DNA from: Armatimonadota bacterium
Lineage (GTDB): Bacteria > Armatimonadota > Fimbriimonadia > Fimbriimonadales > Fimbriimonadaceae
Direction of reading: 5' to 3'
Length of the DNA: 64,000 nucleotides
NCBI GenBank assembly: GCA_017303935.1
Contig: JAFLBD010000002.1
Location: 186,001 to 250,000, forward strand
Shown: positions 1 through 64,000 of the stretch, one piece after another
Layout of the letters: every line of letters starts with the position of its first letter
How positions within the stretch are numbered: position 1 is the stretch's first letter
Position numbers and translations under genes: made by a program
Notes under the pieces: generated by a model
Told to the model about the DNA's origin: nothing
What the model saw: only the letters and a program-made list of their open reading frames with translations
The model's database searches: none

Positions 1-1587
1 ATCGCTGGGCTCCAAGAAAACAAAGCCGATCTGTTGGATGGTGAGTCCGCCTTTCGGCTGTATGACACCTACGGATTCCCGCTTGAGGTCACTCAAGAAC
101 TTTGCGAAGAGTCCGGAATTTCGGTGGACGTCGACGGCTACGAATCGGCGATGGCCGAAGCCCAAGAGCGGAGCCGATCCGCGGGAGGGATGGACACCGT
201 TTACGGCGGCAGCGAAGAAGGATTCCTGGTGCTCATTCAGCAAGAAGCTCCCTCCAAAACCGAATTTATCGGATACGATTTTGCTGAGGCACCTGCTCGA
301 GTAGTCGCAGCGATTCCTGAAGTCGACGACGAAGGAATGACGACTGGCCGGATCGGCATTGCGCTGGATCGGACACCTTTCTATGCTGAATCTGGCGGAC
401 AGGTCAGCGACGAAGGGATCATCGAGGGAGCTGGATTTAGGCTGAAAGTGCTCGATTTGGTGAAGCAAGATGGTGTTTTTGTTCACCTCGCCGAGACCCT
501 ATCGACCAGCCATCCGGAAGAGTTCAAAGGTCTTCCTGTCAAGGATCTCCAAGACATTTTGAATCGACAAATCTTTGACCAAATGGTTAAAGCAACTGTC
601 GACCTCGACCGCCGCGCAGATATCACACGCAACCATACAGCAACACACTTGCTGCATGCGGCGCTGCGGAAAACGCTTGGAAAGCACGTGACTCAGGCAG
701 GATCTCTGGTTTCGCCGGAGCACCTTCGATTCGACTTCACTCACGGAAAGGCGATGACTACTGAAGAGATCGCGACCGTCGAGCAACTCGTTAACGAAGA
801 AATTCTTCTCGGACACTTTGTGACCATCCACACCGGCGTTCCTATTCAGGAAGCGAAGGCGATGGGTGCAATGGCACTTTTCGGCGAAAAGTACGGCGAA
901 TTCGTTCGGGTTGTCGAGATTCGATCGCATGCCGGTGAGCCAGTGAGCGTCGAACTTTGCGGCGGATGCCACGTCGGCAGCACGGGACAAATCGGATTCT
1001 TCAAGATCCTTCACGAAAGTTCGGCTGCTTCCGGCGTTCGACGCATTGAGGCGGTCACTGGAAAAGGTGCTATTGCTTGGGCGAACCATCAGCACGAAAC
1101 CGTTCGGCAAGTCGCTGAAGTACTCAAATCGACGCCTTCTGACGTGGTTCGCGCCGCGGAAAAGAACGTTGAGCTCCTCAAAGAAGAGCGAAAGAAGCGC
1201 GAAAAGTTGCTTCAATCAGGCGGAGGAGGAGCCGATGCGCAATCGCACAAGGTCGGCGATGTCGAGCTGGTCATTCAGATTTTGGAGGATGTTGCGCCCA
1301 AAGAAGCGCAGACGGTCGCCGACAAAATCGCAAGCGATGCTCCAAACAGAGCTGCATTGCTCGCGGTCAAGGGCGAGGGCAAGCTGACGTTTATTGCAAA
1401 AATCAGCAAAGACGCTCAGGCAAAGGGTGCCCATGCTGGCAACCTCGTCAAAGCACTGGCAAGCTTGACCGGTGGCGGTGGCGGCGGCGGACCAGAGTTC
1501 GCAACAGCCGGTGGACGCAACGTCGATGCGCTATCTGCTGCGCTGGCGCAAGCACCGGAAATCCTCAAAGGTCAAGTCGGAGCCTAA
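1..1587 (+). CDS. alaS: Alanyl-tRNA synthetase, C-terminal part (5' end outside window)
   Basis: Charges tRNA-Ala in the cytoplasm and hydrolyses mischarged Ser- and Gly-tRNA. The reading frame is open from base 1, so the catalytic N-terminus lies upstream. The fragment (528 codons) begins inside the aminoacylation half, with the family's AF.LYDTYGFP stretch near fragment residues 17-27. The editing domain follows, with its metal ligands: HTATH near residue 212 and CGGCH near residue 320. Residues after about 390 form the DHHA1/C-Ala region, ending in a glycine-rich G7-PEFATAGG segment typical of AlaRS. The stop overlaps the stop of the convergent downstream gene by 4 nt. One copy of the dispersed palindrome lies inside it at 575. 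Identity is secure. Confidence 0.97.
   Translation: MAGLQENKADLLDGESAFRLYDTYGFPLEVTQELCEESGISVDVDGYESAMAEAQERSRSAGGMDTVYGGSEEGFLVLIQQEAPSKTEFIGYDFAEAPARVVAAIPEVDDEGMTTGRIGIALDRTPFYAESGGQVSDEGIIEGAGFRLKVLDLVKQDGVFVHLAETLSTSHPEEFKGLPVKDLQDILNRQIFDQMVKATVDLDRRADITRNHTATHLLHAALRKTLGKHVTQAGSLVSPEHLRFDFTHGKAMTTEEIATVEQLVNEEILLGHFVTIHTGVPIQEAKAMGAMALFGEKYGEFVRVVEIRSHAGEPVSVELCGGCHVGSTGQIGFFKILHESSAASGVRRIEAVTGKGAIAWANHQHETVRQVAEVLKSTPSDVVRAAEKNVELLKEERKKREKLLQSGGGGADAQSHKVGDVELVIQILEDVAPKEAQTVADKIASDAPNRAALLAVKGEGKLTFIAKISKDAQAKGAHAGNLVKALASLTGGGGGGGPEFATAGGRNVDALSAALAQAPEILKGQVGA
575..590. repeat. Dispersed palindrome TTAACCA-N2-TGGTTAA, copy 1
   Basis: Arms match 13 of 14 (TTGACCA-AA-TGGTTAA). 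It lies inside alaS and is read as D-Q-M-V-K (frame A). Confidence 0.7.
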
Positions 1588-1601
1588 CGGTTAGGCTCCG
1601 A
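1577..1601. terminator. Perfect 12-bp inverted repeat over convergent stop codons
   Basis: A 12-bp perfect inverted repeat with a single central base spans the stop codons of alaS (+) and the convergent glycosidase-family gene (-). It would form a strong G+C-rich hairpin from either strand and so could act as a bidirectional terminator. There is no T-run on either side, so intrinsic termination is uncertain. The centre is too small for an RNA loop without opening a few pairs. Confidence 0.5.
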
Positions 1602-2996
1602 ACCCTCATTCGCTGGCTGTGCGGGCTGAGTGGCGGCAACTTTAACGTTGATACTGGCCACACTCCCGCGTGAAAATGCACGAATCGTCGCGGTACCGCC
1701 AGCTGGCAAAGGGCGGAAAGTGCCGCTCTGATCGATCCAGCCGCCAGGACCCATCGCACTCCAAAGAACTTCGCGGTTTGGAATCGCATTTCCGTCCGCG
1801 CCCAATAGCCGATATGGCGCATTGGCCGTGCCTGTTAGGTTCGCCGCTCCTTCAATGGTGACCGTCTCACCCGGGGATGAGTACGTAGGCCCGAAGATCA
1901 AAAGTGCGTTTGAAATCCGTCTCTCGGTGCCGTCTGAGGGCCGATTCAACACCTCGCCAAACAGCGAAAGCGTCGTCGAACCGCCGCCATCGAGATTGAT
2001 CGCATCGGTGCATCCGAATGTCAGCATCAAATCGGCAATCTCACGTATAGAGCAGCCCGCGCTCATCGGTTGCCGACCATCGACCGTGACCAGCCAGATA
2101 TCACCTTGTGGCGTACGGCCGATCGCAGTTCGTGGGTGACGATTTTCCAGGAATGTCTTTCCGAAATTGCCTGCAGCGCCATCATCGACGAACTTTCCAC
2201 CACGAAGCAAGCTAGGACCGCCGCCGATGGCGTTGTCGAATGAAGCCCAATCGAGCCCGCTCGTTCGCATCGTGATCCGGACCGCAGTGCCGACCGTAGT
2301 GTTGGTCAGGCTAGCCGAACCTGGCCCCTGCATAGCGATCACATACTGGCCTTTTTTGATTTTGTAGCTGGTTTGACCTCGCAAAACCTCGGTTACCCAA
2401 CCTCGGTTGACGCTATTTGGAGCGGCCTGAGGATTATCCATTTCCAGAACCAAGTAGGTGGAAGGGCCGTTTGATCTGACCTCGGCAGCTCCGTCGGTGT
2501 ACAGCACGAGCCTATCGTCTTGAAGGTCCTCATTGATGCCTTGGAGTTGCCTCGGCTGACCGGAATCAAAGCTCACATCGCCTTGCCAATCCAGAGTGAC
2601 GAATGCTTGAGAACTCGGACCCCATGCAAACGCCGGACGCCCAGGATAAGGCCTGCTGAGCAATTGTCCATCGCGCACCATGGTGCCAAGTGGTTCGCCA
2701 CTCGCAGGGAAAAAGTCTCCGTTGATCCCTGCAATCGCCTTTGACTTCTTGACGATTGAACTTGTAGTCTCTTTAGCTTCTGCGCCGGGTGCGCCGTAAA
2801 GTCGCATTTGAGAGACTTCGGAGCGAGCAAAGAGTGATGGCGCCGTAAACGACCATCGAAGCGCGTGAATCACTCGTGGCGTTTTGGAGTCGATCTCCAT
2901 TCGATACGTCAGACCCGGCGCAACCAGCTTTTCCCAGCTTTGGCCAAAAGAGAGCGCGCTGGTAGCCAGAACGATGACAGTGGTTAATCGTCGCAT
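1584..2996 (-). CDS. Secreted phosphodiester glycosidase (NAGPA/DUF2233) family protein
   Basis: The N-terminus has a basic start and hydrophobic core ending near A-L-S-F-G-Q, so it is probably Sec-exported. The middle (about residues 90-370) carries the NAGPA/DUF2233 fold: H-P-R-T-A-I-G, then V-T-V-D-G-R, then the family hallmark N-L-D-G-G-G-S-T near residue 335. Known members remove phosphodiester-linked sugars, and bacterial ones are often linked to exopolysaccharide. Residues after about 375 look like an Ig/BIG-like domain. Its start overlaps the 3' end of the upstream LD-carboxypeptidase gene by 13 bp, so the two are probably co-transcribed and may both act on the envelope. Substrate unknown. 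Confidence 0.82.
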   Translation of the reverse strand: MRRLTTVIVLATSALSFGQSWEKLVAPGLTYRMEIDSKTPRVIHALRWSFTAPSLFARSEVSQMRLYGAPGAEAKETTSSIVKKSKAIAGINGDFFPASGEPLGTMVRDGQLLSRPYPGRPAFAWGPSSQAFVTLDWQGDVSFDSGQPRQLQGINEDLQDDRLVLYTDGAAEVRSNGPSTYLVLEMDNPQAAPNSVNRGWVTEVLRGQTSYKIKKGQYVIAMQGPGSASLTNTTVGTAVRITMRTSGLDWASFDNAIGGGPSLLRGGKFVDDGAAGNFGKTFLENRHPRTAIGRTPQGDIWLVTVDGRQPMSAGCSIREIADLMLTFGCTDAINLDGGGSTTLSLFGEVLNRPSDGTERRISNALLIFGPTYSSPGETVTIEGAANLTGTANAPYRLLGADGNAIPNREVLWSAMGPGGWIDQSGTFRPLPAGGTATIRAFSRGSVASINVKVAATQPAQPANEGSEPNR

Positions 2997-3907
2997 AACG
3001 GTTCGGTGTATTCAAAGGTAGCCGCTTCGGTATCAACTCGGGCGCGTAAGCCCATCGGCAAAGAAAGCATCGTCGACATGTGCCCAAATGGGAACATTAC
3101 AGAACTAGGGACGCCCGACCGCACCAAAATATCGCCGACAATATCTTTCCAAGGTTTCGAACCGATGCTTTCATCTGCTCGCTCGTCAGTCCGAGTCATT
3201 TCTCCGACGACCACGGCGGCAGCACTTTGGAGCTTGCCTGCATTGAAAAGGTGGGTCATCATCGCGTCAACTCGATGAGGGTTCTCATCAACGTCCTCGA
3301 TCAACAGGATTTTGCCTTCGGTTTGAATCTCTTCCTTTGTGCCGATCGAATCGCAGATCAGACAAAGGCATCCGCCCACGGTATCCCCTTCAGCAACGCC
3401 AGGAACGACCGTTTCCATCTTCGTCGCTGATTTCGGAATTCTGGCATCACCGGACAAGACGTTGAAGAACGATTCGTGCACCCAAGGTGCGCGGTCAAAT
3501 GCCAATGTGAGAACCATTGGAGCCTGAATCGTGACTGCGCCACGACGTTGTAGCGCCATATGAAGCGTCGTGATGTCGCTGAATCCCAAGAACATTTTGC
3601 GGCTTTGTGCCATGAAATCGAGATCGAGGTAAGGAAACAGCCTTGCGCATCCATAGCCACCGCGTGAGCAATAGACAGCGTCCACTTCTGGATCGTGGAA
3701 CGCGGCCATCAGGTCGTCGGCTCGATGCCGATCCGATCCCGCAAGATAGAACTCGGAATCTAGGGCATGCGGCATCAACTTTGTTTTGTAGCCGTAAGCG
3801 TGCATCAGCGCGCGGCCCTTTTCCATTTTGTCCGGCGCGATCGGCGACGACGGCGAAACAATGCCCAAAGTAGAGCCTGGTGGCACGGCGCGTGGCTTAA
3901 TTTTCAT
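2984..3907 (-). CDS. ldcA: LD-carboxypeptidase (peptidase S66, muramoyltetrapeptide carboxypeptidase)
   Basis: Removes the terminal D-Ala from tetrapeptide stems during murein recycling (family knowledge). Length (307 aa) is typical. The N-terminal P-P-G-S-T-L-G-I-V-S-P-S-S-P, the Y-C-S-R-G-G-Y-G loop and the nucleophile loop G-F-S-D-I-T near residue 110 are all present. The Glu and His of the S66 triad fit L-L-I-E-D-V-D-E-N near residue 205 and F-G-H-M-S-T near residue 276. No signal peptide, so cytoplasmic. First gene of a two-gene leftward unit with the downstream glycosidase-family gene; divergent from the metallophosphoesterase. It could act on other peptides, such as microcin-like ones. 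Confidence 0.9.
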   Translation of the reverse strand: MKIKPRAVPPGSTLGIVSPSSPIAPDKMEKGRALMHAYGYKTKLMPHALDSEFYLAGSDRHRADDLMAAFHDPEVDAVYCSRGGYGCARLFPYLDLDFMAQSRKMFLGFSDITTLHMALQRRGAVTIQAPMVLTLAFDRAPWVHESFFNVLSGDARIPKSATKMETVVPGVAEGDTVGGCLCLICDSIGTKEEIQTEGKILLIEDVDENPHRVDAMMTHLFNAGKLQSAAAVVVGEMTRTDERADESIGSKPWKDIVGDILVRSGVPSSVMFPFGHMSTMLSLPMGLRARVDTEAATFEYTEPLCDD

Positions 3908-3947
3908 AGAGATTAGGCCCTATTTTATCCGCAGGTGTGACTCTGCT

Positions 3948-3977
3948 TTGCGGTTACACCATGGCGTGACCTACAAT
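3948..3977 (+). promoter_or_regulatory. Predicted promoter, TTGCGG-N18-TACAAT, leaderless
   Basis: TACAAT (3972-3977) ends 6 nt before the GTG start at 3984, and a weak -35 (TTGCGG, 3948-3953) lies 18 nt upstream. Transcription would begin at or next to the start codon. Confidence 0.5.
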
Positions 3978-3983
3978 AGTAAT

Positions 3984-4793
3984 GTGAACTTCAAATCTGG
4001 ATTGGCGCTTGTTGCGGGAGTTTCGGCGGGACTCTTTGGCTATGGCATGCTCGTCGAGGCCAATCGACTGGTGGTTGTTCACAAGTCGATCAAGTTGCCG
4101 CGGTGGCCCTCCAGGTTGAACGGGTTCAAAATTGCGGTGCTCGGCGACTTTCACCTTCGTGATGAGTACAGCAGTGCGCTGGCCAAGCGCGCCGTCGACG
4201 CCGTTCTCGATGAGCAGCCCGATATGGTAGCTCTGGTCGGCGACATCATCGATTACTGGAAACCCGAGGTCATCCCGATGATCGGCGATGTCTTGGAGGA
4301 TTTACTTCTTTTGCAAGGAGCGGTTGTGGCCATTCCTGGTAATCACGAATACCGTTGCGGCAACCCAGATTTGATGGAATCGATCCTCAATGAACTGAAC
4401 ATCAAGTATCTTCGGAATTCGAGCTGGGATCACGCCGGAATCCAGTGGGTTGGCGTCGATTCAGCAAACGCTGGTCAATCTGACCCAATCACAGCCTTTG
4501 AGAAGATTAATCCTGACGAGCCGTGTATCACTCTTTGGCACGAGCCCGATATGGTGGAATGGCTCCCGGCGCGCACAGACTTGATGCTGAGTGGTCACAG
4601 CCACGGCGGGCAGTTTTTGACTCCATGGGGCAAGCCATTCACCGGGAGTCGAAATGGTCGAAGGTACTTGCGCGGTTTTTACGATCTCGATCCAAATCCG
4701 CTCTATGTCACTAGCGGCGTAGGAACCACCGGCCCGCCATCCAGGCTTTTCTGCCCACCCGAAGTGGTGATATTGACCCTAAGATCGGCCTAA
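3984..4793 (+). CDS. Membrane-anchored calcineurin-type metallophosphoesterase
   Basis: A Ser/Thr phosphatase-fold hydrolase of the YkuE/YaeI type. I chose the GTG at 3984 because a longer upstream frame would overlap the divergent ldcA gene and the hydrophobic anchor begins directly after this GTG. Metal-binding motifs appear in order: G-D-F-H near residue 52, V-G-D-I-I-D near 80, P-G-N-H-E near 117, and G-H-S-H-G-G near residue 208. The first 25 residues are hydrophobic with no clear cleavage site, suggesting an N-terminal anchor. YkuE-like enzymes bind Mn/Zn at the envelope; the substrate is unknown. tRNA-Arg follows 29 nt downstream. Confidence 0.88.
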   Translation: MNFKSGLALVAGVSAGLFGYGMLVEANRLVVVHKSIKLPRWPSRLNGFKIAVLGDFHLRDEYSSALAKRAVDAVLDEQPDMVALVGDIIDYWKPEVIPMIGDVLEDLLLLQGAVVAIPGNHEYRCGNPDLMESILNELNIKYLRNSSWDHAGIQWVGVDSANAGQSDPITAFEKINPDEPCITLWHEPDMVEWLPARTDLMLSGHSHGGQFLTPWGKPFTGSRNGRRYLRGFYDLDPNPLYVTSGVGTTGPPSRLFCPPEVVILTLRSA

Positions 4794-4822
4794 GCCGGTA
4801 TCATTCAAGCAGACCAAGGTAC

Positions 4823-4898
4823 GCCTCAGTAGCTCAGTGGATAGAGCAGCAGCCTTCTAAGCTGTTGGTCGGAGGTTCGAATCCTCTCTGGGGCGCCA
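4823..4898 (+). tRNA. tRNA-Arg (anticodon TCT)
   Basis: 76 nt with encoded CCA. The acceptor stem GCCTCAG/CTGGGGC pairs fully with one G-U. D-arm TAGCTCAGTGGATAGAGC, anticodon loop CTTCTAA with anticodon TCT, and T-loop TTCGAAT are all canonical. The next gene starts only about 20 nt downstream, so that mRNA may be released by tRNA 3' processing. Confidence 0.97.
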
Positions 4899-4919
4899 AC
4901 ACTGGTACTCTTGCCAGAA

Positions 4920-6143
4920 ATGTCCCAGGAAGTCGAGCTCGAAGATCAGTACGTTCAAGCCGTAAAAAATCGTTGGCTTTGGCTTGTTTCGGGCGCGGTG
5001 ATTTCAAGCGTTTTGGCTGTCACGATCACGTACTTCTTGCGACCGGAATATGTGGGCAACGCCGTCCTCCTGGTTTCGCTCCCGTCCGGCAGCTCTGGCG
5101 CCGCTGCAGCTCAACTTTCTGGCGGTCCATCTCCAGTGAACCTTTTGCGAGGAGTTGCACTGAGTTCTGAGGCGGTTCGGCGAACCTCGAAAGACACCGG
5201 AATTCCGATGAGCAAGCTCGCGGAGAGGCTCGATGCGAAGGCGGAACTTCAGCGCAATCAACTGATTCTCGCCGTTGTTGATACAGACAAATCAGCGGCG
5301 GCTTCGATTGTAACCAAATGGTTAAAAAACACAGACACGCTAGCAAAAGAAACTGGGTTTGGGGTGGCGAGCAAACAAGCGGTTGCGATCAAATCGGCGC
5401 TCGATGAAAACATTTCCAAGCTAAAAGATGCCGAAAAGGCTCTCTCCGAATTTCAAAAAAACGCCTCCACTGTCACGAATCCTTCTGATCCGACTTCAGC
5501 ACTGTTTTATGCAAACCAAGCCCGGAAAATCCAGGCACAGATGGATGTCACAGAGTCGGCACTGCGGTCGAAAATGAGCGAAGTTCGCGCTTCGGGCCGC
5601 AATGCAAACTTGCCGAGCGACTTGACTGAATCACTCCCTGCTCGTCGTGAACTGCTGGACGCTGAGTTGGAGTATGAACGCGCTCGCTCGCAATATGGCG
5701 ACGACAGTCCAAAGCTAAAATCGGCAGCAGAGAAACTCGAATCGAGTCGAACCGCCTTTCGCCAGGAAGTCAGCAATCAGCTGCGAAATGCAGCGGAAGG
5801 ACTCGACGAGGAAGTGGCCAACTATCAGGCTCAATTGATGGTTTTGAGTGTTCAGGAAAAAATGTGGCGCAACCTGGCCAAGCAAGCACCTGGCGAGGCG
5901 ATGGAACTCACGAAGCTCGCCTTCGAAGTCGAAACGTACGAAGCGATCGTTGACAGCTTGCGACAAAAGTACGAAAAATCGCTCCTCGACATGGACGTGG
6001 ATGCGATCACGTACAGCGTTCTCAGCCCACCAAAAGCTCTGCCGGATCCAGTGAACAAAGACTATGTGCTCAATGGATTCTTTGGCGCGCTTGTCGGAGT
6101 ATTTCTAGCGGGCGGCGTTGCCATCATGCGCACCGGACGATGA
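4920..6143 (+). CDS. Wzz-type polysaccharide chain-length/co-polymerase-like membrane protein
   Basis: It has the polysaccharide co-polymerase layout: a short cytoplasmic N-terminus, TM1 at about residues 20-40, a long periplasmic region (about 50-375) rich in Ala/Glu/Lys helices that look coiled-coil, and TM2 at about 380-402, just before the C-terminus. A proline-rich P-P-K-A-L-P-D-P-V segment precedes TM2, as in Wzz/GumC proteins. No tyrosine-kinase domain is attached. I start at the ATG at 4920; a TTG at 4911 is an in-frame alternative. The two exopolysaccharide genes downstream support a role in glycan length control. The 3' end overlaps the convergent glycosyltransferase gene by 39 bp. 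Confidence 0.82.
   Translation: MSQEVELEDQYVQAVKNRWLWLVSGAVISSVLAVTITYFLRPEYVGNAVLLVSLPSGSSGAAAAQLSGGPSPVNLLRGVALSSEAVRRTSKDTGIPMSKLAERLDAKAELQRNQLILAVVDTDKSAAASIVTKWLKNTDTLAKETGFGVASKQAVAIKSALDENISKLKDAEKALSEFQKNASTVTNPSDPTSALFYANQARKIQAQMDVTESALRSKMSEVRASGRNANLPSDLTESLPARRELLDAELEYERARSQYGDDSPKLKSAAEKLESSRTAFRQEVSNQLRNAAEGLDEEVANYQAQLMVLSVQEKMWRNLAKQAPGEAMELTKLAFEVETYEAIVDSLRQKYEKSLLDMDVDAITYSVLSPPKALPDPVNKDYVLNGFFGALVGVFLAGGVAIMRTGR
5310..5325. repeat. Dispersed palindrome, copy 2
   Basis: Arms match 13 of 14 (GTAACCA-AA-TGGTTAA). It lies inside the Wzz-like gene and is read as T-K-W-L-K (frame B). Confidence 0.7.
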
Positions 6144-7358
6144 CGCGACCTCTTCAATGAGTTCAATCCAGTCGCCGTACACTTTATCGGGGTGGAATTT
6201 CTCGTTGAACAACCTCAGGCTGGCCTCGGAGCTTGGTTGAGCGATTCCAGCGACAATTTGGTCGGCCAACTCCTTCCCGGAAGCATAACTACTCCCTGCC
6301 TGGTACTCCCGTATCAAGTCCACCAAAGTACCGCGTTGAAGCGACGTTAGCACCGTCAGGCCGTTTGCCAGATATTCCACTGGTTTGTTTGTAATTCCGC
6401 GCTCAAAGTTCGGTGCCGGGCGGTAAGGGATTAAACCGATTTTGGACAAAGACAACAAAGTCGCCACTTCATCCGAAGTTAACCAATTGGTGAAAACTAG
6501 GTTGGGTAAATGAGCAGATCGGGATTGCCAAGCTTCTAAGGCGTCACCGGCTCCACCGATCACGAACCAAGCTTGATCTCCAACGATTTCGGCCGCAGCA
6601 ATGACCGGCTCCAAGTCAATCGTCTGACCCACCATGCCGGTATACGCCACGATTGGCCGATCAAATCGGACACCTTTTGCCTCAAGCTGTTGCTTCGCAA
6701 TAGCCAATCGCTCGGGACTCAGGGCCGGCTTTTCGTAGCTCATGAACAAGGTGCGGTCGAGAGCATTTTTCGCCCGGCCAGCGTAGCCCAACCCCCAGGT
6801 GACGACCTCAGGCCCATTGGCAGTGATGGCGTCTGCGCCCCGGAGCGCTTTATGGGCCAATCGCTTCATTCCGAACGACAAGAGTCTGATTGCATGCGAC
6901 TTCAGCCCAGTTTGGTTTTCCCAATACAGATCTGGGTACTGGTCGCGAATGTCGATCAAGAGAGGGATTTTGTGGTTCTCGCAGAATTCGGAAACTTGAG
7001 CGCAAATCTCGATGGTGGGATAGCTCGCAACGATCACATCCGGTAGCGGCGAAACTTCGGCCAGCTTTCGGAACTGGTCCGCGACATACCGATGATCGCG
7101 CAACCTCCTTGGACTGAGGTGTTTCTGATAGCCGAGGGCTGGGATCAGTCGAATCTCGAAGTTCTCGCCGATAGTGTGACGTTGCTCATTGGAGCGAAAC
7201 CGCTTGAGATTGTGTGAGAAATTGGAAGCCCACCAGGTGACCTGGTGACCGCGTTTGGCCAGCCTTTGAGCCAGAATTCCTGTTCGCCACGGCCTTCCAT
7301 TCGGGTCGTCTAGCGGGTTTGGTTCCCAGGTTTGAATTAACCAGATGTTTATTCCCAC
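6105..7358 (-). CDS. Family 4-type glycosyltransferase
   Basis: Probably adds a sugar during surface polysaccharide synthesis at the inner membrane. The N-terminal Rossmann half has I-W-L-I-Q-T-W-E-P and the acceptor-side G-H-Q-V-T-W-W motif, as in WbuB/GT4 enzymes. The C-terminal half has the nucleotide-sugar region I-V-A-Y-T-G-M-V (about residue 236) and the E-R-G-I-T-N-K-P-V-E-Y segment near residue 320, where GT4 enzymes carry their EX7E glutamates. Starts at GTG with a TACTCT hexamer 10 nt upstream. Divergent from the sugar transferase gene 43 nt away, and convergent with the Wzz-like gene. Donor and acceptor cannot be told from sequence. Confidence 0.85.
   Translation of the reverse strand: MGINIWLIQTWEPNPLDDPNGRPWRTGILAQRLAKRGHQVTWWASNFSHNLKRFRSNEQRHTIGENFEIRLIPALGYQKHLSPRRLRDHRYVADQFRKLAEVSPLPDVIVASYPTIEICAQVSEFCENHKIPLLIDIRDQYPDLYWENQTGLKSHAIRLLSFGMKRLAHKALRGADAITANGPEVVTWGLGYAGRAKNALDRTLFMSYEKPALSPERLAIAKQQLEAKGVRFDRPIVAYTGMVGQTIDLEPVIAAAEIVGDQAWFVIGGAGDALEAWQSRSAHLPNLVFTNWLTSDEVATLLSLSKIGLIPYRPAPNFERGITNKPVEYLANGLTVLTSLQRGTLVDLIREYQAGSSYASGKELADQIVAGIAQPSSEASLRLFNEKFHPDKVYGDWIELIEEVASSSGAHDGNAAR
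6479..6494. repeat. Dispersed palindrome, copy 3
   Basis: Arms match 13 of 14 (TTAACCA-AT-TGGTGAA). Inside the glycosyltransferase gene (-), read as T-N-W-L-T (frame B). Confidence 0.7.
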
Positions 7359-7401
7359 AAGCCCGGTAAGAGTACCGAAAATTCTGCCGACAATCTAATC
7401 T

Positions 7402-8109
7402 GTGAATCCAAGGCGCGGCTACCAGATCGCTAAACGAGTGTTCGATATTGCATTTGCGTGCATATTGCTCGTCGCGCTTTCGCCCGTCTTGCTGGTCAGC
7501 TCGCTGCTGGTGGTGCTTTCGATGGGTTTCCCCGTTCTGTACCGCGCTGAGCGAGTCAAGCAAGGTGGCCAGAGCTTTACCATGCTCAAGTTTCGAACGA
7601 TGGTTCAAAACGCGGACAAGCTTGGCCCAGTGATCACAGCGGCTTGCGACCCCAGGATTACCCCCCTCGGCGCCCTTCTGCGAAAAACGAAGATCGACGA
7701 GCTTCCACAGCTGATCAATGTTCTGAAAGGAGAAATGAGCTTTGTCGGGCCTCGCCCGAATGTGCCGATCATCGTCAGTTGCTATTCTGGCGATGAAATG
7801 CAACTTCTGAATGTTCCGCAAGGCATTACCGATCTGAGTTCGCTCTGGCTTCGTGGGCAGGAATTCTTGCTCGAAGGAACAGACGACGTGATGCACGATT
7901 ACGAAAATCGAGTGGCCCCGATCAAGGTCAGACTCGGACTTTACTACGTGTATCACGCAAACTTCTGGCTCGATCTCAAGATCATCGTGGCTACTGCGAC
8001 TGCCATCATTTTGCGCCAAGATCCGACTTGGAGCTTCCCGAAAGAAGCCGTGGCGGACACTCTCTACCTGGTTAACCAAATGGTTAACGATAATTCCCGG
8101 GCGGCTTAG
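7402..8109 (+). CDS. Polyprenyl-phosphate sugar-1-phosphate transferase (bacterial sugar transferase)
   Basis: A short priming enzyme of the PglC/WcaJ C-terminal type (235 aa): it moves a sugar-1-phosphate from a nucleotide sugar to undecaprenyl phosphate to start glycan synthesis. The membrane (re-entrant) helix is at residues 13-42. Family motifs follow: L-K-F-R-T-M near residue 63, [11 protein letters not shown] near 94, and the hallmark [10 protein letters not shown] near residue 112. Starts at GTG 7402. With the flanking Wzz-like and glycosyltransferase genes it forms a minimal exopolysaccharide locus; no flippase or polymerase is seen. Confidence 0.93.
8072..8087. repeat. Dispersed palindrome, copy 4 (perfect arms)
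   Basis: Arms match 14 of 14 (TTAACCA-AA-TGGTTAA), extended to 8 bp by flanking G and C. At the 3' end of the sugar transferase gene, read as V-N-Q-M-V-N (frame A). Confidence 0.75.
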
Positions 8110-8121
8110 GTTCGCTCAAGG

Positions 8122-8127
8122 TAAACT
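8122..8127 (+). promoter_or_regulatory. Predicted -10 element (TAAACT)
   Basis: TAAACT sits 9 nt before the ATG of the aminotransferase at 8137, with no Shine-Dalgarno between them. Fits near-leaderless transcription. Confidence 0.35.
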
Positions 8128-8136
8128 CGCGGCATC

Positions 8137-9249
8137 ATGCCGCTTCCAATTCGCAAGAATATCTTGGCCATGCAGCCATATTCTCCGGGGCGGCCAATCT
8201 CGGAAGTCCAACGCGAACTCGGGCTCACAGAAGTCATCAAGATCGCCAGCAACGAGAATCCGTTGGGTCCCAGCCCGAAGGCGTTAGCCGCGATACAATC
8301 CGCGATTTCTCAAGTTCACATTTATCCGGACGCAGCGGCCTATGAATTGCGCCAGGCGATTGCCGAGTTCCACGCTGTGCCAATGTCACAAGTCGCAGTT
8401 GGAAATGGTTCGGACGAGCTTATTCGCATCATCACCACCTGTCTTTGCGGCGAGCCGAGCGATGAAGTTGTGTGCGGCGATCCATCGTTCGTGCGGTATA
8501 TCTCCGCTGCACAAGGGGCAAACGCGAAGATCAACCTTGTTCCTCTCGACGATGAACTCCGAATCGATCTGAAGGAAGTCATTTCCCGAGTCACGGCCAA
8601 TACGAGGGTTGTATTTTTAGCAAATCCAAACAACCCAACTGGCACGATTTTTGATAAATCATCCTTTGAAGAATTTCTTGCGCAAGTCCCTGCGGACTGC
8701 GCGGTGGTCATGGATGAAGCCTACTTTGAATTTGCAAAAGACGATCCTTCCTACCCAGACGGGATGGACTACTTCCGAACGAAGGACAATGTTGTCATCC
8801 TCCGAACGTTCTCAAAAGCCTACGGCCTCGCGGGGTTGCGGGTGGGCTACGCGATCTGCCCAGACCAGCTGGCGGACGCGATAAACCGAATTCGAGAAGC
8901 GTTCAATGTCAACGTTTTGGGGCAAGCTGCCGCTGTTGCGGCTCTGTCCGACGCCGACCACCTTGCGACCTACGTAGAACATAATCGTAAGGAACGGGCA
9001 CGGCTTTGCGAGTGGCTGACACGGCGAGGTTGCCGGGTGTATTCCAGCTACGCGAATTTTGTTCTTGTCGACTTAGGGATTCCGGGCAAAGAGGCCACGG
9101 AAAATTTGCTCCAACGAGGGATCATTGTTCGAGGAGGCCATGTGTTGGGCCTTCCAAAATGCGTGCGAATCAGCATCGGGACGTCCGAAGAAATGGATCG
9201 GTTGCTCGTCGCACTAGACCAAATTGTGCCAAGCGGAGTTTCTAAATGA
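8137..9249 (+). CDS. hisC: Histidinol-phosphate aminotransferase-type PLP enzyme
   Basis: Class I/II aminotransferase, 370 aa. N-terminal Y-S-P-G-R-P and I-A-S-N-E-N-P-L-G-P-S near residues 35-45 are HisC-typical. The PLP site shows N-P-N-N-P-T-G near 165, the M-D-E-A-Y aspartate near 190, and S-K-A-Y-G-L-A-G-L-R-V-G with the Schiff-base Lys near residue 227. It overlaps the DAHP synthase start by 4 nt (ATGA). That coupling suggests it may also, or mainly, transaminate phenylpyruvate-type aromatic precursors, as HisC does in several bacteria. No other his gene is in the window, so histidine-pathway assignment rests on family alone. Confidence 0.9.
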   Translation: MPLPIRKNILAMQPYSPGRPISEVQRELGLTEVIKIASNENPLGPSPKALAAIQSAISQVHIYPDAAAYELRQAIAEFHAVPMSQVAVGNGSDELIRIITTCLCGEPSDEVVCGDPSFVRYISAAQGANAKINLVPLDDELRIDLKEVISRVTANTRVVFLANPNNPTGTIFDKSSFEEFLAQVPADCAVVMDEAYFEFAKDDPSYPDGMDYFRTKDNVVILRTFSKAYGLAGLRVGYAICPDQLADAINRIREAFNVNVLGQAAAVAALSDADHLATYVEHNRKERARLCEWLTRRGCRVYSSYANFVLVDLGIPGKEATENLLQRGIIVRGGHVLGLPKCVRISIGTSEEMDRLLVALDQIVPSGVSK

Positions 9250-10271
9250 TTGTTGTAATGCGTTCGGGATGCACAGAAGAACATGTGCAAGATGTCTACA
9301 GTAGGCTCGAAGATCTGGGCTACCTGGTTACCAAAATCGTTGGCGTAGAGAAGTCGATTTTGGCGGCTGTTGGCGGCGACGAGCACATCAAGATCGACGC
9401 CCTAGAACAGATTCGTGCGCTGGACTACGTGGACGACGTGATGCTCATCACGAAGTCTTACAAGTTCGTCTCCAGGGAACACAAACCGGAATCGACCGTT
9501 ATTGACCTCGGCGACGGAGTGACCGTCGGCGGAAACCAGATTTGCATGATGGCTGGCCCGTGCACGATCGAATCTGAGGAGCAACTTTTCACGACAGCCA
9601 AGGCGGTAAAGGCCGCCGGAGCATCCGTCCTCCGAGGCGGCGCCTACAAGCCGTCAACCTCACCATACAGCTTCCAAGGCATGGGAATTCCGGCTCTCAA
9701 ACTCCTGAAAGAAGCGAGTAAGCAGTTCGGTTTGAAGGTGATCACGGAGGTCATGGACCTTCGGAAAATCGACCTCGTCAGCGAATATAGCGACATTTTG
9801 CAGATCGGAACCCGGAACATGCAGAACTACGACCTGCTTCGTGAACTTGGCAAGGCAAACAAGCCTGTCATGCTGAAGCGTGGAATGAGTGCCAAATACG
9901 AAGAATGGCTTTTGGCCGCCGAGTACATCCACTCCAACGGAAACGAGCAGATCATCTTCTGTGAGCGCGGCGTTCGGACCTTTGAAACCGGCACACGCAA
10001 TATGCTCGACCTCGCCGCGGTGCCCGTGATGAAGGGGTTATCGCACTTGCCGATCGTTATCGATCCAAGCCAAGGCACCGGTAAACGCGAACTCGTCGCG
10101 CCAATGTCGCTCGCTGCTGTTGCCTGTGGCGCCGATGGCTTGCTGATCGAAGTGCATCCGAATCCTGACCATGCGGTGAAAGACGGTTCGCAAAGCATGA
10201 CGATCAACCAGTTCGAACAGATGATGCCAACGCTCCGTAGCGTCGCTTCAGCAATCGGCCGATCGTTCTGA
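9246..10271 (+). CDS. aroF: 3-deoxy-7-phosphoheptulonate (DAHP) synthase
   Basis: First step of the shikimate pathway: condenses phosphoenolpyruvate with erythrose 4-phosphate. This is the type I-beta form, with an N-terminal ferredoxin-like regulatory domain (residues 1-70) as in Thermotoga DAHP synthase, followed by the TIM barrel. Visible motifs are M-A-G-P-C-T-I-E-S near residue 101, L-R-G-G-A-Y-K-P-S-T-S-P near 128, L-K-R-G-M near 210, and I-D-P-S-Q-G-T-G near residue 274. The N-terminal domain suggests feedback control by aromatic amino acids. Translationally coupled to the aminotransferase upstream. Confidence 0.95.
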   Translation: MIVVMRSGCTEEHVQDVYSRLEDLGYLVTKIVGVEKSILAAVGGDEHIKIDALEQIRALDYVDDVMLITKSYKFVSREHKPESTVIDLGDGVTVGGNQICMMAGPCTIESEEQLFTTAKAVKAAGASVLRGGAYKPSTSPYSFQGMGIPALKLLKEASKQFGLKVITEVMDLRKIDLVSEYSDILQIGTRNMQNYDLLRELGKANKPVMLKRGMSAKYEEWLLAAEYIHSNGNEQIIFCERGVRTFETGTRNMLDLAAVPVMKGLSHLPIVIDPSQGTGKRELVAPMSLAAVACGADGLLIEVHPNPDHAVKDGSQSMTINQFEQMMPTLRSVASAIGRSF

Positions 10272-10331
10272 GAACTCGATTCCTTTTTGGGGCCTTGGAT
10301 CGAACATTGCATCCTAAAACTCCGAGCGCCG

Positions 10332-10337
10332 TATTAA
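10332..10337 (+). promoter_or_regulatory. Predicted -10 element (TATTAA), leaderless
   Basis: TATTAA ends 6 nt before the ATG at 10344 and no ribosome-binding site is present. Confidence 0.3.
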
Positions 10338-10343
10338 AGTGTG

Positions 10344-10631
10344 ATGGACTACTTAAACGGATTTGATATCACCATTGGAAGGGAGAACGATCCAAGGAAA
10401 CCGAATCTCGATCCTGGCGAGGTAGAAGCTGAGATAGAGCGATTGGCCGGGATTCTAGGCTCGACTACAAGCGCTTTGCGCGAGGCTGGATACAAAGTAC
10501 ACAGCATCTTTGAAATGGATGGACGCTATTTCCAATGGCAAGATCCAGAAGGAAATCTTGTTGGCGAGCAAGCGATGCTCAAATTTCACTCGAACCTCTA
10601 TAACCCGTTCGTAAACGAGAACCTAGACTAA
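10344..10631 (+). CDS. Small hypothetical protein
   Basis: 95 aa, acidic, with no signal peptide or membrane segment. I do not recognise a family. Residues 20-45 are likely helical (EVEAEIERLAGILG) and residues 55-75 look like a small beta hairpin with aromatic residues (FEMDGRYFQWQDPEG). A GTG at 10341 directly precedes the ATG. It is followed by a 25-nt gap to the convergent NYN-domain gene. Coding is supported by normal composition and by the upstream -10-like hexamer only, so moderate confidence. Confidence 0.6.
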   Translation: MDYLNGFDITIGRENDPRKPNLDPGEVEAEIERLAGILGSTTSALREAGYKVHSIFEMDGRYFQWQDPEGNLVGEQAMLKFHSNLYNPFVNENLD

Positions 10632-10656
10632 TCCTGGTAGCTCAGAATTTTGGGGG

Positions 10657-11274
10657 TCAAGGAGCAGGATCGTATTTCTTTGGCCTAATGGCGACAACGT
10701 TACCCTCAACATCAAGTACACGCTTTGGCATCAAACATTGTGCCAACAATTCAGGCTGAATTTTTCTGCGGGAAGTAGTTTCTGAGAGGATTTCCCTTGA
10801 GTGCGTTCGATTTGGAGTTGCGACAGTTATCACTTCAACCGATGTTTTTGCCCTAACCATTCTAACTGCGGGAGCCAAATCAGAGTCAGTCGTCACCAAA
10901 TATGCTATGTCAATCAGCCCGCACATTGAATCTGAAAGAAGGTGAATAGCAAGATTGACATCGGACTCCTTTTCTTCATGGCCTTTCCACTTTGCTTGGC
11001 ATTTTTTGCACTTCAGCCCCTTCTCCTTGAATGCGCCAAGCACAACTTCAACACCTCTTGCTCTTGAAGCATTGATGAATTCTTGGTGGCGCTTTAGCGG
11101 GTCAGGCAGCCATGTGGGCAACGCAGTAAATAACTTGACGTGCTCCAAATTATGTCCATGCAATAGAACCCTGGACGCAATTTCCCGATAGCACACCCAC
11201 TTTAAGTTCGGAGCCTTCAATTCGTCAATCGCATGGTACAGGTTAAACCCGTCAATATAGAACCCGGCTCTCAT
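10657..11274 (-). CDS. NYN-domain (LabA/DUF88, PIN-like) putative ribonuclease
   Basis: 205 aa. NYN domains are PIN-fold Mg-dependent RNases. Acidic residues expected at the metal site are visible: Y-I-D-G-F-N near residue 8, E-S-D-V-N-L-A near 108, and T-T-D-S-D-L near residue 130. A K-C-K-K-C pair (about residue 95) could be a half zinc site. I start at ATG 11274, because a longer frame (11322) would translate through a hairpin with a T-run that ends right before this ATG. There is no Shine-Dalgarno. The gene stands alone, next to an approximately 550-bp non-coding stretch. RNA target unknown. Confidence 0.8.
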   Translation of the reverse strand: MRAGFYIDGFNLYHAIDELKAPNLKWVCYREIASRVLLHGHNLEHVKLFTALPTWLPDPLKRHQEFINASRARGVEVVLGAFKEKGLKCKKCQAKWKGHEEKESDVNLAIHLLSDSMCGLIDIAYLVTTDSDLAPAVRMVRAKTSVEVITVATPNRTHSREILSETTSRRKIQPELLAQCLMPKRVLDVEGNVVAIRPKKYDPAP

Positions 11275-11311
11275 AAAAAGAAAAACCCCAGGCGCATATG
11301 TCCTGGGGGGC
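11275..11311 (-). terminator. Intrinsic terminator-like hairpin immediately before the NYN gene
   Basis: Read on the minus strand, a 7-bp stem CCCCAGG/CCTGGGG with a 9-nt loop is followed by TTTTTCTTTTT, and the ATG of the NYN gene follows at once. It looks like a textbook rho-independent terminator, placed so that it would either end an RNA from the upstream non-coding region or attenuate the NYN gene. Confidence 0.6.
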
Positions 11312-11640
11312 CTTCGAACCACCCCTTTCGAGATGCAATCCTCCGGCGGAGATAATATATTATACGTACAAAGGCCTATTAGTCATATAGGTAAGGAAAT
11401 CAGATAAGACAAAACTGTCCTATATCAAGTAAAAATACTAGCTAACTTAGTCTACTATTTAAGGACATACCCTAACCTACGACCGCAACGGGGCAACGCT
11501 GGTTCTTTCCGTACTTCAACTCGACTGCTCCAAGCGGAGTAGATTCCATCTTCATTTCACCGCGAGTTCAGTCGTTAAAGGCTACCCATGTAACATTCTT
11601 GTGTTACTTTCAAAAGGCTGTGCTTCGCCGCTTAGTTAAA
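11312..11640 (-). other. Non-coding stretch with dyads; possible minus-strand small RNA or leader
   Basis: No convincing ORF in this roughly 330-bp segment, which is more A+T-rich than its surroundings. On the minus strand it contains TATAAT (in gtacgTATAATata, about 11361-11366) without a good -35. It also has a CGACTG...CAGTCG pair enclosing a small CTCC-gctt-GGAG hairpin (about 11520-11575) and a GTAACA...TGTTAC dyad (11591-11608). A strong terminator lies at its downstream edge. I compared it by eye with tmRNA, 6S, SRP and RNase P signatures and found none. Confidence 0.35.
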
Positions 11641-11821
11641 CGCTCGGGCAATTGCGTCAACCCTGTCATCGTATATTTGATTCGGAAATCCCGCGAACTC
11701 CGCTTACCAATCGACAAGCTATCGTAAATCCAATATGGATACATATCAAGCGATGAAGCATGGGATTTCAGCGTCAGAGAATGGCCGAAAAGGAGCAAAT
11801 CTCTTAGGTTCAAATTGAACC
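11641..11821. other. Gene-poor spacer before tRNA-Thr
   Basis: 180 bp with no supported gene. An open frame here (11610-11930, minus) reads straight through the tRNA and is not credible. Confidence 0.5.
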
Positions 11822-11896
11822 TGGAGCCCAGGAGCAGGATCGAACTGCCGACCTCCTCTTTACCAAAGAGGTGCTCTACCACTGAGCTACCTGGGC
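11822..11896 (-). tRNA. tRNA-Thr (anticodon GGT)
   Basis: 75 nt on the minus strand, CCA encoded. Acceptor stem GCCCAGG/CCTGGGC is fully paired, D-arm TAGCTCAGTGGTAGAGC, anticodon stem CCTCT/AGAGG around TTGGTAA with anticodon GGT, and T-loop TTCGATC. Confidence 0.97.
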
Positions 11897-11951
11897 GCGG
11901 ACACAAAATGATACTCAAATTCCATGCCACCGCGCCACTCCTAGCTACGAA

Positions 11952-13256
11952 TTACAACCCAATACCGTTCGATTTTATCAATTTTGCTAGCTCGAAGAAC
12001 GACGCTTTCGGGGTCCGCTTGAAGGTTTCGTAGTCCACGTGTACAAGCCCAAACCGCTTGCGATATCCCTCTTGCCATTCAAAGTTATCTAGGAGGCTCC
12101 AATGGTGATATCCGATCACGTTCACGCCCTCGTCAACGGCCCGCTTGAGTTCGATCAAATGTCGGCGAATGAAATCGATCCGTTGATGATCTGGAACGTC
12201 GCCATCGAGCGTGACCCAGTCCATGGACGCCAGGCCGTTCTCACCGATCAGAATAGGTTTGCCGTACCGCCTTTCAAAAAACTTCGGTCCCCAATAGAGA
12301 ATCTCGGGGACAACCGGCCATTCGACGGCGCTTGCCGGAGCACCAGGGACGGCAGAGACAGGTCCCTCCTGGGTGCGCCGCGTGCCTGAATATAGGTTCA
12401 AAGTGGTGAAATCTGGGATAGATTCTTCGCTCCATCGAGTCTGTGGAGGATCGAACCCGAACGCTTGAGAAAAGCTGGCAGGAAACGCTCCGGTGTAGAT
12501 CGGGTCCGCGTAGAGCGAGAAGCTCCAATGCGTCGGACAGTCGAGCGCAAATGTGGCCTGGTAAGCAGATTCCTCCGCAGATGGATCCACTGGGCAAACA
12601 ACTGTTCCCGCCAGCGCAACCGTGATCTGCGCGCCCGAGCAGCACGTCCGGATCGCACTACTAGAAAGATGATGTGCATCCAACAACCCTGCCTGGGCAT
12701 GCATTAGCTTCTGTCCAGTCCATCCGTAACCAGGCGCGTGGACGGTGCCTCCGAATCCATCGCCAATCAGGCAATTGGGTTCGTTCATCGTCATCCAGTG
12801 CTTGACTCGGTCCCCAAGTTTGCCGGCAATAACGCCAGCGTAGTCACCAAAGTGCTTGGCAAATTCGCCATTCATGATCGATTCTTCGGGCTTCATCCAA
12901 AGTGGAATTTCCCAATGAAAGAGGTTGACTAACGGTTCAATGCCTCTCTCCAACAATCCATCGACCAGGCGATCATAGAACTCCAATCCTCCTGCACTGA
13001 CTTCCGAGGCACCATATGGGAAGATGCGCGGCCAACTGACGCTAAATCGGTAGCTGTTCGCGCCAAGAAGGCGGAGAAGGTCTAGGTCATCGCGCCAAAA
13101 TTCGAAGTGCCTCGCCGCATGATCTCCGTTGTGGCCACCCGCGATTTTGCCTGGCGTTTCGGAAAACTGATCCCAAGTGGAGTCTCCCCGAGAGTCCCTT
13201 GCGCCTTCAATCTGGAACGCGCTGGTAGCTGCGCCCCACCAGAATCCCGGCTTCAT
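11952..13256 (-). CDS. Glycoside hydrolase family 1 beta-glucosidase/galactosidase
   Basis: Retaining beta-glycosidase, 434 aa, cytoplasmic (no signal peptide). The GH1 N-terminal signature F-W-W-G-A-A-T-S-A-F-Q-I-E-G is at residues 5-18. The acid/base is in T-M-N-E-P-N near residue 158 and the nucleophile in I-G-E-N-G-L near residue 342. Y-R-F-S-V-S-W-P-R-I is also conserved. Its start overlaps the stop of the upstream lipoprotein gene by 4 nt, so the two are translated together. Exact sugar specificity cannot be read from sequence. It fits intracellular breakdown of imported disaccharides. Confidence 0.95.
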   Translation of the reverse strand: MKPGFWWGAATSAFQIEGARDSRGDSTWDQFSETPGKIAGGHNGDHAARHFEFWRDDLDLLRLLGANSYRFSVSWPRIFPYGASEVSAGGLEFYDRLVDGLLERGIEPLVNLFHWEIPLWMKPEESIMNGEFAKHFGDYAGVIAGKLGDRVKHWMTMNEPNCLIGDGFGGTVHAPGYGWTGQKLMHAQAGLLDAHHLSSSAIRTCCSGAQITVALAGTVVCPVDPSAEESAYQATFALDCPTHWSFSLYADPIYTGAFPASFSQAFGFDPPQTRWSEESIPDFTTLNLYSGTRRTQEGPVSAVPGAPASAVEWPVVPEILYWGPKFFERRYGKPILIGENGLASMDWVTLDGDVPDHQRIDFIRRHLIELKRAVDEGVNVIGYHHWSLLDNFEWQEGYRKRFGLVHVDYETFKRTPKASFFELAKLIKSNGIGL

Positions 13257-14482
13257 AGCGGACGCTCGATCACTATATCCGGCTCGCTATACTCGGGGTC
13301 GGTCTTTCCTCCGCTATCCCGAAAATCCGCGCCGAGGCTATAAATCTTAAACACCGGACCTTCAGATTCGTATCCGAACGTGGAACCCGTGTACGGATCG
13401 GTCACCAGAGCAGGCGCGAATGTCGCCAAATCCGCTGGAGCAACTCCGCTCGAGCGCACCATCGCACGAATTCTACAGTCGAGAATGAACAATCGCGTCC
13501 GAGTTAATGTGTTCGTGTACTTGGCTAGGAGCGGCCGTAGTGTCCGGTAATAGTGTTTTACAAACCGCTTCCAAGGCCGTGATCCGTCTGGAATCGTCCA
13601 TTTTTCGCGCTCCTTGACAGGGAGCTTGATGGCAGCTTCAAATTGTGAAATCTCGCCTTTGATTTCGCCTGCCATCCCTTTGAAATAGGCCGCTTGAGTG
13701 CTTCCGTCAGCTGATTCCATTTGCTTGAGGTATTCCACCGCTTCACGAACTTCTTTGCCTAGTAACTCGCTTAATTTGTCGTAGCTGCGCTTTTGGAAGG
13801 AATCTTGGGTGAACTGCACTGCGGCCAAGTAGTTCTGCTCTTCGTTCTTCGCAGTGATCGTCAACGCTTCTGAGCTTGCCATGTTTGCTTCGACTTCGTC
13901 CGCAATTCGGTTCAGAACCTCTGGCGGGAACTGATCGCTGGCGGTCACCAAGAGTTTGCGCAAATCGTCCTGGATGGATAACCCTAAATCCGCTTCAGTC
14001 GCGGAGCCTGAAAGAAGATCTGAGCTGAATTCGCAGAGCATCGCTACGGTAGAAAGGAATCGTTCTGACCCACCCGCTTGTAGCGCATCTTCGATCTCCC
14101 AGAGTGCTACCCGCGCAAGGTGTCGCCATGCAGCATGGTATGGGTTCAATTGATCGGGGTATTGGGGGACAAACTGGACCTCACCCTCCCGGCTCGTACC
14201 GCGCATCAGCTCTTGCAGGGCCGTTCGACATTTAGTCATCGACTCGCCGCGTTGCCCAGGAGTGAAGCTCACCTTTCCGATGCCGATTTCGTCGCTTTCG
14301 ATCGCAGACTTCGCGGCTTTTACATAGCTCCCATAAGCGCTTCCATCGTCCTCTGAGATCGACGCCACCGGTGGGGGCGTAAACCATGTCTCAAAGCTGA
14401 CCGGCGCCGATTTTTTGCATCCTGCAAGCATTGCCGCGGCGAACATCGCTCCGACAACATAGGTTTTCACCCTGGAATCCAT
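13253..14482 (-). CDS. Lipoprotein of unknown function with a pseudopilin-like C-terminus
   Basis: 409 aa with a lipobox L-A-G-C at residues 19-22, followed by K-K-S, so a probable membrane-anchored lipoprotein. The body is helical and unfamiliar. The last about 55 residues (V-T-D-P-Y-T-G, then I-Y-S-L-G-A-D, then acidic/Gly residues) resemble the C-terminal end of type II secretion major pseudopilins, where D-P-Y-G...Y-S.G.D binds calcium. Here there is no N-terminal pilin helix. Upstream of and coupled to the GH1 gene. A TAGCAT hexamer lies 9 nt before the ATG. Confidence 0.65.
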   Translation of the reverse strand: MDSRVKTYVVGAMFAAAMLAGCKKSAPVSFETWFTPPPVASISEDDGSAYGSYVKAAKSAIESDEIGIGKVSFTPGQRGESMTKCRTALQELMRGTSREGEVQFVPQYPDQLNPYHAAWRHLARVALWEIEDALQAGGSERFLSTVAMLCEFSSDLLSGSATEADLGLSIQDDLRKLLVTASDQFPPEVLNRIADEVEANMASSEALTITAKNEEQNYLAAVQFTQDSFQKRSYDKLSELLGKEVREAVEYLKQMESADGSTQAAYFKGMAGEIKGEISQFEAAIKLPVKEREKWTIPDGSRPWKRFVKHYYRTLRPLLAKYTNTLTRTRLFILDCRIRAMVRSSGVAPADLATFAPALVTDPYTGSTFGYESEGPVFKIYSLGADFRDSGGKTDPEYSEPDIVIERPL

Positions 14483-14491
14483 ACCAGCATC

Positions 14492-14497
14492 ATGCTA
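14492..14497 (-). promoter_or_regulatory. Predicted -10 element (TAGCAT on minus strand)
   Basis: TAGCAT ends 9 nt before the ATG of the lipoprotein gene, with no ribosome-binding site between. Confidence 0.3.
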
Positions 14498-14537
14498 CCG
14501 CAAGGTACCCTTTGCCTCCAAGGATCTTTCCAAATTT

Positions 14538-15470
14538 ATGAAAGGCGTCATTCTTGTTGCAGGCAAAGGCACTCGTCTCTATCCGATCACTCGGCACATC
14601 GCCAAACCGCTGATGCCGCTGGCCAACCGAATGACCTTGGAGTTTGCGTTCGACCAATTCCGGGAAATCGGGGTCACCGATCTTTGCGTGATCGTCGGTG
14701 AAAATGAGCCGGCCATGAGAGAGACTTTGGGTGATGGCTCAAACTTCGGGTTGAACCTGACTTTCGTGAGGCAAACCGAACCAAAAGGTCTTGCCCACGC
14801 CATCAGTTTCGCCAAAGAGTTCGTCGGCGATGATGACTTTGCGGTGTTCCTCGGTGATGCCGTTTATGACCGATCGCTAAAGCCTTTCTTTGAACAGTTT
14901 GCCCAAGCAAAATGCGCCAACCTGAATCTCGTCATGTGGGTAGAAGACCCGCGACGGTTTGGCGTGGCCAATCTTGATGGGGATCGCATCGTAAAGTTGG
15001 TCGAGAAGCCAGCCAACCCCGAATCGAACTACGCGATGGCGGGAATGTACATTTTCAGCAAGGCTCTTTGGGGAGTGTTGCCCGATCTTCAACCGAGCGC
15101 ACGCGGCGAGTACGAGATCACCGACGCGATTCAAATGATGATCGATCGCGGTGAATCTGTGGTTGCTGGCATCTATGAAGGCAACTGGTTCGACACTGGT
15201 ACGCTGGATTCGTACCTCCACGCAAGCCAGTTCTTGGTCGGAGAAACCGCTCGAATCGGCGAAAACGTTTCCCTCAACTCACCATTTGGTCAACATGTGG
15301 TGATCGGCGATGGCAGCGAAGTTTCGGCAGAGTTCATCGAAGATTCCGTCGTCCTTCCAGGCGCAAAGGTCAACGTCAAGGGCACGATTCGGCATTGCAT
15401 CTTGGCAGGAGAGGTCAATTCTGACTCTTCGCTTGATTCCACCATTCGGTGGAATTCAGAAGATGCCTAA
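14538..15470 (+). CDS. Sugar-1-phosphate nucleotidyltransferase (RmlA/GlmU-like)
   Basis: Makes an NDP-sugar from a sugar 1-phosphate and NTP. The N-terminal motif V-A-G-K-G-T-R-L-Y-P-I-T (residues 7-18) and K-P-L-M-P-L near 27 are the pyrophosphorylase signature. F-L-G-D-A near residue 98 is the metal-binding part, and V-E-K-P near 156 the sugar-phosphate site. Residues from about 235 form a left-handed beta-helix tail with hexapeptide-like repeats, as in long RmlA forms. It probably supplies a dTDP- or UDP-sugar for surface glycans. Its stop overlaps the convergent peptidase stop by 4 nt. Confidence 0.88.
   Translation: MKGVILVAGKGTRLYPITRHIAKPLMPLANRMTLEFAFDQFREIGVTDLCVIVGENEPAMRETLGDGSNFGLNLTFVRQTEPKGLAHAISFAKEFVGDDDFAVFLGDAVYDRSLKPFFEQFAQAKCANLNLVMWVEDPRRFGVANLDGDRIVKLVEKPANPESNYAMAGMYIFSKALWGVLPDLQPSARGEYEITDAIQMMIDRGESVVAGIYEGNWFDTGTLDSYLHASQFLVGETARIGENVSLNSPFGQHVVIGDGSEVSAEFIEDSVVLPGAKVNVKGTIRHCILAGEVNSDSSLDSTIRWNSEDA
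15278..15293. repeat. Dispersed palindrome, copy 5
   Basis: Arms match 11 of 14 (CTCACCA-TT-TGGTCAA). Inside the nucleotidyltransferase gene, read as S-P-F-G-Q (frame C). Confidence 0.5.
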
Positions 15471-17497
15471 TCCGCCTGGAATCGGTTGATAAAGAACTCT
15501 AGCATTTGCTTTTCACCGACAAAGGTATGACCTCGATCCGGCCCAACGCGTAGCTCGTAATCTCGCTTGGCGCGGTTCATAGCCTCTATGAATTGCAAGC
15601 TGTTATTCGGATGAACATTATCGTCCGCGGTTCCGAAATACAGTAGTAGCCCTCCGGTCAGATCTTTTGCATATGTGTTTGCGCTGGAAGCTTTGTATCC
15701 CGCCGAATTTGCCGCGGGCAAACCCATGTACCTCTCGGTGTAGATGGTGTCGTAGTTCGCCCAATCGGTAACCGGCGAGCTGCTCACCCCAACTGTAAAT
15801 GTCTGAGGGTGGCGCACCAACGCCATCAAGGTTGCATAGCCTCCATACGAAGTACCGTAGATGCCGATCTTCGTCGGTTCGATGTCGGCACGTAGCTTGA
15901 GAGCTTCAGCGCACGCGGCGAGATCGTCAATCTCGACCACGCCGAGCTTGAGGTAGTTCGCATTCCGGAAGTCGCGACCTCGTCCTAGCCCGCCCCTAAC
16001 TTCGGCCTGAGCGACGATGAATCCCAACTCAGTCATCGGATCGATGGGCATGAATCCAGGCCGATAATCGCCCATTTCTGGTCCCGAGTAAACATCAAAG
16101 ATGACCGGAAATCGATCACCAGGTTTCGCATAACTTGGGAACTTGAGGACTGCGTGCAAATCAGTCTTTCCGTCGGCAGCCTTGAAGGTCAACATTTCAG
16201 GGGATCGAAACTGCGTGGCTGTTTCTGCTGGCAATCGAATATCGATCTCCCGCATTGTCTTCAACCCATTTGTGCTGATTTCGCTAAGCGTTGCGGTAGG
16301 AGCTGTGTTCGGCAGTGAGGCCAAGCCGATCACTCTTTGACCATTTGGTGAAATGACAAAGGTATGGTGCTTTGCTGTATCAGTGAGCAGCTTAGACTTG
16401 TTCGACTTGAGATCGTGAACCCAAAACTGCTTCGCCAGCGGAATTGTGCCTCCATAACTTTCGAACACCATTTTCTGATCGTCGAGCCACAGAATTCCGT
16501 CCAGATCGACCTCCGATTTCAAGCTAGTCAGTTGGCGTTGCTTCATGGTTATGAGATCAATCTCAACCCAATTGAAAAACCCTGTCGATTCAGAGGCTAG
16601 GATTAGCTTGTCTTTGACGTCTTGCAGCGCTCGGCTTGCATGAATTCTCCAGAAGCTTGATTGATAACCATTTGGACAAATTTCTTTGAGGGCCGTGACC
16701 CGCTTACCGGTCTCTCGGAAGAAGACTTGAACGGTTCGGACCTGCTGTAATCGATCCGCGAGTTGGTAGACCAATTGCCCTCCTGGAAGCCACTTGAGGT
16801 CATACACGTACTCGATGTTCTCGTCAGAATTTGGAACGGTCAACAACGGGATCGACCTTTCAGTGGCGAGGTCGTAGACGAAAAGGCTGGCTTTTGGATT
16901 GGCGCCACCTGCCTTCGGATAGTCCAAAGTCGCTAGATCGTTGCTTATCGAAAGTTGATCGTCCAGCAGATAGAACGGCTTTACGGGGGAGGAGTCGAAC
17001 TTGAGATACCAAAACTGCTTGCCAGAAGGTGACCATCCAAATCCGCGCGGAAGGCCGAGCTCTTCGCGGTACACCCAAGGCACCACTCCGTTCCGAATCA
17101 AATTCGCATCCGACCCATCGTTCGTCACTTGGACTCGCTCGCCGTTCTCTTGGACCAAGAAAAGATCTTTGCCGTCTAACCGAATGGTTAAATTTCCATT
17201 TGGTTGCTTTTCAGCACTGGTATTCGTGCGAGTGCCTGGGCCGCTCGGAGCCCTCATCTCGGTCTCTTGGCCGGATTTGACCAAATGGTGAATAGTTTTT
17301 CCAGCTTTGTAGTATGTAAATCCTTCACTATCAGCATCCCACCTGAAATCGGGTCGCGTAGCTCGAAGTATCTGCGCTGAAGTTCGCTGGGCGTTCAGGT
17401 AATCCTGATAATGCGGGTGCGATTCCAAGGTCATCTTCGGACCGGCAAATCCGACTGATGCCAATGTAAATAGTGAAAGTGAGAACAAGAGCTTCAT
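15467..17497 (-). CDS. Exported S9 family (DPP IV-like) prolyl oligopeptidase
   Basis: Serine peptidase, 676 aa, with an N-terminal signal sequence (about residues 1-18, ending A-S-V-G-F-A-G). Residues about 120-430 form the beta-propeller with WD-like repeats. The C-terminal alpha/beta-hydrolase domain carries the nucleophile in G-T-S-Y-G-G near residue 549, Asp in T-A-D-D-N-V-H near 628, and His in R-G-H-T-F near residue 659. Members cleave dipeptides after Pro or Ala. The start overlaps the MscS gene stop by 4 nt, making it the last gene of a four-gene operon. Four copies of the dispersed palindrome lie in this one gene. Confidence 0.93.
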   Translation of the reverse strand: MKLLFSLSLFTLASVGFAGPKMTLESHPHYQDYLNAQRTSAQILRATRPDFRWDADSEGFTYYKAGKTIHHLVKSGQETEMRAPSGPGTRTNTSAEKQPNGNLTIRLDGKDLFLVQENGERVQVTNDGSDANLIRNGVVPWVYREELGLPRGFGWSPSGKQFWYLKFDSSPVKPFYLLDDQLSISNDLATLDYPKAGGANPKASLFVYDLATERSIPLLTVPNSDENIEYVYDLKWLPGGQLVYQLADRLQQVRTVQVFFRETGKRVTALKEICPNGYQSSFWRIHASRALQDVKDKLILASESTGFFNWVEIDLITMKQRQLTSLKSEVDLDGILWLDDQKMVFESYGGTIPLAKQFWVHDLKSNKSKLLTDTAKHHTFVISPNGQRVIGLASLPNTAPTATLSEISTNGLKTMREIDIRLPAETATQFRSPEMLTFKAADGKTDLHAVLKFPSYAKPGDRFPVIFDVYSGPEMGDYRPGFMPIDPMTELGFIVAQAEVRGGLGRGRDFRNANYLKLGVVEIDDLAACAEALKLRADIEPTKIGIYGTSYGGYATLMALVRHPQTFTVGVSSSPVTDWANYDTIYTERYMGLPAANSAGYKASSANTYAKDLTGGLLLYFGTADDNVHPNNSLQFIEAMNRAKRDYELRVGPDRGHTFVGEKQMLEFFINRFQAD
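16337..16352. repeat. Dispersed palindrome, copy 6
   Basis: Arms match 12 of 14 (TTGACCA-TT-TGGTGAA). Inside the S9 peptidase gene (-), read as S-P-N-G-Q (frame C). Confidence 0.6.
16664..16679. repeat. Dispersed palindrome, copy 7
   Basis: Arms match 11 of 14 (ATAACCA-TT-TGGACAA). Inside the S9 peptidase gene (-), read as C-P-N-G-Y (frame C). Confidence 0.45.
17177..17192. repeat. Dispersed palindrome, copy 8
   Basis: Arms match 12 of 14 (CTAACCG-AA-TGGTTAA). Inside the S9 peptidase gene (-), read as L-T-I-R-L (frame B). Confidence 0.6.
17277..17292. repeat. Dispersed palindrome, copy 9
   Basis: Arms match 12 of 14 (TTGACCA-AA-TGGTGAA). Inside the S9 peptidase gene (-), read as H-H-L-V-K (frame A). 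Confidence 0.6.
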
Positions 17498-18561
17498 TTC
17501 GATTCCTGGAAATTAGCGAGGTTGCTAAGCACTACGGACAAAACGGATTGGCGCATCGCCATTTCTTGGGTGTATGAATCAACTTCGAACCGGACTGCGA
17601 CTTGCATGATCGGTCCCGTGTCGACGACTTCTGTGATCGCCACGACAACTGAACCTTCTTGAATTCGATCCAGTTCTCGCAAGTTCGCCGCGGTCAGTTC
17701 GGAGAAATTAACCAATTGGTCAAACGGCACGTGCTCCTTTAGCGGAATCTTTGCAGAAAACCGCCGTGAGCGCCGCTGCCCCAGGTTCTCCACAGAGGCC
17801 TTGATGAAGTTGCTGTTCGGCATCGTGAGGATAGAATCTTCTACGGTTCGAATTCGAGTACTTCGTAGATTGATCTGTTCGACAATCCCTTCCTGGCCGT
17901 TGATCTTGACCCAGTCGCCGATCGTGAACGGCATGTCCAGCATCACCGTCACTGAGCCAAACACGTTCTCGACGCTGTCCTTTGCCGCAAAAGCGATCGC
18001 TACACCGCCAATCCCCAGTCCGGCGACCATTCCCCAAACGTTCGTACCGACTTCTGCGAGAGCCGCGACAAACGTCACGATGACGATACTGACTAACCCG
18101 ATTTTTTGTAAGAACGGGAAGAGGATCTTGTGCTCGCGCTGGACGTGGCCCGCCGAGCGATGGAGGGCTGCCTCCACCAAGATCGCGTAGATGTTCGCTG
18201 CGAGCCAACCGATGGCCAGAATCCGCACGAAGACGATCCAAACGACGAGGCCCCTCAGCACTCCTTGCTCAAGGTTGAGATTCGACGCACCTGCCTCAAA
18301 GAGGAGTGAAGCGGCAGCGATGGCAAAGGTGATCTTGATGCCTCGACCATGTGTGGCGGAATACACCAAGTCGCGCACCTTTGGATTCCGCGCGCCCAAA
18401 AGGACAACGGTCCAATACACGATCCAGCCGCCGACCAATGCGGCGAGGAGCGCAACGATCAGCCCGACCCACTGCCATTCTTCGATCCCGATGAACGTGA
18501 ATTGAGTTCGCGACCGGACCCAATTCGCCCAATCAGGCACTTGGCAGAGCAGGATTTCCAC
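17494..18561 (-). CDS. MscS-family mechanosensitive ion channel
   Basis: Small-conductance channel that releases solutes on hypo-osmotic shock. Hydrophobic spans lie at about residues 30-55, 75-95, 100-130 and 150-180. The pore helix and start of the beta domain show G-L-G-I-G-G-V-A-I-A-F-A-A-K-D near residues 185-200, F-T-I-G-D-W-V near 216, and M-P-N-S-N near residue 252, all standard MscS motifs. It starts at GTG 18561, overlapping the DUF554 gene by 29 nt. Third gene of the operon. It may share osmotic or solute-uptake control with the transporter fusion gene upstream. Confidence 0.93.
   Translation of the reverse strand: MEILLCQVPDWANWVRSRTQFTFIGIEEWQWVGLIVALLAALVGGWIVYWTVVLLGARNPKVRDLVYSATHGRGIKITFAIAAASLLFEAGASNLNLEQGVLRGLVVWIVFVRILAIGWLAANIYAILVEAALHRSAGHVQREHKILFPFLQKIGLVSIVIVTFVAALAEVGTNVWGMVAGLGIGGVAIAFAAKDSVENVFGSVTVMLDMPFTIGDWVKINGQEGIVEQINLRSTRIRTVEDSILTMPNSNFIKASVENLGQRRSRRFSAKIPLKEHVPFDQLVNFSELTAANLRELDRIQEGSVVVAITEVVDTGPIMQVAVRFEVDSYTQEMAMRQSVLSVVLSNLANFQESK
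17708..17723. repeat. Dispersed palindrome, copy 10
   Basis: Arms match 13 of 14 (TTAACCA-AT-TGGTCAA). Inside the MscS gene (-), read as D-Q-L-V-N (frame A). Confidence 0.7.
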
Positions 18562-19294
18562 GATTCACCACCTTTCTATAGATCAACATTGCGATGGGCA
18601 GGAGTACCAGCGCTGGCAAAAAGTTTGCGCTGGAAACTTCCTTGATTTCAGCCAGGCCGATCCCAGTCACCATCAACACCGCACCACCTACGGCGCTCCA
18701 TTCGACCATGAGGGGTTCGTCTTCTGCTAGCCGCTTCAACCGAGTTGCCAGTAGAGTAATCAGCCCTTGAAGGATGAGGACGACAAACGCGGTGACCACC
18801 AATCCAGTGCCGAATGCCGCCGCGAAGAAAACGGCCACGATTCCATCCATCACGGACTTCACTTGGAGCAATCTTGAATCTCCTTGAATCCCATCCTGGA
18901 TACAACCAAGAAGTGTCATTGGCCCAACACAAAAGAGCACCGATGAGACGACCAAACCGTACACGAAGTCCTTTTTGCTCCCGGTCGCGCCGCCAGACGC
19001 TTCTAAGGCTGACTGGACCGATTTCGCCAGCAAATTAATCTGATCTTCGAGGCCAATCATCGCTCCGATCAGCCCACCGAAAACAAAACAGCTGAGCACG
19101 ATCAGTAGTTGCTTCGTTCCTAAGAACATCTTGATGCTGATACCTATGGTGATGATCCCTAGTCCGAGGCGAACGGTTTCGAGCAAGCTTCCAGCGATCC
19201 ACGGCTTCAGCGCGATCCCGATCAGGGCGCCAACGAGCACCGTGAGGAAGTTGAGGATCGTTCCCCAACCGCGGAGTTTGATGATGGACTTCAT
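18533..19294 (-). CDS. DUF554 family integral membrane protein
   Basis: 253 aa with about seven hydrophobic helices. It matches the DUF554 (YdfK) family by its opening G-T-I-L-N-F-L-T-V-L-V-G-A and by the internal T-L-L-G-C-I-Q-D-G stretch near residue 140. Function is not established in the family; a transport role is often guessed. I choose ATG 19294 because it forms an ATGA overlap with the stop of the transporter fusion gene, instead of a longer frame starting at 19378 inside that gene. Second gene of the leftward operon. Confidence 0.85.
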   Translation of the reverse strand: MKSIIKLRGWGTILNFLTVLVGALIGIALKPWIAGSLLETVRLGLGIITIGISIKMFLGTKQLLIVLSCFVFGGLIGAMIGLEDQINLLAKSVQSALEASGGATGSKKDFVYGLVVSSVLFCVGPMTLLGCIQDGIQGDSRLLQVKSVMDGIVAVFFAAAFGTGLVVTAFVVLILQGLITLLATRLKRLAEDEPLMVEWSAVGGAVLMVTGIGLAEIKEVSSANFLPALVLLPIAMLIYRKVVNRGNPALPSA

Positions 19295-21708
19295 ACCTTT
19301 GCGGCGCTGAACCTCATCTGCAGCAATCGCCGAATCTGGATGAGAGTAAATCCGATCAAGATTGCGCCCATTACCCAAGCGGCTGCCGTCGCATAGCCGA
19401 ACTTGAGATACATGAACGCGTTCATCCAGACCTCAAGTCCCATCGTGTGCGTCGAGTAGAGCGGTCCGCCCATCGTGAGCACAAAGATGTTCTCTGTCGC
19501 CTTGAACCCTCCGATAAACACACCAAGTAGATTGATCAGCACCAGAGGCTTCAATCCTGGCAACACGATTGAACGTATCTTGTTCCACCACGATGCACCA
19601 TCGATGTCTGCGGCTTCATAGCGCTCTTCTGGGATGTTCTTGAGTGCAGCAAGGTACAAAATGCTCCCTGGGCCCGCAGCGGCCCATACGCCCGGCAAGA
19701 CGACCGCAAACATGGCTAGCTGTGGGTTACCCAGCCAATCGTAAGACTTCGGCCAAAAGTGTGCCGGATCCCGGATAAGAACTCCGTTGATGAAGTCGAT
19801 GAACGGAGCGAGGATCGAATTCAACAATCCTGTCTCGGCTTTATCATAGAACTGCCGCCATAGGAATGCAATCACGATCGGGCTCGTCATCGCAGGAAGG
19901 TAGAAGATCGTCCGGAAGAGGACCTTGCCACGTGGAATCTCGTTTAGGGCTATCGCGAGGAAAATCGGCAAGAGAAACCCTATCGCAATCGTCAACCCAA
20001 CAAAGGTGAAACTGTTGACCAGCGCTTTATAAAAAATCGGCTGGGTGAATACGGCGATGAAGTTATCGAGCCCAACCCAGCTCGTCCCTTTCACGATGCG
20101 GTAGTCCTGAAAGGCGATAACAAGTCCTCGAGTCAGCGGATAATAGCTCCACAAGAGGAGCGTCGCAACCGCAGGCAGCAAGCAGATTGCCATGAACCGT
20201 AGGACTCGCCCTCGGTTTTCTCCTGCCACAAGCCCAGAAGACACTGCAAACTTAGGCTGATTGCGCGCTTTTTTGACAAAGTATCCAATCAGCGCGGAAA
20301 TGAAAATGGCCAGGCTGACAAGAATCCCGAGTGCCCAGGCACGTTGGACCTTCAATAACTCGGGCGGCGTGTATCCCAGCAACTTTTGGTCCATCTCGAT
20401 CTTTGTGTTTGCGAGAATCTCCGTTGCGGGCGTATTCGGTTCTAAGATCGCGCGGTCGAGTGCTGAGTCCAATACTGTATAAACTTGCTGAGTGTTGCGG
20501 CCATACGGCTCGGGATGACCCTCGCTGAAAAGCTGTTCGTTGGCGCGCACATATTCCTGGTCAACCGAAGCGAGTTCATCGTTGAACCCATATTTTTTCA
20601 ACCAGATCGGGTTAACCAAGCTGCCCATTCCTAGCGAAACGAATGCCTGTGTATTGACTCGGGCTGCATCTTCGCCGGCAAAGAACCGGATAAATCTCCA
20701 ACAAGCATCAATCTTCTTTGGATCTTTGATCGTTGCATTGATCGCCCACATTCCAGCATTGATCTCGTTGGAGGTGCTTGATGGGCCGCTCGGCATCGCA
20801 GCGATTCCAACCACCGAAGGCGGGAGATCCTGCATGTTCATCATCACGTCGCCGGTATAGGCGAACCACATGCTTGCTTTTCCGGTGCGAAGATCATCGC
20901 CAAAATTCGATGAAACTCCTCCAGCGGGACCAACTTGTTTGCCGCTCGCGTCTTGCCACTTTTCGACCGTGAGCTTTCTGAAAAAATCGAGCGCCTTTGC
21001 GGCTTCTGGCGTGTCTATCGCGCTTTTCCAACGACCATTTTCGCCGGGTTCAACGATCTTGCCGCCCGCTTGATAGACAAAGTTGGACCAATGATAACCC
21101 GATGGCTTGCTGAAGATGAACCCGATGCGACCAGGGGCAGACTGGCTCAATTTTCGCGAATAGGCTAGCAACTCATCCCAGGTTCGAGGTGGCTTTGTTG
21201 GATCGAGTCCAGCTTCTAAAAAGTGATCTCGGCGATAGTAAAGACCAAGGGCGACTTGGAACCATGGAATCGCGTAGGTCTTCCCGTCGTAGCTCTTGAG
21301 CACATCCATTGTGATCGGATTCACGCGGGCAATTACTTCGGGGTTTTGCTGGATCAGATCGTCCAACGGGCGGCAAAATCCCTGATCGATGTAATTGTAG
21401 TACTGGCGAAAGTTGACATAAAAAACGTCAGGAGACGAATCGCCAGCCATCGACATGAGGAACATCGACTCCGCGCGGTCTCCAGTCATTTCGAGGCCGC
21501 CAGCGTTGACTACACGTACATCAGGGTTCTGCCGGCGGAACTCTTCGAACACGGCTCGCCGTGCAAGCGAGCGAGGATTTGTGTCTTCCTTCGGAGGGAT
21601 TCCTTGCCCAGCACCCGCCATCATGCGAATTTGAATCTCTTCGGCGGCACCGAATGCCGACAAAGTACCAAGGATCAATAGGGCGAGAAGCCGCTTCACA
21701 AGGGTCAT
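19291..21708 (-). CDS. ABC sugar transporter: substrate-binding protein fused to MalF-type permease
   Basis: 805 aa from ATG 21708 (a TTG at 21717 is possible). Residues 1-24 are a signal or anchor sequence. Residues about 30-440 are a family 1 extracellular solute-binding protein (V-F-E-E-F-R-R-Q-N-P-D-V, then D-V-F-Y-V-N, then I-P-W-F-Q-V-A-L-G-L-Y-Y-R). A TM helix at about 455-475 links to a MalF/UgpA permease (about 505-800). The EAA loop is Y-E-A-A-D-I-D-G-A-S near residue 705. Both parts are usually separate genes. No MalG partner or ATPase gene follows; DUF554, MscS and S9 peptidase genes do. Substrate is probably an oligosaccharide, not certain. Confidence 0.9.
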   Translation of the reverse strand: MTLVKRLLALLILGTLSAFGAAEEIQIRMMAGAGQGIPPKEDTNPRSLARRAVFEEFRRQNPDVRVVNAGGLEMTGDRAESMFLMSMAGDSSPDVFYVNFRQYYNYIDQGFCRPLDDLIQQNPEVIARVNPITMDVLKSYDGKTYAIPWFQVALGLYYRRDHFLEAGLDPTKPPRTWDELLAYSRKLSQSAPGRIGFIFSKPSGYHWSNFVYQAGGKIVEPGENGRWKSAIDTPEAAKALDFFRKLTVEKWQDASGKQVGPAGGVSSNFGDDLRTGKASMWFAYTGDVMMNMQDLPPSVVGIAAMPSGPSSTSNEINAGMWAINATIKDPKKIDACWRFIRFFAGEDAARVNTQAFVSLGMGSLVNPIWLKKYGFNDELASVDQEYVRANEQLFSEGHPEPYGRNTQQVYTVLDSALDRAILEPNTPATEILANTKIEMDQKLLGYTPPELLKVQRAWALGILVSLAIFISALIGYFVKKARNQPKFAVSSGLVAGENRGRVLRFMAICLLPAVATLLLWSYYPLTRGLVIAFQDYRIVKGTSWVGLDNFIAVFTQPIFYKALVNSFTFVGLTIAIGFLLPIFLAIALNEIPRGKVLFRTIFYLPAMTSPIVIAFLWRQFYDKAETGLLNSILAPFIDFINGVLIRDPAHFWPKSYDWLGNPQLAMFAVVLPGVWAAAGPGSILYLAALKNIPEERYEAADIDGASWWNKIRSIVLPGLKPLVLINLLGVFIGGFKATENIFVLTMGGPLYSTHTMGLEVWMNAFMYLKFGYATAAAWVMGAILIGFTLIQIRRLLQMRFSAAKV

Positions 21709-21723
21709 TTTGACCAAGGTCTA

Positions 21724-21765
21724 AGGCAAAAACAACAAAGGCCAGCCAATTTGGCTGACCTTTGT
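21724..21765 (-). terminator. Rho-independent terminator after the PEP-CTERM pair
   Basis: Stem of about 14 bp with one mismatch (21735-21765, ACAAAGG.CAGCCAA paired to its complement). On the minus strand it is followed by TTGTTTTTG. It would end the transcript of the two PEP-CTERM genes before the transporter fusion gene. Confidence 0.8.
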
Positions 21766-21788
21766 GAGAAAAGGAGAATCAAAAAGAG

Positions 21789-22376
21789 TTACTTTCGTCG
21801 CTTTCGAGCAAGTGCTACGAGCCCAACGCCCATTGCAATCATCGATGTAGGCTCTGGAACAGCTTCGTAAACCTGCTCCACGGAATCGATTCGGAAGCCT
21901 TGGCCACCGTTCAATGCTCGGAACGACATGTCCTTGCTGATGAATCCCTTGGTGCTTGGTTGCGAGAACGGAATCACTAGAGTTGCAACGAAGTTCACGT
22001 CTGGACCGCTCGAAACGACATCTTGAGCCAAAAGCCCCGAACCGATCAAAGTCGAAGCTCCTGTGGTGTCGAAAACGTTCTCAGTGCCTCGAATTCGAAG
22101 TGTGGTGCCAGAAAATACTGCGCCCTTGATGATCAACTTGGCTACGTTGAGTGGTGGTTGAGTACCTCGATCGTAGTCCAGTGTCCAGGCGATATTGCCA
22201 CGGCCACCAGGCCCGACAATGAAGCCGTTGAGCATTCGGGAAATATTCAATGGTCCTTGCGATTCAGATGAAGTCGCGGTTGGCACCGACATGATGAACG
22301 ACGTAGTCGTATAAGCCGCGTGGGCTCCAGCAACACAAATAACGAGCGCAACAACGCCCAATGATTTCATTTTCAT
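21789..22376 (-). CDS. PEP-CTERM sorting domain protein
   Basis: 195 aa, exported (signal peptide about residues 1-20, ending A-G-A-H-A-A). The body is beta-rich and unrecognised. The C-terminus has V-P-E-P-T-S, then a hydrophobic helix M-I-A-M-G-V-G-L-V-A-L-A, then R-K-R-R-K: the tripartite PEP-CTERM tail that exosortase recognises. Cell-surface or exopolysaccharide-associated by family knowledge. Only 4 nt separate it from the paralogous gene upstream, so they form one operon. No exosortase gene is in the window. Confidence 0.88.
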   Translation of the reverse strand: MKMKSLGVVALVICVAGAHAAYTTTSFIMSVPTATSSESQGPLNISRMLNGFIVGPGGRGNIAWTLDYDRGTQPPLNVAKLIIKGAVFSGTTLRIRGTENVFDTTGASTLIGSGLLAQDVVSSGPDVNFVATLVIPFSQPSTKGFISKDMSFRALNGGQGFRIDSVEQVYEAVPEPTSMIAMGVGLVALARKRRK

Positions 22377-22380
22377 AGGA

Positions 22381-22950
22381 TTACTTCTTCCTTCGCTTCA
22401 GGAGAGCCAGCAAGCCAGAACCCAGCGCCAGCATCGTGGCAGGCTCTGGAACGGCCTGTTCTCGGTAAATAAATTGCATCACGCTGACTTTGCCGTAGCT
22501 GTCAACACTGTTTCCCGAAAGAGTCAGACTCATCGTCACGTTCAGACTTGTGTTCTGGCCGGAAAGCGCGGTGGCGTTTCCTACCAACAAGGCTGGCGTC
22601 AGGCTTGGCTCGGTCTGATTCAATGTGGCGGTCGTGCTGCTAACGTGTACGGCGGAAATGGCGAGAGACGCCCCACCTTCCAGCGATCCATTTGGTTGCA
22701 TCAAGATTTCGCTGAGGTACTTGCCCGCACTTGCAGTGACTGTGTAAGAAATCGTCGCCGTGTTGCTTCCGACACCAGCTTGATCAAAAAGCGGCATCGA
22801 AACAGCTCGTCCATCCGTTCCAACATTAGTTACAGAGGATGGGCCACCCACCACAACCGTAACAGCCGAGAAGGAAATGGCTTGCGCAAAACTTGTGGCA
22901 AGAATTCCTAGCACGACACCTACAAACATTCGTTGCAAAAGCGATTTCAT
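22381..22950 (-). CDS. PEP-CTERM sorting domain protein
   Basis: 189 aa with signal peptide (about 1-25, ending S-F-A-Q-A). Ser/Thr/Val-rich beta-type body without recognised domain. The C-terminal tail V-P-E-P-A-T-M-L-A-L-G-S-G-L-L-A-L-L-K-R-R-K-K is a clear PEP-CTERM signal. First gene of a two-gene operon with a second PEP-CTERM protein, and upstream AAAGG could be its ribosome-binding site. The tails of the two proteins are alike, but the bodies differ. Confidence 0.88.
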   Translation of the reverse strand: MKSLLQRMFVGVVLGILATSFAQAISFSAVTVVVGGPSSVTNVGTDGRAVSMPLFDQAGVGSNTATISYTVTASAGKYLSEILMQPNGSLEGGASLAISAVHVSSTTATLNQTEPSLTPALLVGNATALSGQNTSLNVTMSLTLSGNSVDSYGKVSVMQFIYREQAVPEPATMLALGSGLLALLKRRKK

Positions 22951-23059
22951 GATCCAACCTTTATCTTACACCCGCAAAATGCAGGGGCATCCCCTTAAAT
23001 ATACATGAATTCGGCATTGGAAGAAATTAAGAAGGTGATAACTAGCAAATCTACTTGCT

Positions 23060-23077
23060 ACAACTCTTACCAGTTGT
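23060..23077. promoter_or_regulatory. Inverted repeat ACAACT-N6-AGTTGT upstream of recA (possible SOS operator)
   Basis: A perfect 6-bp dyad 89 bp upstream of recA, next to A+T-rich TATATT/TATTAT hexamers (23085-23092) that could be a -10. It is not the known Gram-positive (GAAC-N4-GTTC) or E. coli LexA box. The position suits a damage-response repressor site. Speculative. Confidence 0.35.
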
Positions 23078-23165
23078 GATACGCTATATTATGTAGACAC
23101 ATCAGTAGACGATTGACGAGCATTTGTGATATATTGCATGTGAAATTGAGTAGAGGACATCGGAA

Positions 23166-24266
23166 ATGATGAAGAAAAAGACCAATACCAGCGAATCTGC
23201 CCCGGTTGAAAGGAGTGCAAACAACAGTGATCGAGAACGAAAGCTAGAAGCGGCCTTGAGCCAAATCGAAAAATCGTTCGGCAAAGGCGCGATCATGCGA
23301 TTGGGCTCCAACGATCGAGAGCCAATTGAGGCTATCCCCACTGGCGCACTCAGTCTTGATATGGCACTGGGTATCGGTGGACTACCACGTGGACGGATTG
23401 CAGAAATCTACGGCGGTGAATCTTGCGGTAAGACGACTCTCGCCCTCCATATCATCGCCGAAGCTCAAAAGATGGGCGGGCTTGCCCTCTTTGTAGATGC
23501 TGAGCACGCCCTGGATGTCGAATACGCAAAGGCCCTCGGAGTCGATATTGAAAAGCTCTACATCAGCCAACCAACGAGCGGAGAAGAGGCCCTAGAAATC
23601 ATGGACACCTTTGTTCGATCTGGCGCGGTGGATGTCGTCGTTCTGGACTCGGTCGCCGCTCTTGTCCCGCGCGCTGAAATCGAAGGTGAAATGGGAGATA
23701 GTTTTGTTGGTGTTCAGGCTCGAATGATGAGTCAAGCGCTCCGAAAACTCGGCGGCAATATCAGCAAGTCCAAGACGATCGCGATTTTCATCAATCAACT
23801 TCGCGAAAAGATTGGGGTGATGTACGGCAACCCTGAAACGACGCCTGGCGGTCGCGCGCTCAAGTTCTGGGCGAGCGTTCGTCTCGAAGTTCGAAAGGGT
23901 GAAGCGATCAAGGTGGGTACCGATCAGATTGGCGCCCGAACCAAGGTCAAAGTCGTTAAAAACAAGGTGGCTCCACCGTTCCGAAATGCGGAGTTCGATA
24001 CGATCTTTGGTGAAGGGATTAGCAGGGCCGGTGACCTTCTCGATATCGCGGTCCTGCGAAATATGATCACCAAGAGCGGTACGTTCTACAACTACGGGGA
24101 AACACGGCTGGGGCAAGGTCGCGATAATGCCCGCAACTTCCTCAACGAACACCCTGAGATTTTCAACGAGCTGGATCAAAAAGTGCGCGAAGCTTTCAAG
24201 GTCGAGCGCGCTTCGGCAGTGGTTGAAGTCCAAGACGACGACGAAGAAGAACCACCTGAAGATTGA
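23166..24266 (+). CDS. recA: Recombinase RecA
   Basis: DNA strand exchange and SOS co-protease, 366 aa. The Walker A loop near residues 83-90 reads G-E-S-C-G-K-T, where most RecA proteins have P-E-S-S-G-K-T. Walker B is [10 protein letters not shown] near residue 158, and L2 has [11 protein letters not shown] near residue 205. The C-terminus is acidic (D-D-D-E-E-E). The ATG at 23166 follows AGAGGA by 8 nt. It heads a rightward operon with recX, rny and ymdB; the recA-rny-ymdB order is the one seen in Bacillus. Confidence 0.98.
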
Positions 24267-24721
24267 ACTCCTCTTCAAACTTCGTTGATGTCATGCGGAT
24301 CGCCTTAGAACTTCTAGGGCGGTCCGAACTGTTTTCGCACCAGCTCGAAGAGAAACTCGTGCGAAAAGGAATTGACACTGAATCGGCACAGCAAGCTATT
24401 AACCAATTGGTTAAATGGGGCTATATCGACGATGCTCAAGTTCAAGAATCGATTTCCGATCGACTCTGGCGACGCAGTAACACCGGGCCAGCCGACCTGT
24501 ATGCTGCACTTGTCAGGCGAGGAGTCTCTGAAGAAGACTCCGAGCAGCTCGCCGAATCTTGGATGCCGCTGGATGTCCAGCGCGCTCGCGCCGAAGCGAT
24601 CTTAACCAAAAGGTTAGAATCCGGCGATAAACCTTCCGCCATAATTCAATATCTAGGAAGGAAAGGTTTCTCAGTAGAAATCTTAGAATCCATTTCGGAT
24701 CGCTTCCTGGATACGGACTAA
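24263..24721 (+). CDS. recX: RecX family regulator of RecA
   Basis: 152 aa, made of three-helix repeats as in RecX. Recognisable parts are [11 protein letters not shown] near residue 20, the W-G-Y-I-D-D repeat motif near 51, and K-G-F-S-V-E-I-L near residue 134. RecX binds the RecA filament and limits its activity. It starts at TTG, overlapping the recA stop by 4 nt (TTGA), so translation is coupled. The next gene starts on the last base of its stop. Two copies of the dispersed palindrome sit in this short gene. Confidence 0.85.
24399..24414. repeat. Dispersed palindrome, copy 11 (perfect)
   Basis: All 14 arm bases match and the AT centre makes the whole 16 bp a perfect palindrome. Inside recX, read as N-Q-L-V-K (frame A). 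Confidence 0.75.
24602..24617. repeat. Dispersed palindrome, copy 12
   Basis: Arms match 12 of 14 (TTAACCA-AA-AGGTTAG). Inside recX, read as L-T-K-R-L (frame B). Confidence 0.6.
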
Positions 24722-26025
24722 TGCCACCCGAACTCATACGCTGGATTGCGGAATTTCTCATCATCGCTGCTGCGATCGGTGCCGCGTTCTGGCGACTGAA
24801 TACTCACCATAAGGTTAGGGTCGCACAACTTGATGCTGAACGCGAACAAATCCAGAAGGATCGTGAGGCATTCGCCCATGAGGCTGCTGAACTTGAGCGC
24901 TCACGGAAAGAGATCGCGTCAATCACACCAGAAGACGCAGATAAAAAGGTTCTTGACGCCGCGGAAAAGCGAACTCGGTCCACCATTAACCAAATGGTGA
25001 GTGAGGCAACCGCCGAAGCAAAAGAACGTTCTGCTGCGATTCTTGTGGCCTCGATGGGACGGATCGCAGCGGCGACTGCAGCGGAAAGCGCTGCGCTCAT
25101 CATCCAACTCCCGAACGAAGAGATGAAGGGTCGCCTTATTGGCCGCGAAGGACGAAATATCAAGGCCTTCGAGCAAGTTACCGGTGTCGATTTACTCATC
25201 GACGAAACCCCCGAATCGGTGACGATCAGTTCGTTCGATCCCCTACGCAGAGAAACTGCGCGATTAACTCTACTGAATCTAATGCTTGATGGCCGGATAC
25301 ACCCGGGACGTATCGAGGAGATCTACGAAAAAGCAAAAGAAGAACTGAACATCGCCGCGCTAGAACTTGGCCAAGAGGCCGCGATCAAAGCTCAAGTCAA
25401 CGATTTGAGTCCACCGATTCTCAAGCAGATGGGACTGCTGAGATTTCGCACGAGTGTTGCGCAAAACGTTTTGGATCACAGCATTGAAACCGCCCAGCTC
25501 TGCACCATGATCAGCGCCGAGCTGGGATTGGATCCTAACCATGCGAAAACCGCAGGTTTCCTTCACGACATCGGCAAGTCTCTTCCTCCAGAATACGGTG
25601 ATACGCATGCGCTTGCAGGTATGAAGTTCCTAATCGAAAACGGATTACCGCTCGAAGTCACCAAGGCTGTCGGCGCGCATCATCATGAAATCGAACCCGA
25701 CTCGCTGGTGGCTCAAATCGTGATCATTGCGGACACTTTGAGCGCCGCAAGACCAGGAGCACGGCGAGAAAGCACGGATAACTTCATCAAGCGAATGGCT
25801 GAACTTGAAAAAATCGCTGACCGTTTCGACGGTGTAGAAAAGTCGTACGCCATTCAATCGGGCCGTGAGATTCGAGTCGTCGTCAATTCCAGCCATGTGG
25901 ACGACTCTAATGCAGTCGAATTGGCCAATCAGATCGCCGAAAAGATTCAATCCGACATCAAGTATCCCGGGCAAATCAAAGTGACCGTGATCCGAGAATT
26001 CCGAACCCAGAGTATCGCGAAATGA
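24721..26025 (+). CDS. rny: Ribonuclease Y (short form)
   Basis: Membrane-bound endoribonuclease that starts mRNA decay. 434 aa, while family members are near 510-520. An N-terminal TM helix (about 7-24) is followed by a charged coiled coil (about 30-110) clearly shorter than usual. The KH domain has L-I-G-R-E-G-R-N-I near residue 139, and the HD domain has H-S-I-E-T-A near 257 and H-D-I-G-K near residue 281. The missing length is in the coiled coil, while the catalytic part is whole. The ATG uses the last base of the recX stop. Confidence 0.95.
   Translation: MPPELIRWIAEFLIIAAAIGAAFWRLNTHHKVRVAQLDAEREQIQKDREAFAHEAAELERSRKEIASITPEDADKKVLDAAEKRTRSTINQMVSEATAEAKERSAAILVASMGRIAAATAAESAALIIQLPNEEMKGRLIGREGRNIKAFEQVTGVDLLIDETPESVTISSFDPLRRETARLTLLNLMLDGRIHPGRIEEIYEKAKEELNIAALELGQEAAIKAQVNDLSPPILKQMGLLRFRTSVAQNVLDHSIETAQLCTMISAELGLDPNHAKTAGFLHDIGKSLPPEYGDTHALAGMKFLIENGLPLEVTKAVGAHHHEIEPDSLVAQIVIIADTLSAARPGARRESTDNFIKRMAELEKIADRFDGVEKSYAIQSGREIRVVVNSSHVDDSNAVELANQIAEKIQSDIKYPGQIKVTVIREFRTQSIAK
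24986..25001. repeat. Dispersed palindrome, copy 13
   Basis: Arms match 12 of 14 (TTAACCA-AA-TGGTGAG). Inside rny, read as N-Q-M-V-S (frame A). Confidence 0.6.
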
Positions 26026-26807
26026 GTGGCAGCTATAGGATTTTGTTTTTAGGGGACGTGATGGGGAAGCCTGGCCGAGTGGCTGTGCGCGATGGATTGC
26101 CAGCGCTCCAAGATATACATCAGCCACTTTTCACGATTATCAACGGCGAAAATTCGGCAGCCGGAGTTGGGATCACGCCCGATATCTGTGAAGAGCTTTA
26201 CCGATACGGCGCGGATGCGATAACACTCGGGAACCACGCCTTTAATAAGAGGGAAATCGGAGATTATCTGAACTCAAACAAACCGATTGTTCGACCGATC
26301 AATATGCCCGAAGGTACACCGGGTCGGGGTCACATTCAGGTTCAAAAAGATGAAATTACTATAAATATCGCGAACATCTGCGGGAGAGTTTTTTTGGACT
26401 CCTACGACGACCCCTTCGCTGCATTTAACCGTTTGGTTAAACAGGGTGGCGATCATTGGTTCATCGACTTTCATGCCGAAGCAACGAGTGAAAAAGTCGC
26501 CTTTGGTTACCACGCCGAGGGAAGAGCGTCGGCTGTCGTTGGTACCCACACGCATATTCAAACCGCAGACGAGAAGGTTCTGCCAGGCGGCACGGCATAC
26601 ATCACCGATGTCGGCATGACCGGACCTCAAAATGGGGTGATCGGTATGGATCGCGACATCGTTCTTCGAAAATTTATCACCGGAATGCCAGCAAGATTTG
26701 AGGTTGCAGATGGTCCTGGAGTAATCTACGGCGTAGTCATCGAAATCGAAAGGGAAAGTGGGCGCGCGCTAGATATTGAACGTATCCGCTTTGCACCTCA
26801 GTCGTAA
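26022..26807 (+). CDS. ymdB: YmdB-type metallophosphoesterase (2',3'-cyclic nucleotide phosphodiesterase)
   Basis: 261 aa, TIGR00282 family. Metal-binding residues are in F-L-G-D-V-M-G-K-P-G (residues 9-18), N-G-E-N near 41, L-G-N-H near 69, and T-H-T-H-I-Q-T near residue 173. In Bacillus YmdB hydrolyses cyclic mononucleotides and affects RNase Y-dependent gene expression and biofilm. The ATGA overlap with rny repeats the conserved rny-ymdB pairing and supports a joint role in RNA turnover. End of the recA operon. Confidence 0.93.
   Translation: MSGSYRILFLGDVMGKPGRVAVRDGLPALQDIHQPLFTIINGENSAAGVGITPDICEELYRYGADAITLGNHAFNKREIGDYLNSNKPIVRPINMPEGTPGRGHIQVQKDEITINIANICGRVFLDSYDDPFAAFNRLVKQGGDHWFIDFHAEATSEKVAFGYHAEGRASAVVGTHTHIQTADEKVLPGGTAYITDVGMTGPQNGVIGMDRDIVLRKFITGMPARFEVADGPGVIYGVVIEIERESGRALDIERIRFAPQS
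26425..26440. repeat. Dispersed palindrome, copy 14
   Basis: Arms match 13 of 14 (TTAACCG-TT-TGGTTAA). Inside ymdB, read as N-R-L-V-K (frame A). Last good copy in the window. Confidence 0.7.
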
Positions 26808-26830
26808 TCTATAATCAGGAACGCTTCGTT

Positions 26831-27814
26831 ATGAACAAGTTTTTCGGCTTTGCAATTCTGCTCGTGTCCAGCGCGTCTAGTGCCCTGGCTCAAAGCGAGC
26901 TATACAATCCAACCCGGTCGATCAAGGATCAAGGGATCAGCGTTTTCGGCTGGGGTAGCGGCACCATCAATGAAACCGATGAGCTCGCTTACGAAGGCGC
27001 GAATTCGATTCGCGTGAGCACCCGAAACTTCTTCCAGGGCGGGATCATGACATTCAAGGATGTCTTGAATCTGTCCGGCGCATCTGCCGATCCAAACAAC
27101 CTGTTGATGCTCACGGTCCGAGTCCTCGACGATAAGGCGACCATGGGAACTGGTGGAGGATCACGAGGCCCAGGCGCGGGTTCTGCCGGAAGCGGATCGG
27201 GCACAACTGGATTAGGTGATGACGGTGGTCGAGAAGGCGGAGGTCAACCCGGCGGCTCTCGAGGCAACGGCGGCGGTCAACCGACGTCAACTGCAACTGT
27301 TGAAACTCCTGAATTCAACATGATTCGCCTCATCGTTGGCACGTCGGATAACAAGAACAGCGAGATCTATCTTCCGATCACGACAAGCCGGCCAAATGAG
27401 AAGGGTTGGCGACAGGTGGGCGTGCCGCTTCAAGCGATCACCGGATTCAATGCAACCAACAAGATGGTTTCTCGAATCGCAATGTCGGGTTCCACAACGG
27501 CAACGTTTTACGTTGGCGAAATCAAGCTGATGAATGATGCGACTCCAATTTTTGGTGAAGTCATCACTAGTGATATGAACATCGGGACCGACCAAGTGGT
27601 GCCGCTGCAAGCCAACGGCTTCGCAGGAGCTACTGTTCTGAAATACACCTGGACGATCACAGCGGGTGACGGTTCAAAGAGCGAAGCAGAAGGTCAAGGC
27701 GTCAATCGACGATTCCGCGTCCCAGGCACCTACTCCGTCACTTGCACGATCGCCGATGTTTATGGCCTAAAGAAGCCATTCACCACCAATCCGATCAAGA
27801 TCATCGTGAACTAA
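26831..27814 (+). CDS. Secreted protein with Gly-rich linker and PKD-like C-terminus
   Basis: 327 aa. Signal peptide about 1-20 (ending S-A-L-A-Q). Residues about 25-95 and 150-240 look like one beta-sandwich, carbohydrate-binding-like, domain interrupted by a Gly/Ser/Arg/Gln-rich insert (about 105-150). The last 85 residues fit a PKD fold: K-Y-T-W-T-I-T-A-G-D-G, then P-G-T-Y-S-V-T-C-T. Role unknown; possibly cell-surface adhesion. TATAAT lies 16 nt before the ATG with AGGA between, and a clear terminator follows the gene, so it is a single-gene unit. Confidence 0.75.
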   Translation: MNKFFGFAILLVSSASSALAQSELYNPTRSIKDQGISVFGWGSGTINETDELAYEGANSIRVSTRNFFQGGIMTFKDVLNLSGASADPNNLLMLTVRVLDDKATMGTGGGSRGPGAGSAGSGSGTTGLGDDGGREGGGQPGGSRGNGGGQPTSTATVETPEFNMIRLIVGTSDNKNSEIYLPITTSRPNEKGWRQVGVPLQAITGFNATNKMVSRIAMSGSTTATFYVGEIKLMNDATPIFGEVITSDMNIGTDQVVPLQANGFAGATVLKYTWTITAGDGSKSEAEGQGVNRRFRVPGTYSVTCTIADVYGLKKPFTTNPIKIIVN

Positions 27815-27837
27815 TAATTAAGTTCAAATCTTTACAA

Positions 27838-27880
27838 AAAAGCCCGAATTATTCCTTTCTGAGGATATTCGGGCTTTCTT
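27838..27880 (+). terminator. Rho-independent terminator
   Basis: Stem AAAGCCCGAAT/ATTCGGGCTTT with a 17-nt loop, followed by CTTAATTAA and preceded by a run of A. Works for the secreted-protein gene, and possibly in both directions. Confidence 0.85.
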
Positions 27881-27913
27881 AATTAAAGTGGCACGCTCTT
27901 GCCAATTTTGTCC

Positions 27914-27942
27914 TTGACAGATTCTGTGGATCGTCTTACAAT
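27914..27942 (+). promoter_or_regulatory. Vegetative promoter TTGACA-N17-TACAAT
   Basis: Consensus -35 (27914-27919) and near-consensus -10 (27937-27942) with 17-bp spacing. It lies 23 nt before the start of the sigma factor gene. Best promoter in the window. Confidence 0.85.
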
Positions 27943-27965
27943 GAAAGTAAGGGTGAGACCCTTCC

Positions 27966-28595
27966 ATGAGCTACCACTACACTGGATGTGAACAGAGGGG
28001 CTACAGAAGCCTCCAGGACGAAGAAGTCGTCCATCTCTCAAACATGGGTGACCCATACGCTACCGAAACGCTGGTAGACCGATATCGGGTTCTTGTTGAA
28101 TCCAAAGCAAAGACCTACTTTGTTCAAGGCGCGGAACGGGACGACGTTATCCAGGAAGGAATGATCGGCCTGTGTAAAGCCATCCGGGATTACCGAGAGG
28201 ATCGGGAGAACCGATTCCGTTCCTTCGCAGAACTGTGTGTGACCCGACAGATCATCTCTGCCGTCAAAGCTGCCACCAGAAACAAGCATCTGCCGCTGAA
28301 TATGAGCGCGGCCATCCTGATCAACGGCGATGAAGGTCTCGAAGAGTTTTCAGTCGAGCAGATCGCGGACATTCCAAGCCATAGCCCAGAGACGATTGTT
28401 CTTGGCGACCAGATCCCTGCTGACTTTATGGCTCAGGCAAGCGAACGCCTCTCCGATCTAGAACTGCACGTGCTCAGCAGTTACCTGGACGGAAAGACTT
28501 ATCAGGAAATCAGCTCGGAGTTGCATTGCCACACAAAGTCGATCGACAACGCGTTGCAACGAGTCAAACGCAAAATGCACGGCGTTATTAACTAA
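27966..28595 (+). CDS. SigH-type RNA polymerase sigma factor
   Basis: 209 aa sigma-70 family factor lacking region 1. Region 2 has L-V-D-R-Y near residue 35, A-K-T-Y-F near 49, then the core-binding D-V-I-Q-E-G-M-I-G-L-C-K-A-I-R-D-Y near residues 59-75 and F-A-E-L-C-V-T-R-Q-I near 86. Region 4 (about 150-205) ends in a helix-turn-helix (T-Y-Q-E-I-S-S-E-L). The pattern is that of Bacillus SigH (Spo0H), which controls transition state and competence. An AAGG-type ribosome-binding site precedes it and a strong vegetative promoter drives it. No anti-sigma gene is adjacent. Confidence 0.9.
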   Translation: MSYHYTGCEQRGYRSLQDEEVVHLSNMGDPYATETLVDRYRVLVESKAKTYFVQGAERDDVIQEGMIGLCKAIRDYREDRENRFRSFAELCVTRQIISAVKAATRNKHLPLNMSAAILINGDEGLEEFSVEQIADIPSHSPETIVLGDQIPADFMAQASERLSDLELHVLSSYLDGKTYQEISSELHCHTKSIDNALQRVKRKMHGVIN

Positions 28596-28643
28596 GCTCG
28601 TTTTGCGTCATACTAGGTTCATTGGGCGCGGTGCGGCGCTCGC

Positions 28644-29456
28644 GTGGACCCTATGAAGCAGCGAATCCTGACGGCGCTAATCCTTGCCCCGACTGTGCTG
28701 ACCCTTGTCTTCTCCACCTCATCCATCCCCGTTTTCATTCTCGCGATTATTTGTGCATTTTTTGGCACTCGCGAAGTCCTCATTCTGCAAGACAAAAAGA
28801 GCCTGTTGATCCCTGGCCTCTCAGCCACCGCACTTCTAGCTGCAGGGTACTTTTTGAAAGATCATTATGATTACGCTTACGATAAGGTGATTTTTTGGCT
28901 TTCCTTGTTGTTTTTTGGCTCCGTTTTCCTAATTTTATTTTTCTTGAGAAAAGAGGGTGATAAGCGCATTTTGGTGCCGGGATTGCTGTGGGTGCTCTGT
29001 CCATTGCTATCGTTAGTGCTGCTTCACTACTCAATTCCAAAGGTCCAAGCGGTCTGGTGGGCACCAAACCCTCTGCTCATGGCTCTGATCCCCGTTTGGG
29101 CGGGAGATAGTGCTGCTATCTTTGTTGGAAAGAAGTTTGGCAAGAGACTGCTTGCCCCAAAAATTTCTCCGAGCAAAACGGTTGAGGGTTCTATCGGATA
29201 CCTGCTAGCGTGTGTGGTTTTCGCCTATGCGGTGGCTACATCGATCGGAATAACACCAAAGCAAGGACTCTTGGTAGGCTTAGTCGCCGGAATATTGGGC
29301 CAAGCTGGTGATCTCTTCGAAAGTGCAATCAAAAGGAGCTTCCATGCCAAAGACTCCGGGGATATTCTTCCTGGGCACGGCGGCATTTTAGATCGAATCG
29401 ATTCTATGCTCATGTCAGCACTCCCAATCACCGCACTGATTCTGCTTTACAGGTAA
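28644..29456 (+). CDS. cdsA: Phosphatidate cytidylyltransferase (CDP-diglyceride synthase)
   Basis: Makes CDP-diacylglycerol from phosphatidate and CTP at the inner membrane. 270 aa with about seven to eight TM helices. The CdsA signature is at the C-terminal third: S-K-T-V-E-G-S near residue 180, G-D-L-F-E-S near residue 222, K-R, K-D, and the ending P-G-H-G-G-I-L-D-R-I-D-S near residues 244-255. The start may be GTG 28644 or the ATG three codons later. An ABC ATPase gene follows 7 nt downstream. Confidence 0.93.
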   Translation: MDPMKQRILTALILAPTVLTLVFSTSSIPVFILAIICAFFGTREVLILQDKKSLLIPGLSATALLAAGYFLKDHYDYAYDKVIFWLSLLFFGSVFLILFFLRKEGDKRILVPGLLWVLCPLLSLVLLHYSIPKVQAVWWAPNPLLMALIPVWAGDSAAIFVGKKFGKRLLAPKISPSKTVEGSIGYLLACVVFAYAVATSIGITPKQGLLVGLVAGILGQAGDLFESAIKRSFHAKDSGDILPGHGGILDRIDSMLMSALPITALILLYR

Positions 29457-29463
29457 TCCAAAA

Positions 29464-30483
29464 ATGTCCACTATTGAAATCCAAAACCTGTGCAAGACCT
29501 ATTATTCTGTCAAGAAGCAGCCTGGGGTGTCTGGAGCGCTAAAGAGCCTCTTTAGCCGGGAGAAGGAAGCCAAAGTTGCGGTCTCTGATGTTAGCTTCAC
29601 CATTGAGGAAGGTGAGTTAGTCGGATTTCTGGGCCCAAACGGCGCCGGAAAGACAACTGTGCTCAAGATGCTGAGCGGCATATTGCATCCGACCTCTGGT
29701 CAAATCAGAATCCTTGGATTCGAACCCTGGAAGCGCAATACCGAGTACCTCCGACAGATTTCGCTGGTAATGGGGAACAAGAATCAACTTTGGTGGGATC
29801 TTCCTGCGATGGAGAGTTTCATAGTCCTCAAAGAACTCTATGATGTACCGCAGGCAGACTTTGACAAGCGGATCGAATTTCTTCTTGATGAGCTCCAACT
29901 GAAAGACAAAGTGAACACCCAGGTGCGCAAAATGAGTCTTGGCGAGCGAATGAAGTGCGAGCTCGTGGCCAGTCTAATCCATCTTCCACGCGTGATCTTC
30001 CTCGATGAGCCCACGATTGGGCTCGATCTCGTAAGCCAGCAACGCATTCGAGACTTCCTCGCAGAATTCAATCGAAACCAGAAGAGCACCATCCTCTTGA
30101 CCAGCCATTACATGCAAGATGTGAAGGAGCTTTGTGAACGAGTGATCCTCATCGATCACGGGCAAATCATGTTCGATGGCACGCTGAACCGATTGATGCA
30201 AGACTATTCTGATCAAAAGATGCTTCGACTTCGGTTTAGTGCGCAGGTCGACAACGCCGACCTCGCCAAATTCGGAAAGATCATCGAAGCGGGCGAAGAT
30301 GAGACCGAAGAGAACACGGTGCTCCTCAGCATTCCTCGGGCCGACACTCCTCAGATCACCGCGGCAGTCCTTGGCAGCCTTCCCGTTGCTGACATCGCCT
30401 TGGAAGACATCACCCTAGACGAGGTTATCCGCAACCTGTTCGATTCACGGTCGGGTGTTTCACGTGAAACAAGTTCAAACTAG
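29464..30483 (+). CDS. ABC transporter ATP-binding protein
   Basis: 339 aa ATPase of the ABC-2 export type (COG4586/NodI-like). Walker A is G-P-N-G-A-G-K-T-T near residue 57, signature M-S-L-G-E-R-M-K near 159, Walker B V-I-F-L-D-E-P near 180, and switch His in T-S-H-Y near residue 214. The C-terminal about 90 residues are the usual accessory domain. A permease normally lies next to such a gene, but none is in this region. The last eight codons include a perfect parS site and encode V-S-R-E-T-S. Substrate unknown. Confidence 0.9.
   Translation: MSTIEIQNLCKTYYSVKKQPGVSGALKSLFSREKEAKVAVSDVSFTIEEGELVGFLGPNGAGKTTVLKMLSGILHPTSGQIRILGFEPWKRNTEYLRQISLVMGNKNQLWWDLPAMESFIVLKELYDVPQADFDKRIEFLLDELQLKDKVNTQVRKMSLGERMKCELVASLIHLPRVIFLDEPTIGLDLVSQQRIRDFLAEFNRNQKSTILLTSHYMQDVKELCERVILIDHGQIMFDGTLNRLMQDYSDQKMLRLRFSAQVDNADLAKFGKIIEAGEDETEENTVLLSIPRADTPQITAAVLGSLPVADIALEDITLDEVIRNLFDSRSGVSRETSSN
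30456..30471. other. parS chromosome-partition site 1 (TGTTTCACGTGAAACA)
   Basis: A 16-bp perfect match to the widely conserved ParB-binding site. It lies in the last codons of the ABC ATPase gene, where it encodes V-S-R-E-T. A second copy is 2.7 kb to the right. No parA or parB gene is in the window. Confidence 0.95.
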
Positions 30484-30491
30484 GTAAAATC

Positions 30492-30520
30492 ATCCTGTTT
30501 TCAGGACATGAAAACAGGAT
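30492..30520 (+). promoter_or_regulatory. 12-bp hairpin covering the valS ribosome-binding site
   Basis: ATCCTGTTTTCA (30492-30503) and its exact complement (30509-30520) surround a 5-nt loop. The 3' arm contains AGGA (30516-30519), the Shine-Dalgarno of valS. If formed in RNA it would hide the ribosome-binding site. No T-run follows, so a terminator is less likely. Confidence 0.55.
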
Positions 30521-30525
30521 ACAAC

Positions 30526-33117
30526 ATGGAACTTACACCTAAGTACGATGCAGCCATCGTAGAGTCAAAGTGGTATTCCCAATGGGAATCGGCCGGATTG
30601 TTTAAGGAAACGAACGATCCTAAAAAGGCCAAGTACACGATCACTATTCCGCCCCCAAACATCACTGGTAGCCTCCACATGGGGCACAGCCTCTGCTATC
30701 CAACGCAGGACGCCATCGGTCGATACAAACAGCTCAAGGGCTATGACGTCCTTATCGTGCCTGGTCAAGACCACGCAGGGATTGCAACCCAGAGCGTCGT
30801 GACAAAGCAACTCAAGGCGCAAGGCATTTCACCCTCTGATATTGGACGCGATGCCTTTGTAGAGAAGACTTGGGAGTGGCGCAAGGTCAGCGGTGACACC
30901 ATTTTGAACCAGTTTAGGCTCCTCGGATGCGGATTTGATTGGTCAAAGAGCCGATTTACCCTTGATCCAGATTACGCCGGGGCAGTATTACAGATCTTTA
31001 TTGATTGGTTCAATCGAGGTCTGATTTATCGCGGAAAGCGCGTGGTGAACTGGGACCCGGTTCTAAAAACCAGCGTGAGCGACATCGAAACCCTGCGAAA
31101 AGACACGCAAGGAAAGCTCTATCACATCCGATACCCTTACGCTGACGGATCGGGTGAAGTCATCGTCGCCACAACCCGGCCAGAAACTATGCTTGGCGAC
31201 GTAGCCGTTGCCGTTCACCCCACGGACAAACGGTACACGGACAAGATCGGAAAGATGGTTATCCTCCCGCTTTCCAACCGACAGATTCCTATTATCGCGG
31301 ATCAGTACCCCGATCCTGAATTTGGTACAGGTGCGGTCAAGATTACGCCGGCACATGATCCCAACGACTACGAAGTTGGCGCGCGGCACGGGCTAGAAAT
31401 GCCAGTGATTCTTGATGAGTCCGCCAATGTGTGCCTGGAAGGTCCCTATTTTGGATTGAACCGCTACGAAGCCAGAAAGCGCATCGTACAAGACCTTGAA
31501 GACGGTGGATTCCTCGTCAAGATCGAAGATCATGCGATCGCGCTCATCGTTAGCGACCGAAGCGGTGAAGTCGTGGAACCCCTTCTCAGTGAACAGTGGT
31601 TTGTGAAGCAAACCGAACTCGCCAAGGACGCCATTGCCGTGGTGAAAGAGGGCAAAATCACTTTCACCCCAGAGCGCTACACCAAGGTTTACCTTGACTG
31701 GATGGAGAACATTCGCGACTGGTGCATCAGCCGTCAGCTTTGGTGGGGCCACCGAATTCCGGTTTATTACACACAATCCGGTGCCGCTGTTGCCGCTCTG
31801 AGCTGGGATGAGGCGCAAAAGCAAGCTGGCGATGACAAAATCGTGCGACAGGACGACGACGTCTTGGACACTTGGTTCAGTAGCGGCTTATGGCCGTTTG
31901 CCACTCTTGGCTGGCCCAAAAAGACGGAACTCCTGGAAGAACGGTACCCAACTTCCGTCCTCGTGACCGACAGGAACATCATTTATCTCTGGGTCGCGCG
32001 GATGATCATGATGGGGATGGATGTCTGCAAGCAGATTCCGTTCGACAAGGTCTGCATCCATGCCACGGTGATGGCAGCTGATGGACGCCGGATGTCGAAA
32101 TCTCTTGGCACCGGAGTCGATCCGACTGAAGTCATCGAGAAAGTAGGCGCGGATGCGTTAAGATTCACTTTGCTAAGTCAAGCAGGTTCAAACCAAGAGA
32201 TTCGTTACAGCGAAAAGAAGACCGAGGACGCCCGAAACTTCTGCAACAAGATCTGGAATGCTTCTAGGTTCCTGATCATGCAACCTGGTTTCGAGACCGC
32301 GAAGCAACCTCTTCGCCTCGAAACTATCGACAAATGGCTTCTGACTAGGCTCCATCTCACGATCGAACTGGTCACCGAAGCCTATGAAGAGTTCGACTTC
32401 CAGCGCGCATGCCAAGCGATGTATCAGTTCTTCTGGTCAGAGTACTGCGATTGGTATATCGAGGTCGCCAAGCCAAGGATCAACGATCCAGAGCAGCGCG
32501 ATACTCCGATTTTTGTGATGCGCTACTGCTTGGACGCCTTCCTAAAGCTCATGCATCCGATCATGCCGCACATCACGGAGGAAATCTATCAATTTGTCGC
32601 GCAAAAGCCCGGATTCATCTCCCAATCCCACTGGCCAGAAGTCGATGCCGCGTTCATCGATGAGAAAATCGAGCGACAAGTCCAGAGTTGGTTCAACATC
32701 GTTCGGGCTGTACGTGCGCTCCGCGCTGATCTAGAAATCGATCCAAGAAAGCCGGTTCCGTATGCAGTCGTGAGTTCCGATCTCGGAGAGGGCAATGAGA
32801 TTCTGCGCTCACAAGCCTGGATCACCGAGCTTATCACTTCGCCGGGTCAAGAAACGATCATCAAGACGACAGAAGAAGGAGTCGAGATCGGCATTCCAAT
32901 TACGGACATGATCGACCTCAACAAACTCGGGATAAAGGTCAACTCTGAGGTCAAGAAGCTATCCGAAGAGATTGCTAAGCTCGAGCAACGACTGAGCAAC
33001 CCTCAATTCGTCGAAAGGGCCAAGCCAGAGATCGTTGAAAGAGAGCAAGAAACCCTTGCCGAACTCAAGCGAAAGTTGGAAGCCGCTGCGAGCAAGAAGC
33101 AGACTCTCGGACTCTAA
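30526..33117 (+). CDS. valS: Valyl-tRNA synthetase
   Basis: Class I synthetase that charges tRNA-Val. I choose ATG 30526 because AGGA lies 6 nt upstream; an in-frame ATG at 30508 has poor spacing and lies inside a hairpin. Motifs: P-P-P-N-I-T-G-S-L-H-M-G-H (HIGH type) near residue 41, the CP1 editing insertion (about 170-370) with T-T-R-P-E-T-M-L-G-D, R-R-M-S-K-S near residue 523, and a C-terminal coiled coil (about 800-860) that binds tRNA. Length is normal. The gene sits between the two parS sites and its stop overlaps the comEC stop by 4 nt. Confidence 0.97.
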   Translation: MELTPKYDAAIVESKWYSQWESAGLFKETNDPKKAKYTITIPPPNITGSLHMGHSLCYPTQDAIGRYKQLKGYDVLIVPGQDHAGIATQSVVTKQLKAQGISPSDIGRDAFVEKTWEWRKVSGDTILNQFRLLGCGFDWSKSRFTLDPDYAGAVLQIFIDWFNRGLIYRGKRVVNWDPVLKTSVSDIETLRKDTQGKLYHIRYPYADGSGEVIVATTRPETMLGDVAVAVHPTDKRYTDKIGKMVILPLSNRQIPIIADQYPDPEFGTGAVKITPAHDPNDYEVGARHGLEMPVILDESANVCLEGPYFGLNRYEARKRIVQDLEDGGFLVKIEDHAIALIVSDRSGEVVEPLLSEQWFVKQTELAKDAIAVVKEGKITFTPERYTKVYLDWMENIRDWCISRQLWWGHRIPVYYTQSGAAVAALSWDEAQKQAGDDKIVRQDDDVLDTWFSSGLWPFATLGWPKKTELLEERYPTSVLVTDRNIIYLWVARMIMMGMDVCKQIPFDKVCIHATVMAADGRRMSKSLGTGVDPTEVIEKVGADALRFTLLSQAGSNQEIRYSEKKTEDARNFCNKIWNASRFLIMQPGFETAKQPLRLETIDKWLLTRLHLTIELVTEAYEEFDFQRACQAMYQFFWSEYCDWYIEVAKPRINDPEQRDTPIFVMRYCLDAFLKLMHPIMPHITEEIYQFVAQKPGFISQSHWPEVDAAFIDEKIERQVQSWFNIVRAVRALRADLEIDPRKPVPYAVVSSDLGEGNEILRSQAWITELITSPGQETIIKTTEEGVEIGIPITDMIDLNKLGIKVNSEVKKLSEEIAKLEQRLSNPQFVERAKPEIVEREQETLAELKRKLEAAASKKQTLGL

Positions 33118-34538
33118 GTCGACGTTGCCCGCTCCGATGTTTCACGTGAAACAGCCTCCGGAGCGGGCGATCTTTTGAACTCAACCAACATTCCAAGGAA
33201 GCAGTACAGCAGCAACACAAAAACCGGATGGAATGAAGGCACAGAAACTGAGGCAAAAGGCACCGCAGCTGCGATATCCACGATTCGCTCGAGTATCCAA
33301 AGCAGCGGTTGTACTAAGCGGGTGAATATCAAATCGGCCATTGCCGGGCTCAATCCGACAACACCCGCAGCGATAAACCCAAGAGAAACTATCCAAGGAA
33401 TCAGCGGGATAATCAATACATTAGTGAGGCACCCAATGATCGAAACCGAGCCAAAATGGTAGGCCAAAAGTGGTGCCGCACCAAGCGTAGCAAACAGACT
33501 AGTTTTAAAGTTATTGATCGAATGATCCTTGAATCGATCGATAAGCTTTAGGCTTGGCTGCTGATCACTATTCAGCGAGAAAAGTAGCGCGATCGTTGTG
33601 ACAAAGGATAGCTGGAATCCTAAATCGTAAAGTGCGCTCGGAACTAGCAACAATACGATCATCGCACTGATGGCAATTGCGTTCAGGGTGTCGCTTTCCC
33701 TTTTCCACAGGTAGGCACTATAGAACAGCATCGCCATGACCACCGACCGAATCATCGGCGGTCGGAATCCAGCCCCTGCCGCCATGATTATCAGCGCAGA
33801 AAACAGCAAAATGAGTTGAATTCCACGAGGAATTGGGAGCCGGGCCAGAATCCAAGTGATAAATCCCGCGATCAAAGAAACGTGCAATCCACTGGTGGAA
33901 ATAATGTGGATAACTCCTGCCCTGCTGAGGTTTGACCGCGCCTCCTTGTCCAAACTGCCATCATCATTAAAGCACAACGCTCGCAAAAGGCTGGCCTCTT
34001 GGCTGGGTAGTCGATTGATACAGATATTGGCAAAATTATGCCTTAGATCATCACCCAATTTGGCAATCGTTAATCCATTAGAAATATGTACAATCTTTCC
34101 GCGTGGGGAAAGGGTGCCTCTTACTCCCTGAAAGCGATAAGTTTCCCACTGTTTGCTACTAAATGGCTTCGCATAACCGTTAATAAGTAGCTTACTTCCT
34201 AGCTCGATTCCATCGCCTGGCTGATGATAAAGTATATAGGTGCCGCTGGCACCAGTGACGGTGCACTTCTCGCCATAGGGGGTCGGTTTTGGTGACTGAA
34301 CTACCCAAAAAGTCTCATTGATGAGTTGTGTCGATTGGATCGGTGAGGGTGCTCTTGGTCCAAAGATGAAGCCAAATCCTACACAGAGCAGAGCGAGAGA
34401 TTTGTATAAGTTCTTGCTTGGAAACAGACATAGAGCAAAGGCAATGAACCCAATCCACCAGATTTGGGCGGTGGCGATTCCGAGGGCAAGCGCAAGCGTT
34501 AGGATCAGTGCGGGCCTGGAATCAAATTCCTTTAACAA
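33114..34538 (-). CDS. comEC: ComEC/Rec2 family DNA-uptake channel protein
   Basis: Forms the inner-membrane channel for single-stranded DNA uptake in transformation. 474 aa: N-terminal TM helices, a periplasmic OB-like DUF4131 region (about 75-160), then the competence domain with S-T-S-G-L-H-V-S-L near residue 215 and about eight TM helices. The C-terminal metallo-beta-lactamase domain of long ComEC forms is absent. Its final codons hold the second parS site and encode V-S-R-E-T-S. Upstream lie the dciA-like gene and recF. No other competence gene is visible. Confidence 0.9.
   Translation of the reverse strand: MLKEFDSRPALILTLALALGIATAQIWWIGFIAFALCLFPSKNLYKSLALLCVGFGFIFGPRAPSPIQSTQLINETFWVVQSPKPTPYGEKCTVTGASGTYILYHQPGDGIELGSKLLINGYAKPFSSKQWETYRFQGVRGTLSPRGKIVHISNGLTIAKLGDDLRHNFANICINRLPSQEASLLRALCFNDDGSLDKEARSNLSRAGVIHIISTSGLHVSLIAGFITWILARLPIPRGIQLILLFSALIIMAAGAGFRPPMIRSVVMAMLFYSAYLWKRESDTLNAIAISAMIVLLLVPSALYDLGFQLSFVTTIALLFSLNSDQQPSLKLIDRFKDHSINNFKTSLFATLGAAPLLAYHFGSVSIIGCLTNVLIIPLIPWIVSLGFIAAGVVGLSPAMADLIFTRLVQPLLWILERIVDIAAAVPFASVSVPSFHPVFVLLLYCFLGMLVEFKRSPAPEAVSRETSERATST
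33138..33153. other. parS chromosome-partition site 2 (TGTTTCACGTGAAACA)
   Basis: A second perfect 16-bp parS, in the last codons of comEC and read there as V-S-R-E-T. The two sites bracket valS. Confidence 0.95.
33905..33913 (-). other. DnaA box-like 9-mer (TTATCCACA)
   Basis: A perfect consensus DnaA box within comEC. A single box can occur by chance and no cluster surrounds it. Confidence 0.3.
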
Positions 34539-34542
34539 ACTG

Positions 34543-34857
34543 TTACTCCTCCGGCTGGACGGGCCTGGCTTTTTTCATGGCTCGCGAAACCTTGATTTCT
34601 GTGATCAGTTCTTCGTCAGCCATCTCGTTAAACCGTGCGACAATCATTGGCGCCCGGAATAGCAACTCTTGGCCCCAAGCACTGCCAGAAGCCGTCACCC
34701 AAAGAACCCCCTTCTCATATCGATCAGGCTTTGTCTTTTGGGCGAATTTTTCGCCGACAATCTCGTGCCAGCGAGGAAAGAGCATTTGGGCACGCGCAGC
34801 GCGAAGGGCTTGACGCTGGGTCAATGCCTCTCCAAGAACTCCATCCAGTCGCTTCAT
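34543..34857 (-). CDS. DUF721/DciA-like protein
   Basis: 104 aa with the DUF721 pattern L-F-P-R-W-H-E-I-V-G near residue 27 and L-W-V-T-A-S-G-S-A-W-G-Q-E-L near residue 51. DciA proteins load the replicative helicase in bacteria without DnaC/DnaI. Small DUF721 proteins next to recF are common in diverse phyla. Its start overlaps the recF stop (ATGA), so the two are coupled. comEC follows. Role in helicase loading is inferred from the family. Confidence 0.85.
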   Translation of the reverse strand: MKRLDGVLGEALTQRQALRAARAQMLFPRWHEIVGEKFAQKTKPDRYEKGVLWVTASGSAWGQELLFRAPMIVARFNEMADEELITEIKVSRAMKKARPVQPEE

Positions 34858-35924
34858 GCTTCGCTTACCGATCCGTGATCTACTCGAAATATCTTGGCTG
34901 TTTTAGCAAGCTGATCACCAGCCTGATTTTCCTCGGTACAAGTCAGAAATGTCTGAGAAGCTGTACCAGAAACCCATTCGAGCAACTTCGATCGCCGGTT
35001 CTCGTCCAGTTCTGAAAACACATCATCGAGCAGAGCAACGGGCGGCTCGCCGAGAATGTTTACCGCGAAATAGAGAACGGTGAGTTTCATCGAAAGAGCG
35101 GCAGTCCGCTGTTGTCCCTGAGATCCAAAATGCCGTGCTCCGCGACCATCGATGGTGATTTCAAGATCGTCTCTATGCGGCCCGACCGTGGTCGTCCTCC
35201 GCGCCAAATCTTGGGATCGATTTGAAAGCGAAGTCAGAAGGTCGCCTTCGTCTTTCGCTTGATACGCTATCGAGAGCGTTTCACCTTCAGCAATCTGATG
35301 ATGAATCTCGCTGCCACGACGATCAAGTTCTTTGGCAAACTCGCTTCGGTAACGGCGCAATGCGGTGCCGTGCTCGGCCATTTGCGCCTCCCATGGCTCG
35401 AACAGGTCCAATATTGGCATCCTGCCCTCAATGTCTCTCAGAAGGGCGTTGCGCTGCTCTAGCGCGCGTTTGTAGTGGGAGAGGTGACGCAGATATGCTG
35501 GATAAATCTGCGAAAGCTCGTGATCCATGAAAAGACGTCGGCAGGAAGAATCTCCACGAACAATATCGAGATCGAAATTACTGAACGAAACCGAAGGAAA
35601 TCGGCCCAAGAGGTCGCTGGCACGAATCGAAGAAACCGAATTGATGAAAACGCGCTTGCGAACGCCTTGCTCGATCACAACCTTTAGCTCGGTACCTGAA
35701 CCTGCAAGTTCCCCCGCAACTTCAGATTTTGATTCTCCGTCCAAGATGGCCTCAACGTCACGGTGTCCTCGAAGGAGCCTGCCAGAAGACAAAAGATGGA
35801 TCGACTCCAAGAGATTTGTCTTCCCTTGGGCATTCTCTCCAACGATCAGATTCACACCAGACTCAAACCGCAAGGTCTGCTCACGGTAGTTTCTAAAATT
35901 GGAGAGCTGGAGCAGATCGAGCAT
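34854..35924 (-). CDS. recF: DNA replication and repair protein RecF
   Basis: SMC-like ATPase that loads RecA at single-strand gaps. 356 aa. N-terminal L-S-N-F-R-N-Y (residues 6-12), Walker A G-E-N-A-Q-G-K-T-N near residue 30, signature S-Q-G-Q-Q-R-T-A near residue 268, and Walker B V-A-L-L-D-D-V-F-S-E-L near residue 296. Often next to dnaA and dnaN at the origin; neither is in the window. Followed by a coupled dciA-like gene. The 237-bp region upstream is non-coding. Confidence 0.95.
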   Translation of the reverse strand: MLDLLQLSNFRNYREQTLRFESGVNLIVGENAQGKTNLLESIHLLSSGRLLRGHRDVEAILDGESKSEVAGELAGSGTELKVVIEQGVRKRVFINSVSSIRASDLLGRFPSVSFSNFDLDIVRGDSSCRRLFMDHELSQIYPAYLRHLSHYKRALEQRNALLRDIEGRMPILDLFEPWEAQMAEHGTALRRYRSEFAKELDRRGSEIHHQIAEGETLSIAYQAKDEGDLLTSLSNRSQDLARRTTTVGPHRDDLEITIDGRGARHFGSQGQQRTAALSMKLTVLYFAVNILGEPPVALLDDVFSELDENRRSKLLEWVSGTASQTFLTCTEENQAGDQLAKTAKIFRVDHGSVSEA

Positions 35925-36161
35925 GGCACTTCCGGAAAGAAAGAGAGAATATAAAGATAAATTATGATGATTACTGAAGGGCGGGAAAAGTGGATAACTC
36001 TACAACCACCGCTTCAAATGATCAAATTCTAGGTTCAAAGGCACAGGTGGGAAACTGGTGGTGCTTCTCCACATCACTTCTTGCTTTTTGGGTGATTGTC
36101 AGAAGGGCTGAATTTCTCAAATGGGTTTCAACGAGTTTTCCCCACAGCTTTCCATCGGTTT
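35925..36161. other. Non-coding region upstream of recF
   Basis: 237 bp without a supported gene, A+T-rich near recF. It contains AGTGGATAA (35989-35997, one mismatch from a DnaA box on the reverse strand) and TTTTCCCCACA (36136-36146, a weaker resemblance). This is too little to call an origin. It probably holds the recF promoter. Confidence 0.3.
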
Positions 36162-36905
36162 TTAGATCAACTGTTTCTGTCGCCCATACTTCATGACCAC
36201 AGCTTCGATCTGATACACCGGATGGAGGTCCTCTCTCGGTTCGATGCGCATTTTGGCAGCGAACGGTTCCCAGATCTCCTTGAGCAATTGTTGCCGAGTC
36301 TCCTCAGTCAGTACAGGGTACCGGTCGGCGATCATTTTCAGCACGATGTAGTCCGTCATTTCCATACCGCGCAGATTGCCTACTTGGGATTCGATGGCAT
36401 GAACGCCAACCTTGTACGGAGCAGGAGAATAATTCGACGTGTTCTTGGGGCAATCCACCACGATAGTGCCTGCGAGCATGTCCCCGATGCGTTGATGCCT
36501 GGAACTGGCAAACACGGCAGCCATCCCCACTGCGTAGCAGAACGGGAATGAATCCGCCGGACGCAGGAGGTTTCGAACAAAAGCAGCACCGAGCGTGGTT
36601 GGTGTCCCATCGAGCATACAGACTTTGATACTGGCGGACTTCTTTCCAGGCGTCTGACCATTCGCCAGACCCTCAAAGAGCGTGAAATAGATCACCGGGG
36701 CCATCGCCGCGAGGATCACTAGCAAGACCGTCGCCAATCCACCTGTAAACAGCGAGAGCTGGCCAGCGATGAAACCACCGACGATAAAGATCGCGAGGAT
36801 CACCAAAAAATCGATGAATTGCGCCGACATGCGGCTACCGATGCTGGCGAGAGGATACGCCACCACCACCTTTTCGGGAATCAAAAGTGCAACTCGATCT
36901 TTCAA
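36162..36905 (-). CDS. RDD family membrane protein
   Basis: 247 aa, start TTG 36905. TM helices at about 27-47, 52-75 and 115-140. The RDD features are the basic/acidic start of the first helix (R-M-S-A-Q-F-I-D-F, where Ala replaces the usual first Arg/Asp pair) and G-Q-T-P-G-K-K near residue 80. Residues 170-247 form a soluble tail. RDD proteins are mostly of unknown function, some linked to ion transport. Lies upstream of recF in the same direction but 237 bp away. Divergent from the DUF58 gene. Confidence 0.82.
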   Translation of the reverse strand: MKDRVALLIPEKVVVAYPLASIGSRMSAQFIDFLVILAIFIVGGFIAGQLSLFTGGLATVLLVILAAMAPVIYFTLFEGLANGQTPGKKSASIKVCMLDGTPTTLGAAFVRNLLRPADSFPFCYAVGMAAVFASSRHQRIGDMLAGTIVVDCPKNTSNYSPAPYKVGVHAIESQVGNLRGMEMTDYIVLKMIADRYPVLTEETRQQLLKEIWEPFAAKMRIEPREDLHPVYQIEAVVMKYGRQKQLI

Positions 36906-37007
36906 TGCTTACTCGTTTTTACCGCCTAACAACCCGTTTCGTTTCGAGTTTAGTGGCAAAAAGGCTCATCCTTCCGCTGTCAATCCGCGTATAGTCCATT
37001 TGACGCG

Positions 37008-38318
37008 ATGATCATTCCTACCAAACGGTTTTGGTGGCTCCTTTCGGCAGGCATTCTGCTGGCGATTGGAGGTGCGTTCGTGGGAGGTCTCGAGCATTTC
37101 GTCCTTGCGTTCAATATCGTGCTCTTTGGCGGACTCTTTGCCACTCGGTTACAAGTACCGAAGCAAAAGCATCTCAAGGTAACGCGAATCATTGACCCCG
37201 CGCTTTCGGTGAACAACACCAATGACGTCGAGCTGATGATCGCGAATGAGAGTGCGCTTCCGATTTCTGGCCGGTTTGTTGACGAAGCGCCTTTCCAGTT
37301 TGCCAAGTCGGTCCAGGAGCAGTCGTTCACCCTTCGTCCGGGCGAACAGAAGATCTACAAGTACCAGGTCGTTCCGGAATTTAGAGGCACTGACTATTTC
37401 GAGGGAACCTATTTCCGGCTGAAGGCTCCACTCGGACTCTGTGAAGTTCAATACGCGGTCAACGAACCGACGGAAGTGCTCACATATCCGAATGTCAAAG
37501 CAGTTCGCGAGTTTCCGCTTTTCAACCGCAAGGGCTCTTCGCCAATGGAAGGCGTGCGCAGAACAAGATACAAGGGCACCGGATCCGAGTTCGAATCTCT
37601 GCGCGAATACCACGATGACGACTACCGCCGAATCGACTGGAAATCGACGGCTCGGCGCGGAAAGCTGGTCGTCCGAGACTACGAAATTGAACACAATCAG
37701 GCGGTCATGATCCTGATCGACCTCGGCCGATTGATGCTCAGCGAAGCCAATGGTCGCACCAAGCTGGACCATGTTCTAGACACCGCGCTGATCATGATGC
37801 ACGCTGCCAATCGAACAGGCGATCAAGTCGGGCTTTTCATCTTTGCTGACCGAGTGATCAATTTCATCCCGCCGCGCAAGGGCCGGGCACACCTCGCGCT
37901 CTTGCTGGACGCGATCCACGACCTCAAAGCGAAGCCGATTTCAACCAACTTTGTCCCGGCAATGCACTACTTTGCGACACGCTGGAAGCGCAGAGCACTC
38001 TGTGTACTTTTCACCGAAGCGGATAATCCTGAGTTTGCGGAGCAGATCGTGCTCGGGATCAAGCCGATTCGAATGCGGCATCATTGGTTTATCGTCCGGG
38101 TCTCCGATCCTCAGCTCAAGGAAATCGATTCATCCCCAATTGAGTTCAAGAATGACCTGGCCTATCTCGGGGCATTAGCTTGGAATTTGGGGCAGCGAGA
38201 ACAAGCTAGCGCGATTTTAAGTCAGCGCGGGATGACCCATATCGACGCCAATCCTGAAATCCTGGCCGATGAATTGGTGCGCGCATATTGGCACGCGAAG
38301 CAAACTGCGGCGATTTAA
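37008..38318 (+). CDS. DUF58 domain protein
   Basis: 436 aa. Two N-terminal TM helices (about 7-25 and 28-45), a beta-rich extracytoplasmic-type region (about 55-170), then the DUF58 core with G-S-E-F-E-S-L-R-E-Y near residue 188, D-Y-R-R-I-D-W-K-S-T-A-R near 202, and a vWA-like fold from I-L-I-D-L-G-R near residue 235. DUF58 proteins usually occur with MoxR ATPases, which are not next to it here. A TATAGT hexamer lies 12 nt upstream of the ATG. Function unknown; envelope or chaperone role suspected. Confidence 0.85.
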   Translation: MIIPTKRFWWLLSAGILLAIGGAFVGGLEHFVLAFNIVLFGGLFATRLQVPKQKHLKVTRIIDPALSVNNTNDVELMIANESALPISGRFVDEAPFQFAKSVQEQSFTLRPGEQKIYKYQVVPEFRGTDYFEGTYFRLKAPLGLCEVQYAVNEPTEVLTYPNVKAVREFPLFNRKGSSPMEGVRRTRYKGTGSEFESLREYHDDDYRRIDWKSTARRGKLVVRDYEIEHNQAVMILIDLGRLMLSEANGRTKLDHVLDTALIMMHAANRTGDQVGLFIFADRVINFIPPRKGRAHLALLLDAIHDLKAKPISTNFVPAMHYFATRWKRRALCVLFTEADNPEFAEQIVLGIKPIRMRHHWFIVRVSDPQLKEIDSSPIEFKNDLAYLGALAWNLGQREQASAILSQRGMTHIDANPEILADELVRAYWHAKQTAAI

Positions 38319-38340
38319 GCGGGTATAAACGCCCTCAATC

Positions 38341-38718
38341 ATGCCAAAGCAGCTATCCGATTTTGTTCAAGAGGCGTTATCTTCGATCGAAGAATGTTCC
38401 GTTCACGCCGCCGATGAATTACGAAAGAACGGTTGGACAGTGCTTGACGTAAGGGAAGGAGACGAATTCCAATCGGGTCATATCCCTGGTGCGTATCACG
38501 TTCCTAGAGGCTTTTTGGAAGTCCGGGCAGATCTCAGCCATCCAAAGCGAGACGCAAACATGGCAGATCGATCAAAGAAATACTTGTGCATTTGCGGCGG
38601 CGGGCATCGAAGCGCTCTGGCAGCTCAGACGCTGGTCGCAATGGGATTTGAGAACGTGAAGAGCGTCGCTGGGGGGATGTCCGCCTGGGAAGCCGCCAAA
38701 TTGGAGATCACAACATGA
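38341..38718 (+). CDS. Rhodanese-domain sulfurtransferase
   Basis: Single rhodanese domain, 125 aa, cytoplasmic. V-L-D-V-R-E-G-D-E-F near residue 35 and G-H-I-P-G-A-Y-H-V-P near 47 are typical. The active loop C-G-G-G-H-R near residue 82 carries the persulfide Cys, and G-G-M-S-A-W near 113 ends the domain. It overlaps the acyl-CoA ligase start by 4 nt (ATGA). The sulfur acceptor is unknown. Confidence 0.9.
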   Translation: MPKQLSDFVQEALSSIEECSVHAADELRKNGWTVLDVREGDEFQSGHIPGAYHVPRGFLEVRADLSHPKRDANMADRSKKYLCICGGGHRSALAAQTLVAMGFENVKSVAGGMSAWEAAKLEITT

Positions 38719-40442
38719 GGCCATATTTTCGACAAGCAAAGTCGCTTGGACATCTGCTCCAACTCTCGTGCAAAGAGTGGGGATCGAAAACGAGCCATCT
38801 TGTCCCTACAAAAGGTGACTTTCATCCAATTTCTTATACTGAGCTTTGGGCACGAGTTGGGCAATATGCAAAGGCTTTGCAACAGCTTGAACTTAAGAAA
38901 GGTGACTCGATCAACATCTACAGCGAGAACTCTTTTGATTGGGCACTCACTGACTGGGCAGCGCAAACGCTTGGCGTCATCACCGTTCCGATTTACCCGA
39001 CACTGCCCAGTGATCAGGCTCAATATATTGTTAAAGATTCTGGCGCAAAGATTGTATTTTGTGGCAAGGATGAGCTGAAGAATCGAATCGGTGAGATGCC
39101 CGGAGTCAAAACGATTCTGCTCTCTGAGCTGAAGGTGATGGCAGAATCTTGCGTACAAGATCAAGCGGAGTGGGATGCTCATATCCAGCAGGTGAGCCTG
39201 GAAGACGTCGCCACGATCATCTACACCAGCGGAACGACCGGAAACCCCAAAGGCGCGGTGCTCATTCATGGCGGGATCGTGGACACCATCGCCAATATCC
39301 GCGAATCTATCGAGCTTGACGAGAACGACACTTTCTTAGGTTTCTTGCCGCTCAGCCATGTGATGGAGCGAATCAATGGCCACTTCCTGCCGGTAGGACT
39401 CGGCGCGACCCTTGCCTACGCTCAGAACTTGGCCAGTATTGGAAACGACATTCTCAAGGTCAAACCCACGGTCATGCTTGCGGTGCCAAGGTTCCTCGAA
39501 GCCATGCGTGGGCGAATCTTGGATGGAGTTCAATCGGCTCCTCCAATCCGGCAAAAGCTGTTCAAAGCGGCCTTGGAGCAAGGTACGACCAAGTTCCGGG
39601 GTGGCGTCGCTCCACTTTCGGGAATTCTCGATAAGCTGGTTGGTGGCAAGGTGCGCGAAAGACTAGGCGGTCGGTTTAGATTCTTCGTATCTGGCGGCGC
39701 AGCGCTGCCCGCACACGTGGCCGAGTTCTTCGGGGCATTCGGTATCCAGATTCTCCAGGGCTATGGTCTCACCGAAACGACAAGCGGAATCTGCGTCAAT
39801 CGCCCCAAGGATTCGGACTATCGCACAATCGGCACGCCGCTCAAAAACATCGAGATGAAAATTGCGGACGATGGCGAGATTCTCATTCGCGGCAAGTGCA
39901 ACATGATCTGTTATTACAATTTGCCTGAGGACACTGCCGCTGCGATCGATCCTGAGGGCTGGTTCCACACCGGTGATATCGGCGAACAATTGGCAAACGG
40001 GAAATACCAAATCACCGATCGAAAGAAAGATCTACTGGTGCTAGGTAACGGCAAGAATGTCGCGCCGCAAATCATCGAAAACAAGCTCAAGGAATCGATT
40101 TACATTGGCGAGGCCGTTCTGTTTGGCGACGGCATGGAATACATCTGTGGTTTGATCGTGCCGGACTTCGACCGGGTCAAGGCGTACGCCGAGAAGGCCG
40201 GAATCAAAACTCAAAGTGATGAAGAGCTGATCCTCCACGAGCCGATCAAGAAGCTGATCAAGTCGGAGATCGATAGGATCAACAAGACGCTGGCTCCATT
40301 CGAGATGGTCAAGAAACACGTCTTGCTAGCAAAGCCGTTTTCGCTCGAAACAGGCGAGCTGACACCTTCGCTAAAAGTCAAACGGCGCGTCGTCAAAGAG
40401 AACTTCAAGAGTGAGATCGCTTCGATGATGCGCGCGCAGTGA
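38715..40442 (+). CDS. Long-chain acyl-CoA synthetase (AMP-forming)
   Basis: Activates fatty acids with ATP and CoA. 575 aa, FAA1-like. The AMP-binding loop Y-T-S-G-T-T-G-N-P-K-G lies near residue 173, G-Y-G-L-T-E-T-T near residue 350, and the hinge and motif W-F-H-T-G-D-I-G near residue 416, followed by D-R-K-K-D. Peripheral membrane protein by family. Coupled to the rhodanese gene upstream. Acyl specificity is not evident. Confidence 0.93.
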   Translation: MRPYFRQAKSLGHLLQLSCKEWGSKTSHLVPTKGDFHPISYTELWARVGQYAKALQQLELKKGDSINIYSENSFDWALTDWAAQTLGVITVPIYPTLPSDQAQYIVKDSGAKIVFCGKDELKNRIGEMPGVKTILLSELKVMAESCVQDQAEWDAHIQQVSLEDVATIIYTSGTTGNPKGAVLIHGGIVDTIANIRESIELDENDTFLGFLPLSHVMERINGHFLPVGLGATLAYAQNLASIGNDILKVKPTVMLAVPRFLEAMRGRILDGVQSAPPIRQKLFKAALEQGTTKFRGGVAPLSGILDKLVGGKVRERLGGRFRFFVSGGAALPAHVAEFFGAFGIQILQGYGLTETTSGICVNRPKDSDYRTIGTPLKNIEMKIADDGEILIRGKCNMICYYNLPEDTAAAIDPEGWFHTGDIGEQLANGKYQITDRKKDLLVLGNGKNVAPQIIENKLKESIYIGEAVLFGDGMEYICGLIVPDFDRVKAYAEKAGIKTQSDEELILHEPIKKLIKSEIDRINKTLAPFEMVKKHVLLAKPFSLETGELTPSLKVKRRVVKENFKSEIASMMRAQ

Positions 40443-40448
40443 TACACT
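40443..40448 (+). promoter_or_regulatory. Predicted -10 element (TACACT)
   Basis: TACACT ends 9 nt before the ATG of the epimerase gene. No ribosome-binding site is seen. Confidence 0.3.
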
Positions 40449-40457
40449 AGAGCAGTC

Positions 40458-41507
40458 ATGCAAGTTCGATTTCGCACACTCCGGCTTACCAAAAAGTATC
40501 CATTGGTCATCAGTCGGGGCACGAGCACGGGTTCAAACAACCTGTTCGTCGAAGTCGAAGATGCTGCTGGACATGTTGGCCTAGGAGAATGTGCGCCCGG
40601 TACAGGGTTTGATGATAGCCTTGCGCCAATCGCGCAAGAACAACTGACCGAACTTGCGAATTCCGGGCTCACGAACATGAGCATCCACCAGATCTGGAAC
40701 CGAGGATTCGAGATGAAGGTGAATCCTTCAGCGCTTGCCGCCTTCGACATGGCGCTGTGGGACTTGTTGGGCAAAAAGTGCGGGATGCCTCTCTACCGAA
40801 TCTTTGGACTCTCCTCTAAGTCCGTGCCGACCAGCGTGACCATCGGAATCAATCCAATCGAGATCATCAAGGAACGCGTTCCAGAAATTCTGGCGAGAAC
40901 CGGCGGCAAGTTCCTCAAGATCAAAATGGGTAGCCCAGATGGAATTCACCGAGATCAAGAAAACTATCTCGCTTGCCTTGAAGTCGCTAAGAAGTTCAAC
41001 GTAGGATTCCGGGTCGACGCAAATGGAGGCTGGAACGTCGAGGATGCCAAAACCATGATGCGCTGGCTCGCCGACCGAGGCTGTGACTATGTCGAACAGC
41101 CCCTAGCTAAGGGGAACGAAGACGGCTTACCACACCTCTTTGCAGGCCGCCCATTACCGATCTATGCCGATGAAAGTTGTCACTTCGCGACCGATGTCCC
41201 GAAGCTGGCGGGCTGCGTGGATGGCGTCAACCTAAAACTGATGAAGTGCGGCGGGCTCACCGAAGCGCTTCGAATCGTGGCTGCCGCAAGGGCAAACGGC
41301 CTCGGCACGATGATCGGATGTATGGGCGAGTGTAGTTGCGCGATCAGCGCCGGCGCAGCCATCGGTGAGCTTTTCGACCATATCGACCTGGATTCGCAGC
41401 TAAATCTCGAATCCGATCCTTGCGACGGAGCACAGATGGTCGGAGGGGTTGTCGTCCCGCCGGAGAGCCCTGGACACGGAGCTTGGTACGCCCCAGATGC
41501 TCGCTAA
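40458..41507 (+). CDS. dgcA: Enolase-superfamily epimerase, likely N-acetyl-D-glutamate racemase (DgcA-like)
   Basis: 349 aa, muconate-lactonising/dipeptide-epimerase type. Catalytic Lys pair in K-I-K-M near residue 154, metal ligands in V-D-A-N near 182, V-E-Q-P near 213 and A-D-E-S near 236, and the opposite Lys in L-K-L-M-K near residue 260. Annotated most simply as dipeptide epimerase. The next gene, overlapping by 11 nt, is a DUF1611 protein. This pair is the arrangement described for DgcA-DgcN, which converts D-glutamate through its N-acetyl form. That function is inferred from family and pairing. Confidence 0.75.
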   Translation: MQVRFRTLRLTKKYPLVISRGTSTGSNNLFVEVEDAAGHVGLGECAPGTGFDDSLAPIAQEQLTELANSGLTNMSIHQIWNRGFEMKVNPSALAAFDMALWDLLGKKCGMPLYRIFGLSSKSVPTSVTIGINPIEIIKERVPEILARTGGKFLKIKMGSPDGIHRDQENYLACLEVAKKFNVGFRVDANGGWNVEDAKTMMRWLADRGCDYVEQPLAKGNEDGLPHLFAGRPLPIYADESCHFATDVPKLAGCVDGVNLKLMKCGGLTEALRIVAAARANGLGTMIGCMGECSCAISAGAAIGELFDHIDLDSQLNLESDPCDGAQMVGGVVVPPESPGHGAWYAPDAR

Positions 41508-42534
41508 AGACTCCAAAATCGCTCTATTCATGACCGGCGCGCTGGATAAGCCGTACGGAAAAATGGGATTTGGGATGCTCCGGTATTCCCAACAAGAGAT
41601 CATCTGCGCGATCGACCCAGATTACGCAGGAAAGACCACCGAAGAAGTCACCAAGATCCCGAGGCACTGCCCAGTCGTCGCCACTGTGGATGAAGCAGCC
41701 GCGCTCGGTGCCGATGTGCTGGTGGTTGGCATCGCACCTCCTGGAGGGCAGATTCCTCCCGAATATGTCGCAGAAATTGACCGAGCCTGGAACCTCGGCT
41801 TGAGTATCGTCAACGGACTCCACCAAGTTCTCGGCCCGACTTACAATGCGCCAAAACGCGATGGGCAGTATGTGTGGGATGTTCGCGTCGAACCGCCAGG
41901 ATTGACTACTTCAACCGGCGCCGCCTCAACACTTAAAGCAAAGCGAGTCCTGACCGTGGGGTCGGACATGGCGGTTGGCAAGATGACGAGCGGACTCGAA
42001 CTCCAAAAAGCCGCTCTCAAAATGGGCCTCAATTGCGCATTCGTGGCAACCGGACAAATCGGGATTTGCATCACGGGCAGTGGAGTGCCGCTCGATGGGA
42101 TTCGGGTTGACTTTGCCTGCGGGGCGATTGAACGCGAATGCCTCAAGTACGCCGATGCCGACTTGATCGTCATTGAAGGGCAAGGGTCGCTCGTCCACCC
42201 TTCCAGCACCTCGCCGCTGCCACTCCTGCGAGGCTCCATGCCGACGCATTTGCTCTTTTGCCACCGAGCTGGACAGGAGGGCCTTCTCCGGTTTCCCGAG
42301 ATTAGAATCCCGCCCATCAAGCAACTCACGGCGCTATTCGAAGATTTAGGAAGCTGCTGTGGAACGTACTCAAGACCAAGAACCGCTGGTGTCGCGCTGA
42401 ATTGTGGGCACTTGAGCGAAGAAGAAGGCGTCGAGGCTGTTGCCAGATTCGCCACCGAAACTGGATTTTTGACCCTAGATCCGGTCCGGATGGACATGTC
42501 ACCAATGGTAAAGCGAATCATGGGGGGCGTGTAG
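41497..42534 (+). CDS. dgcN: DUF1611 protein, likely D-glutamate N-acetyltransferase (DgcN-like)
   Basis: 345 aa. N-terminal Rossmann-like domain (about 1-130) and a C-terminal P-loop domain with V-G-S-D-M-A-V-G-K-M-T near residue 150. The V-I-E-G-Q-G-S-L-V-H-P segment near residue 225 is a hallmark of DUF1611. I start at ATG 41497 within the end of the epimerase gene. DgcN enzymes N-acetylate D-glutamate; older annotation calls the family NAD-dependent epimerase-like. D-glutamate from murein recycling would be a natural substrate. Confidence 0.75.
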   Translation: MLAKDSKIALFMTGALDKPYGKMGFGMLRYSQQEIICAIDPDYAGKTTEEVTKIPRHCPVVATVDEAAALGADVLVVGIAPPGGQIPPEYVAEIDRAWNLGLSIVNGLHQVLGPTYNAPKRDGQYVWDVRVEPPGLTTSTGAASTLKAKRVLTVGSDMAVGKMTSGLELQKAALKMGLNCAFVATGQIGICITGSGVPLDGIRVDFACGAIERECLKYADADLIVIEGQGSLVHPSSTSPLPLLRGSMPTHLLFCHRAGQEGLLRFPEIRIPPIKQLTALFEDLGSCCGTYSRPRTAGVALNCGHLSEEEGVEAVARFATETGFLTLDPVRMDMSPMVKRIMGGV

Positions 42535-42537
42535 AAA

Positions 42538-43452
42538 TTGCTAGTCCATTTCGGGATCGAGAATATTCGGGCCGATTGGAAGTCTTCCACGGTTGTCGTC
42601 GGAACGTTTGACGGCGTGCATCTGGGGCACCGCGCTCTCATCCAGAAAACCATCCAGGAAGCGACCGAGCGCGAACAACCTTCGGTCATCGTCACCTTCG
42701 ACCGGCATCCCGCAACGATTCTCTCGCCGGATCATGTTCCTCTACAAATCGGCACGTTGGAGCAGAATGTCATCCAGATGCGCCAGGCCGGGGCTTCGGT
42801 TTGTGTGATCTTGCCGTTTGACGCCGGGCTGAGCCGCACCACCGCACACGAGTTCTTCGATGAAATTCTGGTCGGAAGTCTGCGAGCGAACCAAGTGGTC
42901 GTTGGACACGACTTTGGTTTTGGAATGAACCGCGAGGGCAATGCCGACTGGCTTCGATCACGAGTGGATACCGTCGAATTTCCACCATTCGCAGTGAATG
43001 GGCAACGGGTGAGCAGTTCACTCATTCGGTGTATGGTCGACGCGGGTCAGGTCGAAGAAGTGCAGCAATACCTAGGGCGACCGTTTAGCATCGCAGGAGT
43101 GGTGGTGAGCGGCCACAAACGGGGCAGAGCGCTCGGATTTCCTACTCTAAACATTGCCAGGAGCACACAGGGCTTGCTACCGGCAGACGGAGTCTATGCG
43201 GGTGTGTGCCGAGTTAAGACCGTGCCCTACAAGGCGGCAATCAGCATCGGCACCAACGAGACTTTTGGGGAAGGGCCAAGAACAATCGAAGCCTATCTGC
43301 TCGATTACCCAGGCACGGAAATCTATGGCTGCCCTGTGGAACTCGGGTTTATTGAGAAGATTCGTGGTCAACAACGATTCGAATCGGTGCAAGAACTCAT
43401 TGATCAGATGAACCACGATGTCCAGCAAGCCTCTACCATCGCGTTGGGTTGA
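42538..43452 (+). CDS. ribF: Bifunctional riboflavin kinase/FAD synthetase
   Basis: Makes FMN and then FAD from riboflavin. 304 aa. FAD synthetase part: G-T-F-D-G-V-H-L-G-H near residue 22, R-V-S-S-S-L-I-R near residue 157. Riboflavin kinase part: G-H-K-R-G-R-A-L-G-F-P-T-L-N near residues 190-203, then S-I-G-T-N-E-T-F near residue 238, with the kinase Glu in I-E-A-Y. Starts at TTG only 3 nt after the previous stop, so it is in the same operon. Confidence 0.95.
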   Translation: MLVHFGIENIRADWKSSTVVVGTFDGVHLGHRALIQKTIQEATEREQPSVIVTFDRHPATILSPDHVPLQIGTLEQNVIQMRQAGASVCVILPFDAGLSRTTAHEFFDEILVGSLRANQVVVGHDFGFGMNREGNADWLRSRVDTVEFPPFAVNGQRVSSSLIRCMVDAGQVEEVQQYLGRPFSIAGVVVSGHKRGRALGFPTLNIARSTQGLLPADGVYAGVCRVKTVPYKAAISIGTNETFGEGPRTIEAYLLDYPGTEIYGCPVELGFIEKIRGQQRFESVQELIDQMNHDVQQASTIALG

Positions 43453-43470
43453 TCTGCCAAAATCTCTGGC

Positions 43471-43704
43471 ATGGTCACCGTCCGCGTCCACATCATGCTG
43501 AAGCCGTCGTTGCTCGATTCTGCTGGGCGAACAGTCGCTGATGCACTCAACAAACTATCCTTCGAGGAGGTCAATGAGGTACGAATCGGCAAGGTGATCG
43601 AGCTGAAAATGGACTCCGTGGACGAAGCCAGAATCAAGGCGATGTGCGATCAGTTGCTGGCCAATCCAGTGATCGAGGATTACCGCTTCGAGGTCGTGCA
43701 TTGA
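43471..43704 (+). CDS. purS: Phosphoribosylformylglycinamidine synthase subunit PurS
   Basis: 77 aa, small structural subunit of the PurLQS complex of purine synthesis. Contains V-H-I-M-L-K-P-S-L-L-D-S-A-G (residues 6-19) and the conserved E-V-N-E-V-R-I-G-K near residue 31. Normal length. Its stop overlaps the purQ start (TTGA). Confidence 0.95.
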   Translation: MVTVRVHIMLKPSLLDSAGRTVADALNKLSFEEVNEVRIGKVIELKMDSVDEARIKAMCDQLLANPVIEDYRFEVVH

Positions 43705-44384
43705 AGGTCGCGGTAATCCGGTTTCCGGGCAGCAATTGCGACCAAGACGCATTTCATTCGCTCAGGAATGACCTCGGAATCCAGGCGGAGTATGTGTGGC
43801 ACGATTACCACGATCTCAACGGATTTGAAGCCGTTTTCCTCCCTGGCGGTTTCAGCTATGGTGACTATCTGCGCTGCGGAGCGATGGCCGCCCATTCGCC
43901 GATCATGGACGAAGTGCGCGCTATGGCACAGCGCGGAAATCCCATCATCGGAGCATGCAACGGTTTCCAAATCCTGGCCGAGTCCGGGCTCTTGCCGGGA
44001 GCGCTCCTTCGAAACAAGGGCCACAAGTTCATCTGTCAAGACGTGTATCTCACGCGGGATAAAGCAAAGAGCATCTGGCTAGACGGCGTGGACCGAACCC
44101 TGATGATCCCGATTGCGCACGGAGAAGGAAGATTCTTCTGTGACGCAGACACCCTGAAGTCGATTGAAGACAACAACCAAGTCGCTTTCCGGTACACAGG
44201 GCCGAATGGCGAACTTGGCGACCAATGGAACCCGAATGGTTCGCTGGACTCAATTGCGGGAGTGGTGAACAAGGCTGGAAACGTGCTGGGATTGATGCCC
44301 CATCCTGAGCGCGCGACCTCTGCGAACCTCGGAAAGCAGGACGGCCTAGAAATTCTACGAGCCTTAAAACAAGTTTTGGCCTAA
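43701..44384 (+). CDS. purQ: Phosphoribosylformylglycinamidine synthase glutaminase subunit PurQ
   Basis: Class I glutamine amidotransferase, 227 aa, feeds ammonia to PurL. The nucleophile is in G-A-C-N-G-F-Q near residue 89, and P-H-P-E-R near residue 203 holds the His and Glu. Start TTG 43701 is chosen because V-A-V-I-R-F-P-G-S-N-C-D is the usual PurQ N-terminus; longer frames run into purS. purL is not downstream, so the complex is split across the genome. Confidence 0.95.
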   Translation: MKVAVIRFPGSNCDQDAFHSLRNDLGIQAEYVWHDYHDLNGFEAVFLPGGFSYGDYLRCGAMAAHSPIMDEVRAMAQRGNPIIGACNGFQILAESGLLPGALLRNKGHKFICQDVYLTRDKAKSIWLDGVDRTLMIPIAHGEGRFFCDADTLKSIEDNNQVAFRYTGPNGELGDQWNPNGSLDSIAGVVNKAGNVLGLMPHPERATSANLGKQDGLEILRALKQVLA

Positions 44385-44416
44385 AGCGAACCTTTTTTGA
44401 ACCCGAAAATGTCAAT

Positions 44417-45151
44417 ATGCCGAAGTTGGTAAATTTCGCTAAGTCTCCTGCATTAATCGCTGGCACAATCCTATTTGCATTGGCCGGCTTATCATCGTCC
44501 GCACAGGCACAACAAAAGGTGCTCGGACGGCTGGGGCAATCGACATCAGCGACCAACATCTACTCCAGTCCTAGCTCACGCTCGAGGGTCTATTACAAGG
44601 TCAAGGCTTACGAATATCTGATCGTGCGCACTGGCACCGGGTCCTACACTCGCGTTGTGATGGAGAACGGTAAGTACGGCTACATTTCAACTTCAAAAGT
44701 CGCGACGTTGCCCTACAACGTGATTTCGGGCAAAACCCAACCTGCGCGTGGCACCGCCACTTCAAGGTCTGCCGGATCTACGAGCCGATCTTCGGTGCTG
44801 AACTACGCGGTGGAGTACATCGGCACGCCGTACAAGTGGGGCGGAAATGACCTCGAACGCGGCATCGACTGCTCCGGATTCGTGCAACAGCTTTTTGGCA
44901 AGATCGGAGTTGATCTGCCTCGAACAGCCGCAGAGCAAGCCCTGGTCGGCAAACCGATCACTCGCCTTGAGGATCTCCAAGCCGGAGATCGACTCTACTT
45001 CTGGGACAAGAAGCGCGGCAAAATCGGCCACACCGGAATCTACATGGGGAACTATTTCTTCATTCATTCCAGCACGAACAATAAGGGCGTGGCTACGGAT
45101 GATCTTCGAAATCCGCACTGGCGAGCGATGCTGGTTGCGGCGCGACGCTAA
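44417..45151 (+). CDS. Secreted SH3-NlpC/P60 cell-wall hydrolase
   Basis: 244 aa, probably cleaves peptide stems of peptidoglycan. Signal peptide about 1-34 (ending A-Q-A-Q). A bacterial SH3-like domain spans about 45-100. After a Ser/Thr/Arg linker the NlpC/P60 domain has the Cys in G-I-D-C-S-G-F near residue 154, the first His in I-G-H-T-G-I-Y near residue 208, and the third polar residue probably in F-F-I-H-S near residue 220. Periplasmic or surface located. Convergent with the membrane-protein gene. Confidence 0.92.
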   Translation: MPKLVNFAKSPALIAGTILFALAGLSSSAQAQQKVLGRLGQSTSATNIYSSPSSRSRVYYKVKAYEYLIVRTGTGSYTRVVMENGKYGYISTSKVATLPYNVISGKTQPARGTATSRSAGSTSRSSVLNYAVEYIGTPYKWGGNDLERGIDCSGFVQQLFGKIGVDLPRTAAEQALVGKPITRLEDLQAGDRLYFWDKKRGKIGHTGIYMGNYFFIHSSTNNKGVATDDLRNPHWRAMLVAARR

Positions 45152-45655
45152 TCATCGGCGATTCTCAAGGTAATCCAGCCCCGCCAAAATCGGCCAGGCG
45201 ATACCGAGGAACATGAGGTTCACCCATAACATGTCGTACCTTTCTAGCAGGTAGGCAAATGGCGCAGGTCGTCCAAGCCCGTCGTTGATGATCTTTGCGC
45301 CAAATGTGATCATCAAGAATAGAAAGCTCCTCCACGCCGAACCCGCCAGTGATCGCTGAGGCATCTTAAGACCAGGCACAAAGATGTGCGCGATCACATA
45401 GAGGAGCCCGCCCGCGACCGGTGGAAGCACCACGATGACAATGTCCGGGTATTTGGACGGCACGATCAACCACGCGAAGGCGAGGCCATAAATCGTTCCC
45501 CGAACGGTGAACATGATCCCGGAATTTAGGGCCATTTTTGCCCCAATAAAATGACGCATCCCGCTCGTACGAAAGCGGGATGGATAAACCAAAAGATATA
45601 GCCAGCACAGAAGCCGGTTGATCTTAGTCAGGAACGTCTTCAGTACTGATCTCAC
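45152..45655 (-). CDS. Hypothetical membrane protein
   Basis: 167 aa from GTG 45655, with four or five hydrophobic helices (about 14-26, 45-65, 70-92, 105-125 and 140-160). I do not recognise a family. The GTG start overlaps the csrA 3' end by 32 nt. Internal ATGs at 45559 and 45535 are possible starts, and a hairpin (45557-45582) sits between csrA and these. If the shorter start is real the first helix is lost. It is the last gene downstream of the flagellar operon, but its link to motility is unproven. Confidence 0.6.
45557..45582 (-). terminator. 8-bp hairpin downstream of csrA
   Basis: ATCCCGCT and AGCGGGAT pair around a loop of about 8 nt; on the minus strand a weak T-rich stretch (GCGTCATTTTATTG) follows. 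Could end or attenuate the flagellar transcript, but it lies in the reading frame of the membrane-protein gene. Confidence 0.35.
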
Positions 45656-45830
45656 TTGCGGCGACGTTCTCGTCTTTAATTTGTTGATAAACCTCTTGTC
45701 GGTGTACAGCCACAGACTTAGGAGCCTTGATGCCGATACGCACCTGCTCTCCTCGCACTTCCAAGACGACTACTTCGACGTCATCTCCGATGATAATGCT
45801 CTGATTGACTTTTCTTGTTAAAACAAGCAT
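45624..45830 (-). CDS. csrA: Carbon storage regulator CsrA
   Basis: 68 aa RNA-binding protein that represses translation of target mRNAs such as flagellin. M-L-V-L-T-R-K, then [11 protein letters not shown] near residue 12, then V-R-I-G-I-K-A-P and V-H-R-Q-E-V-Y near residue 42 are all conserved. It follows fliW, whose product binds and inhibits CsrA, so the partner switch is present. A strong AAGGAGG lies 10 nt upstream, with two GGA triplets in the leader. Confidence 0.97.
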
Positions 45831-45847
45831 CCCAGTCCGCCCTCCTT
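45831..45847 (-). promoter_or_regulatory. csrA ribosome-binding site with GGA triplets
   Basis: AAGGAGG (plus 45841-45847, minus strand) lies 10 nt before the csrA ATG. A second GGA is in GCGGACT (about 45834-45840). Two GGA triplets over a Shine-Dalgarno are the usual CsrA-binding layout, so autoregulation is possible. Confidence 0.5.
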
Positions 45848-45869
45848 GGCTCCAAATTCGGCAGGTCTC

Positions 45870-46334
45870 CTATGCGGCTATACTGTCCTGTGCTGGCGCC
45901 CGTTGCACCGCATACTTCAGTGGCCACTTCGGATCGTCCAAAACGACTTGCATTGCCTTTCGGTTCACGGCGTTAATCACCAGCGGACCGGCCAAGTTCA
46001 ATGTCATATCGGATGGCTTACCCTTCGGAATGGTCACTATAGTATAGACGAGATGTGGCGTTTCCTCCAACAATTCGAGTGAGGCGACCGAAGTTGCGTT
46101 CACCTGAGGAGAATAATCCGCACAATACGTCAGCGGATCGACGATCAAAAATGCCAAATTTGGCTCTTCAACCGATTGAAGCCAACGAAACGGACTTCCT
46201 TCTTTGTGTTGGAGAATCAAGAACTTCTTGGTCTCTGGAAAACCAATCAGTCCGTCGGCAAACGTGACAAGATCGTCAGCGTTGAATTCAATAGTGCCGA
46301 ATCGCGGCGTAGTTAGTTCAGTCATTATCATCAT
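45870..46334 (-). CDS. fliW: Flagellar assembly factor FliW
   Basis: 154 aa. Binds flagellin and CsrA to tie flagellin synthesis to export. F-G-T-I-E-F near residue 12, F-A-D-G-L-I-G-F-P near residue 25, and F-L-I-V-D-P near residue 62 are conserved FliW motifs. The ATG overlaps the flgL stop by 4 nt. Two in-frame ATG codons follow within 9 nt and are alternatives. Confidence 0.95.
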   Translation of the reverse strand: MMIMTELTTPRFGTIEFNADDLVTFADGLIGFPETKKFLILQHKEGSPFRWLQSVEEPNLAFLIVDPLTYCADYSPQVNATSVASLELLEETPHLVYTIVTIPKGKPSDMTLNLAGPLVINAVNRKAMQVVLDDPKWPLKYAVQRAPAQDSIAA

Positions 46335-47212
46335 CGAAGGTAATCAAGCAGACTTAGCTGCAGTGTGCCTGCGGCAACCTGTAACGAGGCTTGATAGGCG
46401 GTTTCGGCACGTTTAAGCTCCGAAACAGCTTCAGCAAGATCCACGTCTTCGATTCCCGAGATCCCTTCCATGAGATCGTCTGACCTGCGGTCATTATCAG
46501 CTTTCTGATTGGTGACCACATAGAGTCGGTTACCCGCCTCCGAGCGGGCCTGAGTGACTTCCTGCCTCAAAGATTCGAGAGCAGGAACATCGATTCCACT
46601 AAGATTTCCAATGTGACCTCCAGTCAAGTTGGACTTTAGGGACTCAAGTTGAGCGTACAAGTTGACCACGGTTTGGCTGGCTGCAGTGTTCACCTGCAGC
46701 GTTTTGCCTGGTGCGGTCTCCACCAAAACTTTATTCGTATCGCCGTTATAGACCAGCGCGTTGCTTGCAACGGTGAATGGCTGGGTTTCCGTCTTCTGAC
46801 CGGCAAAGAGAAATTGGCCGCTGTTCCCCTTTTCGTTGGCGATCGCCAGCAGCCGATCTTGCATCTGGGCAACCTGTCCAGCAATCGCTTGCCTCGAATT
46901 CTGATCCATTGTCGAGGTCGCGCCTTGAATCGCCAGTTGGTACCCCTTCTGGGCCAATTCGCTCACTTCAGTTAATACACGTTCAGAATTCTTCAGGTAG
47001 TCATTCGCCACTGTCAGGTTCTTGCTGTACTGTTCGATGTGCGATTTCAGCGAGCGCAATCGCAATAGAGTCGTTGCTTGGCCCGGTTCGTCACTGAGCT
47101 TCTCAACCTTCTTTCCAGAAGCCACGCGACTCTGCCACCGCATGTACTCGGCATAGTTGCCTTGCACTGTGCGTTGCGAGTTTTCGTAGATTTGGCTAGT
47201 CGAAATGCGCAT
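46331..47212 (-). CDS. flgL: Flagellar hook-associated protein 3 (FlgL)
   Basis: 293 aa, hook-filament junction protein, secreted by the flagellar export apparatus. The N-terminal helix (T-S-Q-I-Y-E-N-S, residues 5-12) and G-K-K-V-E-K-L-S-D-E-P near residue 33 are FlgL-like. The C-terminal D0 helix ends A-Y-Q-A-S-L-Q-V-A-A. It lies 14 nt after flgK in the same operon. Confidence 0.93.
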   Translation of the reverse strand: MRISTSQIYENSQRTVQGNYAEYMRWQSRVASGKKVEKLSDEPGQATTLLRLRSLKSHIEQYSKNLTVANDYLKNSERVLTEVSELAQKGYQLAIQGATSTMDQNSRQAIAGQVAQMQDRLLAIANEKGNSGQFLFAGQKTETQPFTVASNALVYNGDTNKVLVETAPGKTLQVNTAASQTVVNLYAQLESLKSNLTGGHIGNLSGIDVPALESLRQEVTQARSEAGNRLYVVTNQKADNDRRSDDLMEGISGIEDVDLAEAVSELKRAETAYQASLQVAAGTLQLSLLDYLR

Positions 47213-47226
47213 CGATTACTCCCGAA

Positions 47227-48615
47227 TTACCGGCGGACCATATTAATTAAATCTTCGGTTACTTGGTCCATGATCGTTAGGACCTTTGCTGCCGCTTGAT
47301 AACTCCTTTGGTAGCGCAAGAGGTCTGTCATTTCATCGTCAATGTTCACGCCGCTGATCGACTCTTGCTGGGCGTCGATCTGATTGACAATCGCCGAAGC
47401 CGTGTCGAGTTGTGCACTGAAAAAGGTGATGTCCTTGCTGATGCCGCTGACGTGTGACCCATAAAATCCTTGGATGGTCTGGTTGCCCAAGGCGGCGAAC
47501 TTGGTCTCCTTCATCTGCGACAGCTGCAATGCCAAAGTGCCATCACCAGCTGCTCCGCTGGTTCCTGCTGCAATCGCGCGAGGGTTTGCCAAGATGGCCG
47601 CATCGACTTCAAAGTCGATGGCGCCAGTTTGTGGCGTTGGGCTCACCGTGTCCTTGAAGAAGTTCACGCCCGTATTCCCGAGAAGGTTTGTTCCGGTGGA
47701 GTGAAGCGCATTGAATTGCGTCTTCATCGTGTTGGCCAAAGTGTCTAGTTCGCTCTTTGCCGATGCGAGTCGTTGCAAAGTGGACAGATTGCCCATGATC
47801 TCCCCACCACGAACTACAAACGACACTCCGTTCGCCGTAAAAGTTTGAGAGCCGGCATCAAAGGTGTTCGGAATATTGTTGACGTCACTTCCCAAAACGA
47901 GAGGATAGTTGCCCGCATAAACAGCCATCGTTCCATCGCTACCGATCGTTGTCGAGACTCCGATCAGCTTGCTGAGGTCTCGCACCAAGCCGTCACGCTC
48001 GTCGAGAAGACTGTTTGGCGATCCACCAGCGACCGATGCGGCGCGGATTTCGCCGTTGAGTTGCGCGAGCCGTGCACCAATGTTGTTCACCGATTCGACA
48101 TTCGCGGTCACCGTCTGATGCACTTGATCTTCGAGCGTGCTCAGATTCTTGTAGGTGTCGCGGACACGAGAAGTGAGCAATGATGCGGCATTCACGAGCT
48201 GTTGCCGAGAAGCCGAATCACTCGGGTTACTCGCCACCGCAGACCAAGCGTTGAACATCTGATCCAAAGCGTTCGCGATCCCGGAATCTCCCGGCTCGTT
48301 ATACACCGCTTCAACTTGCCTCAAGCCATCTGCGTAGGCACTGTACCGACCGCTGTTGCCCAGGGACGATTGCATCCTGGCCTCCAAGAACATCTCTCGA
48401 GCGCGATTGATTGACTGGACAGAGACACCAGTCCCCAGCTCAGAATATCGCGTGCTAAAGAAGTCGAGAGGAGTCGAGGATTGCAACTCGATCCGCTGAC
48501 GCGAATACCCTTTGGTGTTCGCGTTCGAGATGTTGTTACCAGTGACCTCAATCGCGCGCTGAAAAGCTCGCAATGCAGAGGTTGCAATTCCTAATCCGTG
48601 AAAGGCGCCGGGCAT
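47227..48615 (-). CDS. flgK: Flagellar hook-associated protein 1 (FlgK)
   Basis: 462 aa. N-terminal motif A-L-R-A-F-Q-R-A-I-E-V-T-G-N-N-I-S-N-A-N-T-K-G (residues 15-37 in shortened form) is the rod/hook D0 signature. C-terminal Y-Q-R-S-Y-Q-A-A-A-K-V-L is equally typical. Shorter than E. coli FlgK (547 aa), so part of the variable central domain is missing. Forms the first junction ring on the hook. Between flgN-like and flgL genes. Confidence 0.95.
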   Translation of the reverse strand: MPGAFHGLGIATSALRAFQRAIEVTGNNISNANTKGYSRQRIELQSSTPLDFFSTRYSELGTGVSVQSINRAREMFLEARMQSSLGNSGRYSAYADGLRQVEAVYNEPGDSGIANALDQMFNAWSAVASNPSDSASRQQLVNAASLLTSRVRDTYKNLSTLEDQVHQTVTANVESVNNIGARLAQLNGEIRAASVAGGSPNSLLDERDGLVRDLSKLIGVSTTIGSDGTMAVYAGNYPLVLGSDVNNIPNTFDAGSQTFTANGVSFVVRGGEIMGNLSTLQRLASAKSELDTLANTMKTQFNALHSTGTNLLGNTGVNFFKDTVSPTPQTGAIDFEVDAAILANPRAIAAGTSGAAGDGTLALQLSQMKETKFAALGNQTIQGFYGSHVSGISKDITFFSAQLDTASAIVNQIDAQQESISGVNIDDEMTDLLRYQRSYQAAAKVLTIMDQVTEDLINMVRR

Positions 48616-48639
48616 CTTGGTGTTTCCTCAGTTTCTGGC

Positions 48640-49110
48640 TTAAGCGACTTGGTCCATCAGTACCGCGCCAACCTGAGCCACGGCAAACGGTGTCTGCTGC
48701 TCTTGAGCCACTTTGGCGATCAGCGCCAGAGTGCCGCCAACGTAAGTCAGTTCGCTCTCAATCAGCTTTCGATTGCGGTCCAATCGTTCCTTCAGGTTTT
48801 CACCCACGATTTCAACGCGCTTTGCCAACGATTCGACTTGACGTGCTTCGGCTGGGGACAGCGCCTCAACGATGCTTCGAAGACCAGGCATCACACCTAG
48901 TTCTCCGGCCAGCTCTTGCGTTGCGGCCACGGCTTTCTTGTCGATTTCGTTCAGCACCAGCGATTGACTTGTGATGTCTTCCTGGATGCTCTCAATTCTT
49001 CCAACTTCGCGCAGGGTGAGGGCGGCGGTCTGCTCGGCCAATGTGCGGTTGATCCGCTCTGCCGTGCTCAGCCAATCCCACCAGATGCGCTGGAGGTCTC
49101 GTGATTTCAT
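48640..49110 (-). CDS. flgN: FlgN-like flagellar export chaperone
   Basis: 156 aa, almost entirely helical and charged, with heptad-like L/I/V spacing over residues 40-125. No sequence hallmark is strict in FlgN. The assignment rests on size, helical content and position directly upstream of flgK and flgL, the two clients of FlgN. It overlaps the flgJ stop by 4 nt (ATGA). Confidence 0.75.
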   Translation of the reverse strand: MKSRDLQRIWWDWLSTAERINRTLAEQTAALTLREVGRIESIQEDITSQSLVLNEIDKKAVAATQELAGELGVMPGLRSIVEALSPAEARQVESLAKRVEIVGENLKERLDRNRKLIESELTYVGGTLALIAKVAQEQQTPFAVAQVGAVLMDQVA

Positions 49111-49520
49111 GATTTTGTTTTTTCCTGATTGTCTTGTCGCGACAAGATCAGCCTTCCAGCCTCTTGCCGATAAATGCTCTCGCTGAGCTTGTTGCTCAAC
49201 ATCTTTGCGATCCCCAGCGAACCGGATTTACCGATCTGCTCAGAGATTGCGTTCATAAACTGCTCGCTCGTGAAGTCGCCCATCGGACCTTCGCCACCAA
49301 ACCCCTTTGGCAACATCTCCTTCAGCAAGTCCTTTGCAAAGTACGCTTCTGTCTCGCTGGCAGCCTTTTTCAGCTTCGCGACTTCCTCCTGTGCAGCTTT
49401 GCTCAAGTCACCTTCGAACAAAGTGAAAGGGTTGCTCCCTTTGATCTCCAGGAGCTTGCGCCCTCTGTTCTCAAGCTGGTTCACTGCCGATTGGATTCGG
49501 CTTAGGTCGAGGCTACTCAT
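49107..49520 (-). CDS. flgJ: Rod-binding protein (FlgJ N-terminal type)
   Basis: 137 aa. Rod-cap domain only, without the muramidase part found in E. coli FlgJ. The conserved F-A-K-D-L-L-K-E-M-L-P near residue 65 and the F-M-N-A-I-S-E-Q-I near residue 90 followed by L-G-I-A show the Rod-binding family. ATG 49520 shares a base with the flgI stop; a GTG at 49523 is an alternative start. A separate hydrolase must open the wall. Confidence 0.85.
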   Translation of the reverse strand: MSSLDLSRIQSAVNQLENRGRKLLEIKGSNPFTLFEGDLSKAAQEEVAKLKKAASETEAYFAKDLLKEMLPKGFGGEGPMGDFTSEQFMNAISEQIGKSGSLGIAKMLSNKLSESIYRQEAGRLILSRQDNQEKTKS

Positions 49521-50707
49521 CACTGCACCTTGATCCTTGCCTTGAGCGAGCCTTGCTCCTTCAGTGCTTGTAGGATTGAAATGATGTCGCGTGGCGAAAC
49601 CTTGAGCGCTTGGAACACACGTGCCAGGTCAGCGATGGTCGTCACAGGGCCGATCATCCCGACTTGGGCGGTGTCTTCGGTCGCACCTACCTCGGTGTTC
49701 TTCACCGGTTGTGTAGTGCCATTGCTCAACGGATTTGGCTGACTGATATCGTTGTAGTCTTGGATCACAATCTGCAGCGAGCCTTGGCTAACAACAGCCG
49801 GGCCGAGCTTCACATTTGCACCCATTACGATCGTTCCCGTGCGCTCGTTGACAACCACAAGTGCCGGAATATCCACCTTCACGGTCATGGTCTCCACCAT
49901 GCTCATGGTCTGAACAGGATCCCAACCTTGCGGGAGATTCAATTGGATCGTCCCGCCATCAATGGCAGATGGGTTCAGTTCAGGGCGCAATTCTCGAATT
50001 CGGGATGCAACACGGTTTGCAGTGGTCAAATCACCTTCGTCGAGCTCGACATACATCCTGCCTGAATAAACCAATTGGAACGGAATCGTCCGTTCGATAA
50101 TCGCTCCGGAGATAACTCGACCCACGTTCACATGGTTCTTTTGGACCGAAGCACCGCCCGAACTCACGTTGAACCCACCGATGCTCACGGCTCCTTGTGC
50201 CACCGCGATCGCGTTCTCCTTATCACTGGCGCCATAGAGCGGTGCCTGCAACAAATAGCCACCTTGCAGCGACTTCGCATCACCGATGCTCTGCACAGTG
50301 ACATCGAGTGCATTACCAGGGGAAGAAAACGGCGGAAGATCTGCCGTAATCGCTACTGTCGCCACGTTCTTCGCGTCCAGCTGAGTTGGATCGATCATCG
50401 TGCCAAAGTTCTTCATCGCGTTCGCCAAGAGCGTCGCGGTGAATGGCGTCTTCTTCGTATCTCCAGTGCCTTCCAATCCCACGATCAGGCCATAACCCAT
50501 GATCTGGTTTCGGCGGACACCGCGGAACCGGGCGACATCTTTGATGCGAACTTCAATACCGTTTTTCTCGATCTCGAGCGCCGCATTGAGGTCAGAGGCA
50601 CTTGGTCCGTCGATTGGAGTCACCGTGCCGCCGCCCGCCTGAGCGTGGACGGTTTGGTGCGTAAGCCCCAAGAAAATCGCGAAGAGAAATAGCTTGTGAA
50701 ACTTCAT
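49520..50707 (-). CDS. flgI: Flagellar P-ring protein FlgI
   Basis: 395 aa from ATG 50707, which shares its first base with the flgH stop. Signal peptide about 1-22 (ending T-V-H-A-Q). D-V-A-R-F-R-G-V-R-R-N-Q near residue 56 and G-Y-G-L-I-V-G-L-E-G-T-G-D-T near residue 71 are FlgI landmarks. C-terminal L-A-R-V-F-Q-A-L-K-V-S-P-R-D also fits. Forms the periplasmic ring around the rod in peptidoglycan, so the cell is diderm. Confidence 0.96.
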   Translation of the reverse strand: MKFHKLFLFAIFLGLTHQTVHAQAGGGTVTPIDGPSASDLNAALEIEKNGIEVRIKDVARFRGVRRNQIMGYGLIVGLEGTGDTKKTPFTATLLANAMKNFGTMIDPTQLDAKNVATVAITADLPPFSSPGNALDVTVQSIGDAKSLQGGYLLQAPLYGASDKENAIAVAQGAVSIGGFNVSSGGASVQKNHVNVGRVISGAIIERTIPFQLVYSGRMYVELDEGDLTTANRVASRIRELRPELNPSAIDGGTIQLNLPQGWDPVQTMSMVETMTVKVDIPALVVVNERTGTIVMGANVKLGPAVVSQGSLQIVIQDYNDISQPNPLSNGTTQPVKNTEVGATEDTAQVGMIGPVTTIADLARVFQALKVSPRDIISILQALKEQGSLKARIKVQ

Positions 50708-51339
50708 CAGAACAACCAATCCAGCATTTGGGTCAGAATCCCGCGGCGTTGGCGATCAGCGATCTGACCTTTGCCAGCAAATCGGATTTCAGCTTGTGCA
50801 ATCGACTCGCTCAGAACTGTGTTATCTGGCGAGATATCGTCCCGGCGAATAACGCCAGTCAGCTTAAAGGTCTGAGTGTCTTTGTTGACTTGAATCAACC
50901 GCCGACCTTCGATGACCAAGTTGCCGTTGGGGGAAACGGAAATCACTTCTGCGGTTAGCCGCGCACGGAGGGTGCCATTTTGCGTGGTCGTTCCGGTGCC
51001 ATTCGACTTTCCGCTCGAATTCGTTGTCTTGTTCGTACCAAGATCAAGAAAACTGAACAGGCCTTTAAGCACCGACTGACCGACGCTGTTGTCGTCGGTT
51101 TTGCTCGTGCTTGTTGTTGCTGCGAAACTCGCCACGCTAGATTCACTGATCAAGATCGTGATCAGGTCGCCGACCTTTCGCGCTGTTCGATCGAGCAAAG
51201 GATTGATGACTTGGTCCGACCACGCCGAGCCAGTGGTCTCGTCGGTTGTCGCGTTCTTGTCGATAACTTGAGAAAACGCGGACGATGCGAGGGCAATGCC
51301 AACGATCGCGCTCATAGATCTGAATGGTGTGTTCTTCAT
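50707..51339 (-). CDS. flgH: Flagellar L-ring protein FlgH (no lipobox)
   Basis: 210 aa, outer-membrane ring. R-K-V-G-D-L-I-T-I-L-I-S-E-S near residue 54, then the N-G-N-L-V-I-E-G-R-R near residue 137 and I-R-R-D-D-I-S-P-D-N near residue 163 are conserved. Most FlgH proteins are lipoproteins with a Cys at the mature N-terminus. Here the signal peptide (about 1-24, A-S-S-A-F-S-Q) has no Cys. It probably reaches the ring without lipid. Coupled to flgA upstream (ATGA). Confidence 0.95.
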   Translation of the reverse strand: MKNTPFRSMSAIVGIALASSAFSQVIDKNATTDETTGSAWSDQVINPLLDRTARKVGDLITILISESSVASFAATTSTSKTDDNSVGQSVLKGLFSFLDLGTNKTTNSSGKSNGTGTTTQNGTLRARLTAEVISVSPNGNLVIEGRRLIQVNKDTQTFKLTGVIRRDDISPDNTVLSESIAQAEIRFAGKGQIADRQRRGILTQMLDWLF

Positions 51340-52514
51340 AAAATAACCTCGACGAGGGCAGGACCGATCACTCGGCCAGCCAAATGAACCCCTTCGGCTG
51401 TTTGGACTTCGACTCGATTCAGCCCGCTAGTGCGAACGATCTTGCCGGACATAGAAACCTTTAAGCCTGCAGATTTGGCTTGAATTTGAACTTGGCTCCC
51501 GACTGCTGGCAGTGGTGGAAGTCCGACCACGCGCAATGAGAGGGATCGCGTGTTAAACCGCTGACCATCCAACCGAACTTCGATTGGAATCTGCACTCGG
51601 TCGCCATTTGCGCTCAGGCGAGTCGCGACCAAATCCACCTTTCCAACCCCTATTCGCAAAGGCGGTTGTGGATTCAGGTCTTCGATTTCGACCGGAACTC
51701 CAGCCTGATTCGAAAGATAAGCCCGAGCTGCCTCGAGGAACACGTCCTGCTCAATCGTTTGATCTGCGCGGCGGACGATAACGCTTGCCGGACACTCAAA
51801 CTTGAATTGCTTCGGATCGACGCCGCCTACTCGGAGTCGGAGTTCGATTCTGCTGATATCGATCTTTCGGAACGACCCGATGGTTGGTGTATCGCCAATT
51901 GGAATGGTGGCGATCTTCTCCTTGAGTTCCGCCGGCACATTGAGCTCCGCGATATCAAGAAGTGAAAATGTTTCAGTGCTAACATAGCTCTCTGGCCGAA
52001 CAGAAACCGTCATTGCCGCGACCTTCGTCGCGACCGCGCTATTGACCACTTTGTCGGGTGCTGGCTTTGTGTTCGAGTTAGTGTTGGTGTTCGGCGTCGT
52101 GACCGGTTTAGAGTTCGATTCAGTACGGATGACTCCCGCCAAGCCTTCGCCTGCATTGGAAAGCGTTGGTCTCAGCGCCGAAGTCAAAAACCCTTCTTTT
52201 GGTTCTAAACTCGTGCTCGCTGGGAACACCGCGATCACCAACTTTCCGACGACCGCAGATTGACCTGAAATCGTCGCAGAGACGTCTCCTTCCAAACTGA
52301 TTGAAAGCGACGTTGCTGCGCTGCTCACGGTGATTCGAGGCAATACTTCGACTCCATCCGCCGCAACAAGGCGATTGTTTTCGACGGTCAAGCGCGCTTC
52401 CTTGGCATAAACCACCCGGGCGTCTCGCATAAAGCGTAAATAGCCCTCGCCATCGACTCGAACCGAGACCGAAGGTGCGGTAGCGACAGATAATGCAATC
52501 AAAAAGGCGTTCAT
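51336..52514 (-). CDS. flgA: Flagellar P-ring assembly chaperone FlgA with N-terminal extension
   Basis: 392 aa, longer than E. coli FlgA (219 aa). The last about 220 residues carry the SAF/ChapFlgA domain, ending in V-S-M-S-G-K-I-V-R-T-S-G and the V-R-V-V-type loop. The first about 150 residues are an extra periplasmic domain after a signal peptide, followed by a Thr/Asn/Pro linker near residues 135-155. Helps FlgI assemble in the periplasm. Between flgG and flgH, 3 nt after flgG. Confidence 0.88.
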   Translation of the reverse strand: MNAFLIALSVATAPSVSVRVDGEGYLRFMRDARVVYAKEARLTVENNRLVAADGVEVLPRITVSSAATSLSISLEGDVSATISGQSAVVGKLVIAVFPASTSLEPKEGFLTSALRPTLSNAGEGLAGVIRTESNSKPVTTPNTNTNSNTKPAPDKVVNSAVATKVAAMTVSVRPESYVSTETFSLLDIAELNVPAELKEKIATIPIGDTPTIGSFRKIDISRIELRLRVGGVDPKQFKFECPASVIVRRADQTIEQDVFLEAARAYLSNQAGVPVEIEDLNPQPPLRIGVGKVDLVATRLSANGDRVQIPIEVRLDGQRFNTRSLSLRVVGLPPLPAVGSQVQIQAKSAGLKVSMSGKIVRTSGLNRVEVQTAEGVHLAGRVIGPALVEVIL

Positions 52515-52517
52515 GGT

Positions 52518-53306
52518 TTATCGCTTGAGCTGGTTGAGAATGCTGAGCATGTCGTCGGCGGTCTGAATAGCCTTCGAGTTGATTTCGTAGGCTCGCTGAG
52601 CGGTGATCATGCGGATCATTTCTTCGACGATCGACACGTTCGACCCCTCGACGAATCCGCCCTGGATCGAACCGGCACCGTTCTCGCCTGGATTTCCAGT
52701 TTGAGGATCGCCGCTTGCGCCGCCAGCTTGATAAATGTTCTGTCCCAATCGGGTCAATCCCGCCGGGTTAGGGAAGGTTGTCAAAGTGATCGTCCCGAGT
52801 AGTTGCGGTTGATCTTGTCCAGGTAATTGAACGGAAACGTTTCCGTTCGCGCTCACAGAGAATGAGGTCGCGTTAGCTGGAACAGACATATTCGGGATCA
52901 GCTTGTAGCCGTCGCTGGTGACCAAAGTGCCGTCAGCATCGCGCTTGAAGCTTCCATCGCGGGTGTATCCGGTCGATCCGTCAGGTAGTTCGACGGCGAA
53001 AAACCCTTCGCCGGTGATCGCGAGTTCGTAAGGATTGCCGGTCGCTTGCAATCCACCTTGGCTAAAGTTGACGCTGTTGCCAGCGTATCGCGTACCCAAT
53101 CCAACTTGGATGCCTCCGGGCAAACGTACAGTGCCGCTTGTTTCCGCGCCGCTCGGCTTGAGCGACTGGTACATCAGATCCTGGAATTCGGCTCGCATCC
53201 CCTTAAACGCCACCGTATTGATGTTCGAGAGGTTGTTTGAAATCACGTCAAGGTTGGTTTGCTGTGCCACCATTCCGGTTCCAGCAGTAATCAAAGCGCG
53301 CATCAT
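52518..53306 (-). CDS. flgG: Flagellar distal rod protein FlgG
   Basis: 262 aa, normal length. N-terminal M-M-R-A-L-I-T-A-G-T-G-M and N-L-D-V-I-S-N-N-L-S-N-I-N-T near residue 19 are FlgG signature sequences. C-terminal E-E-M-I-R-M-I-T-A-Q-R-A-Y-E-I-N-S-K near residues 227-245 agrees. AGGAG lies 13 nt upstream of the ATG. Next to a paralog (flgF). Confidence 0.96.
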   Translation of the reverse strand: MMRALITAGTGMVAQQTNLDVISNNLSNINTVAFKGMRAEFQDLMYQSLKPSGAETSGTVRLPGGIQVGLGTRYAGNSVNFSQGGLQATGNPYELAITGEGFFAVELPDGSTGYTRDGSFKRDADGTLVTSDGYKLIPNMSVPANATSFSVSANGNVSVQLPGQDQPQLLGTITLTTFPNPAGLTRLGQNIYQAGGASGDPQTGNPGENGAGSIQGGFVEGSNVSIVEEMIRMITAQRAYEINSKAIQTADDMLSILNQLKR

Positions 53307-53334
53307 AGTCTTTCAGTTCTCCTTAAGGGTCGTG

Positions 53335-54066
53335 TTATTGGGTTCGAGCAGCCTCAATCAGCTTGCTGGACATTTCGTCGTGGGCCTGGACACTCTTTTG
53401 GGCCATCTCATAAATTCGTTGCACTTGGACCATTTCGATCATCGTGGAGACCACATTCACGTTGCTCGACTCGATTGATTCGGGAGTCAGAACAGCATTG
53501 GGTTCGGCGGTGACGTTGCCAATGGCGGTGAACAAGCTATCGCCTGCTTTCTTCCAATCGCCATCAAAAACGGCGACCTTACCGAGCACTTGATCTCCCA
53601 CTGTCACCGATCCATCGTTGGTGATTCGAACCGGGCCGGGAGCGCTCACCGTGATCGGGTTGCCAGATGCATCAAGCACTGGAAAACCATTTGGGTTGAC
53701 AATTTGGCGTTGGTCGTCGAGGCCAAAGTTGCCTGCGCGGGTGTACATCACGCCACCAGGTGTTTGAACAGCAAACATCCCCTTTTCGGTGGAAATCGAA
53801 ACATCCAGCCCGTTGCCGGTGGTTTGGGTTGCGCCGCGTTCAAATACGGTTGCTGTCGCAGAAATTTCGGGGCCAGTTTGTAAAGTGCCGAGCAATCGAC
53901 CTTCTCCTCCGCCATCACGCATCTCGCGCAAAAGGCTCTCCTGAAAGGCCATTTCGTCCCGTTTGTATCCGGTTGTGCTGGCGTTGGCGAGGTTGTGCGC
54001 CACGCTATCGAGCCATGCCTGACCCGCTGCCATTCCGGTTGCCGCTGTATAAAGACCGCGATTCAT
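53335..54066 (-). CDS. flgF: Flagellar proximal rod protein FlgF
   Basis: 243 aa from ATG 54066, the start that puts M-N-R-G-L-Y-T-A-A-T-G-M at the N-terminus as in FlgF. A longer frame (54171) is not supported. D-S-V-A-H-N-L-A-N-A-S-T-T-G-Y near residue 20 and C-terminal M-I-E-M-V-Q-V-Q-R-I-Y-E near residue 207 are rod-protein D0 motifs. First gene of the flagellar operon running through csrA. I see no clear sigma-28 promoter upstream. Confidence 0.9.
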   Translation of the reverse strand: MNRGLYTAATGMAAGQAWLDSVAHNLANASTTGYKRDEMAFQESLLREMRDGGGEGRLLGTLQTGPEISATATVFERGATQTTGNGLDVSISTEKGMFAVQTPGGVMYTRAGNFGLDDQRQIVNPNGFPVLDASGNPITVSAPGPVRITNDGSVTVGDQVLGKVAVFDGDWKKAGDSLFTAIGNVTAEPNAVLTPESIESSNVNVVSTMIEMVQVQRIYEMAQKSVQAHDEMSSKLIEAARTQ

Positions 54067-54190
54067 CCCAATTTGTCTATTGGCTAGTGTTCTTGCTAGG
54101 GTTAGGGTAAGAACTTCGCAATCTACTTTAGGTTTATGTGAATTCAGGCTGGAAATGTGGAATGCATCCACCCTTTTCGCGATCCGAACA

Positions 54191-54196
54191 TATAAT
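54191..54196 (+). promoter_or_regulatory. -10 element TATAAT, leaderless
   Basis: Consensus TATAAT ends 7 nt before the ATG at 54204, so the transcript must begin at or near the A of the start codon. No ribosome-binding site and no clear -35. Confidence 0.6.
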
Positions 54197-54203
54197 AAAA
54201 ACG

Positions 54204-54623
54204 ATGGCTCTAATTGTCACCAAGAAGTCAGAAGCTCCTTTTTCTGAATTTGATCTGCAGTGCAATCGGCTCGAAGATTCTCCGAGTGAACTAGTTTCGG
54301 AGAGTCGGCGATATTACGATGGCAAGTACTTTAAGGCGGTACATTCAAAAATAGGGCCGGGCCATATCCAGCCTTGGCATAGGCATTCTCAAACAGCTGA
54401 ACTCGTCGTCGTTCTACGCGGAAAGATCCGGTTTCATGAGGGGAAGGAGTGCTATGATCTGGTCGAAGGAGACTCTGCACTTTGGCTCCCAGATGAAATC
54501 AACCTGCATACAATGGAAAATGCAACCGGTGAATGGTCTGAATATCTCACGATAAAATCGCCTTGCCATCAAACGCCGATTTCGATCATGGAGTCCGATC
54601 GAATCACTGATGGTGTGAAATGA
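54204..54623 (+). CDS. Single-domain cupin protein
   Basis: 139 aa. A cupin barrel with likely metal ligands in W-H-R-H near residue 57, the Glu in A-E-L-V-V-V near 65, and His in N-L-H-T near residue 103. No signal peptide. I start at ATG 54204 because TATAAT lies 7 nt before it. It overlaps the downstream membrane-protein gene by 4 nt (ATGA), so the two are made together. Cupins often sense small ligands or modify them; the ligand here is unknown. Confidence 0.8.
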   Translation: MALIVTKKSEAPFSEFDLQCNRLEDSPSELVSESRRYYDGKYFKAVHSKIGPGHIQPWHRHSQTAELVVVLRGKIRFHEGKECYDLVEGDSALWLPDEINLHTMENATGEWSEYLTIKSPCHQTPISIMESDRITDGVK

Positions 54624-56023
54624 AAGGTGAGACTGCCTGCGCGCCACCGGAACTTGTTAAAAACGCTAAGTCAATTCTGAGCGCGTTCTTAAGCGAATAC
54701 TCTATCTCGGTTGGTGGCCAGAACGTTGACGTCGAAACCGGTGCTGCAGTCGAAATTCTGGCCTACTTTTTCAAATACTGGTTTGTTTGGGCAGGTAGCC
54801 CGAGCACATTCGCAAGCCGGGAAGTGTGGGTAAGAGGCGCAGCCAATGAACTTGACAAAGTTCCATGGATGAGCGCACGGTTCTCATTTGAGCAACTCTT
54901 GGCGGCAGTCAGCTTGCTTGCTGAGTTGGAACTCCTAGAACCCACTGTACGTGAAGACTTTTTCACCAATACTTCGCAAACGAATGAAAAACTAAAAGTG
55001 CCTGTGATTCAACTGAATCTTAATGCAGTTGTTCCGTTGCAGGTCCAAGCGGTTTTTGCGGAAACGATTTCAAATACGATAAATCGCTTTGAAAGACGAA
55101 GAAAGCTGATCGAAGATCGTGGCCCAGGTGCTCCTGTTGTTGGCCCCCAAAACATGTCTGAGATGCTAGAAAACATCCCAGCTGGAGGCACGATCCGAAT
55201 GGCAATGTATTCTGGCCGAACAGTGTTTCACACCGAGGACCAGCAGGGAAGAGTCTCGGAGCACTCAATCAAAGAACTTTTGGAGCATCGGAACGAATAC
55301 AAAATAAAGATGCTCATCTTAACCGATAAGGCGATTGCACCACTCAACGAGTCTGCGACCGAAACTTGGCTTCGAGCTAACCTTGTAGAGGGAATCGGCA
55401 AAATCAGAGAAGTTGACTTATCTGATGATCAGCTGATGCGTCTAGACGTGCGCCTATATGGTGACGAGATCAAAGACGGGTTGTTTAGAGGAACAATCGT
55501 GACGGATCATAACGATGTTCCCATTCAGACTCTATTCACAATATTCGACTTTTGGAACGAACGCGGGACCTATGGAGAAATCGGAATGTCTATCGGAGAT
55601 TCCAATCTCAGTGAATTGCTCAAAATCTATTTCGATCAGGCATTTGCAAATTCGGTCCCTATTTTCAAGCGGCGGTGGCTTGGGTTTGTCCTCCAAAATG
55701 TAGGATTGGAGGTCAGGGCCGCAATTTTGACAACGCTTCTATCCTGCATAGCAATCGTGATTGCCCTCAGAAATCCCTTGCTTCAAAGCTACTCCAAAGA
55801 TATTGTTACCAATACCATTGGAACCTTAGTAGCGTCATTGATCGTGCTGATTTTTGGACTTGTCCCCATCTGGGGACGAATAAAGAGAATCCGACCATTC
55901 TCCCGCCTTGACCTTGATCGATTCTCCCCTACCAAGCTCAAGCAGTACGCCATTGAGCGAGATACGAAGGAGAAAGCCAAAAGGAATACTCCAGTTCCAG
56001 ACGTTGCCATTGTCAAAAATTAA
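54620..56023 (+). CDS. Unknown protein with two C-terminal membrane helices
   Basis: 467 aa. I do not recognise the family. Residues 1-165 are soluble and helical. Residues about 185-345 look alpha/beta: T-I-R-M-A-M-Y-S-G-R, then K-I-K-M-L-I-L-T-D-K, then V-R-L-Y-G-D-E, which vaguely recalls the PLD-like fold used in some signalling effectors, but no HKD motif is present. Two TM helices are at about residues 370-390 and 400-425, followed by a basic cytoplasmic tail. Coupled to the cupin gene. It could be a membrane effector or sensor; that is inference only. Confidence 0.75.
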   Translation: MKGETACAPPELVKNAKSILSAFLSEYSISVGGQNVDVETGAAVEILAYFFKYWFVWAGSPSTFASREVWVRGAANELDKVPWMSARFSFEQLLAAVSLLAELELLEPTVREDFFTNTSQTNEKLKVPVIQLNLNAVVPLQVQAVFAETISNTINRFERRRKLIEDRGPGAPVVGPQNMSEMLENIPAGGTIRMAMYSGRTVFHTEDQQGRVSEHSIKELLEHRNEYKIKMLILTDKAIAPLNESATETWLRANLVEGIGKIREVDLSDDQLMRLDVRLYGDEIKDGLFRGTIVTDHNDVPIQTLFTIFDFWNERGTYGEIGMSIGDSNLSELLKIYFDQAFANSVPIFKRRWLGFVLQNVGLEVRAAILTTLLSCIAIVIALRNPLLQSYSKDIVTNTIGTLVASLIVLIFGLVPIWGRIKRIRPFSRLDLDRFSPTKLKQYAIERDTKEKAKRNTPVPDVAIVKN

Positions 56024-56035
56024 GCACATCAATAA

Positions 56036-56053
56036 TGTGGTAATATCACCACA
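56036..56053. promoter_or_regulatory. Operator-like dyad TGTGGT-N6-ACCACA over the promoter
   Basis: A perfect 6-bp inverted repeat ending 3 nt before the ATG at 56057. It includes a -10-like TAATAT (56041-56046). Position suits autorepression by the winged-helix protein encoded next. Confidence 0.55.
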
Positions 56054-56056
56054 AAT

Positions 56057-56377
56057 ATGATACTATTCGGAACCCGGAGGAGGACGCAGGTCATGCTACT
56101 TCTTGGGCTGTTGGAAGAATCGCACAACAGCGAGCTCGCCTCGTTGATGGGTTGCGGATTGATGACGGTTCAGCGCATCACCGCGTCTTTGGAAGATGAA
56201 GAAGTGCTCGTGGGCCGCCTCATAGGACGTACCCGGCGGCTAAGCTTCAATCCGCGATATCCTGCAGTTAACGAACTGAAGGCACTATTGAAGATTCTCG
56301 CTATTCGGGATCAAGAAGTGGATGATATGGCGAGCGGCCTCAGGAGACGACCTAGGAAGCGAGGAAAAGAGATTTGA
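56057..56377 (+). CDS. Small winged-helix DNA-binding protein
   Basis: 106 aa. Residues 10-70 fit a winged helix (L-L-L-G-L-L-E-E-S, then N-S-E-L-A-S-L-M-G-C, then V-Q-R-I-T-A-S-L-E-D-E), with a basic C-terminus (R-R-R-P-R-K-R-G-K). Starts directly after a dyad operator. Its stop overlaps the nucleotidyltransferase gene start (TTGA), so the pair resembles a regulator/antitoxin with its toxin or effector. Alternatively it is an ordinary repressor. Confidence 0.75.
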   Translation: MILFGTRRRTQVMLLLGLLEESHNSELASLMGCGLMTVQRITASLEDEEVLVGRLIGRTRRLSFNPRYPAVNELKALLKILAIRDQEVDDMASGLRRRPRKRGKEI

Positions 56378-56913
56378 TCCCCACCATTACTGCACAAGAC
56401 ACCTTACGTGAAGTGGTTTTCAAGGTGTGTACCGCACTCCACGAAACCGGAATCAAAGCCGTGTTGACAGGCGGCGCGGCCGCCGCTTTCTATGCTCCCG
56501 AAGCTGCACAATCGCGAGACGCTGACTTTATTGCAAGTTGGTATTCGCTCCAGCGCGAGTTCGATGAGACGATGCGCTTGCTCGGTTACATCAAGTCTGG
56601 TCGTATCTATCGCCACCCGATGAGTATGTTCACCATTGATTTTCCAGACGTGGAAATTCGGATCGGGCAGTCGTTCATCCAAGAATTCGACACGATCCGC
56701 GAAGGTGAACTATTACTGCACATCCTTTCTCCGTTGCATGTGGTTTGCGATCGGCTGGCGAGTTTCTATTGGTTCGATGATCGATCCGCGCTCAAGGCGG
56801 CGGTTGCAGTGGCCAAGCTACAGCACGTTGCGCTGTGGGAAGTCGAAGAATGGAGCAAGCAACATGGCGAACTCGAGAACTATCAGGAGTTCGCCATGCG
56901 AGTCGGGCTTTAG
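56374..56913 (+). CDS. Nucleotidyltransferase-fold protein (AbiEii/MNT-like)
   Basis: 179 aa, TTG start. The N-terminal motif L-T-G-G-A-A-A-A-F-Y near residues 31-40 and R-D-A-D-F-I near residue 50 resemble the G-G...S and D-x-D motif of minimal nucleotidyltransferases, and I-D-F near residue 91 may hold the third Asp. No KNTase C-terminal domain is obvious. Such proteins act as toxins in AbiE, MNT-HEPN and MenT systems, or as housekeeping enzymes. Coupled to a winged-helix gene. Its stop overlaps the convergent tricorn gene stop by 4 nt. Confidence 0.7.
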   Translation: MIPTITAQDTLREVVFKVCTALHETGIKAVLTGGAAAAFYAPEAAQSRDADFIASWYSLQREFDETMRLLGYIKSGRIYRHPMSMFTIDFPDVEIRIGQSFIQEFDTIREGELLLHILSPLHVVCDRLASFYWFDDRSALKAAVAVAKLQHVALWEVEEWSKQHGELENYQEFAMRVGL

Positions 56914-59900
56914 CCCTTCTTGGGTGGGGTGAGTCGCTTCACCTTCATCACAGGTGCTTTGCGGATTTCAGCCTGAAGCACTTCGATCGCCTTGTCTAGC
57001 TGGACATCGCGGCCCTGCATAAACGAGACTGGATCGTCATCAACTTCAATATCAGGCTTGAATCCGTACCCGTCTGGCAACCATTTTCCTTTCGGGTCGA
57101 AGCTGCCTTGAAGCGGACAGGAGATATAGCCGCCGTCGATGGTGGTCATTCCGCCAACAGCAACAAATCCACCCCAGGTTCGGGCGCCGATCGACTTGCC
57201 GAGTTGCATATAGCGAAATCCGGTGCTGAAATACTCGCCGTCGCTGGCGGTCTGCTCGTTGGTAACGATCACCACTCGCGAATTGAACGCCATTCGGTGG
57301 TAAGGCACCGGTGCGCCTTGACGCGATTGGTCCCATTCGAACGCCACTCTCTTCAATCGCTCCAAGATCATCCCGCTGGTGATGCCGCCACCGTTGTAGC
57401 GAACGTCGATGATCAGGCCATCTTTATCCAAGTTTGCATAGAAGTACTTGCTGAATTCAGTCATCCCAAATTCGCCCATATCCGGAACGTGGATGTACGC
57501 GATATTGCTCCCACCTTCTTTCTGGACGTACTGCCGGTTTCGGGTCACCCAGTCGTAATAGCGCGCCGATTGTTCTGACCTCATTGTTCGGACCCAGAAA
57601 CTTCGGGCTCCATCGCCGGTTGGCTTGCTGTTCACTTTTAACTTGACCAATTGGCCAGCCTTGCCCATCAAGAGTTCGTTTGGATTGCTCACTCGGGTGA
57701 TCGGCACATCGTTTATCGCAAGGAGGTAGTCACCTTCTTTGACGCCGATTTCGGGATTCATCAATGGTGAGCGTGAGCTCTCTTCGAACCCATCGCCAGC
57801 GAAAATCCGCTTGAACCGGAGTCCGCCACCTTCCCACGCCATGTCGGCGCCCAGGTAACCCAGTCCGCCAGGTTGCGGCGGTGCTGTCATGCGCTCATAA
57901 CCGCCGCCATTGAACATGTGCGACACATTCACTTCGGCTTGCATTTGACCGACGAGGTCGTTGAGGTCGTTTCGATCACTCACCGCAGGGAGCAGTGCAC
58001 TGAGTTTTTCCCAAACCTTGGGCCAATCGGCGCCATGCAAGTTCGGATCGTAGAAGTTATCGCGAATGAAGCGCCATCCCTCACGAAGGATTTGACGCCA
58101 TTCCTTCTCCGGTTCAACGCGCACTTGCCAGCTCGAAAGATTGACCGACGGCCCACCGAATCCGCCCTCAGTGCTACCGACTTTCAGGTCACCTTCGATT
58201 TGAGCGACGATCTTGTTGCCGTCAGGGGTGAGTTTGTAGCCCGCGACGCCTTCTGCGACTGTTCCCGGTCGCTTTCCTTCAAGCGTGAAGGATTTCAGCG
58301 CACCGTCTTGTTGCCAGAAAATCGTGCCACTGACCGCGCTTAAGTTGTACAAATCGCCCACGACTCCAGGGATTGAGAGAAGTCGATTGCTCGCACCTTC
58401 CAGATCATAAGTCACGGTCGGAGATGGTGTCGGATCGGATTGGCCCTCTTCATCAACGCGCTCCGCGAACGGGTTCAACGCTTCCTTTGTCAGCGGGAAG
58501 AACATGATCCTCGTCGGCCCCGTGATATTCATTTGGAAGTCAAACGAATCCCATTGCGGGCGAATCACCCGGTCGGTCAGGAAGTACAAGTACCGATTCG
58601 AGCGGTCAAATACTGGGTTGTAGTCGCGAGTCGGCGGCTCGGTCAGGCGGTGTGTTTTTCCTGTCGCTGAATCAAGCAAGAAGATGCTGGATTGATTGAA
58701 CGCCTCGCTCTTGCTGTAGGCGATGAACCGTCCGTCAACGCTAACACTTCCACTGACGTCCATGCCGTATTCGTCTTCAAAAATCTTGGTGGTTTCGCCA
58801 GTTTTCGCGTCGACTTTCCATAGCGTCCTTGTCGCATCGGATACCAACAAAAATGCGCTATTAGGCGACCATTGAATCCGCTGAATGCTCTTAGATTTGA
58901 ACTGAGTGAGCTGTCTAGGCTCGCCACCATCAGGGTTGACCAACCAAACATTTTCTTCATCCGATTTGTCGCTGACAAAGGCAATCGAGCTATTGCTGGG
59001 TGCCCAGGCGGCAAGCTTGTTTCGGCTACCAGGCCAAGCGGCAACCTCGCGGATATCGCCTTTATCGGCAGGGGCAGAGAAGATCTGTCCGCGACATTCC
59101 ACCAAGATTCGCTTGCCGGTCGGACCAGGAGAATACGCCTCAAGGTCGCCGCCGATTCGGTGAGCGCGGGCATGAATTCGATCCGTCGACACCGATAGCT
59201 TTACCGTCTGAGTCGTTCCCTTCAAGGGGTCGAAAATCTCTAAGTTCTGGCCAAATCGATAAACAATTCTCTTTCCATCTGAGCTTGGTGACTGAACGTC
59301 GTAGTCCTTTTGGAAAGTCACCTGCTTCTCGGCGCCAGTTTCGGTATTGAGGCTGAAAAGATTGGCGGAGCCGTTCTTTTCGCTCACGAAAAATAGATTA
59401 TTTCCGCAGAAAGTTGGATATTGTTCGTTGATCTCATTCTTGGTCAACCGAGAGAATGCGCCGCGCTTTGGTTCATACAGCCAGATGTCGTTTGCCATCC
59501 CGCCGCGGTATCGCTTCCACCAATGATCTTCCAGTCCAGTCTTGACATAGGCGATCTTCGACCCATCAAGATTGACCGAGAATTGAGCCGCCTTTGGCAT
59601 CGGATACGGGATCGGAATTCCGCCTTCGATGGGAGCCCGCAGGAGTCGCATCTCGCCCATTGAGCTGCTGCCACGTGTGCGGTAAACCACCGACTTTCCA
59701 TCGGGGAGCCAGTCCAAAATCGTTGCTCCAGTCGAGTCGTAAGTGATTCGTGTAGGAGTGCCACCCGTGGTTGGCATGACATAAACTTCTAGGCGTCCAT
59801 CGTAGTTGCCAGAAAAGGCAATTTGGGAGCCGTCTGGGCTGAACTTCGGGAAGCCTTCGGTGCCCGGCCAGGAAGTCAACCGGGTGGCTTTGTTGGTCTT

Positions 59901-60050
59901 CAGGTCGCCGAGCCAAAGGTCGCCTTCCGCCGAATAAACCACCATGTCCCCAAGAATGTCGGGTTGTTGAGGAATCTGTGCCGGTGAAATCTGGGCGGAA
60001 ACGGCCGCGGTTTGTACCGCAAAAAGACCAGCAATAAGAAGCCAACGCAT
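56910..60050 (-). CDS. Tricorn protease-like S41 peptidase
   Basis: 1046 aa, exported (signal peptide about 1-20, ending V-S-A-Q). Residues about 25-640 hold the beta-propellers with repeated TolB-like blades (F-S-P-D-G-S-Q-I-A-F-S near residue 70). Then come the C1 helical domain (about 660-750), a PDZ domain (about 750-850) and the S41 core with the nucleophile Ser in T-A-S-D-G-E near residue 953. Also L-I-I-D-V-R-Y-N-G-G-G near residue 890. Works in peptide breakdown outside the cytoplasm. TATATT lies 7 nt before the ATG. Confidence 0.93.
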   Translation of the reverse strand: MRWLLIAGLFAVQTAAVSAQISPAQIPQQPDILGDMVVYSAEGDLWLGDLKTNKATRLTSWPGTEGFPKFSPDGSQIAFSGNYDGRLEVYVMPTTGGTPTRITYDSTGATILDWLPDGKSVVYRTRGSSSMGEMRLLRAPIEGGIPIPYPMPKAAQFSVNLDGSKIAYVKTGLEDHWWKRYRGGMANDIWLYEPKRGAFSRLTKNEINEQYPTFCGNNLFFVSEKNGSANLFSLNTETGAEKQVTFQKDYDVQSPSSDGKRIVYRFGQNLEIFDPLKGTTQTVKLSVSTDRIHARAHRIGGDLEAYSPGPTGKRILVECRGQIFSAPADKGDIREVAAWPGSRNKLAAWAPSNSSIAFVSDKSDEENVWLVNPDGGEPRQLTQFKSKSIQRIQWSPNSAFLLVSDATRTLWKVDAKTGETTKIFEDEYGMDVSGSVSVDGRFIAYSKSEAFNQSSIFLLDSATGKTHRLTEPPTRDYNPVFDRSNRYLYFLTDRVIRPQWDSFDFQMNITGPTRIMFFPLTKEALNPFAERVDEEGQSDPTPSPTVTYDLEGASNRLLSIPGVVGDLYNLSAVSGTIFWQQDGALKSFTLEGKRPGTVAEGVAGYKLTPDGNKIVAQIEGDLKVGSTEGGFGGPSVNLSSWQVRVEPEKEWRQILREGWRFIRDNFYDPNLHGADWPKVWEKLSALLPAVSDRNDLNDLVGQMQAEVNVSHMFNGGGYERMTAPPQPGGLGYLGADMAWEGGGLRFKRIFAGDGFEESSRSPLMNPEIGVKEGDYLLAINDVPITRVSNPNELLMGKAGQLVKLKVNSKPTGDGARSFWVRTMRSEQSARYYDWVTRNRQYVQKEGGSNIAYIHVPDMGEFGMTEFSKYFYANLDKDGLIIDVRYNGGGITSGMILERLKRVAFEWDQSRQGAPVPYHRMAFNSRVVIVTNEQTASDGEYFSTGFRYMQLGKSIGARTWGGFVAVGGMTTIDGGYISCPLQGSFDPKGKWLPDGYGFKPDIEVDDDPVSFMQGRDVQLDKAIEVLQAEIRKAPVMKVKRLTPPKKG
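57643..57658. repeat. Weak match to the dispersed palindrome
   Basis: Arms match 10 of 14 (TTGACCA-AT-TGGCCAG). Inside the tricorn-like gene (-), read as G-Q-L-V-K (frame A). Only resemblance in the right-hand 37 kb. Confidence 0.25.
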
Positions 60051-60057
60051 ACCATCG

Positions 60058-60063
60058 AATATA
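60058..60063 (-). promoter_or_regulatory. -10 element TATATT, leaderless
   Basis: On the minus strand, TATATT ends 7 nt before the ATG of the tricorn-like gene. No ribosome-binding site. Confidence 0.45.
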
Positions 60064-60089
60064 CACGTCTCGGGCCCATATTCGTTACC

Positions 60090-62114
60090 CTATTCGAGCC
60101 CGACCGCCGCCATCGCTTCATAAATGTCCGTGAAGCGGCTCATGTCCATCGGCAGATTCATCAGAATCTCCTCGCCATACGGTTTGGACTGCACCCGCGG
60201 GTCAAGAAGAGCGATGACGCCACGATCGGTTTCGGTTCGGATCAGCCGGCCGGCTCCTTGCCGGATGAGGAGTTTGGCTTGGGCTAAGGTGTGCTCTCGG
60301 AACGGATCCTTGCCGGCTTGGACGAGGCTCGCCATCCGCACGATCACGGGAGGTTCTGTTGGGACTTCAAACGGCACCCGCACGATCACGACGCACGACA
60401 ATGTGTCACCTGGCGCGTCAAATCCCGTCCAAAAACTGCGCAGTCCGAAAAGTGATGAATTCGTTCTGCGCTTAAACATATCACCTATCGGGCCAGGTGC
60501 CATCCGCGGCTGGATAGTGATCGGAAGTTCCTCGTCTCGAGGCATCAAAGCATAAACCGCTTCCATCTCCCGGCGAGAATGGAACAGTGCCAAAGTTCTC
60601 CCGCTCATCGCCTGGATAATCTCAGTGAGTTCGTCCGCGATGGCTTGGAAGTACAGATGTTCGCTCCCCTGCTTTCTCGCGACCGTCGGGTCTGGAATCT
60701 TGCCCGGCTTCGGTAGGTACAAGCTCGCTTGGGTAGTAAAGTCGAATGGCGACGGCAGAATCTCTTCGGTGCCAGGCTTGCACCCAACGAGATCGTTGTA
60801 AAAGTCGAAAGAGCTATCCAAAGCCAGTGTCGCCGAAAGACAAGCGTACGGAATTCGGTCCCATAGGAGCTCTTTGAGCGGTTCAGCCACCCCAACCGTA
60901 TCTTGGCGATACCCGTTCACGGGGCCGGTCTTCGAGTAGCTGACGCTCAAACCCGCCGGAGTCATAAACAGTCGGCACCGGTCTCCATAGTCGCCAATCG
61001 CCATGCTGTACATCCGAACAAGTTCGTTTGATGCCGGCCCAGCTTGCCATCCTCGTTTGATCTCGGTGACTTGGTCTAAGAACTTGTCGCAAGCCCGAGA
61101 AACGGCGTACATGAGCGGGTCAATCCCCTCGGAATTGCCCATGTACTTGTCCATTCCGGGGTGTTTCTCAACCTCGACAGGCGAGATTGCAAAAATGCCT
61201 TGCTTCCCCTTTTCGATAGAAAGTAGGTTCAAATCTTGCTTACAAATCTCGATATCGTGCTGGAAATCTTGGAGTATCGCGTTCCAATCATCTTCCGACT
61301 GGTGAGAACGCGCTTCTGGCAAGAGCTCTCGGCCAAGCCTAGCGGCGATGCTCTGCAATCCACTCAGGCTGTTGGTGTCCACTTGAAATTCCAGCGCACC
61401 CAAAGCCGCGGAATATAGATCGTGAGCTTCATCAAAGAGGATAAAGTCCAACTTCCCCAAGAATCCAACGTCGTCCTGGCTAACCCTTGCCGCGAGTGCG
61501 TCCTGCAACAAAATGCTGTGATTGGTGAGGATCAGGTGGGCCGATTCCGCCCGCTGTCTCGCCTTAAAGTAGTAGCAATCGTTGTAGGCCGGGCAGAACT
61601 TTCCTGCACAAATCTGCGGCGCGGCGACCTTTGGCCAGATCTGTGAAATCTCGCGCATCGGCTTCTTGACGATTCGACGAAACTCATTCTCCGTCCCCAT
61701 TTCGGCTTCGCGGCGAAACGCATCCGAGATATCTCTAGGAAATTCTTCAAGAGACATTTGGCATGCATATCGCTGCCGCCCCATGAGTTGCTGCGTCTTT
61801 ATCGTGCCTTCCGGAAGGTCAAAAAGGGATAGGGCAAACGGAAGATCCTTGCGCCAATATTGATCTGCGAGAACGTTGGTAAATGTTCCGATCGCAATCC
61901 GTTTCTGATGGCTCACCGCGACGGCAATTGCAGGAATCAGCGAGGCCAAGCTCTTACCGAGACCGGTCGGAGCTTCGATGGCACCACTTCCGCCTCCAAC
62001 CATGAGATCGCCGAGCAAAAGCGCAAGTTGATATTGGTCCGGACGGTCCACGAATCCAGGCTGCTCGCGCAACCGATCGAAAGCGGATTCGATGAGTTCG
62101 CGATAGTCTGACAT
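60090..62114 (-). CDS. DinG/XPD-type Fe-S DNA helicase
   Basis: 674 aa from ATG 62114. Walker A E-A-P-T-G-L-G-K-S near residue 48; four Cys of an Fe-S domain between residues about 95 and 185 (C-Q, I-C-A-G, F-C-P-A, D-C-Y-Y); the DEAH box F-D-E-A-H near residue 225; C-terminal motif VI G-R-L-I-R-T-E-T-D-R-G near residue 630. 5'-3' helicase that unwinds damaged or structured DNA. Divergent from the universal stress protein gene. Confidence 0.93.
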   Translation of the reverse strand: MSDYRELIESAFDRLREQPGFVDRPDQYQLALLLGDLMVGGGSGAIEAPTGLGKSLASLIPAIAVAVSHQKRIAIGTFTNVLADQYWRKDLPFALSLFDLPEGTIKTQQLMGRQRYACQMSLEEFPRDISDAFRREAEMGTENEFRRIVKKPMREISQIWPKVAAPQICAGKFCPAYNDCYYFKARQRAESAHLILTNHSILLQDALAARVSQDDVGFLGKLDFILFDEAHDLYSAALGALEFQVDTNSLSGLQSIAARLGRELLPEARSHQSEDDWNAILQDFQHDIEICKQDLNLLSIEKGKQGIFAISPVEVEKHPGMDKYMGNSEGIDPLMYAVSRACDKFLDQVTEIKRGWQAGPASNELVRMYSMAIGDYGDRCRLFMTPAGLSVSYSKTGPVNGYRQDTVGVAEPLKELLWDRIPYACLSATLALDSSFDFYNDLVGCKPGTEEILPSPFDFTTQASLYLPKPGKIPDPTVARKQGSEHLYFQAIADELTEIIQAMSGRTLALFHSRREMEAVYALMPRDEELPITIQPRMAPGPIGDMFKRRTNSSLFGLRSFWTGFDAPGDTLSCVVIVRVPFEVPTEPPVIVRMASLVQAGKDPFREHTLAQAKLLIRQGAGRLIRTETDRGVIALLDPRVQSKPYGEEILMNLPMDMSRFTDIYEAMAAVGLE

Positions 62115-62186
62115 TCCACACGGATAATGACACGCCGCACACCACAAGAGGGAACACGACCCTCCCCGTCGAACTTAGTAATTGGT

Positions 62187-63077
62187 ATGAAAGCTGTTTT
62201 AGGCGTGGATTTAGCGGGGAACTACCAGTTCGCATTAGACCTCCTAAAGAGGCTTCAAATCCCTGGGTTAGAAGTCGTCGCATTCCATGCGGTGCCTTCC
62301 GTTTTGCCCGACGGCGGATTTCCAAGCGTTGGCCCCGCGCATCCGGTTGGCAACATGATCGCCGAACTTCAACAGAACGGTCAGCAGAAACTCGTTGAAG
62401 TCAAAGAAGACCTTGATTCAGCAGGAATTCCTTGTGAGGCAGTGCTCGAGTTCGGGGATGCTTGCGCCCAAATTCATGCCTATTGCGATGCACATCCAGT
62501 GGAATTAGTGGCGGTTGGAAGCGAGCGCAAATCGGCCTGGGAATCATTCCTTTTTGGAAGCGTCGCCAAGGGTCTGACGATCTCGATGGAAACCAGCCTT
62601 TTGGTAGCCGAGCAACCGAAATCCCAGCATGAAGGGCTGAGATTACTCGTTGCCACCGACCATTCTGCGTACGGGGACGAATGCCTCAAGATGATCGCTG
62701 GACTCCAGGCAAAAGGAATTGCAAAAATCGATGTCGTTCACGTGATCAATCCGCTTGAAGCTGCGGTTTCTATGGATTTCGGCGGTTATGTTCCAGAGAT
62801 CGCATCGGCTGCATTGCAGATGCGTGAACGATCTGTTGCGATGAACGAGGAACTCGCGGAATCACTTTCGGCTCTCGGAGCCGAAGTTGCCACCCACATC
62901 TGGCAGGCAGAAAATGGGGTCAAAAACGCCATCGTGGAATGCGCAAAGTCTCTCGAATCCGACTTGGTGGTGGTAGGAGCCCAGGGTCACGGCTTTGTTG
63001 AGCGCAAATTGATGGGCTCAACATCGTATGACCTTGTCGTTGACACGGATCTGTCCGTGCTGATCCTCCGAAAATAG
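62187..63077 (+). CDS. Tandem universal stress protein (UspA fold)
   Basis: 296 aa from ATG 62187. Two UspA domains (about 1-145 and 150-296). The second ends with the ATP-binding motif G-A-Q-G-H-G near residue 265, with the closing G-S-T-S near 278. The first domain has V-G-S-E-R-K near residue 110, where the glycine motif is degraded, so it probably does not bind ATP. Involved in stress survival, exact role unknown. Followed 18 nt later by the DsbA-RibD fusion. Confidence 0.9.
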   Translation: MKAVLGVDLAGNYQFALDLLKRLQIPGLEVVAFHAVPSVLPDGGFPSVGPAHPVGNMIAELQQNGQQKLVEVKEDLDSAGIPCEAVLEFGDACAQIHAYCDAHPVELVAVGSERKSAWESFLFGSVAKGLTISMETSLLVAEQPKSQHEGLRLLVATDHSAYGDECLKMIAGLQAKGIAKIDVVHVINPLEAAVSMDFGGYVPEIASAALQMRERSVAMNEELAESLSALGAEVATHIWQAENGVKNAIVECAKSLESDLVVVGAQGHGFVERKLMGSTSYDLVVDTDLSVLILRK

Positions 63078-63080
63078 GTT

Positions 63081-63086
63081 CACAAT
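63081..63086 (+). promoter_or_regulatory. Possible -10 element (CACAAT)
   Basis: CACAAT ends 9 nt before the ATG at 63096. Weak. Confidence 0.25.
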
Positions 63087-63095
63087 GTTGACTGC

Positions 63096-64000
63096 ATGTC
63101 AACGATGATCAAAGTGGCACACGACTTTAGCTGCGGATGGTGCTGGATTGGGATCAACCAAGTTCGAAAGCTCGAGCAAGAGTTCGACGTGGAATTCGAT
63201 TTTGTGGGGTACGAGCTCTTTCCAGAATCGATGGAATGGCCCGAATCTCATCCGAAATCGGTAAATCCAAACCGCCCGGAGACACCCAGTCGCTTTGATT
63301 TGGCAATGGCTGCAGCAGAACTGCCACCGGTTGCGCCGAACCGCCCATCGCAAATGCGTACTTTCTTAACACATCAAGCCGTAGAGTTCGCGCGGCAATC
63401 CAACGGATCGCATCGCAAGCTCATTGAACGGCTCTATGACGCGACTTGGCAGCACGCTATCGACATCAATTCGGTACAAGCTCTTCGCCTATTTGCGACC
63501 GGGCTTGGGCTCGATCTTGAAGAAATGGAGCGAGCCATTGTCGAGCGCCGATATCGCGATCAAGTCATCGAATATGACGATCCTGCCTATGCGTCTGGCG
63601 TGTACAACTTGCCTACGTTCTTCATCGGTGAGGCAAAGTTTGCCGAGCAACCGATTGGCGTATTGCGTGAAGCGCTTCAGAAAGTCGCTCGAAGAAGGGA
63701 GAATTTCGAACTCGCGGAACCTCTCACATCCACCCAGCAAGACCGTCCTGCGGTCATCAATTGCATGATCTCCACCCTGGACGGCAAGATCGTTTTGGGC
63801 GAACGGACTGATCCGGTGGCAAATCTCGGAAGTGGCTTTGATCACCGGCGAATGCGGTTCCTAGAATCGAAATGTGATGCGGTGATGATCGGGGCCGGGA
63901 CGCTGCGAGCTACACCAGGGGTTTGGTTTGATGCCAGCCTTTACCGCATTGTCGTCACTGAATCGGGGGACATCAACACCAGCCAAAGATTCTTTACGGA
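63096..64000 (+). CDS. DsbA-family oxidoreductase fused to RibD-type reductase domain (3' end outside window)
   Basis: The frame is open to the last base (301 codons). Residues 1-205 are a DsbA/FrnE-type thioredoxin-fold domain with the redox pair C-G-W-C at 13-16 after H-D-F-S, and the cis-Pro region N-L-P-T-F-F-I-G near residue 176. From about residue 225 a RibD C-terminal (dihydrofolate-reductase-like) domain begins: A-V-I-N-C-M-I-S-T-L-D-G-K-I, then D-A-V-M-I-G-A-G-T-L-R-A near residue 267. These domains are normally separate proteins. FrnE-like domains lack a signal peptide, as here, so it is cytoplasmic. The reductase substrate may not be the riboflavin precursor. Confidence 0.85.
   Translation, partial: MSTMIKVAHDFSCGWCWIGINQVRKLEQEFDVEFDFVGYELFPESMEWPESHPKSVNPNRPETPSRFDLAMAAAELPPVAPNRPSQMRTFLTHQAVEFARQSNGSHRKLIERLYDATWQHAIDINSVQALRLFATGLGLDLEEMERAIVERRYRDQVIEYDDPAYASGVYNLPTFFIGEAKFAEQPIGVLREALQKVARRRENFELAEPLTSTQQDRPAVINCMISTLDGKIVLGERTDPVANLGSGFDHRRMRFLESKCDAVMIGAGTLRATPGVWFDASLYRIVVTESGDINTSQRFFT

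Follow-up and report, generated by a model that had tools for sequence, protein, structure and literature searches.

Type III toxin-antitoxin systems, such as ToxIN, CptIN and TenpIN, consist of an RNase gene that is preceded by a promoter, a small RNA and a Rho-independent terminator, and they are spread on mobile elements (PMC5086642). A related theme is provided by AbiF and its non-coding RNA RCd22 (abiF RNA, RF03085), in which a small structured RNA with hairpins lies next to an RNase gene on mobile DNA and was shown to bind and neutralise the protein, a HEPN-type (Cas13-related) nuclease (PMC12373285). Structured RNAs beside a predicted nuclease are also represented by the DUF3800-associated motifs (Rfam DUF3800-I, -IX; PMC11701678; PMC10910872). 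By contrast, HEC-09, a candidate defence protein of the PADLOC library (HEC stands for a candidate embedded in Hma systems), is listed as a protein only, and no RNA partner is described in the sources searched. Likewise, searches of the literature, which did not extend to bioRxiv or most subscription journals and are thus no proof of novelty, returned no paper linking an NYN nuclease to a small-RNA antitoxin.

The locus considered here lies in a 64,000-nt stretch (the window) of an Armatimonadota genome (contig JAFLBD010000002.1). A first-pass annotation had pointed to a 7-bp G+C stem with an 11-nt T-rich tail ending directly at the ATG of a PIN-like RNase gene, preceded by about 330 bp with dyads and a TATAAT but no ORF, and this observation is correct. 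On the minus strand, CCCCAGG (11308-11302), a 9-nt loop and CCTGGGG (11292-11286) are followed by TTTTTCTTTTT (11285-11275) and by the ATG at 11274-11272. A scan of both strands for a perfect 7-bp stem with at least 6 G/C, a loop of 3-12 nt and at least 8 T in the next 11 nt finds this site alone in the 64 kb, and none in 20 first-order Markov simulations; a standard terminator scanner misses it, because it allows loops up to 8 nt only. The local fold is modestly better than shuffled sequences (44 nt: z -1.87; 131 nt: z -1.26). About 80 nt upstream of the start codon lies a putative -10 box, TATAAT (11364-11359), with a weak putative -35 box, ATGACT (11386-11381), at a 16-nt spacing, giving 10 of 12 consensus matches. 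The region 11275-11821 has no convincing gene: the ORF listed at 11610-11930 overlaps tRNA-Thr and hits no Pfam family, and Rfam searches, riboswitch and leader families included, find only the tRNA, with no other family in the region even at E 10. The dyads further upstream are not better than chance as a fold (367 nt: z -0.93), and no conserved structure was found upstream of the promoter (11387-11640). The useful unit is about 78 nt (11352-11275) rather than the whole 330-366 bp.

The gene downstream (10657-11274, minus strand) encodes a 205-aa protein with an NYN domain (Pfam E 3.8e-11); GTG 11322 is an alternative start in the same frame. No Shine-Dalgarno sequence is visible before the ATG, because the T-run occupies that place. 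The protein matches PADLOC HEC-09 over residues 4-200 (E 2.6e-42) and PHROG 7929, as do all 25 family members aligned, the protein of the window included, and D8, D105, D130 and D132 are invariant in 25 homologues. The AlphaFold2 model (pLDDT 96.2) has its best structural matches in 2qip (Z 17.7) and the NYN domain of the RNase MARF1 (Z 16.4-16.5). Fold and conserved acidic residues thus point to a predicted nuclease, whose activity is inferred from sequence and model alone.

The gene is found in only 3 of 61 genomes of the same genus, family and order (absent from 58), and in 28 of 291 genomes of the phylum, which speaks for horizontal spread. In three congeners tRNA-Thr is followed by tRNA-Gly, while in this genome the sequence after tRNA-Thr is unrelated and tRNA-Gly lies elsewhere on the same contig. 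The genes beyond DAHP synthase and tRNA-Thr are about 29 kb apart in two relatives, and the module thus sits at a rearranged junction. The stretch 11387-11821, between tRNA-Thr and the promoter, has no detectable relatives: no homologue was found in related genomes, and blastn found nothing in plasmids and only a 31-nt chance-level match in phages. Directly after tRNA-Thr lies a palindrome, AGGTTCAATTTGAACCT (11806-11822), with a second copy elsewhere in the genome (C1:542259) and one in the genome designated G026. A 13-bp direct copy of the 3' part of tRNA-Thr, AGGAGCAGGATCG, lies at the stop codon end of the NYN gene (10660-10672 and 11830-11842) and could mark an old insertion at the tRNA, or be chance; 4 of 3000 simulated 1.5-kb sequences share a 13-mer with the tRNA region. 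However, the copy lacks the last bases of the tRNA and no integrase is present, so that an island formed by site-specific integration at tRNA-Thr is not claimed.

Comparison with relatives revealed that this NYN family carries a small structured RNA. A search of genome contigs with the single NYN protein found nothing, but a search with the alignment found 528 relatives, of which the best 80 were kept. The DNA before the NYN start showed a repeating layout: a -10 box, a short single strand often ending in CCC, hairpin 1, hairpin 2, a T-run, and the start codon. A script asking for two adjacent hairpins and a T-run on either strand finds this unit in 93 of 141 NYN upstream regions at score 18, against 3 of 230 control genes in the same loci (6 of 230 at any score); near-identical starts were counted once, and loci with under 160 nt upstream were left out. 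With proteins clustered at 60% identity and a slightly different detector, the figures are 64 of 85 clusters against 14 of 247 control genes, and with a -10 box 8-18 nt before hairpin 1, 42 of 85 against 1 of 247. Where the RNA is upstream of and co-directional with NYN, the distance from the -10 box to hairpin 1 is 12-15 nt in most loci with a detected promoter; a minority of promoter calls give other values and are probably wrong picks. In an independent sample, NYN genes found by protein alone in 296 genomes of another phylum (centred on genome G293 and drawn evenly) gave 30 loci, of which 28 had a locatable start. The script finds the tandem unit in 22 of these, and in the other six (loci L295, L306, L310, L311, L313 and L315) two hairpins and, in most, a T-run were read by eye. 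Orientation calls in this sample are partly ambiguous, since hairpins read on both strands (L291, L297 and L309 look otherwise by eye).

The hairpins covary. In the class in which the RNA is upstream of and divergent from NYN (34 sequences, after 14 of 48 automatic picks had been dropped by eye as false or of another sub-type), 94.1% of pairs are standard, 13 of 16 pairs show two-sided changes, and the covariation score is 0.503, against 0.212 in shuffles and at most 0.164 with partners slid. For the co-directional class a single MAFFT frame failed: in one alignment the RNA of the window does not align, and in another the two sub-groups are out of register in hairpin 1, so that RNAalifold sees hairpin 2 only. 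A subset of 14 sequences was therefore used, which scores 0.413 against 0.217 in shuffles and at most 0.183 slid, although one measure, further pair types, is below its shuffles (15 against 17.7). Shuffles do not remove relatedness. No Rfam family was matched at gathering score in 40 NYN loci apart from tRNAs and one RNase P RNA, RF03085 not being matched either.

Importantly, the position of the RNA is not fixed. In the divergent class it runs away from NYN, and in loci L152, L164 and L138 it lies downstream of NYN on the opposite strand. In L152, from a Dehalococcoidia genome, four tandem copies of about 70 nt are spaced by about 105 nt (3644-4027, minus strand), and the DNA between them shows, by eye, TTGACA-like and TATAAT-like boxes before each; the genome of locus L149 has two upstream copies. 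The unit is therefore a transcription unit of its own and not merely a leader. It also appears to be mobile, with 106 plasmid records, among them 3.5-kb E. coli plasmids, and 48 viral-contig loci; the Thermus oshimai plasmid pTHEOS01 is a carrier as well. In small plasmids of E. coli and Klebsiella (L216, L217, L222), NYN lies opposite a helix-turn-helix gene with the hairpin region between them. A Cupriavidus NYN-like protein (L218, 1750-2691) is annotated as having an Xre/MbcA/ParS toxin-binding domain, which may mean that a protein antitoxin replaces the RNA there.

In 27 genomes chosen because they hold NYN loci, all had a match to a covariance model of the RNA (R1) at E 0.01 or better, the strong matches lying nearly all at the NYN locus. 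In the sample of 296 genomes, R1 hits 29 places in 24 genomes; 3 of the places are training loci, and of the other 26 places 14 adjoin NYN sequence and 12 do not. NYN was found in 34 genomes, the RNA in 24 and both in 13, with about 2.8 expected by chance. Of the 14 adjoining NYN genes, 7 are broken (L253, L256, L257 and L258 are split between frames; L254, L260 and L265 retain only an N-terminal fragment), 6 look intact and one (L255) could not be classed, while the RNA still matches; frameshifts in draft genomes can be sequencing errors and may explain some of these cases. The 12 hits without NYN include one beside AbiEii and an MqsA-like protein (L264), one beside a type I restriction subunit (L277), one near a BrnT-like gene (L279) and one (L263, 1303-1374, plus strand) that lies divergently about 60 nt from a DUF3800 gene (416-1240, minus strand), hinting that one RNA type serves two nuclease families. 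L263 gave no DUF3800 family match, even at E 10, and the small-RNA regions of L263 and L132 gave no more than chance-level matches to known RNA families. The NYN-first sample, in turn, shows the RNA at every one of 28 loci if the reading of six by eye is accepted. This asymmetry, RNA without working NYN but not NYN without RNA, is what a toxin and a harmless antidote would leave.

The copy in the window is atypical. The putative small RNA (11275-11352, minus strand; 5' end inferred from the -10 box) shares the layout of its relatives, with the -10 box in the same position relative to hairpin 1 as in homologous loci, and it fits a -10 box, 11-16 nt, hairpin 1, hairpin 2 and T-run beside an NYN gene. 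In the minimum-free-energy fold, hairpin 1 (11310-11347) starts 11 nt after the -10 box and is separated by a 1-nt linker from the terminator-like hairpin 2 (11286-11308). However, hairpin 1 is interrupted (inner stem CAUCUC-GAAA-GGGGUG), and the tandem detector did not call the unit. R1 finds it only weakly, as the best of four hits in a 1.3-kb search (9.2 bits, E 0.041), and not in the whole window with default filters, and a second model, R2, misses it, with its best hits elsewhere. It is counted as a probable member by layout and partner, not by model score.

The resulting hypothesis, which rests on comparison and prediction alone and is held at a probability of roughly 0.55, is that the hairpin is the 3' end of a short, independently transcribed two-hairpin RNA that is the genetic partner of the NYN nuclease gene. 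Linkage to the HEC-09 family in many phyla, structure, independence of orientation and mobility are demonstrated by the comparison, whereas the endoribonuclease activity and toxicity of NYN, binding and inhibition by the RNA, and the trigger are inferred. In this view, the RNA would bind the NYN RNase and hold it inactive as an antidote, and when RNA supply falls, as in infection or plasmid loss, the stable RNase would be freed; the module may serve as phage defence or addiction. In the co-directional layout of the window, most transcription would stop after the RNA and only read-through would make NYN mRNA, keeping the RNA in excess. The locus and the co-directional class resemble type III systems in that the putative antitoxin RNA lies upstream of the putative toxin gene, behind one promoter and separated by an intrinsic terminator, but this does not hold for the divergent and downstream classes of the same family. 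Moreover, the fold is NYN (PIN-like) and not of the ToxN/AbiQ type, the RNA comprises two unlike hairpins in most loci instead of short repeats processed by the toxin (repeated whole units occur only in a few, such as L152), and no pseudoknot has been shown. By its fold and by an RNA not made of short repeats, the module is not a type III member as defined (PMC5086642), though it may work like one. Compared with AbiF, NYN is an unrelated fold, and compared with the DUF3800 motifs, the partner here is NYN.

The interpretation offered by the first-pass annotation, that either a small RNA ends at the hairpin or the RNase is controlled by attenuation, possibly through its own cleavage of the leader, is partly supported: the small RNA is favoured by the comparison, while attenuation cannot be the general function. 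A cis-acting attenuator, perhaps autoregulated by NYN cleavage or binding, would fit a nuclease with an RNA partner, and in the window and the co-directional class the T-run ends 0-45 nt before the NYN start, where the terminator would still limit read-through. Yet the same kind of RNA is divergent from or downstream of NYN in many genomes and sits without NYN in 12 of 26 new places, where it cannot act as a leader, which makes this reading unlikely. An ordinary terminator of the tRNA-Thr transcript or of upstream transcription, with no tie to NYN, is at least as improbable: tRNA-Thr does lie upstream on the same strand, and relatives continue from it into tRNA-Gly whereas here the following sequence is unrelated, but a -10 box lies right before the unit, and tandem hairpins with a T-run and -10 box occur at 1 of 247 control genes but 42 of 85 NYN clusters.

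Somewhat less remote, though still doubtful, is the possibility that the RNA is a working cofactor (guide, scaffold or substrate-presenting RNA) in an active ribonucleoprotein. Strict linkage and covarying structure are as compatible with an activating RNA, and the divergent class has a conserved 5' single strand (AAC-N-C) and loop sequence. However, no variable guide-like stretch is seen in the alignments, and the RNA outlives broken NYN genes, which a pure cofactor has no reason to do. It is about equally doubtful that the family-wide module is real but the copy in the window a decayed remnant, as its interrupted hairpin 1, poor model scores and rearranged junction might suggest, since the promoter-like box, spacing, terminator and an intact NYN frame with all catalytic residues are kept.

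A broader and more tentative reading, which is rather less likely than not, is that of a widespread, undescribed class of RNA-controlled nuclease modules, in which an NYN RNase is held in check by its own two-hairpin RNA acting in trans, in three orientations and sometimes as tandem RNA units, with the same RNA type also serving DUF3800, and in which the RNA alone may spread or persist as an immunity RNA. If the antidote reading is true, type III-like RNA control of toxic nucleases has arisen on a third, unrelated nuclease fold, after ToxN and HEPN/AbiF. The RNA is easy to miss because only the protein is in defence libraries, so that expression tests of HEC-09 without its RNA would be misread; the 3.5-kb E. 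coli plasmids offer a simple test system. If the antidote reading is true, a large set of "NYN domain-containing" genes in bacteria, plasmids and prophages also gains a partner and a testable function.

Follow-up and report, generated by a model that had tools for sequence, protein, structure and literature searches.

A FrnE-type dithiol domain fused to a RibD_C reductase in Armatimonadota: a candidate pterin or diaminopyrimidine reductase

FrnE proteins are predicted cytosolic oxidoreductases of the DsbA family; the D. radiodurans protein regenerates itself via a second, C-terminal CxxxxC pair that is lacking in some homologues, and mutants of its gene show sensitivity towards diamide as well as cadmium (PMC8945050). 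The RibD_C reductase domain occurs in the bifunctional deaminase-reductase RibD (RibG), in the archaeal and fungal 2,5-diamino-6-ribosylamino-4(3H)-pyrimidinone 5'-phosphate reductase Rib7/RED and, as a stand-alone protein, in Rv2671 of M. tuberculosis, whose genome has the riboflavin pathway too. Mutational work on Rib7 reportedly assigned the recognition of the pyrimidine amino group to Asn9 and Asp33, versus Lys151 in RibG, and PDB titles confirm that Asp33 was among the residues mutated. Rv2671 is a functional analogue of dihydrofolate reductase (DHFR), and in simulation its residues Asn32, Asp55 and Glu181 contact the amino groups of antifolates (PMC10530724). Many bacteria of the ThyX type have no recognisable DHFR yet need to reduce some folate, and in 2007 the responsible genes were listed as unidentified (PMC1971073).

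The window (i.e. the whole stretch of 64,000 nucleotides that was analysed) equals G000:C2:186001-250000 of a genome of 2.56 Mb that is 99% complete. On its forward strand a frame opens at the ATG at 63096 and runs without a stop up to the window edge (63096..64000, codons 1-301 of 419); in the host genome it extends 355 bases further to a normal stop that ends at G000:C2:250355, which confirms the C-terminus and gives a protein of 419 aa. The first-pass annotation had read this frame as a DsbA-type C-G-W-C domain joined to a RibD reductase domain, and Pfam bears this out, with both matches in the same frame and well above their cut-offs: DSBA (PF01323) spans residues 6-194 (63111..63677, + strand; 58.6 bits, cut-off 25.6) and RibD_C (PF01872) residues 218-404 (77.5 bits, cut-off 24.1). 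The reductase is complete (residues 218-416), its first part, up to residue 301, filling 63747..64000 (+). The motifs C13-G-W-C16, L228-D-G-K-I and M264-I-G-A-G-T-L-R-A all lie at the places that the first-pass annotation had given. The domains are joined by a weakly conserved linker of about residues 202-216 (63699..63743, +), in which the pLDDT is below 50 for residues 202-208. In a structure model of the fusion (mean pLDDT 80, pTM 0.51) each domain is confident and the linker disordered, and the arrangement of the domains relative to each other is not confident.

The N-terminal domain shares with the FrnE/DsbA family (PF01323) the thioredoxin fold and an invariant CxWC, and its closest match in both sequence and fold is FrnE of D. 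radiodurans (DR_0659; 5cnw, 5cp1 and 5co3, the first two being the nearest solved structures), to which it is about 22% identical. Both cysteines of the redox motif C13-G-W-C16 (63132..63143, +) are invariant (66/66 domains), as are Pro173 and Thr174 (63612..63617, +), which would form the cis-Pro loop expected of thioredoxin folds. Like cytosolic FrnE, the domain is without an evident signal peptide (PMC8945050). It differs from the D. radiodurans protein in being fused to a reductase and in lacking the C-terminal CxxxxC pair: no such regeneration pair was found in the alignment of the N-domains, where conserved cysteines are confined to the two CxxC columns. It would therefore depend, in all probability, on a reductant or oxidant from outside. 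It is, in short, an intact DsbA/FrnE-type dithiol domain for which thiol-disulfide exchange is predicted.

The C-terminal domain matches RibD, Rib7 and Rv2671 in fold; among the solved relatives the archaeal Rib7/RED proteins score best (111-119 bits; archaeal and fungal Rib7 structures 5xux, 2azn and 6p8c), followed by RibD and Rv2671 (4xrb, 4xt4; 56 bits for the latter). The top NCBIfam match is likewise the Rib7/RED equivalog TIGR01508, at 82.3 bits for the whole protein and 85.2 bits for the domain, which is far below its cut-off of 186.45. In an alignment with M. mazei Rib7, position 9 is Asn in 83 of 91 relatives and Cys in the window copy (Cys223, 63762..63764, +), position 33 is Asp in each of the 90 sequences that are not gapped at it, the window copy included (Asp249, 63840..63842, +), and position 156 is Glu in 66 of 91 relatives and in the window copy (Glu349), and Leu in 18. 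The Asp229-Gly230-Lys231 motif of the reductase lies at 63780..63788 (+). The aligned residues in Rv2671 are Asn44, Asp67 and Glu193, exactly those obtained by adding 12 to the published numbering (PMC10530724), an offset that we infer. The family would carry the Asn-Asp-Glu residues with which Rib7 of archaea and Rv2671 of M. tuberculosis make contact to a 2-amino or 2,4-diamino pyrimidine ring.

The domain nevertheless differs from each of these enzymes. Compared with Rib7, with which its family has in common Asp33 and usually the Asn9 and Glu156 positions, it deviates at the positions of Ser29, Asp57 and Ser88, and its family lives in bacteria that already have RibD. It shares a 'VTRSG' stretch with Rv2671, which has no FrnE fusion. 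With RibD it shares the RibD_C domain, but the fused protein has no deaminase match and the position of RibG Lys151 is Asn in the family (Cys in the window), which places the protein outside bifunctional RibD; in RibDs from the phylum, Rib7 position 9 is occupied by Lys and position 33 by Ala or Ser. The FolA profile (PF00186) matches neither the fused protein nor anything in its genome. The C-terminal domain is an intact reductase of the RibD_C fold and a paralogue of RibD.

A match to the fused protein was found in 107 of the 113 genomes of the same order, and the reductase is present in about 105. A search for the same architecture, as the first-pass annotation had proposed, shows the fused frame to recur in 27 of 89 classified loci, in two families of the order and at about 40-50% identity; the remainder are 38 adjacent gene pairs and 24 reductases alone, the latter making up 9/9 loci of families f3 and f4, 5/8 of f2 and 10/72 of f1. 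The split pairs consist of separate genes on the same strand and in the same domain order, and 19 of the 38 overlap by 4 bases, which is the usual sign of translational coupling. In the tree of the reductase domain the well-supported branches alone require that the fused state changed four times or more, in a direction that the tree does not give, and therefore fusion or fission recurred. Outside the order the two domains, where both could be located in one genome, lie on different contigs or far apart (e.g. G157, G161-G163); the plasmid collection holds no fusion, only distant single-domain homologues, and a search of genome contigs returned one locus, a split pair. We conclude that the window encodes a genuine two-domain enzyme, made by the fusion of two neighbouring genes of one operon. 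Since the genes are fused, adjacent or coupled, the weaker link, namely that FrnE and the reductase belong to the same operon and presumably to the same process, is strongly supported.

Several individual loci deserve mention. At L009 (2094/2095) and L030 (2154/2155) FrnE and the reductase directly abut in one reading frame, parted by one in-frame stop, the pattern expected of a recent split. At L055 (6271-6940, in G085), beside an intact FrnE gene, the reductase falls into two frames of 110 and 64 residues, through either gene decay or an error in sequencing. The in-frame TGA that was flagged in several DsbA matches was considered as a selenocysteine codon and rejected: it is an ordinary stop, because the two frames merely overlap by 4 bases where the gene ends were mapped.

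With regard to the wider genome context, genes for an FtsX-like permease (42/65) and an ABC ATPase (39/65 loci with a called reductase) commonly come after the pair in family f1, and beyond them SpeD and SpeE. None of the recurrent neighbours was recognised as a gene of folate or riboflavin synthesis. The gene upstream in the window, which lies outside the system, encodes a tandem universal-stress (Usp) protein (62127..63077, +) and ends 18 bases before the fused gene; it does not recur as a neighbour among the relatives.

A separate RibD is found in nearly every genome of the order, including the window genome (G000:C2:408042-408989, L126), and the reductase Lys is kept in the RibD of 43 of 44 sampled genomes. 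Because RibD is present and keeps this residue, the fused reductase is an additional enzyme, and a replacement of RibD in riboflavin synthesis was rejected on the same count of the Lys151 position. This count takes the place of an alignment of six RibDs, of which L097 and L129 had been read in wrong frames and were left out. The RibD of the window genome itself has His at the conserved Lys and the fused reductase has Cys at the family Asn, so that both reductases of this genome deviate at the same aligned position.

A search of 291 genomes from the phylum found no FolA-type DHFR; there were five weak PF00186 matches, which were rejected as true DHFRs as the three that were inspected look like small YyaP-type RibD_C proteins, and for the two that were scanned Pfam ranked RibD_C first. 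ThyX occurs in 107 of the 113 genomes of the order and ThyA as two partial matches, such that thymidylate synthesis in the order is, as far as gene content tells, by ThyX. In the window's genus, unlike in the rest of the order, neither canonical ThyX nor ThyA was found, and the ThyX-like proteins that it does have are divergent and sit in long frames (about 330-490 aa; G000:C2:625283-625942, G000:C3:136212-136871). FolK is present in 83 and FolP in 85 of the 113 genomes, which means that folate is synthesised and needs to be reduced. Within the order, all three near-complete genomes that have no reductase have no FolP either (p 0.010, or 0.046 when two sister genomes count as one), and the reductase is kept in 17 near-complete genomes without FolP; the association is weak and a tight coupling of the reductase to de novo folate synthesis was discarded. 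Two sister genomes of 1.5 Mb (G067 and G068) lack the reductase, FolK and FolP, have a weak RibD match and keep ThyX, and may be vitamin auxotrophs. A fusion of dihydropteroate synthase with a flavin reductase, as in H. pylori, is unlikely, the FolP frames of the order being mostly 266-333 aa and that of the window genome 288 aa. Much of the phylum has FolK and neither FolA nor a reductase of the fused type, and there something else must reduce folate.

The reading that we favour, at a probability of about 0.5, is that of an NADPH-dependent pterin or diaminopyrimidine reductase on a tether to a dithiol oxidoreductase that works in the same process. The reductase domain would take a hydride from NADPH, as expected from its family, and pass it to a small molecule that contains a pterin or 2-amino-4-oxopyrimidine ring. 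Since FolA is not seen in the phylum, the likeliest such molecule would be a dihydropterin or dihydrofolate. The FrnE domain would act separately as a cytosolic thiol-disulfide oxidoreductase that serves the same process, perhaps so that enzymes or reduced pterins stay functional under oxidising conditions, and the linker would hold it close with no wiring to the reductase active site. In favour of this reading are the ring-contact positions shared with Rib7 and the DHFR analogue Rv2671, the separate RibD, the lack of FolA beside common FolK, FolP and ThyX, and the joint absence of the reductase and FolP from three near-complete genomes. The Cys of the window copy in place of the family Asn, the Leu in 18 of 91 relatives at the position of Glu349, the large part of the phylum with FolK and neither reductase, and the 17 near-complete genomes that keep the reductase without FolP count against it.

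The suggestion of a thiol-dependent partner for a pteridine or pyrimidine reductase, made in the first-pass annotation, fared differently in its two halves. The type of reductase gains from the Asn-Asp-Glu residues of Rib7 and Rv2671 (PMC10530724); thiol dependence as a requirement finds no support, with 24 of 89 reductases encoded without FrnE and no cysteine column of the reductase alignment above 24% occupancy. An exchange of electrons within the fusion, with the CGWC pair on one side and the reductase or its substrate on the other, is in our view very improbable, even though fusion and translational coupling give a 1:1 ratio and the FrnE domain, being without a CxxxxC pair, needs some partner: the family uses NADPH directly, the reductase has no conserved cysteine, and the 24 solo loci together with a model of pTM 0.51 without a confident domain arrangement make a direct electron path between the domains unlikely. 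An assembly or sequencing error that joined two adjacent genes, which the many relatives with separate adjacent genes might suggest, has a negligible chance, for unbroken fused frames occur in 27 separately sampled loci, three of them from same-genus relatives; the stop or frameshift between residues 205 and 225 that could have undone the fusion is countered by the uninterrupted junction in these loci.

Two other rivals concern the substrate. The protein could be part of an oxidative-stress or xenobiotic response in which the substrate of the reductase is some oxidised or foreign small molecule, FrnE repairs disulfides and pterin metabolism plays no role. The diamide and cadmium sensitivity of D. 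radiodurans FrnE mutants (PMC8945050), the Usp gene immediately upstream, the functional diversity of RibD_C proteins and the patchy presence in the phylum speak for it; the invariant Asp249 and the ring-contact residues indicate a defined ring substrate, the Usp neighbour is not conserved, and with about 105 of 113 genomes of the order the reductase is more widely kept than an accessory stress gene usually would be, so that we hold this to be unlikely, if credible. A second riboflavin-pathway reductase of the Rib7 type, in which reduction precedes deamination, as a back-up or substitute for the reductase half of RibD, appears rather improbable. Among solved families Rib7 scores highest, TIGR01508 is the top match in NCBIfam, the equivalents of Asn9, Asp33 and Glu156 are common in the family, and the window RibD carries His for the conserved Lys; against this stand the 82-85 bits relative to the cut-off of 186, the Lys retained in RibD of 43/44 sampled genomes, the loss of the Glu156 equivalent in at least 18 relatives and the lack of riboflavin genes among the recurrent neighbours.

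Both domains were already known, and what is new is their fusion, of which no published description was found in the literature searched, a search that was not exhaustive. The pterin or diaminopyrimidine reductase that we favour is possibly the missing folate reductase. The bolder proposal, that it serves as the dihydrofolate or dihydropterin reductase for a large part of this FolA-less phylum and that the repeated fusion to FrnE links folate reduction to the thiol redox state within a single polypeptide, is doubtful and put forward tentatively. To the question of the ThyX-type bacteria the analysis adds a phylum sample, i.e. 291 genomes in which FolA was not found, and a specific candidate for folate reduction, present in 105 of the 113 genomes of one order and sharing its ring-contact residues with a known DHFR analogue. 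The recurrent fusion or operon pairing provides, by guilt-by-association, a lead on what cytosolic FrnE proteins may serve.
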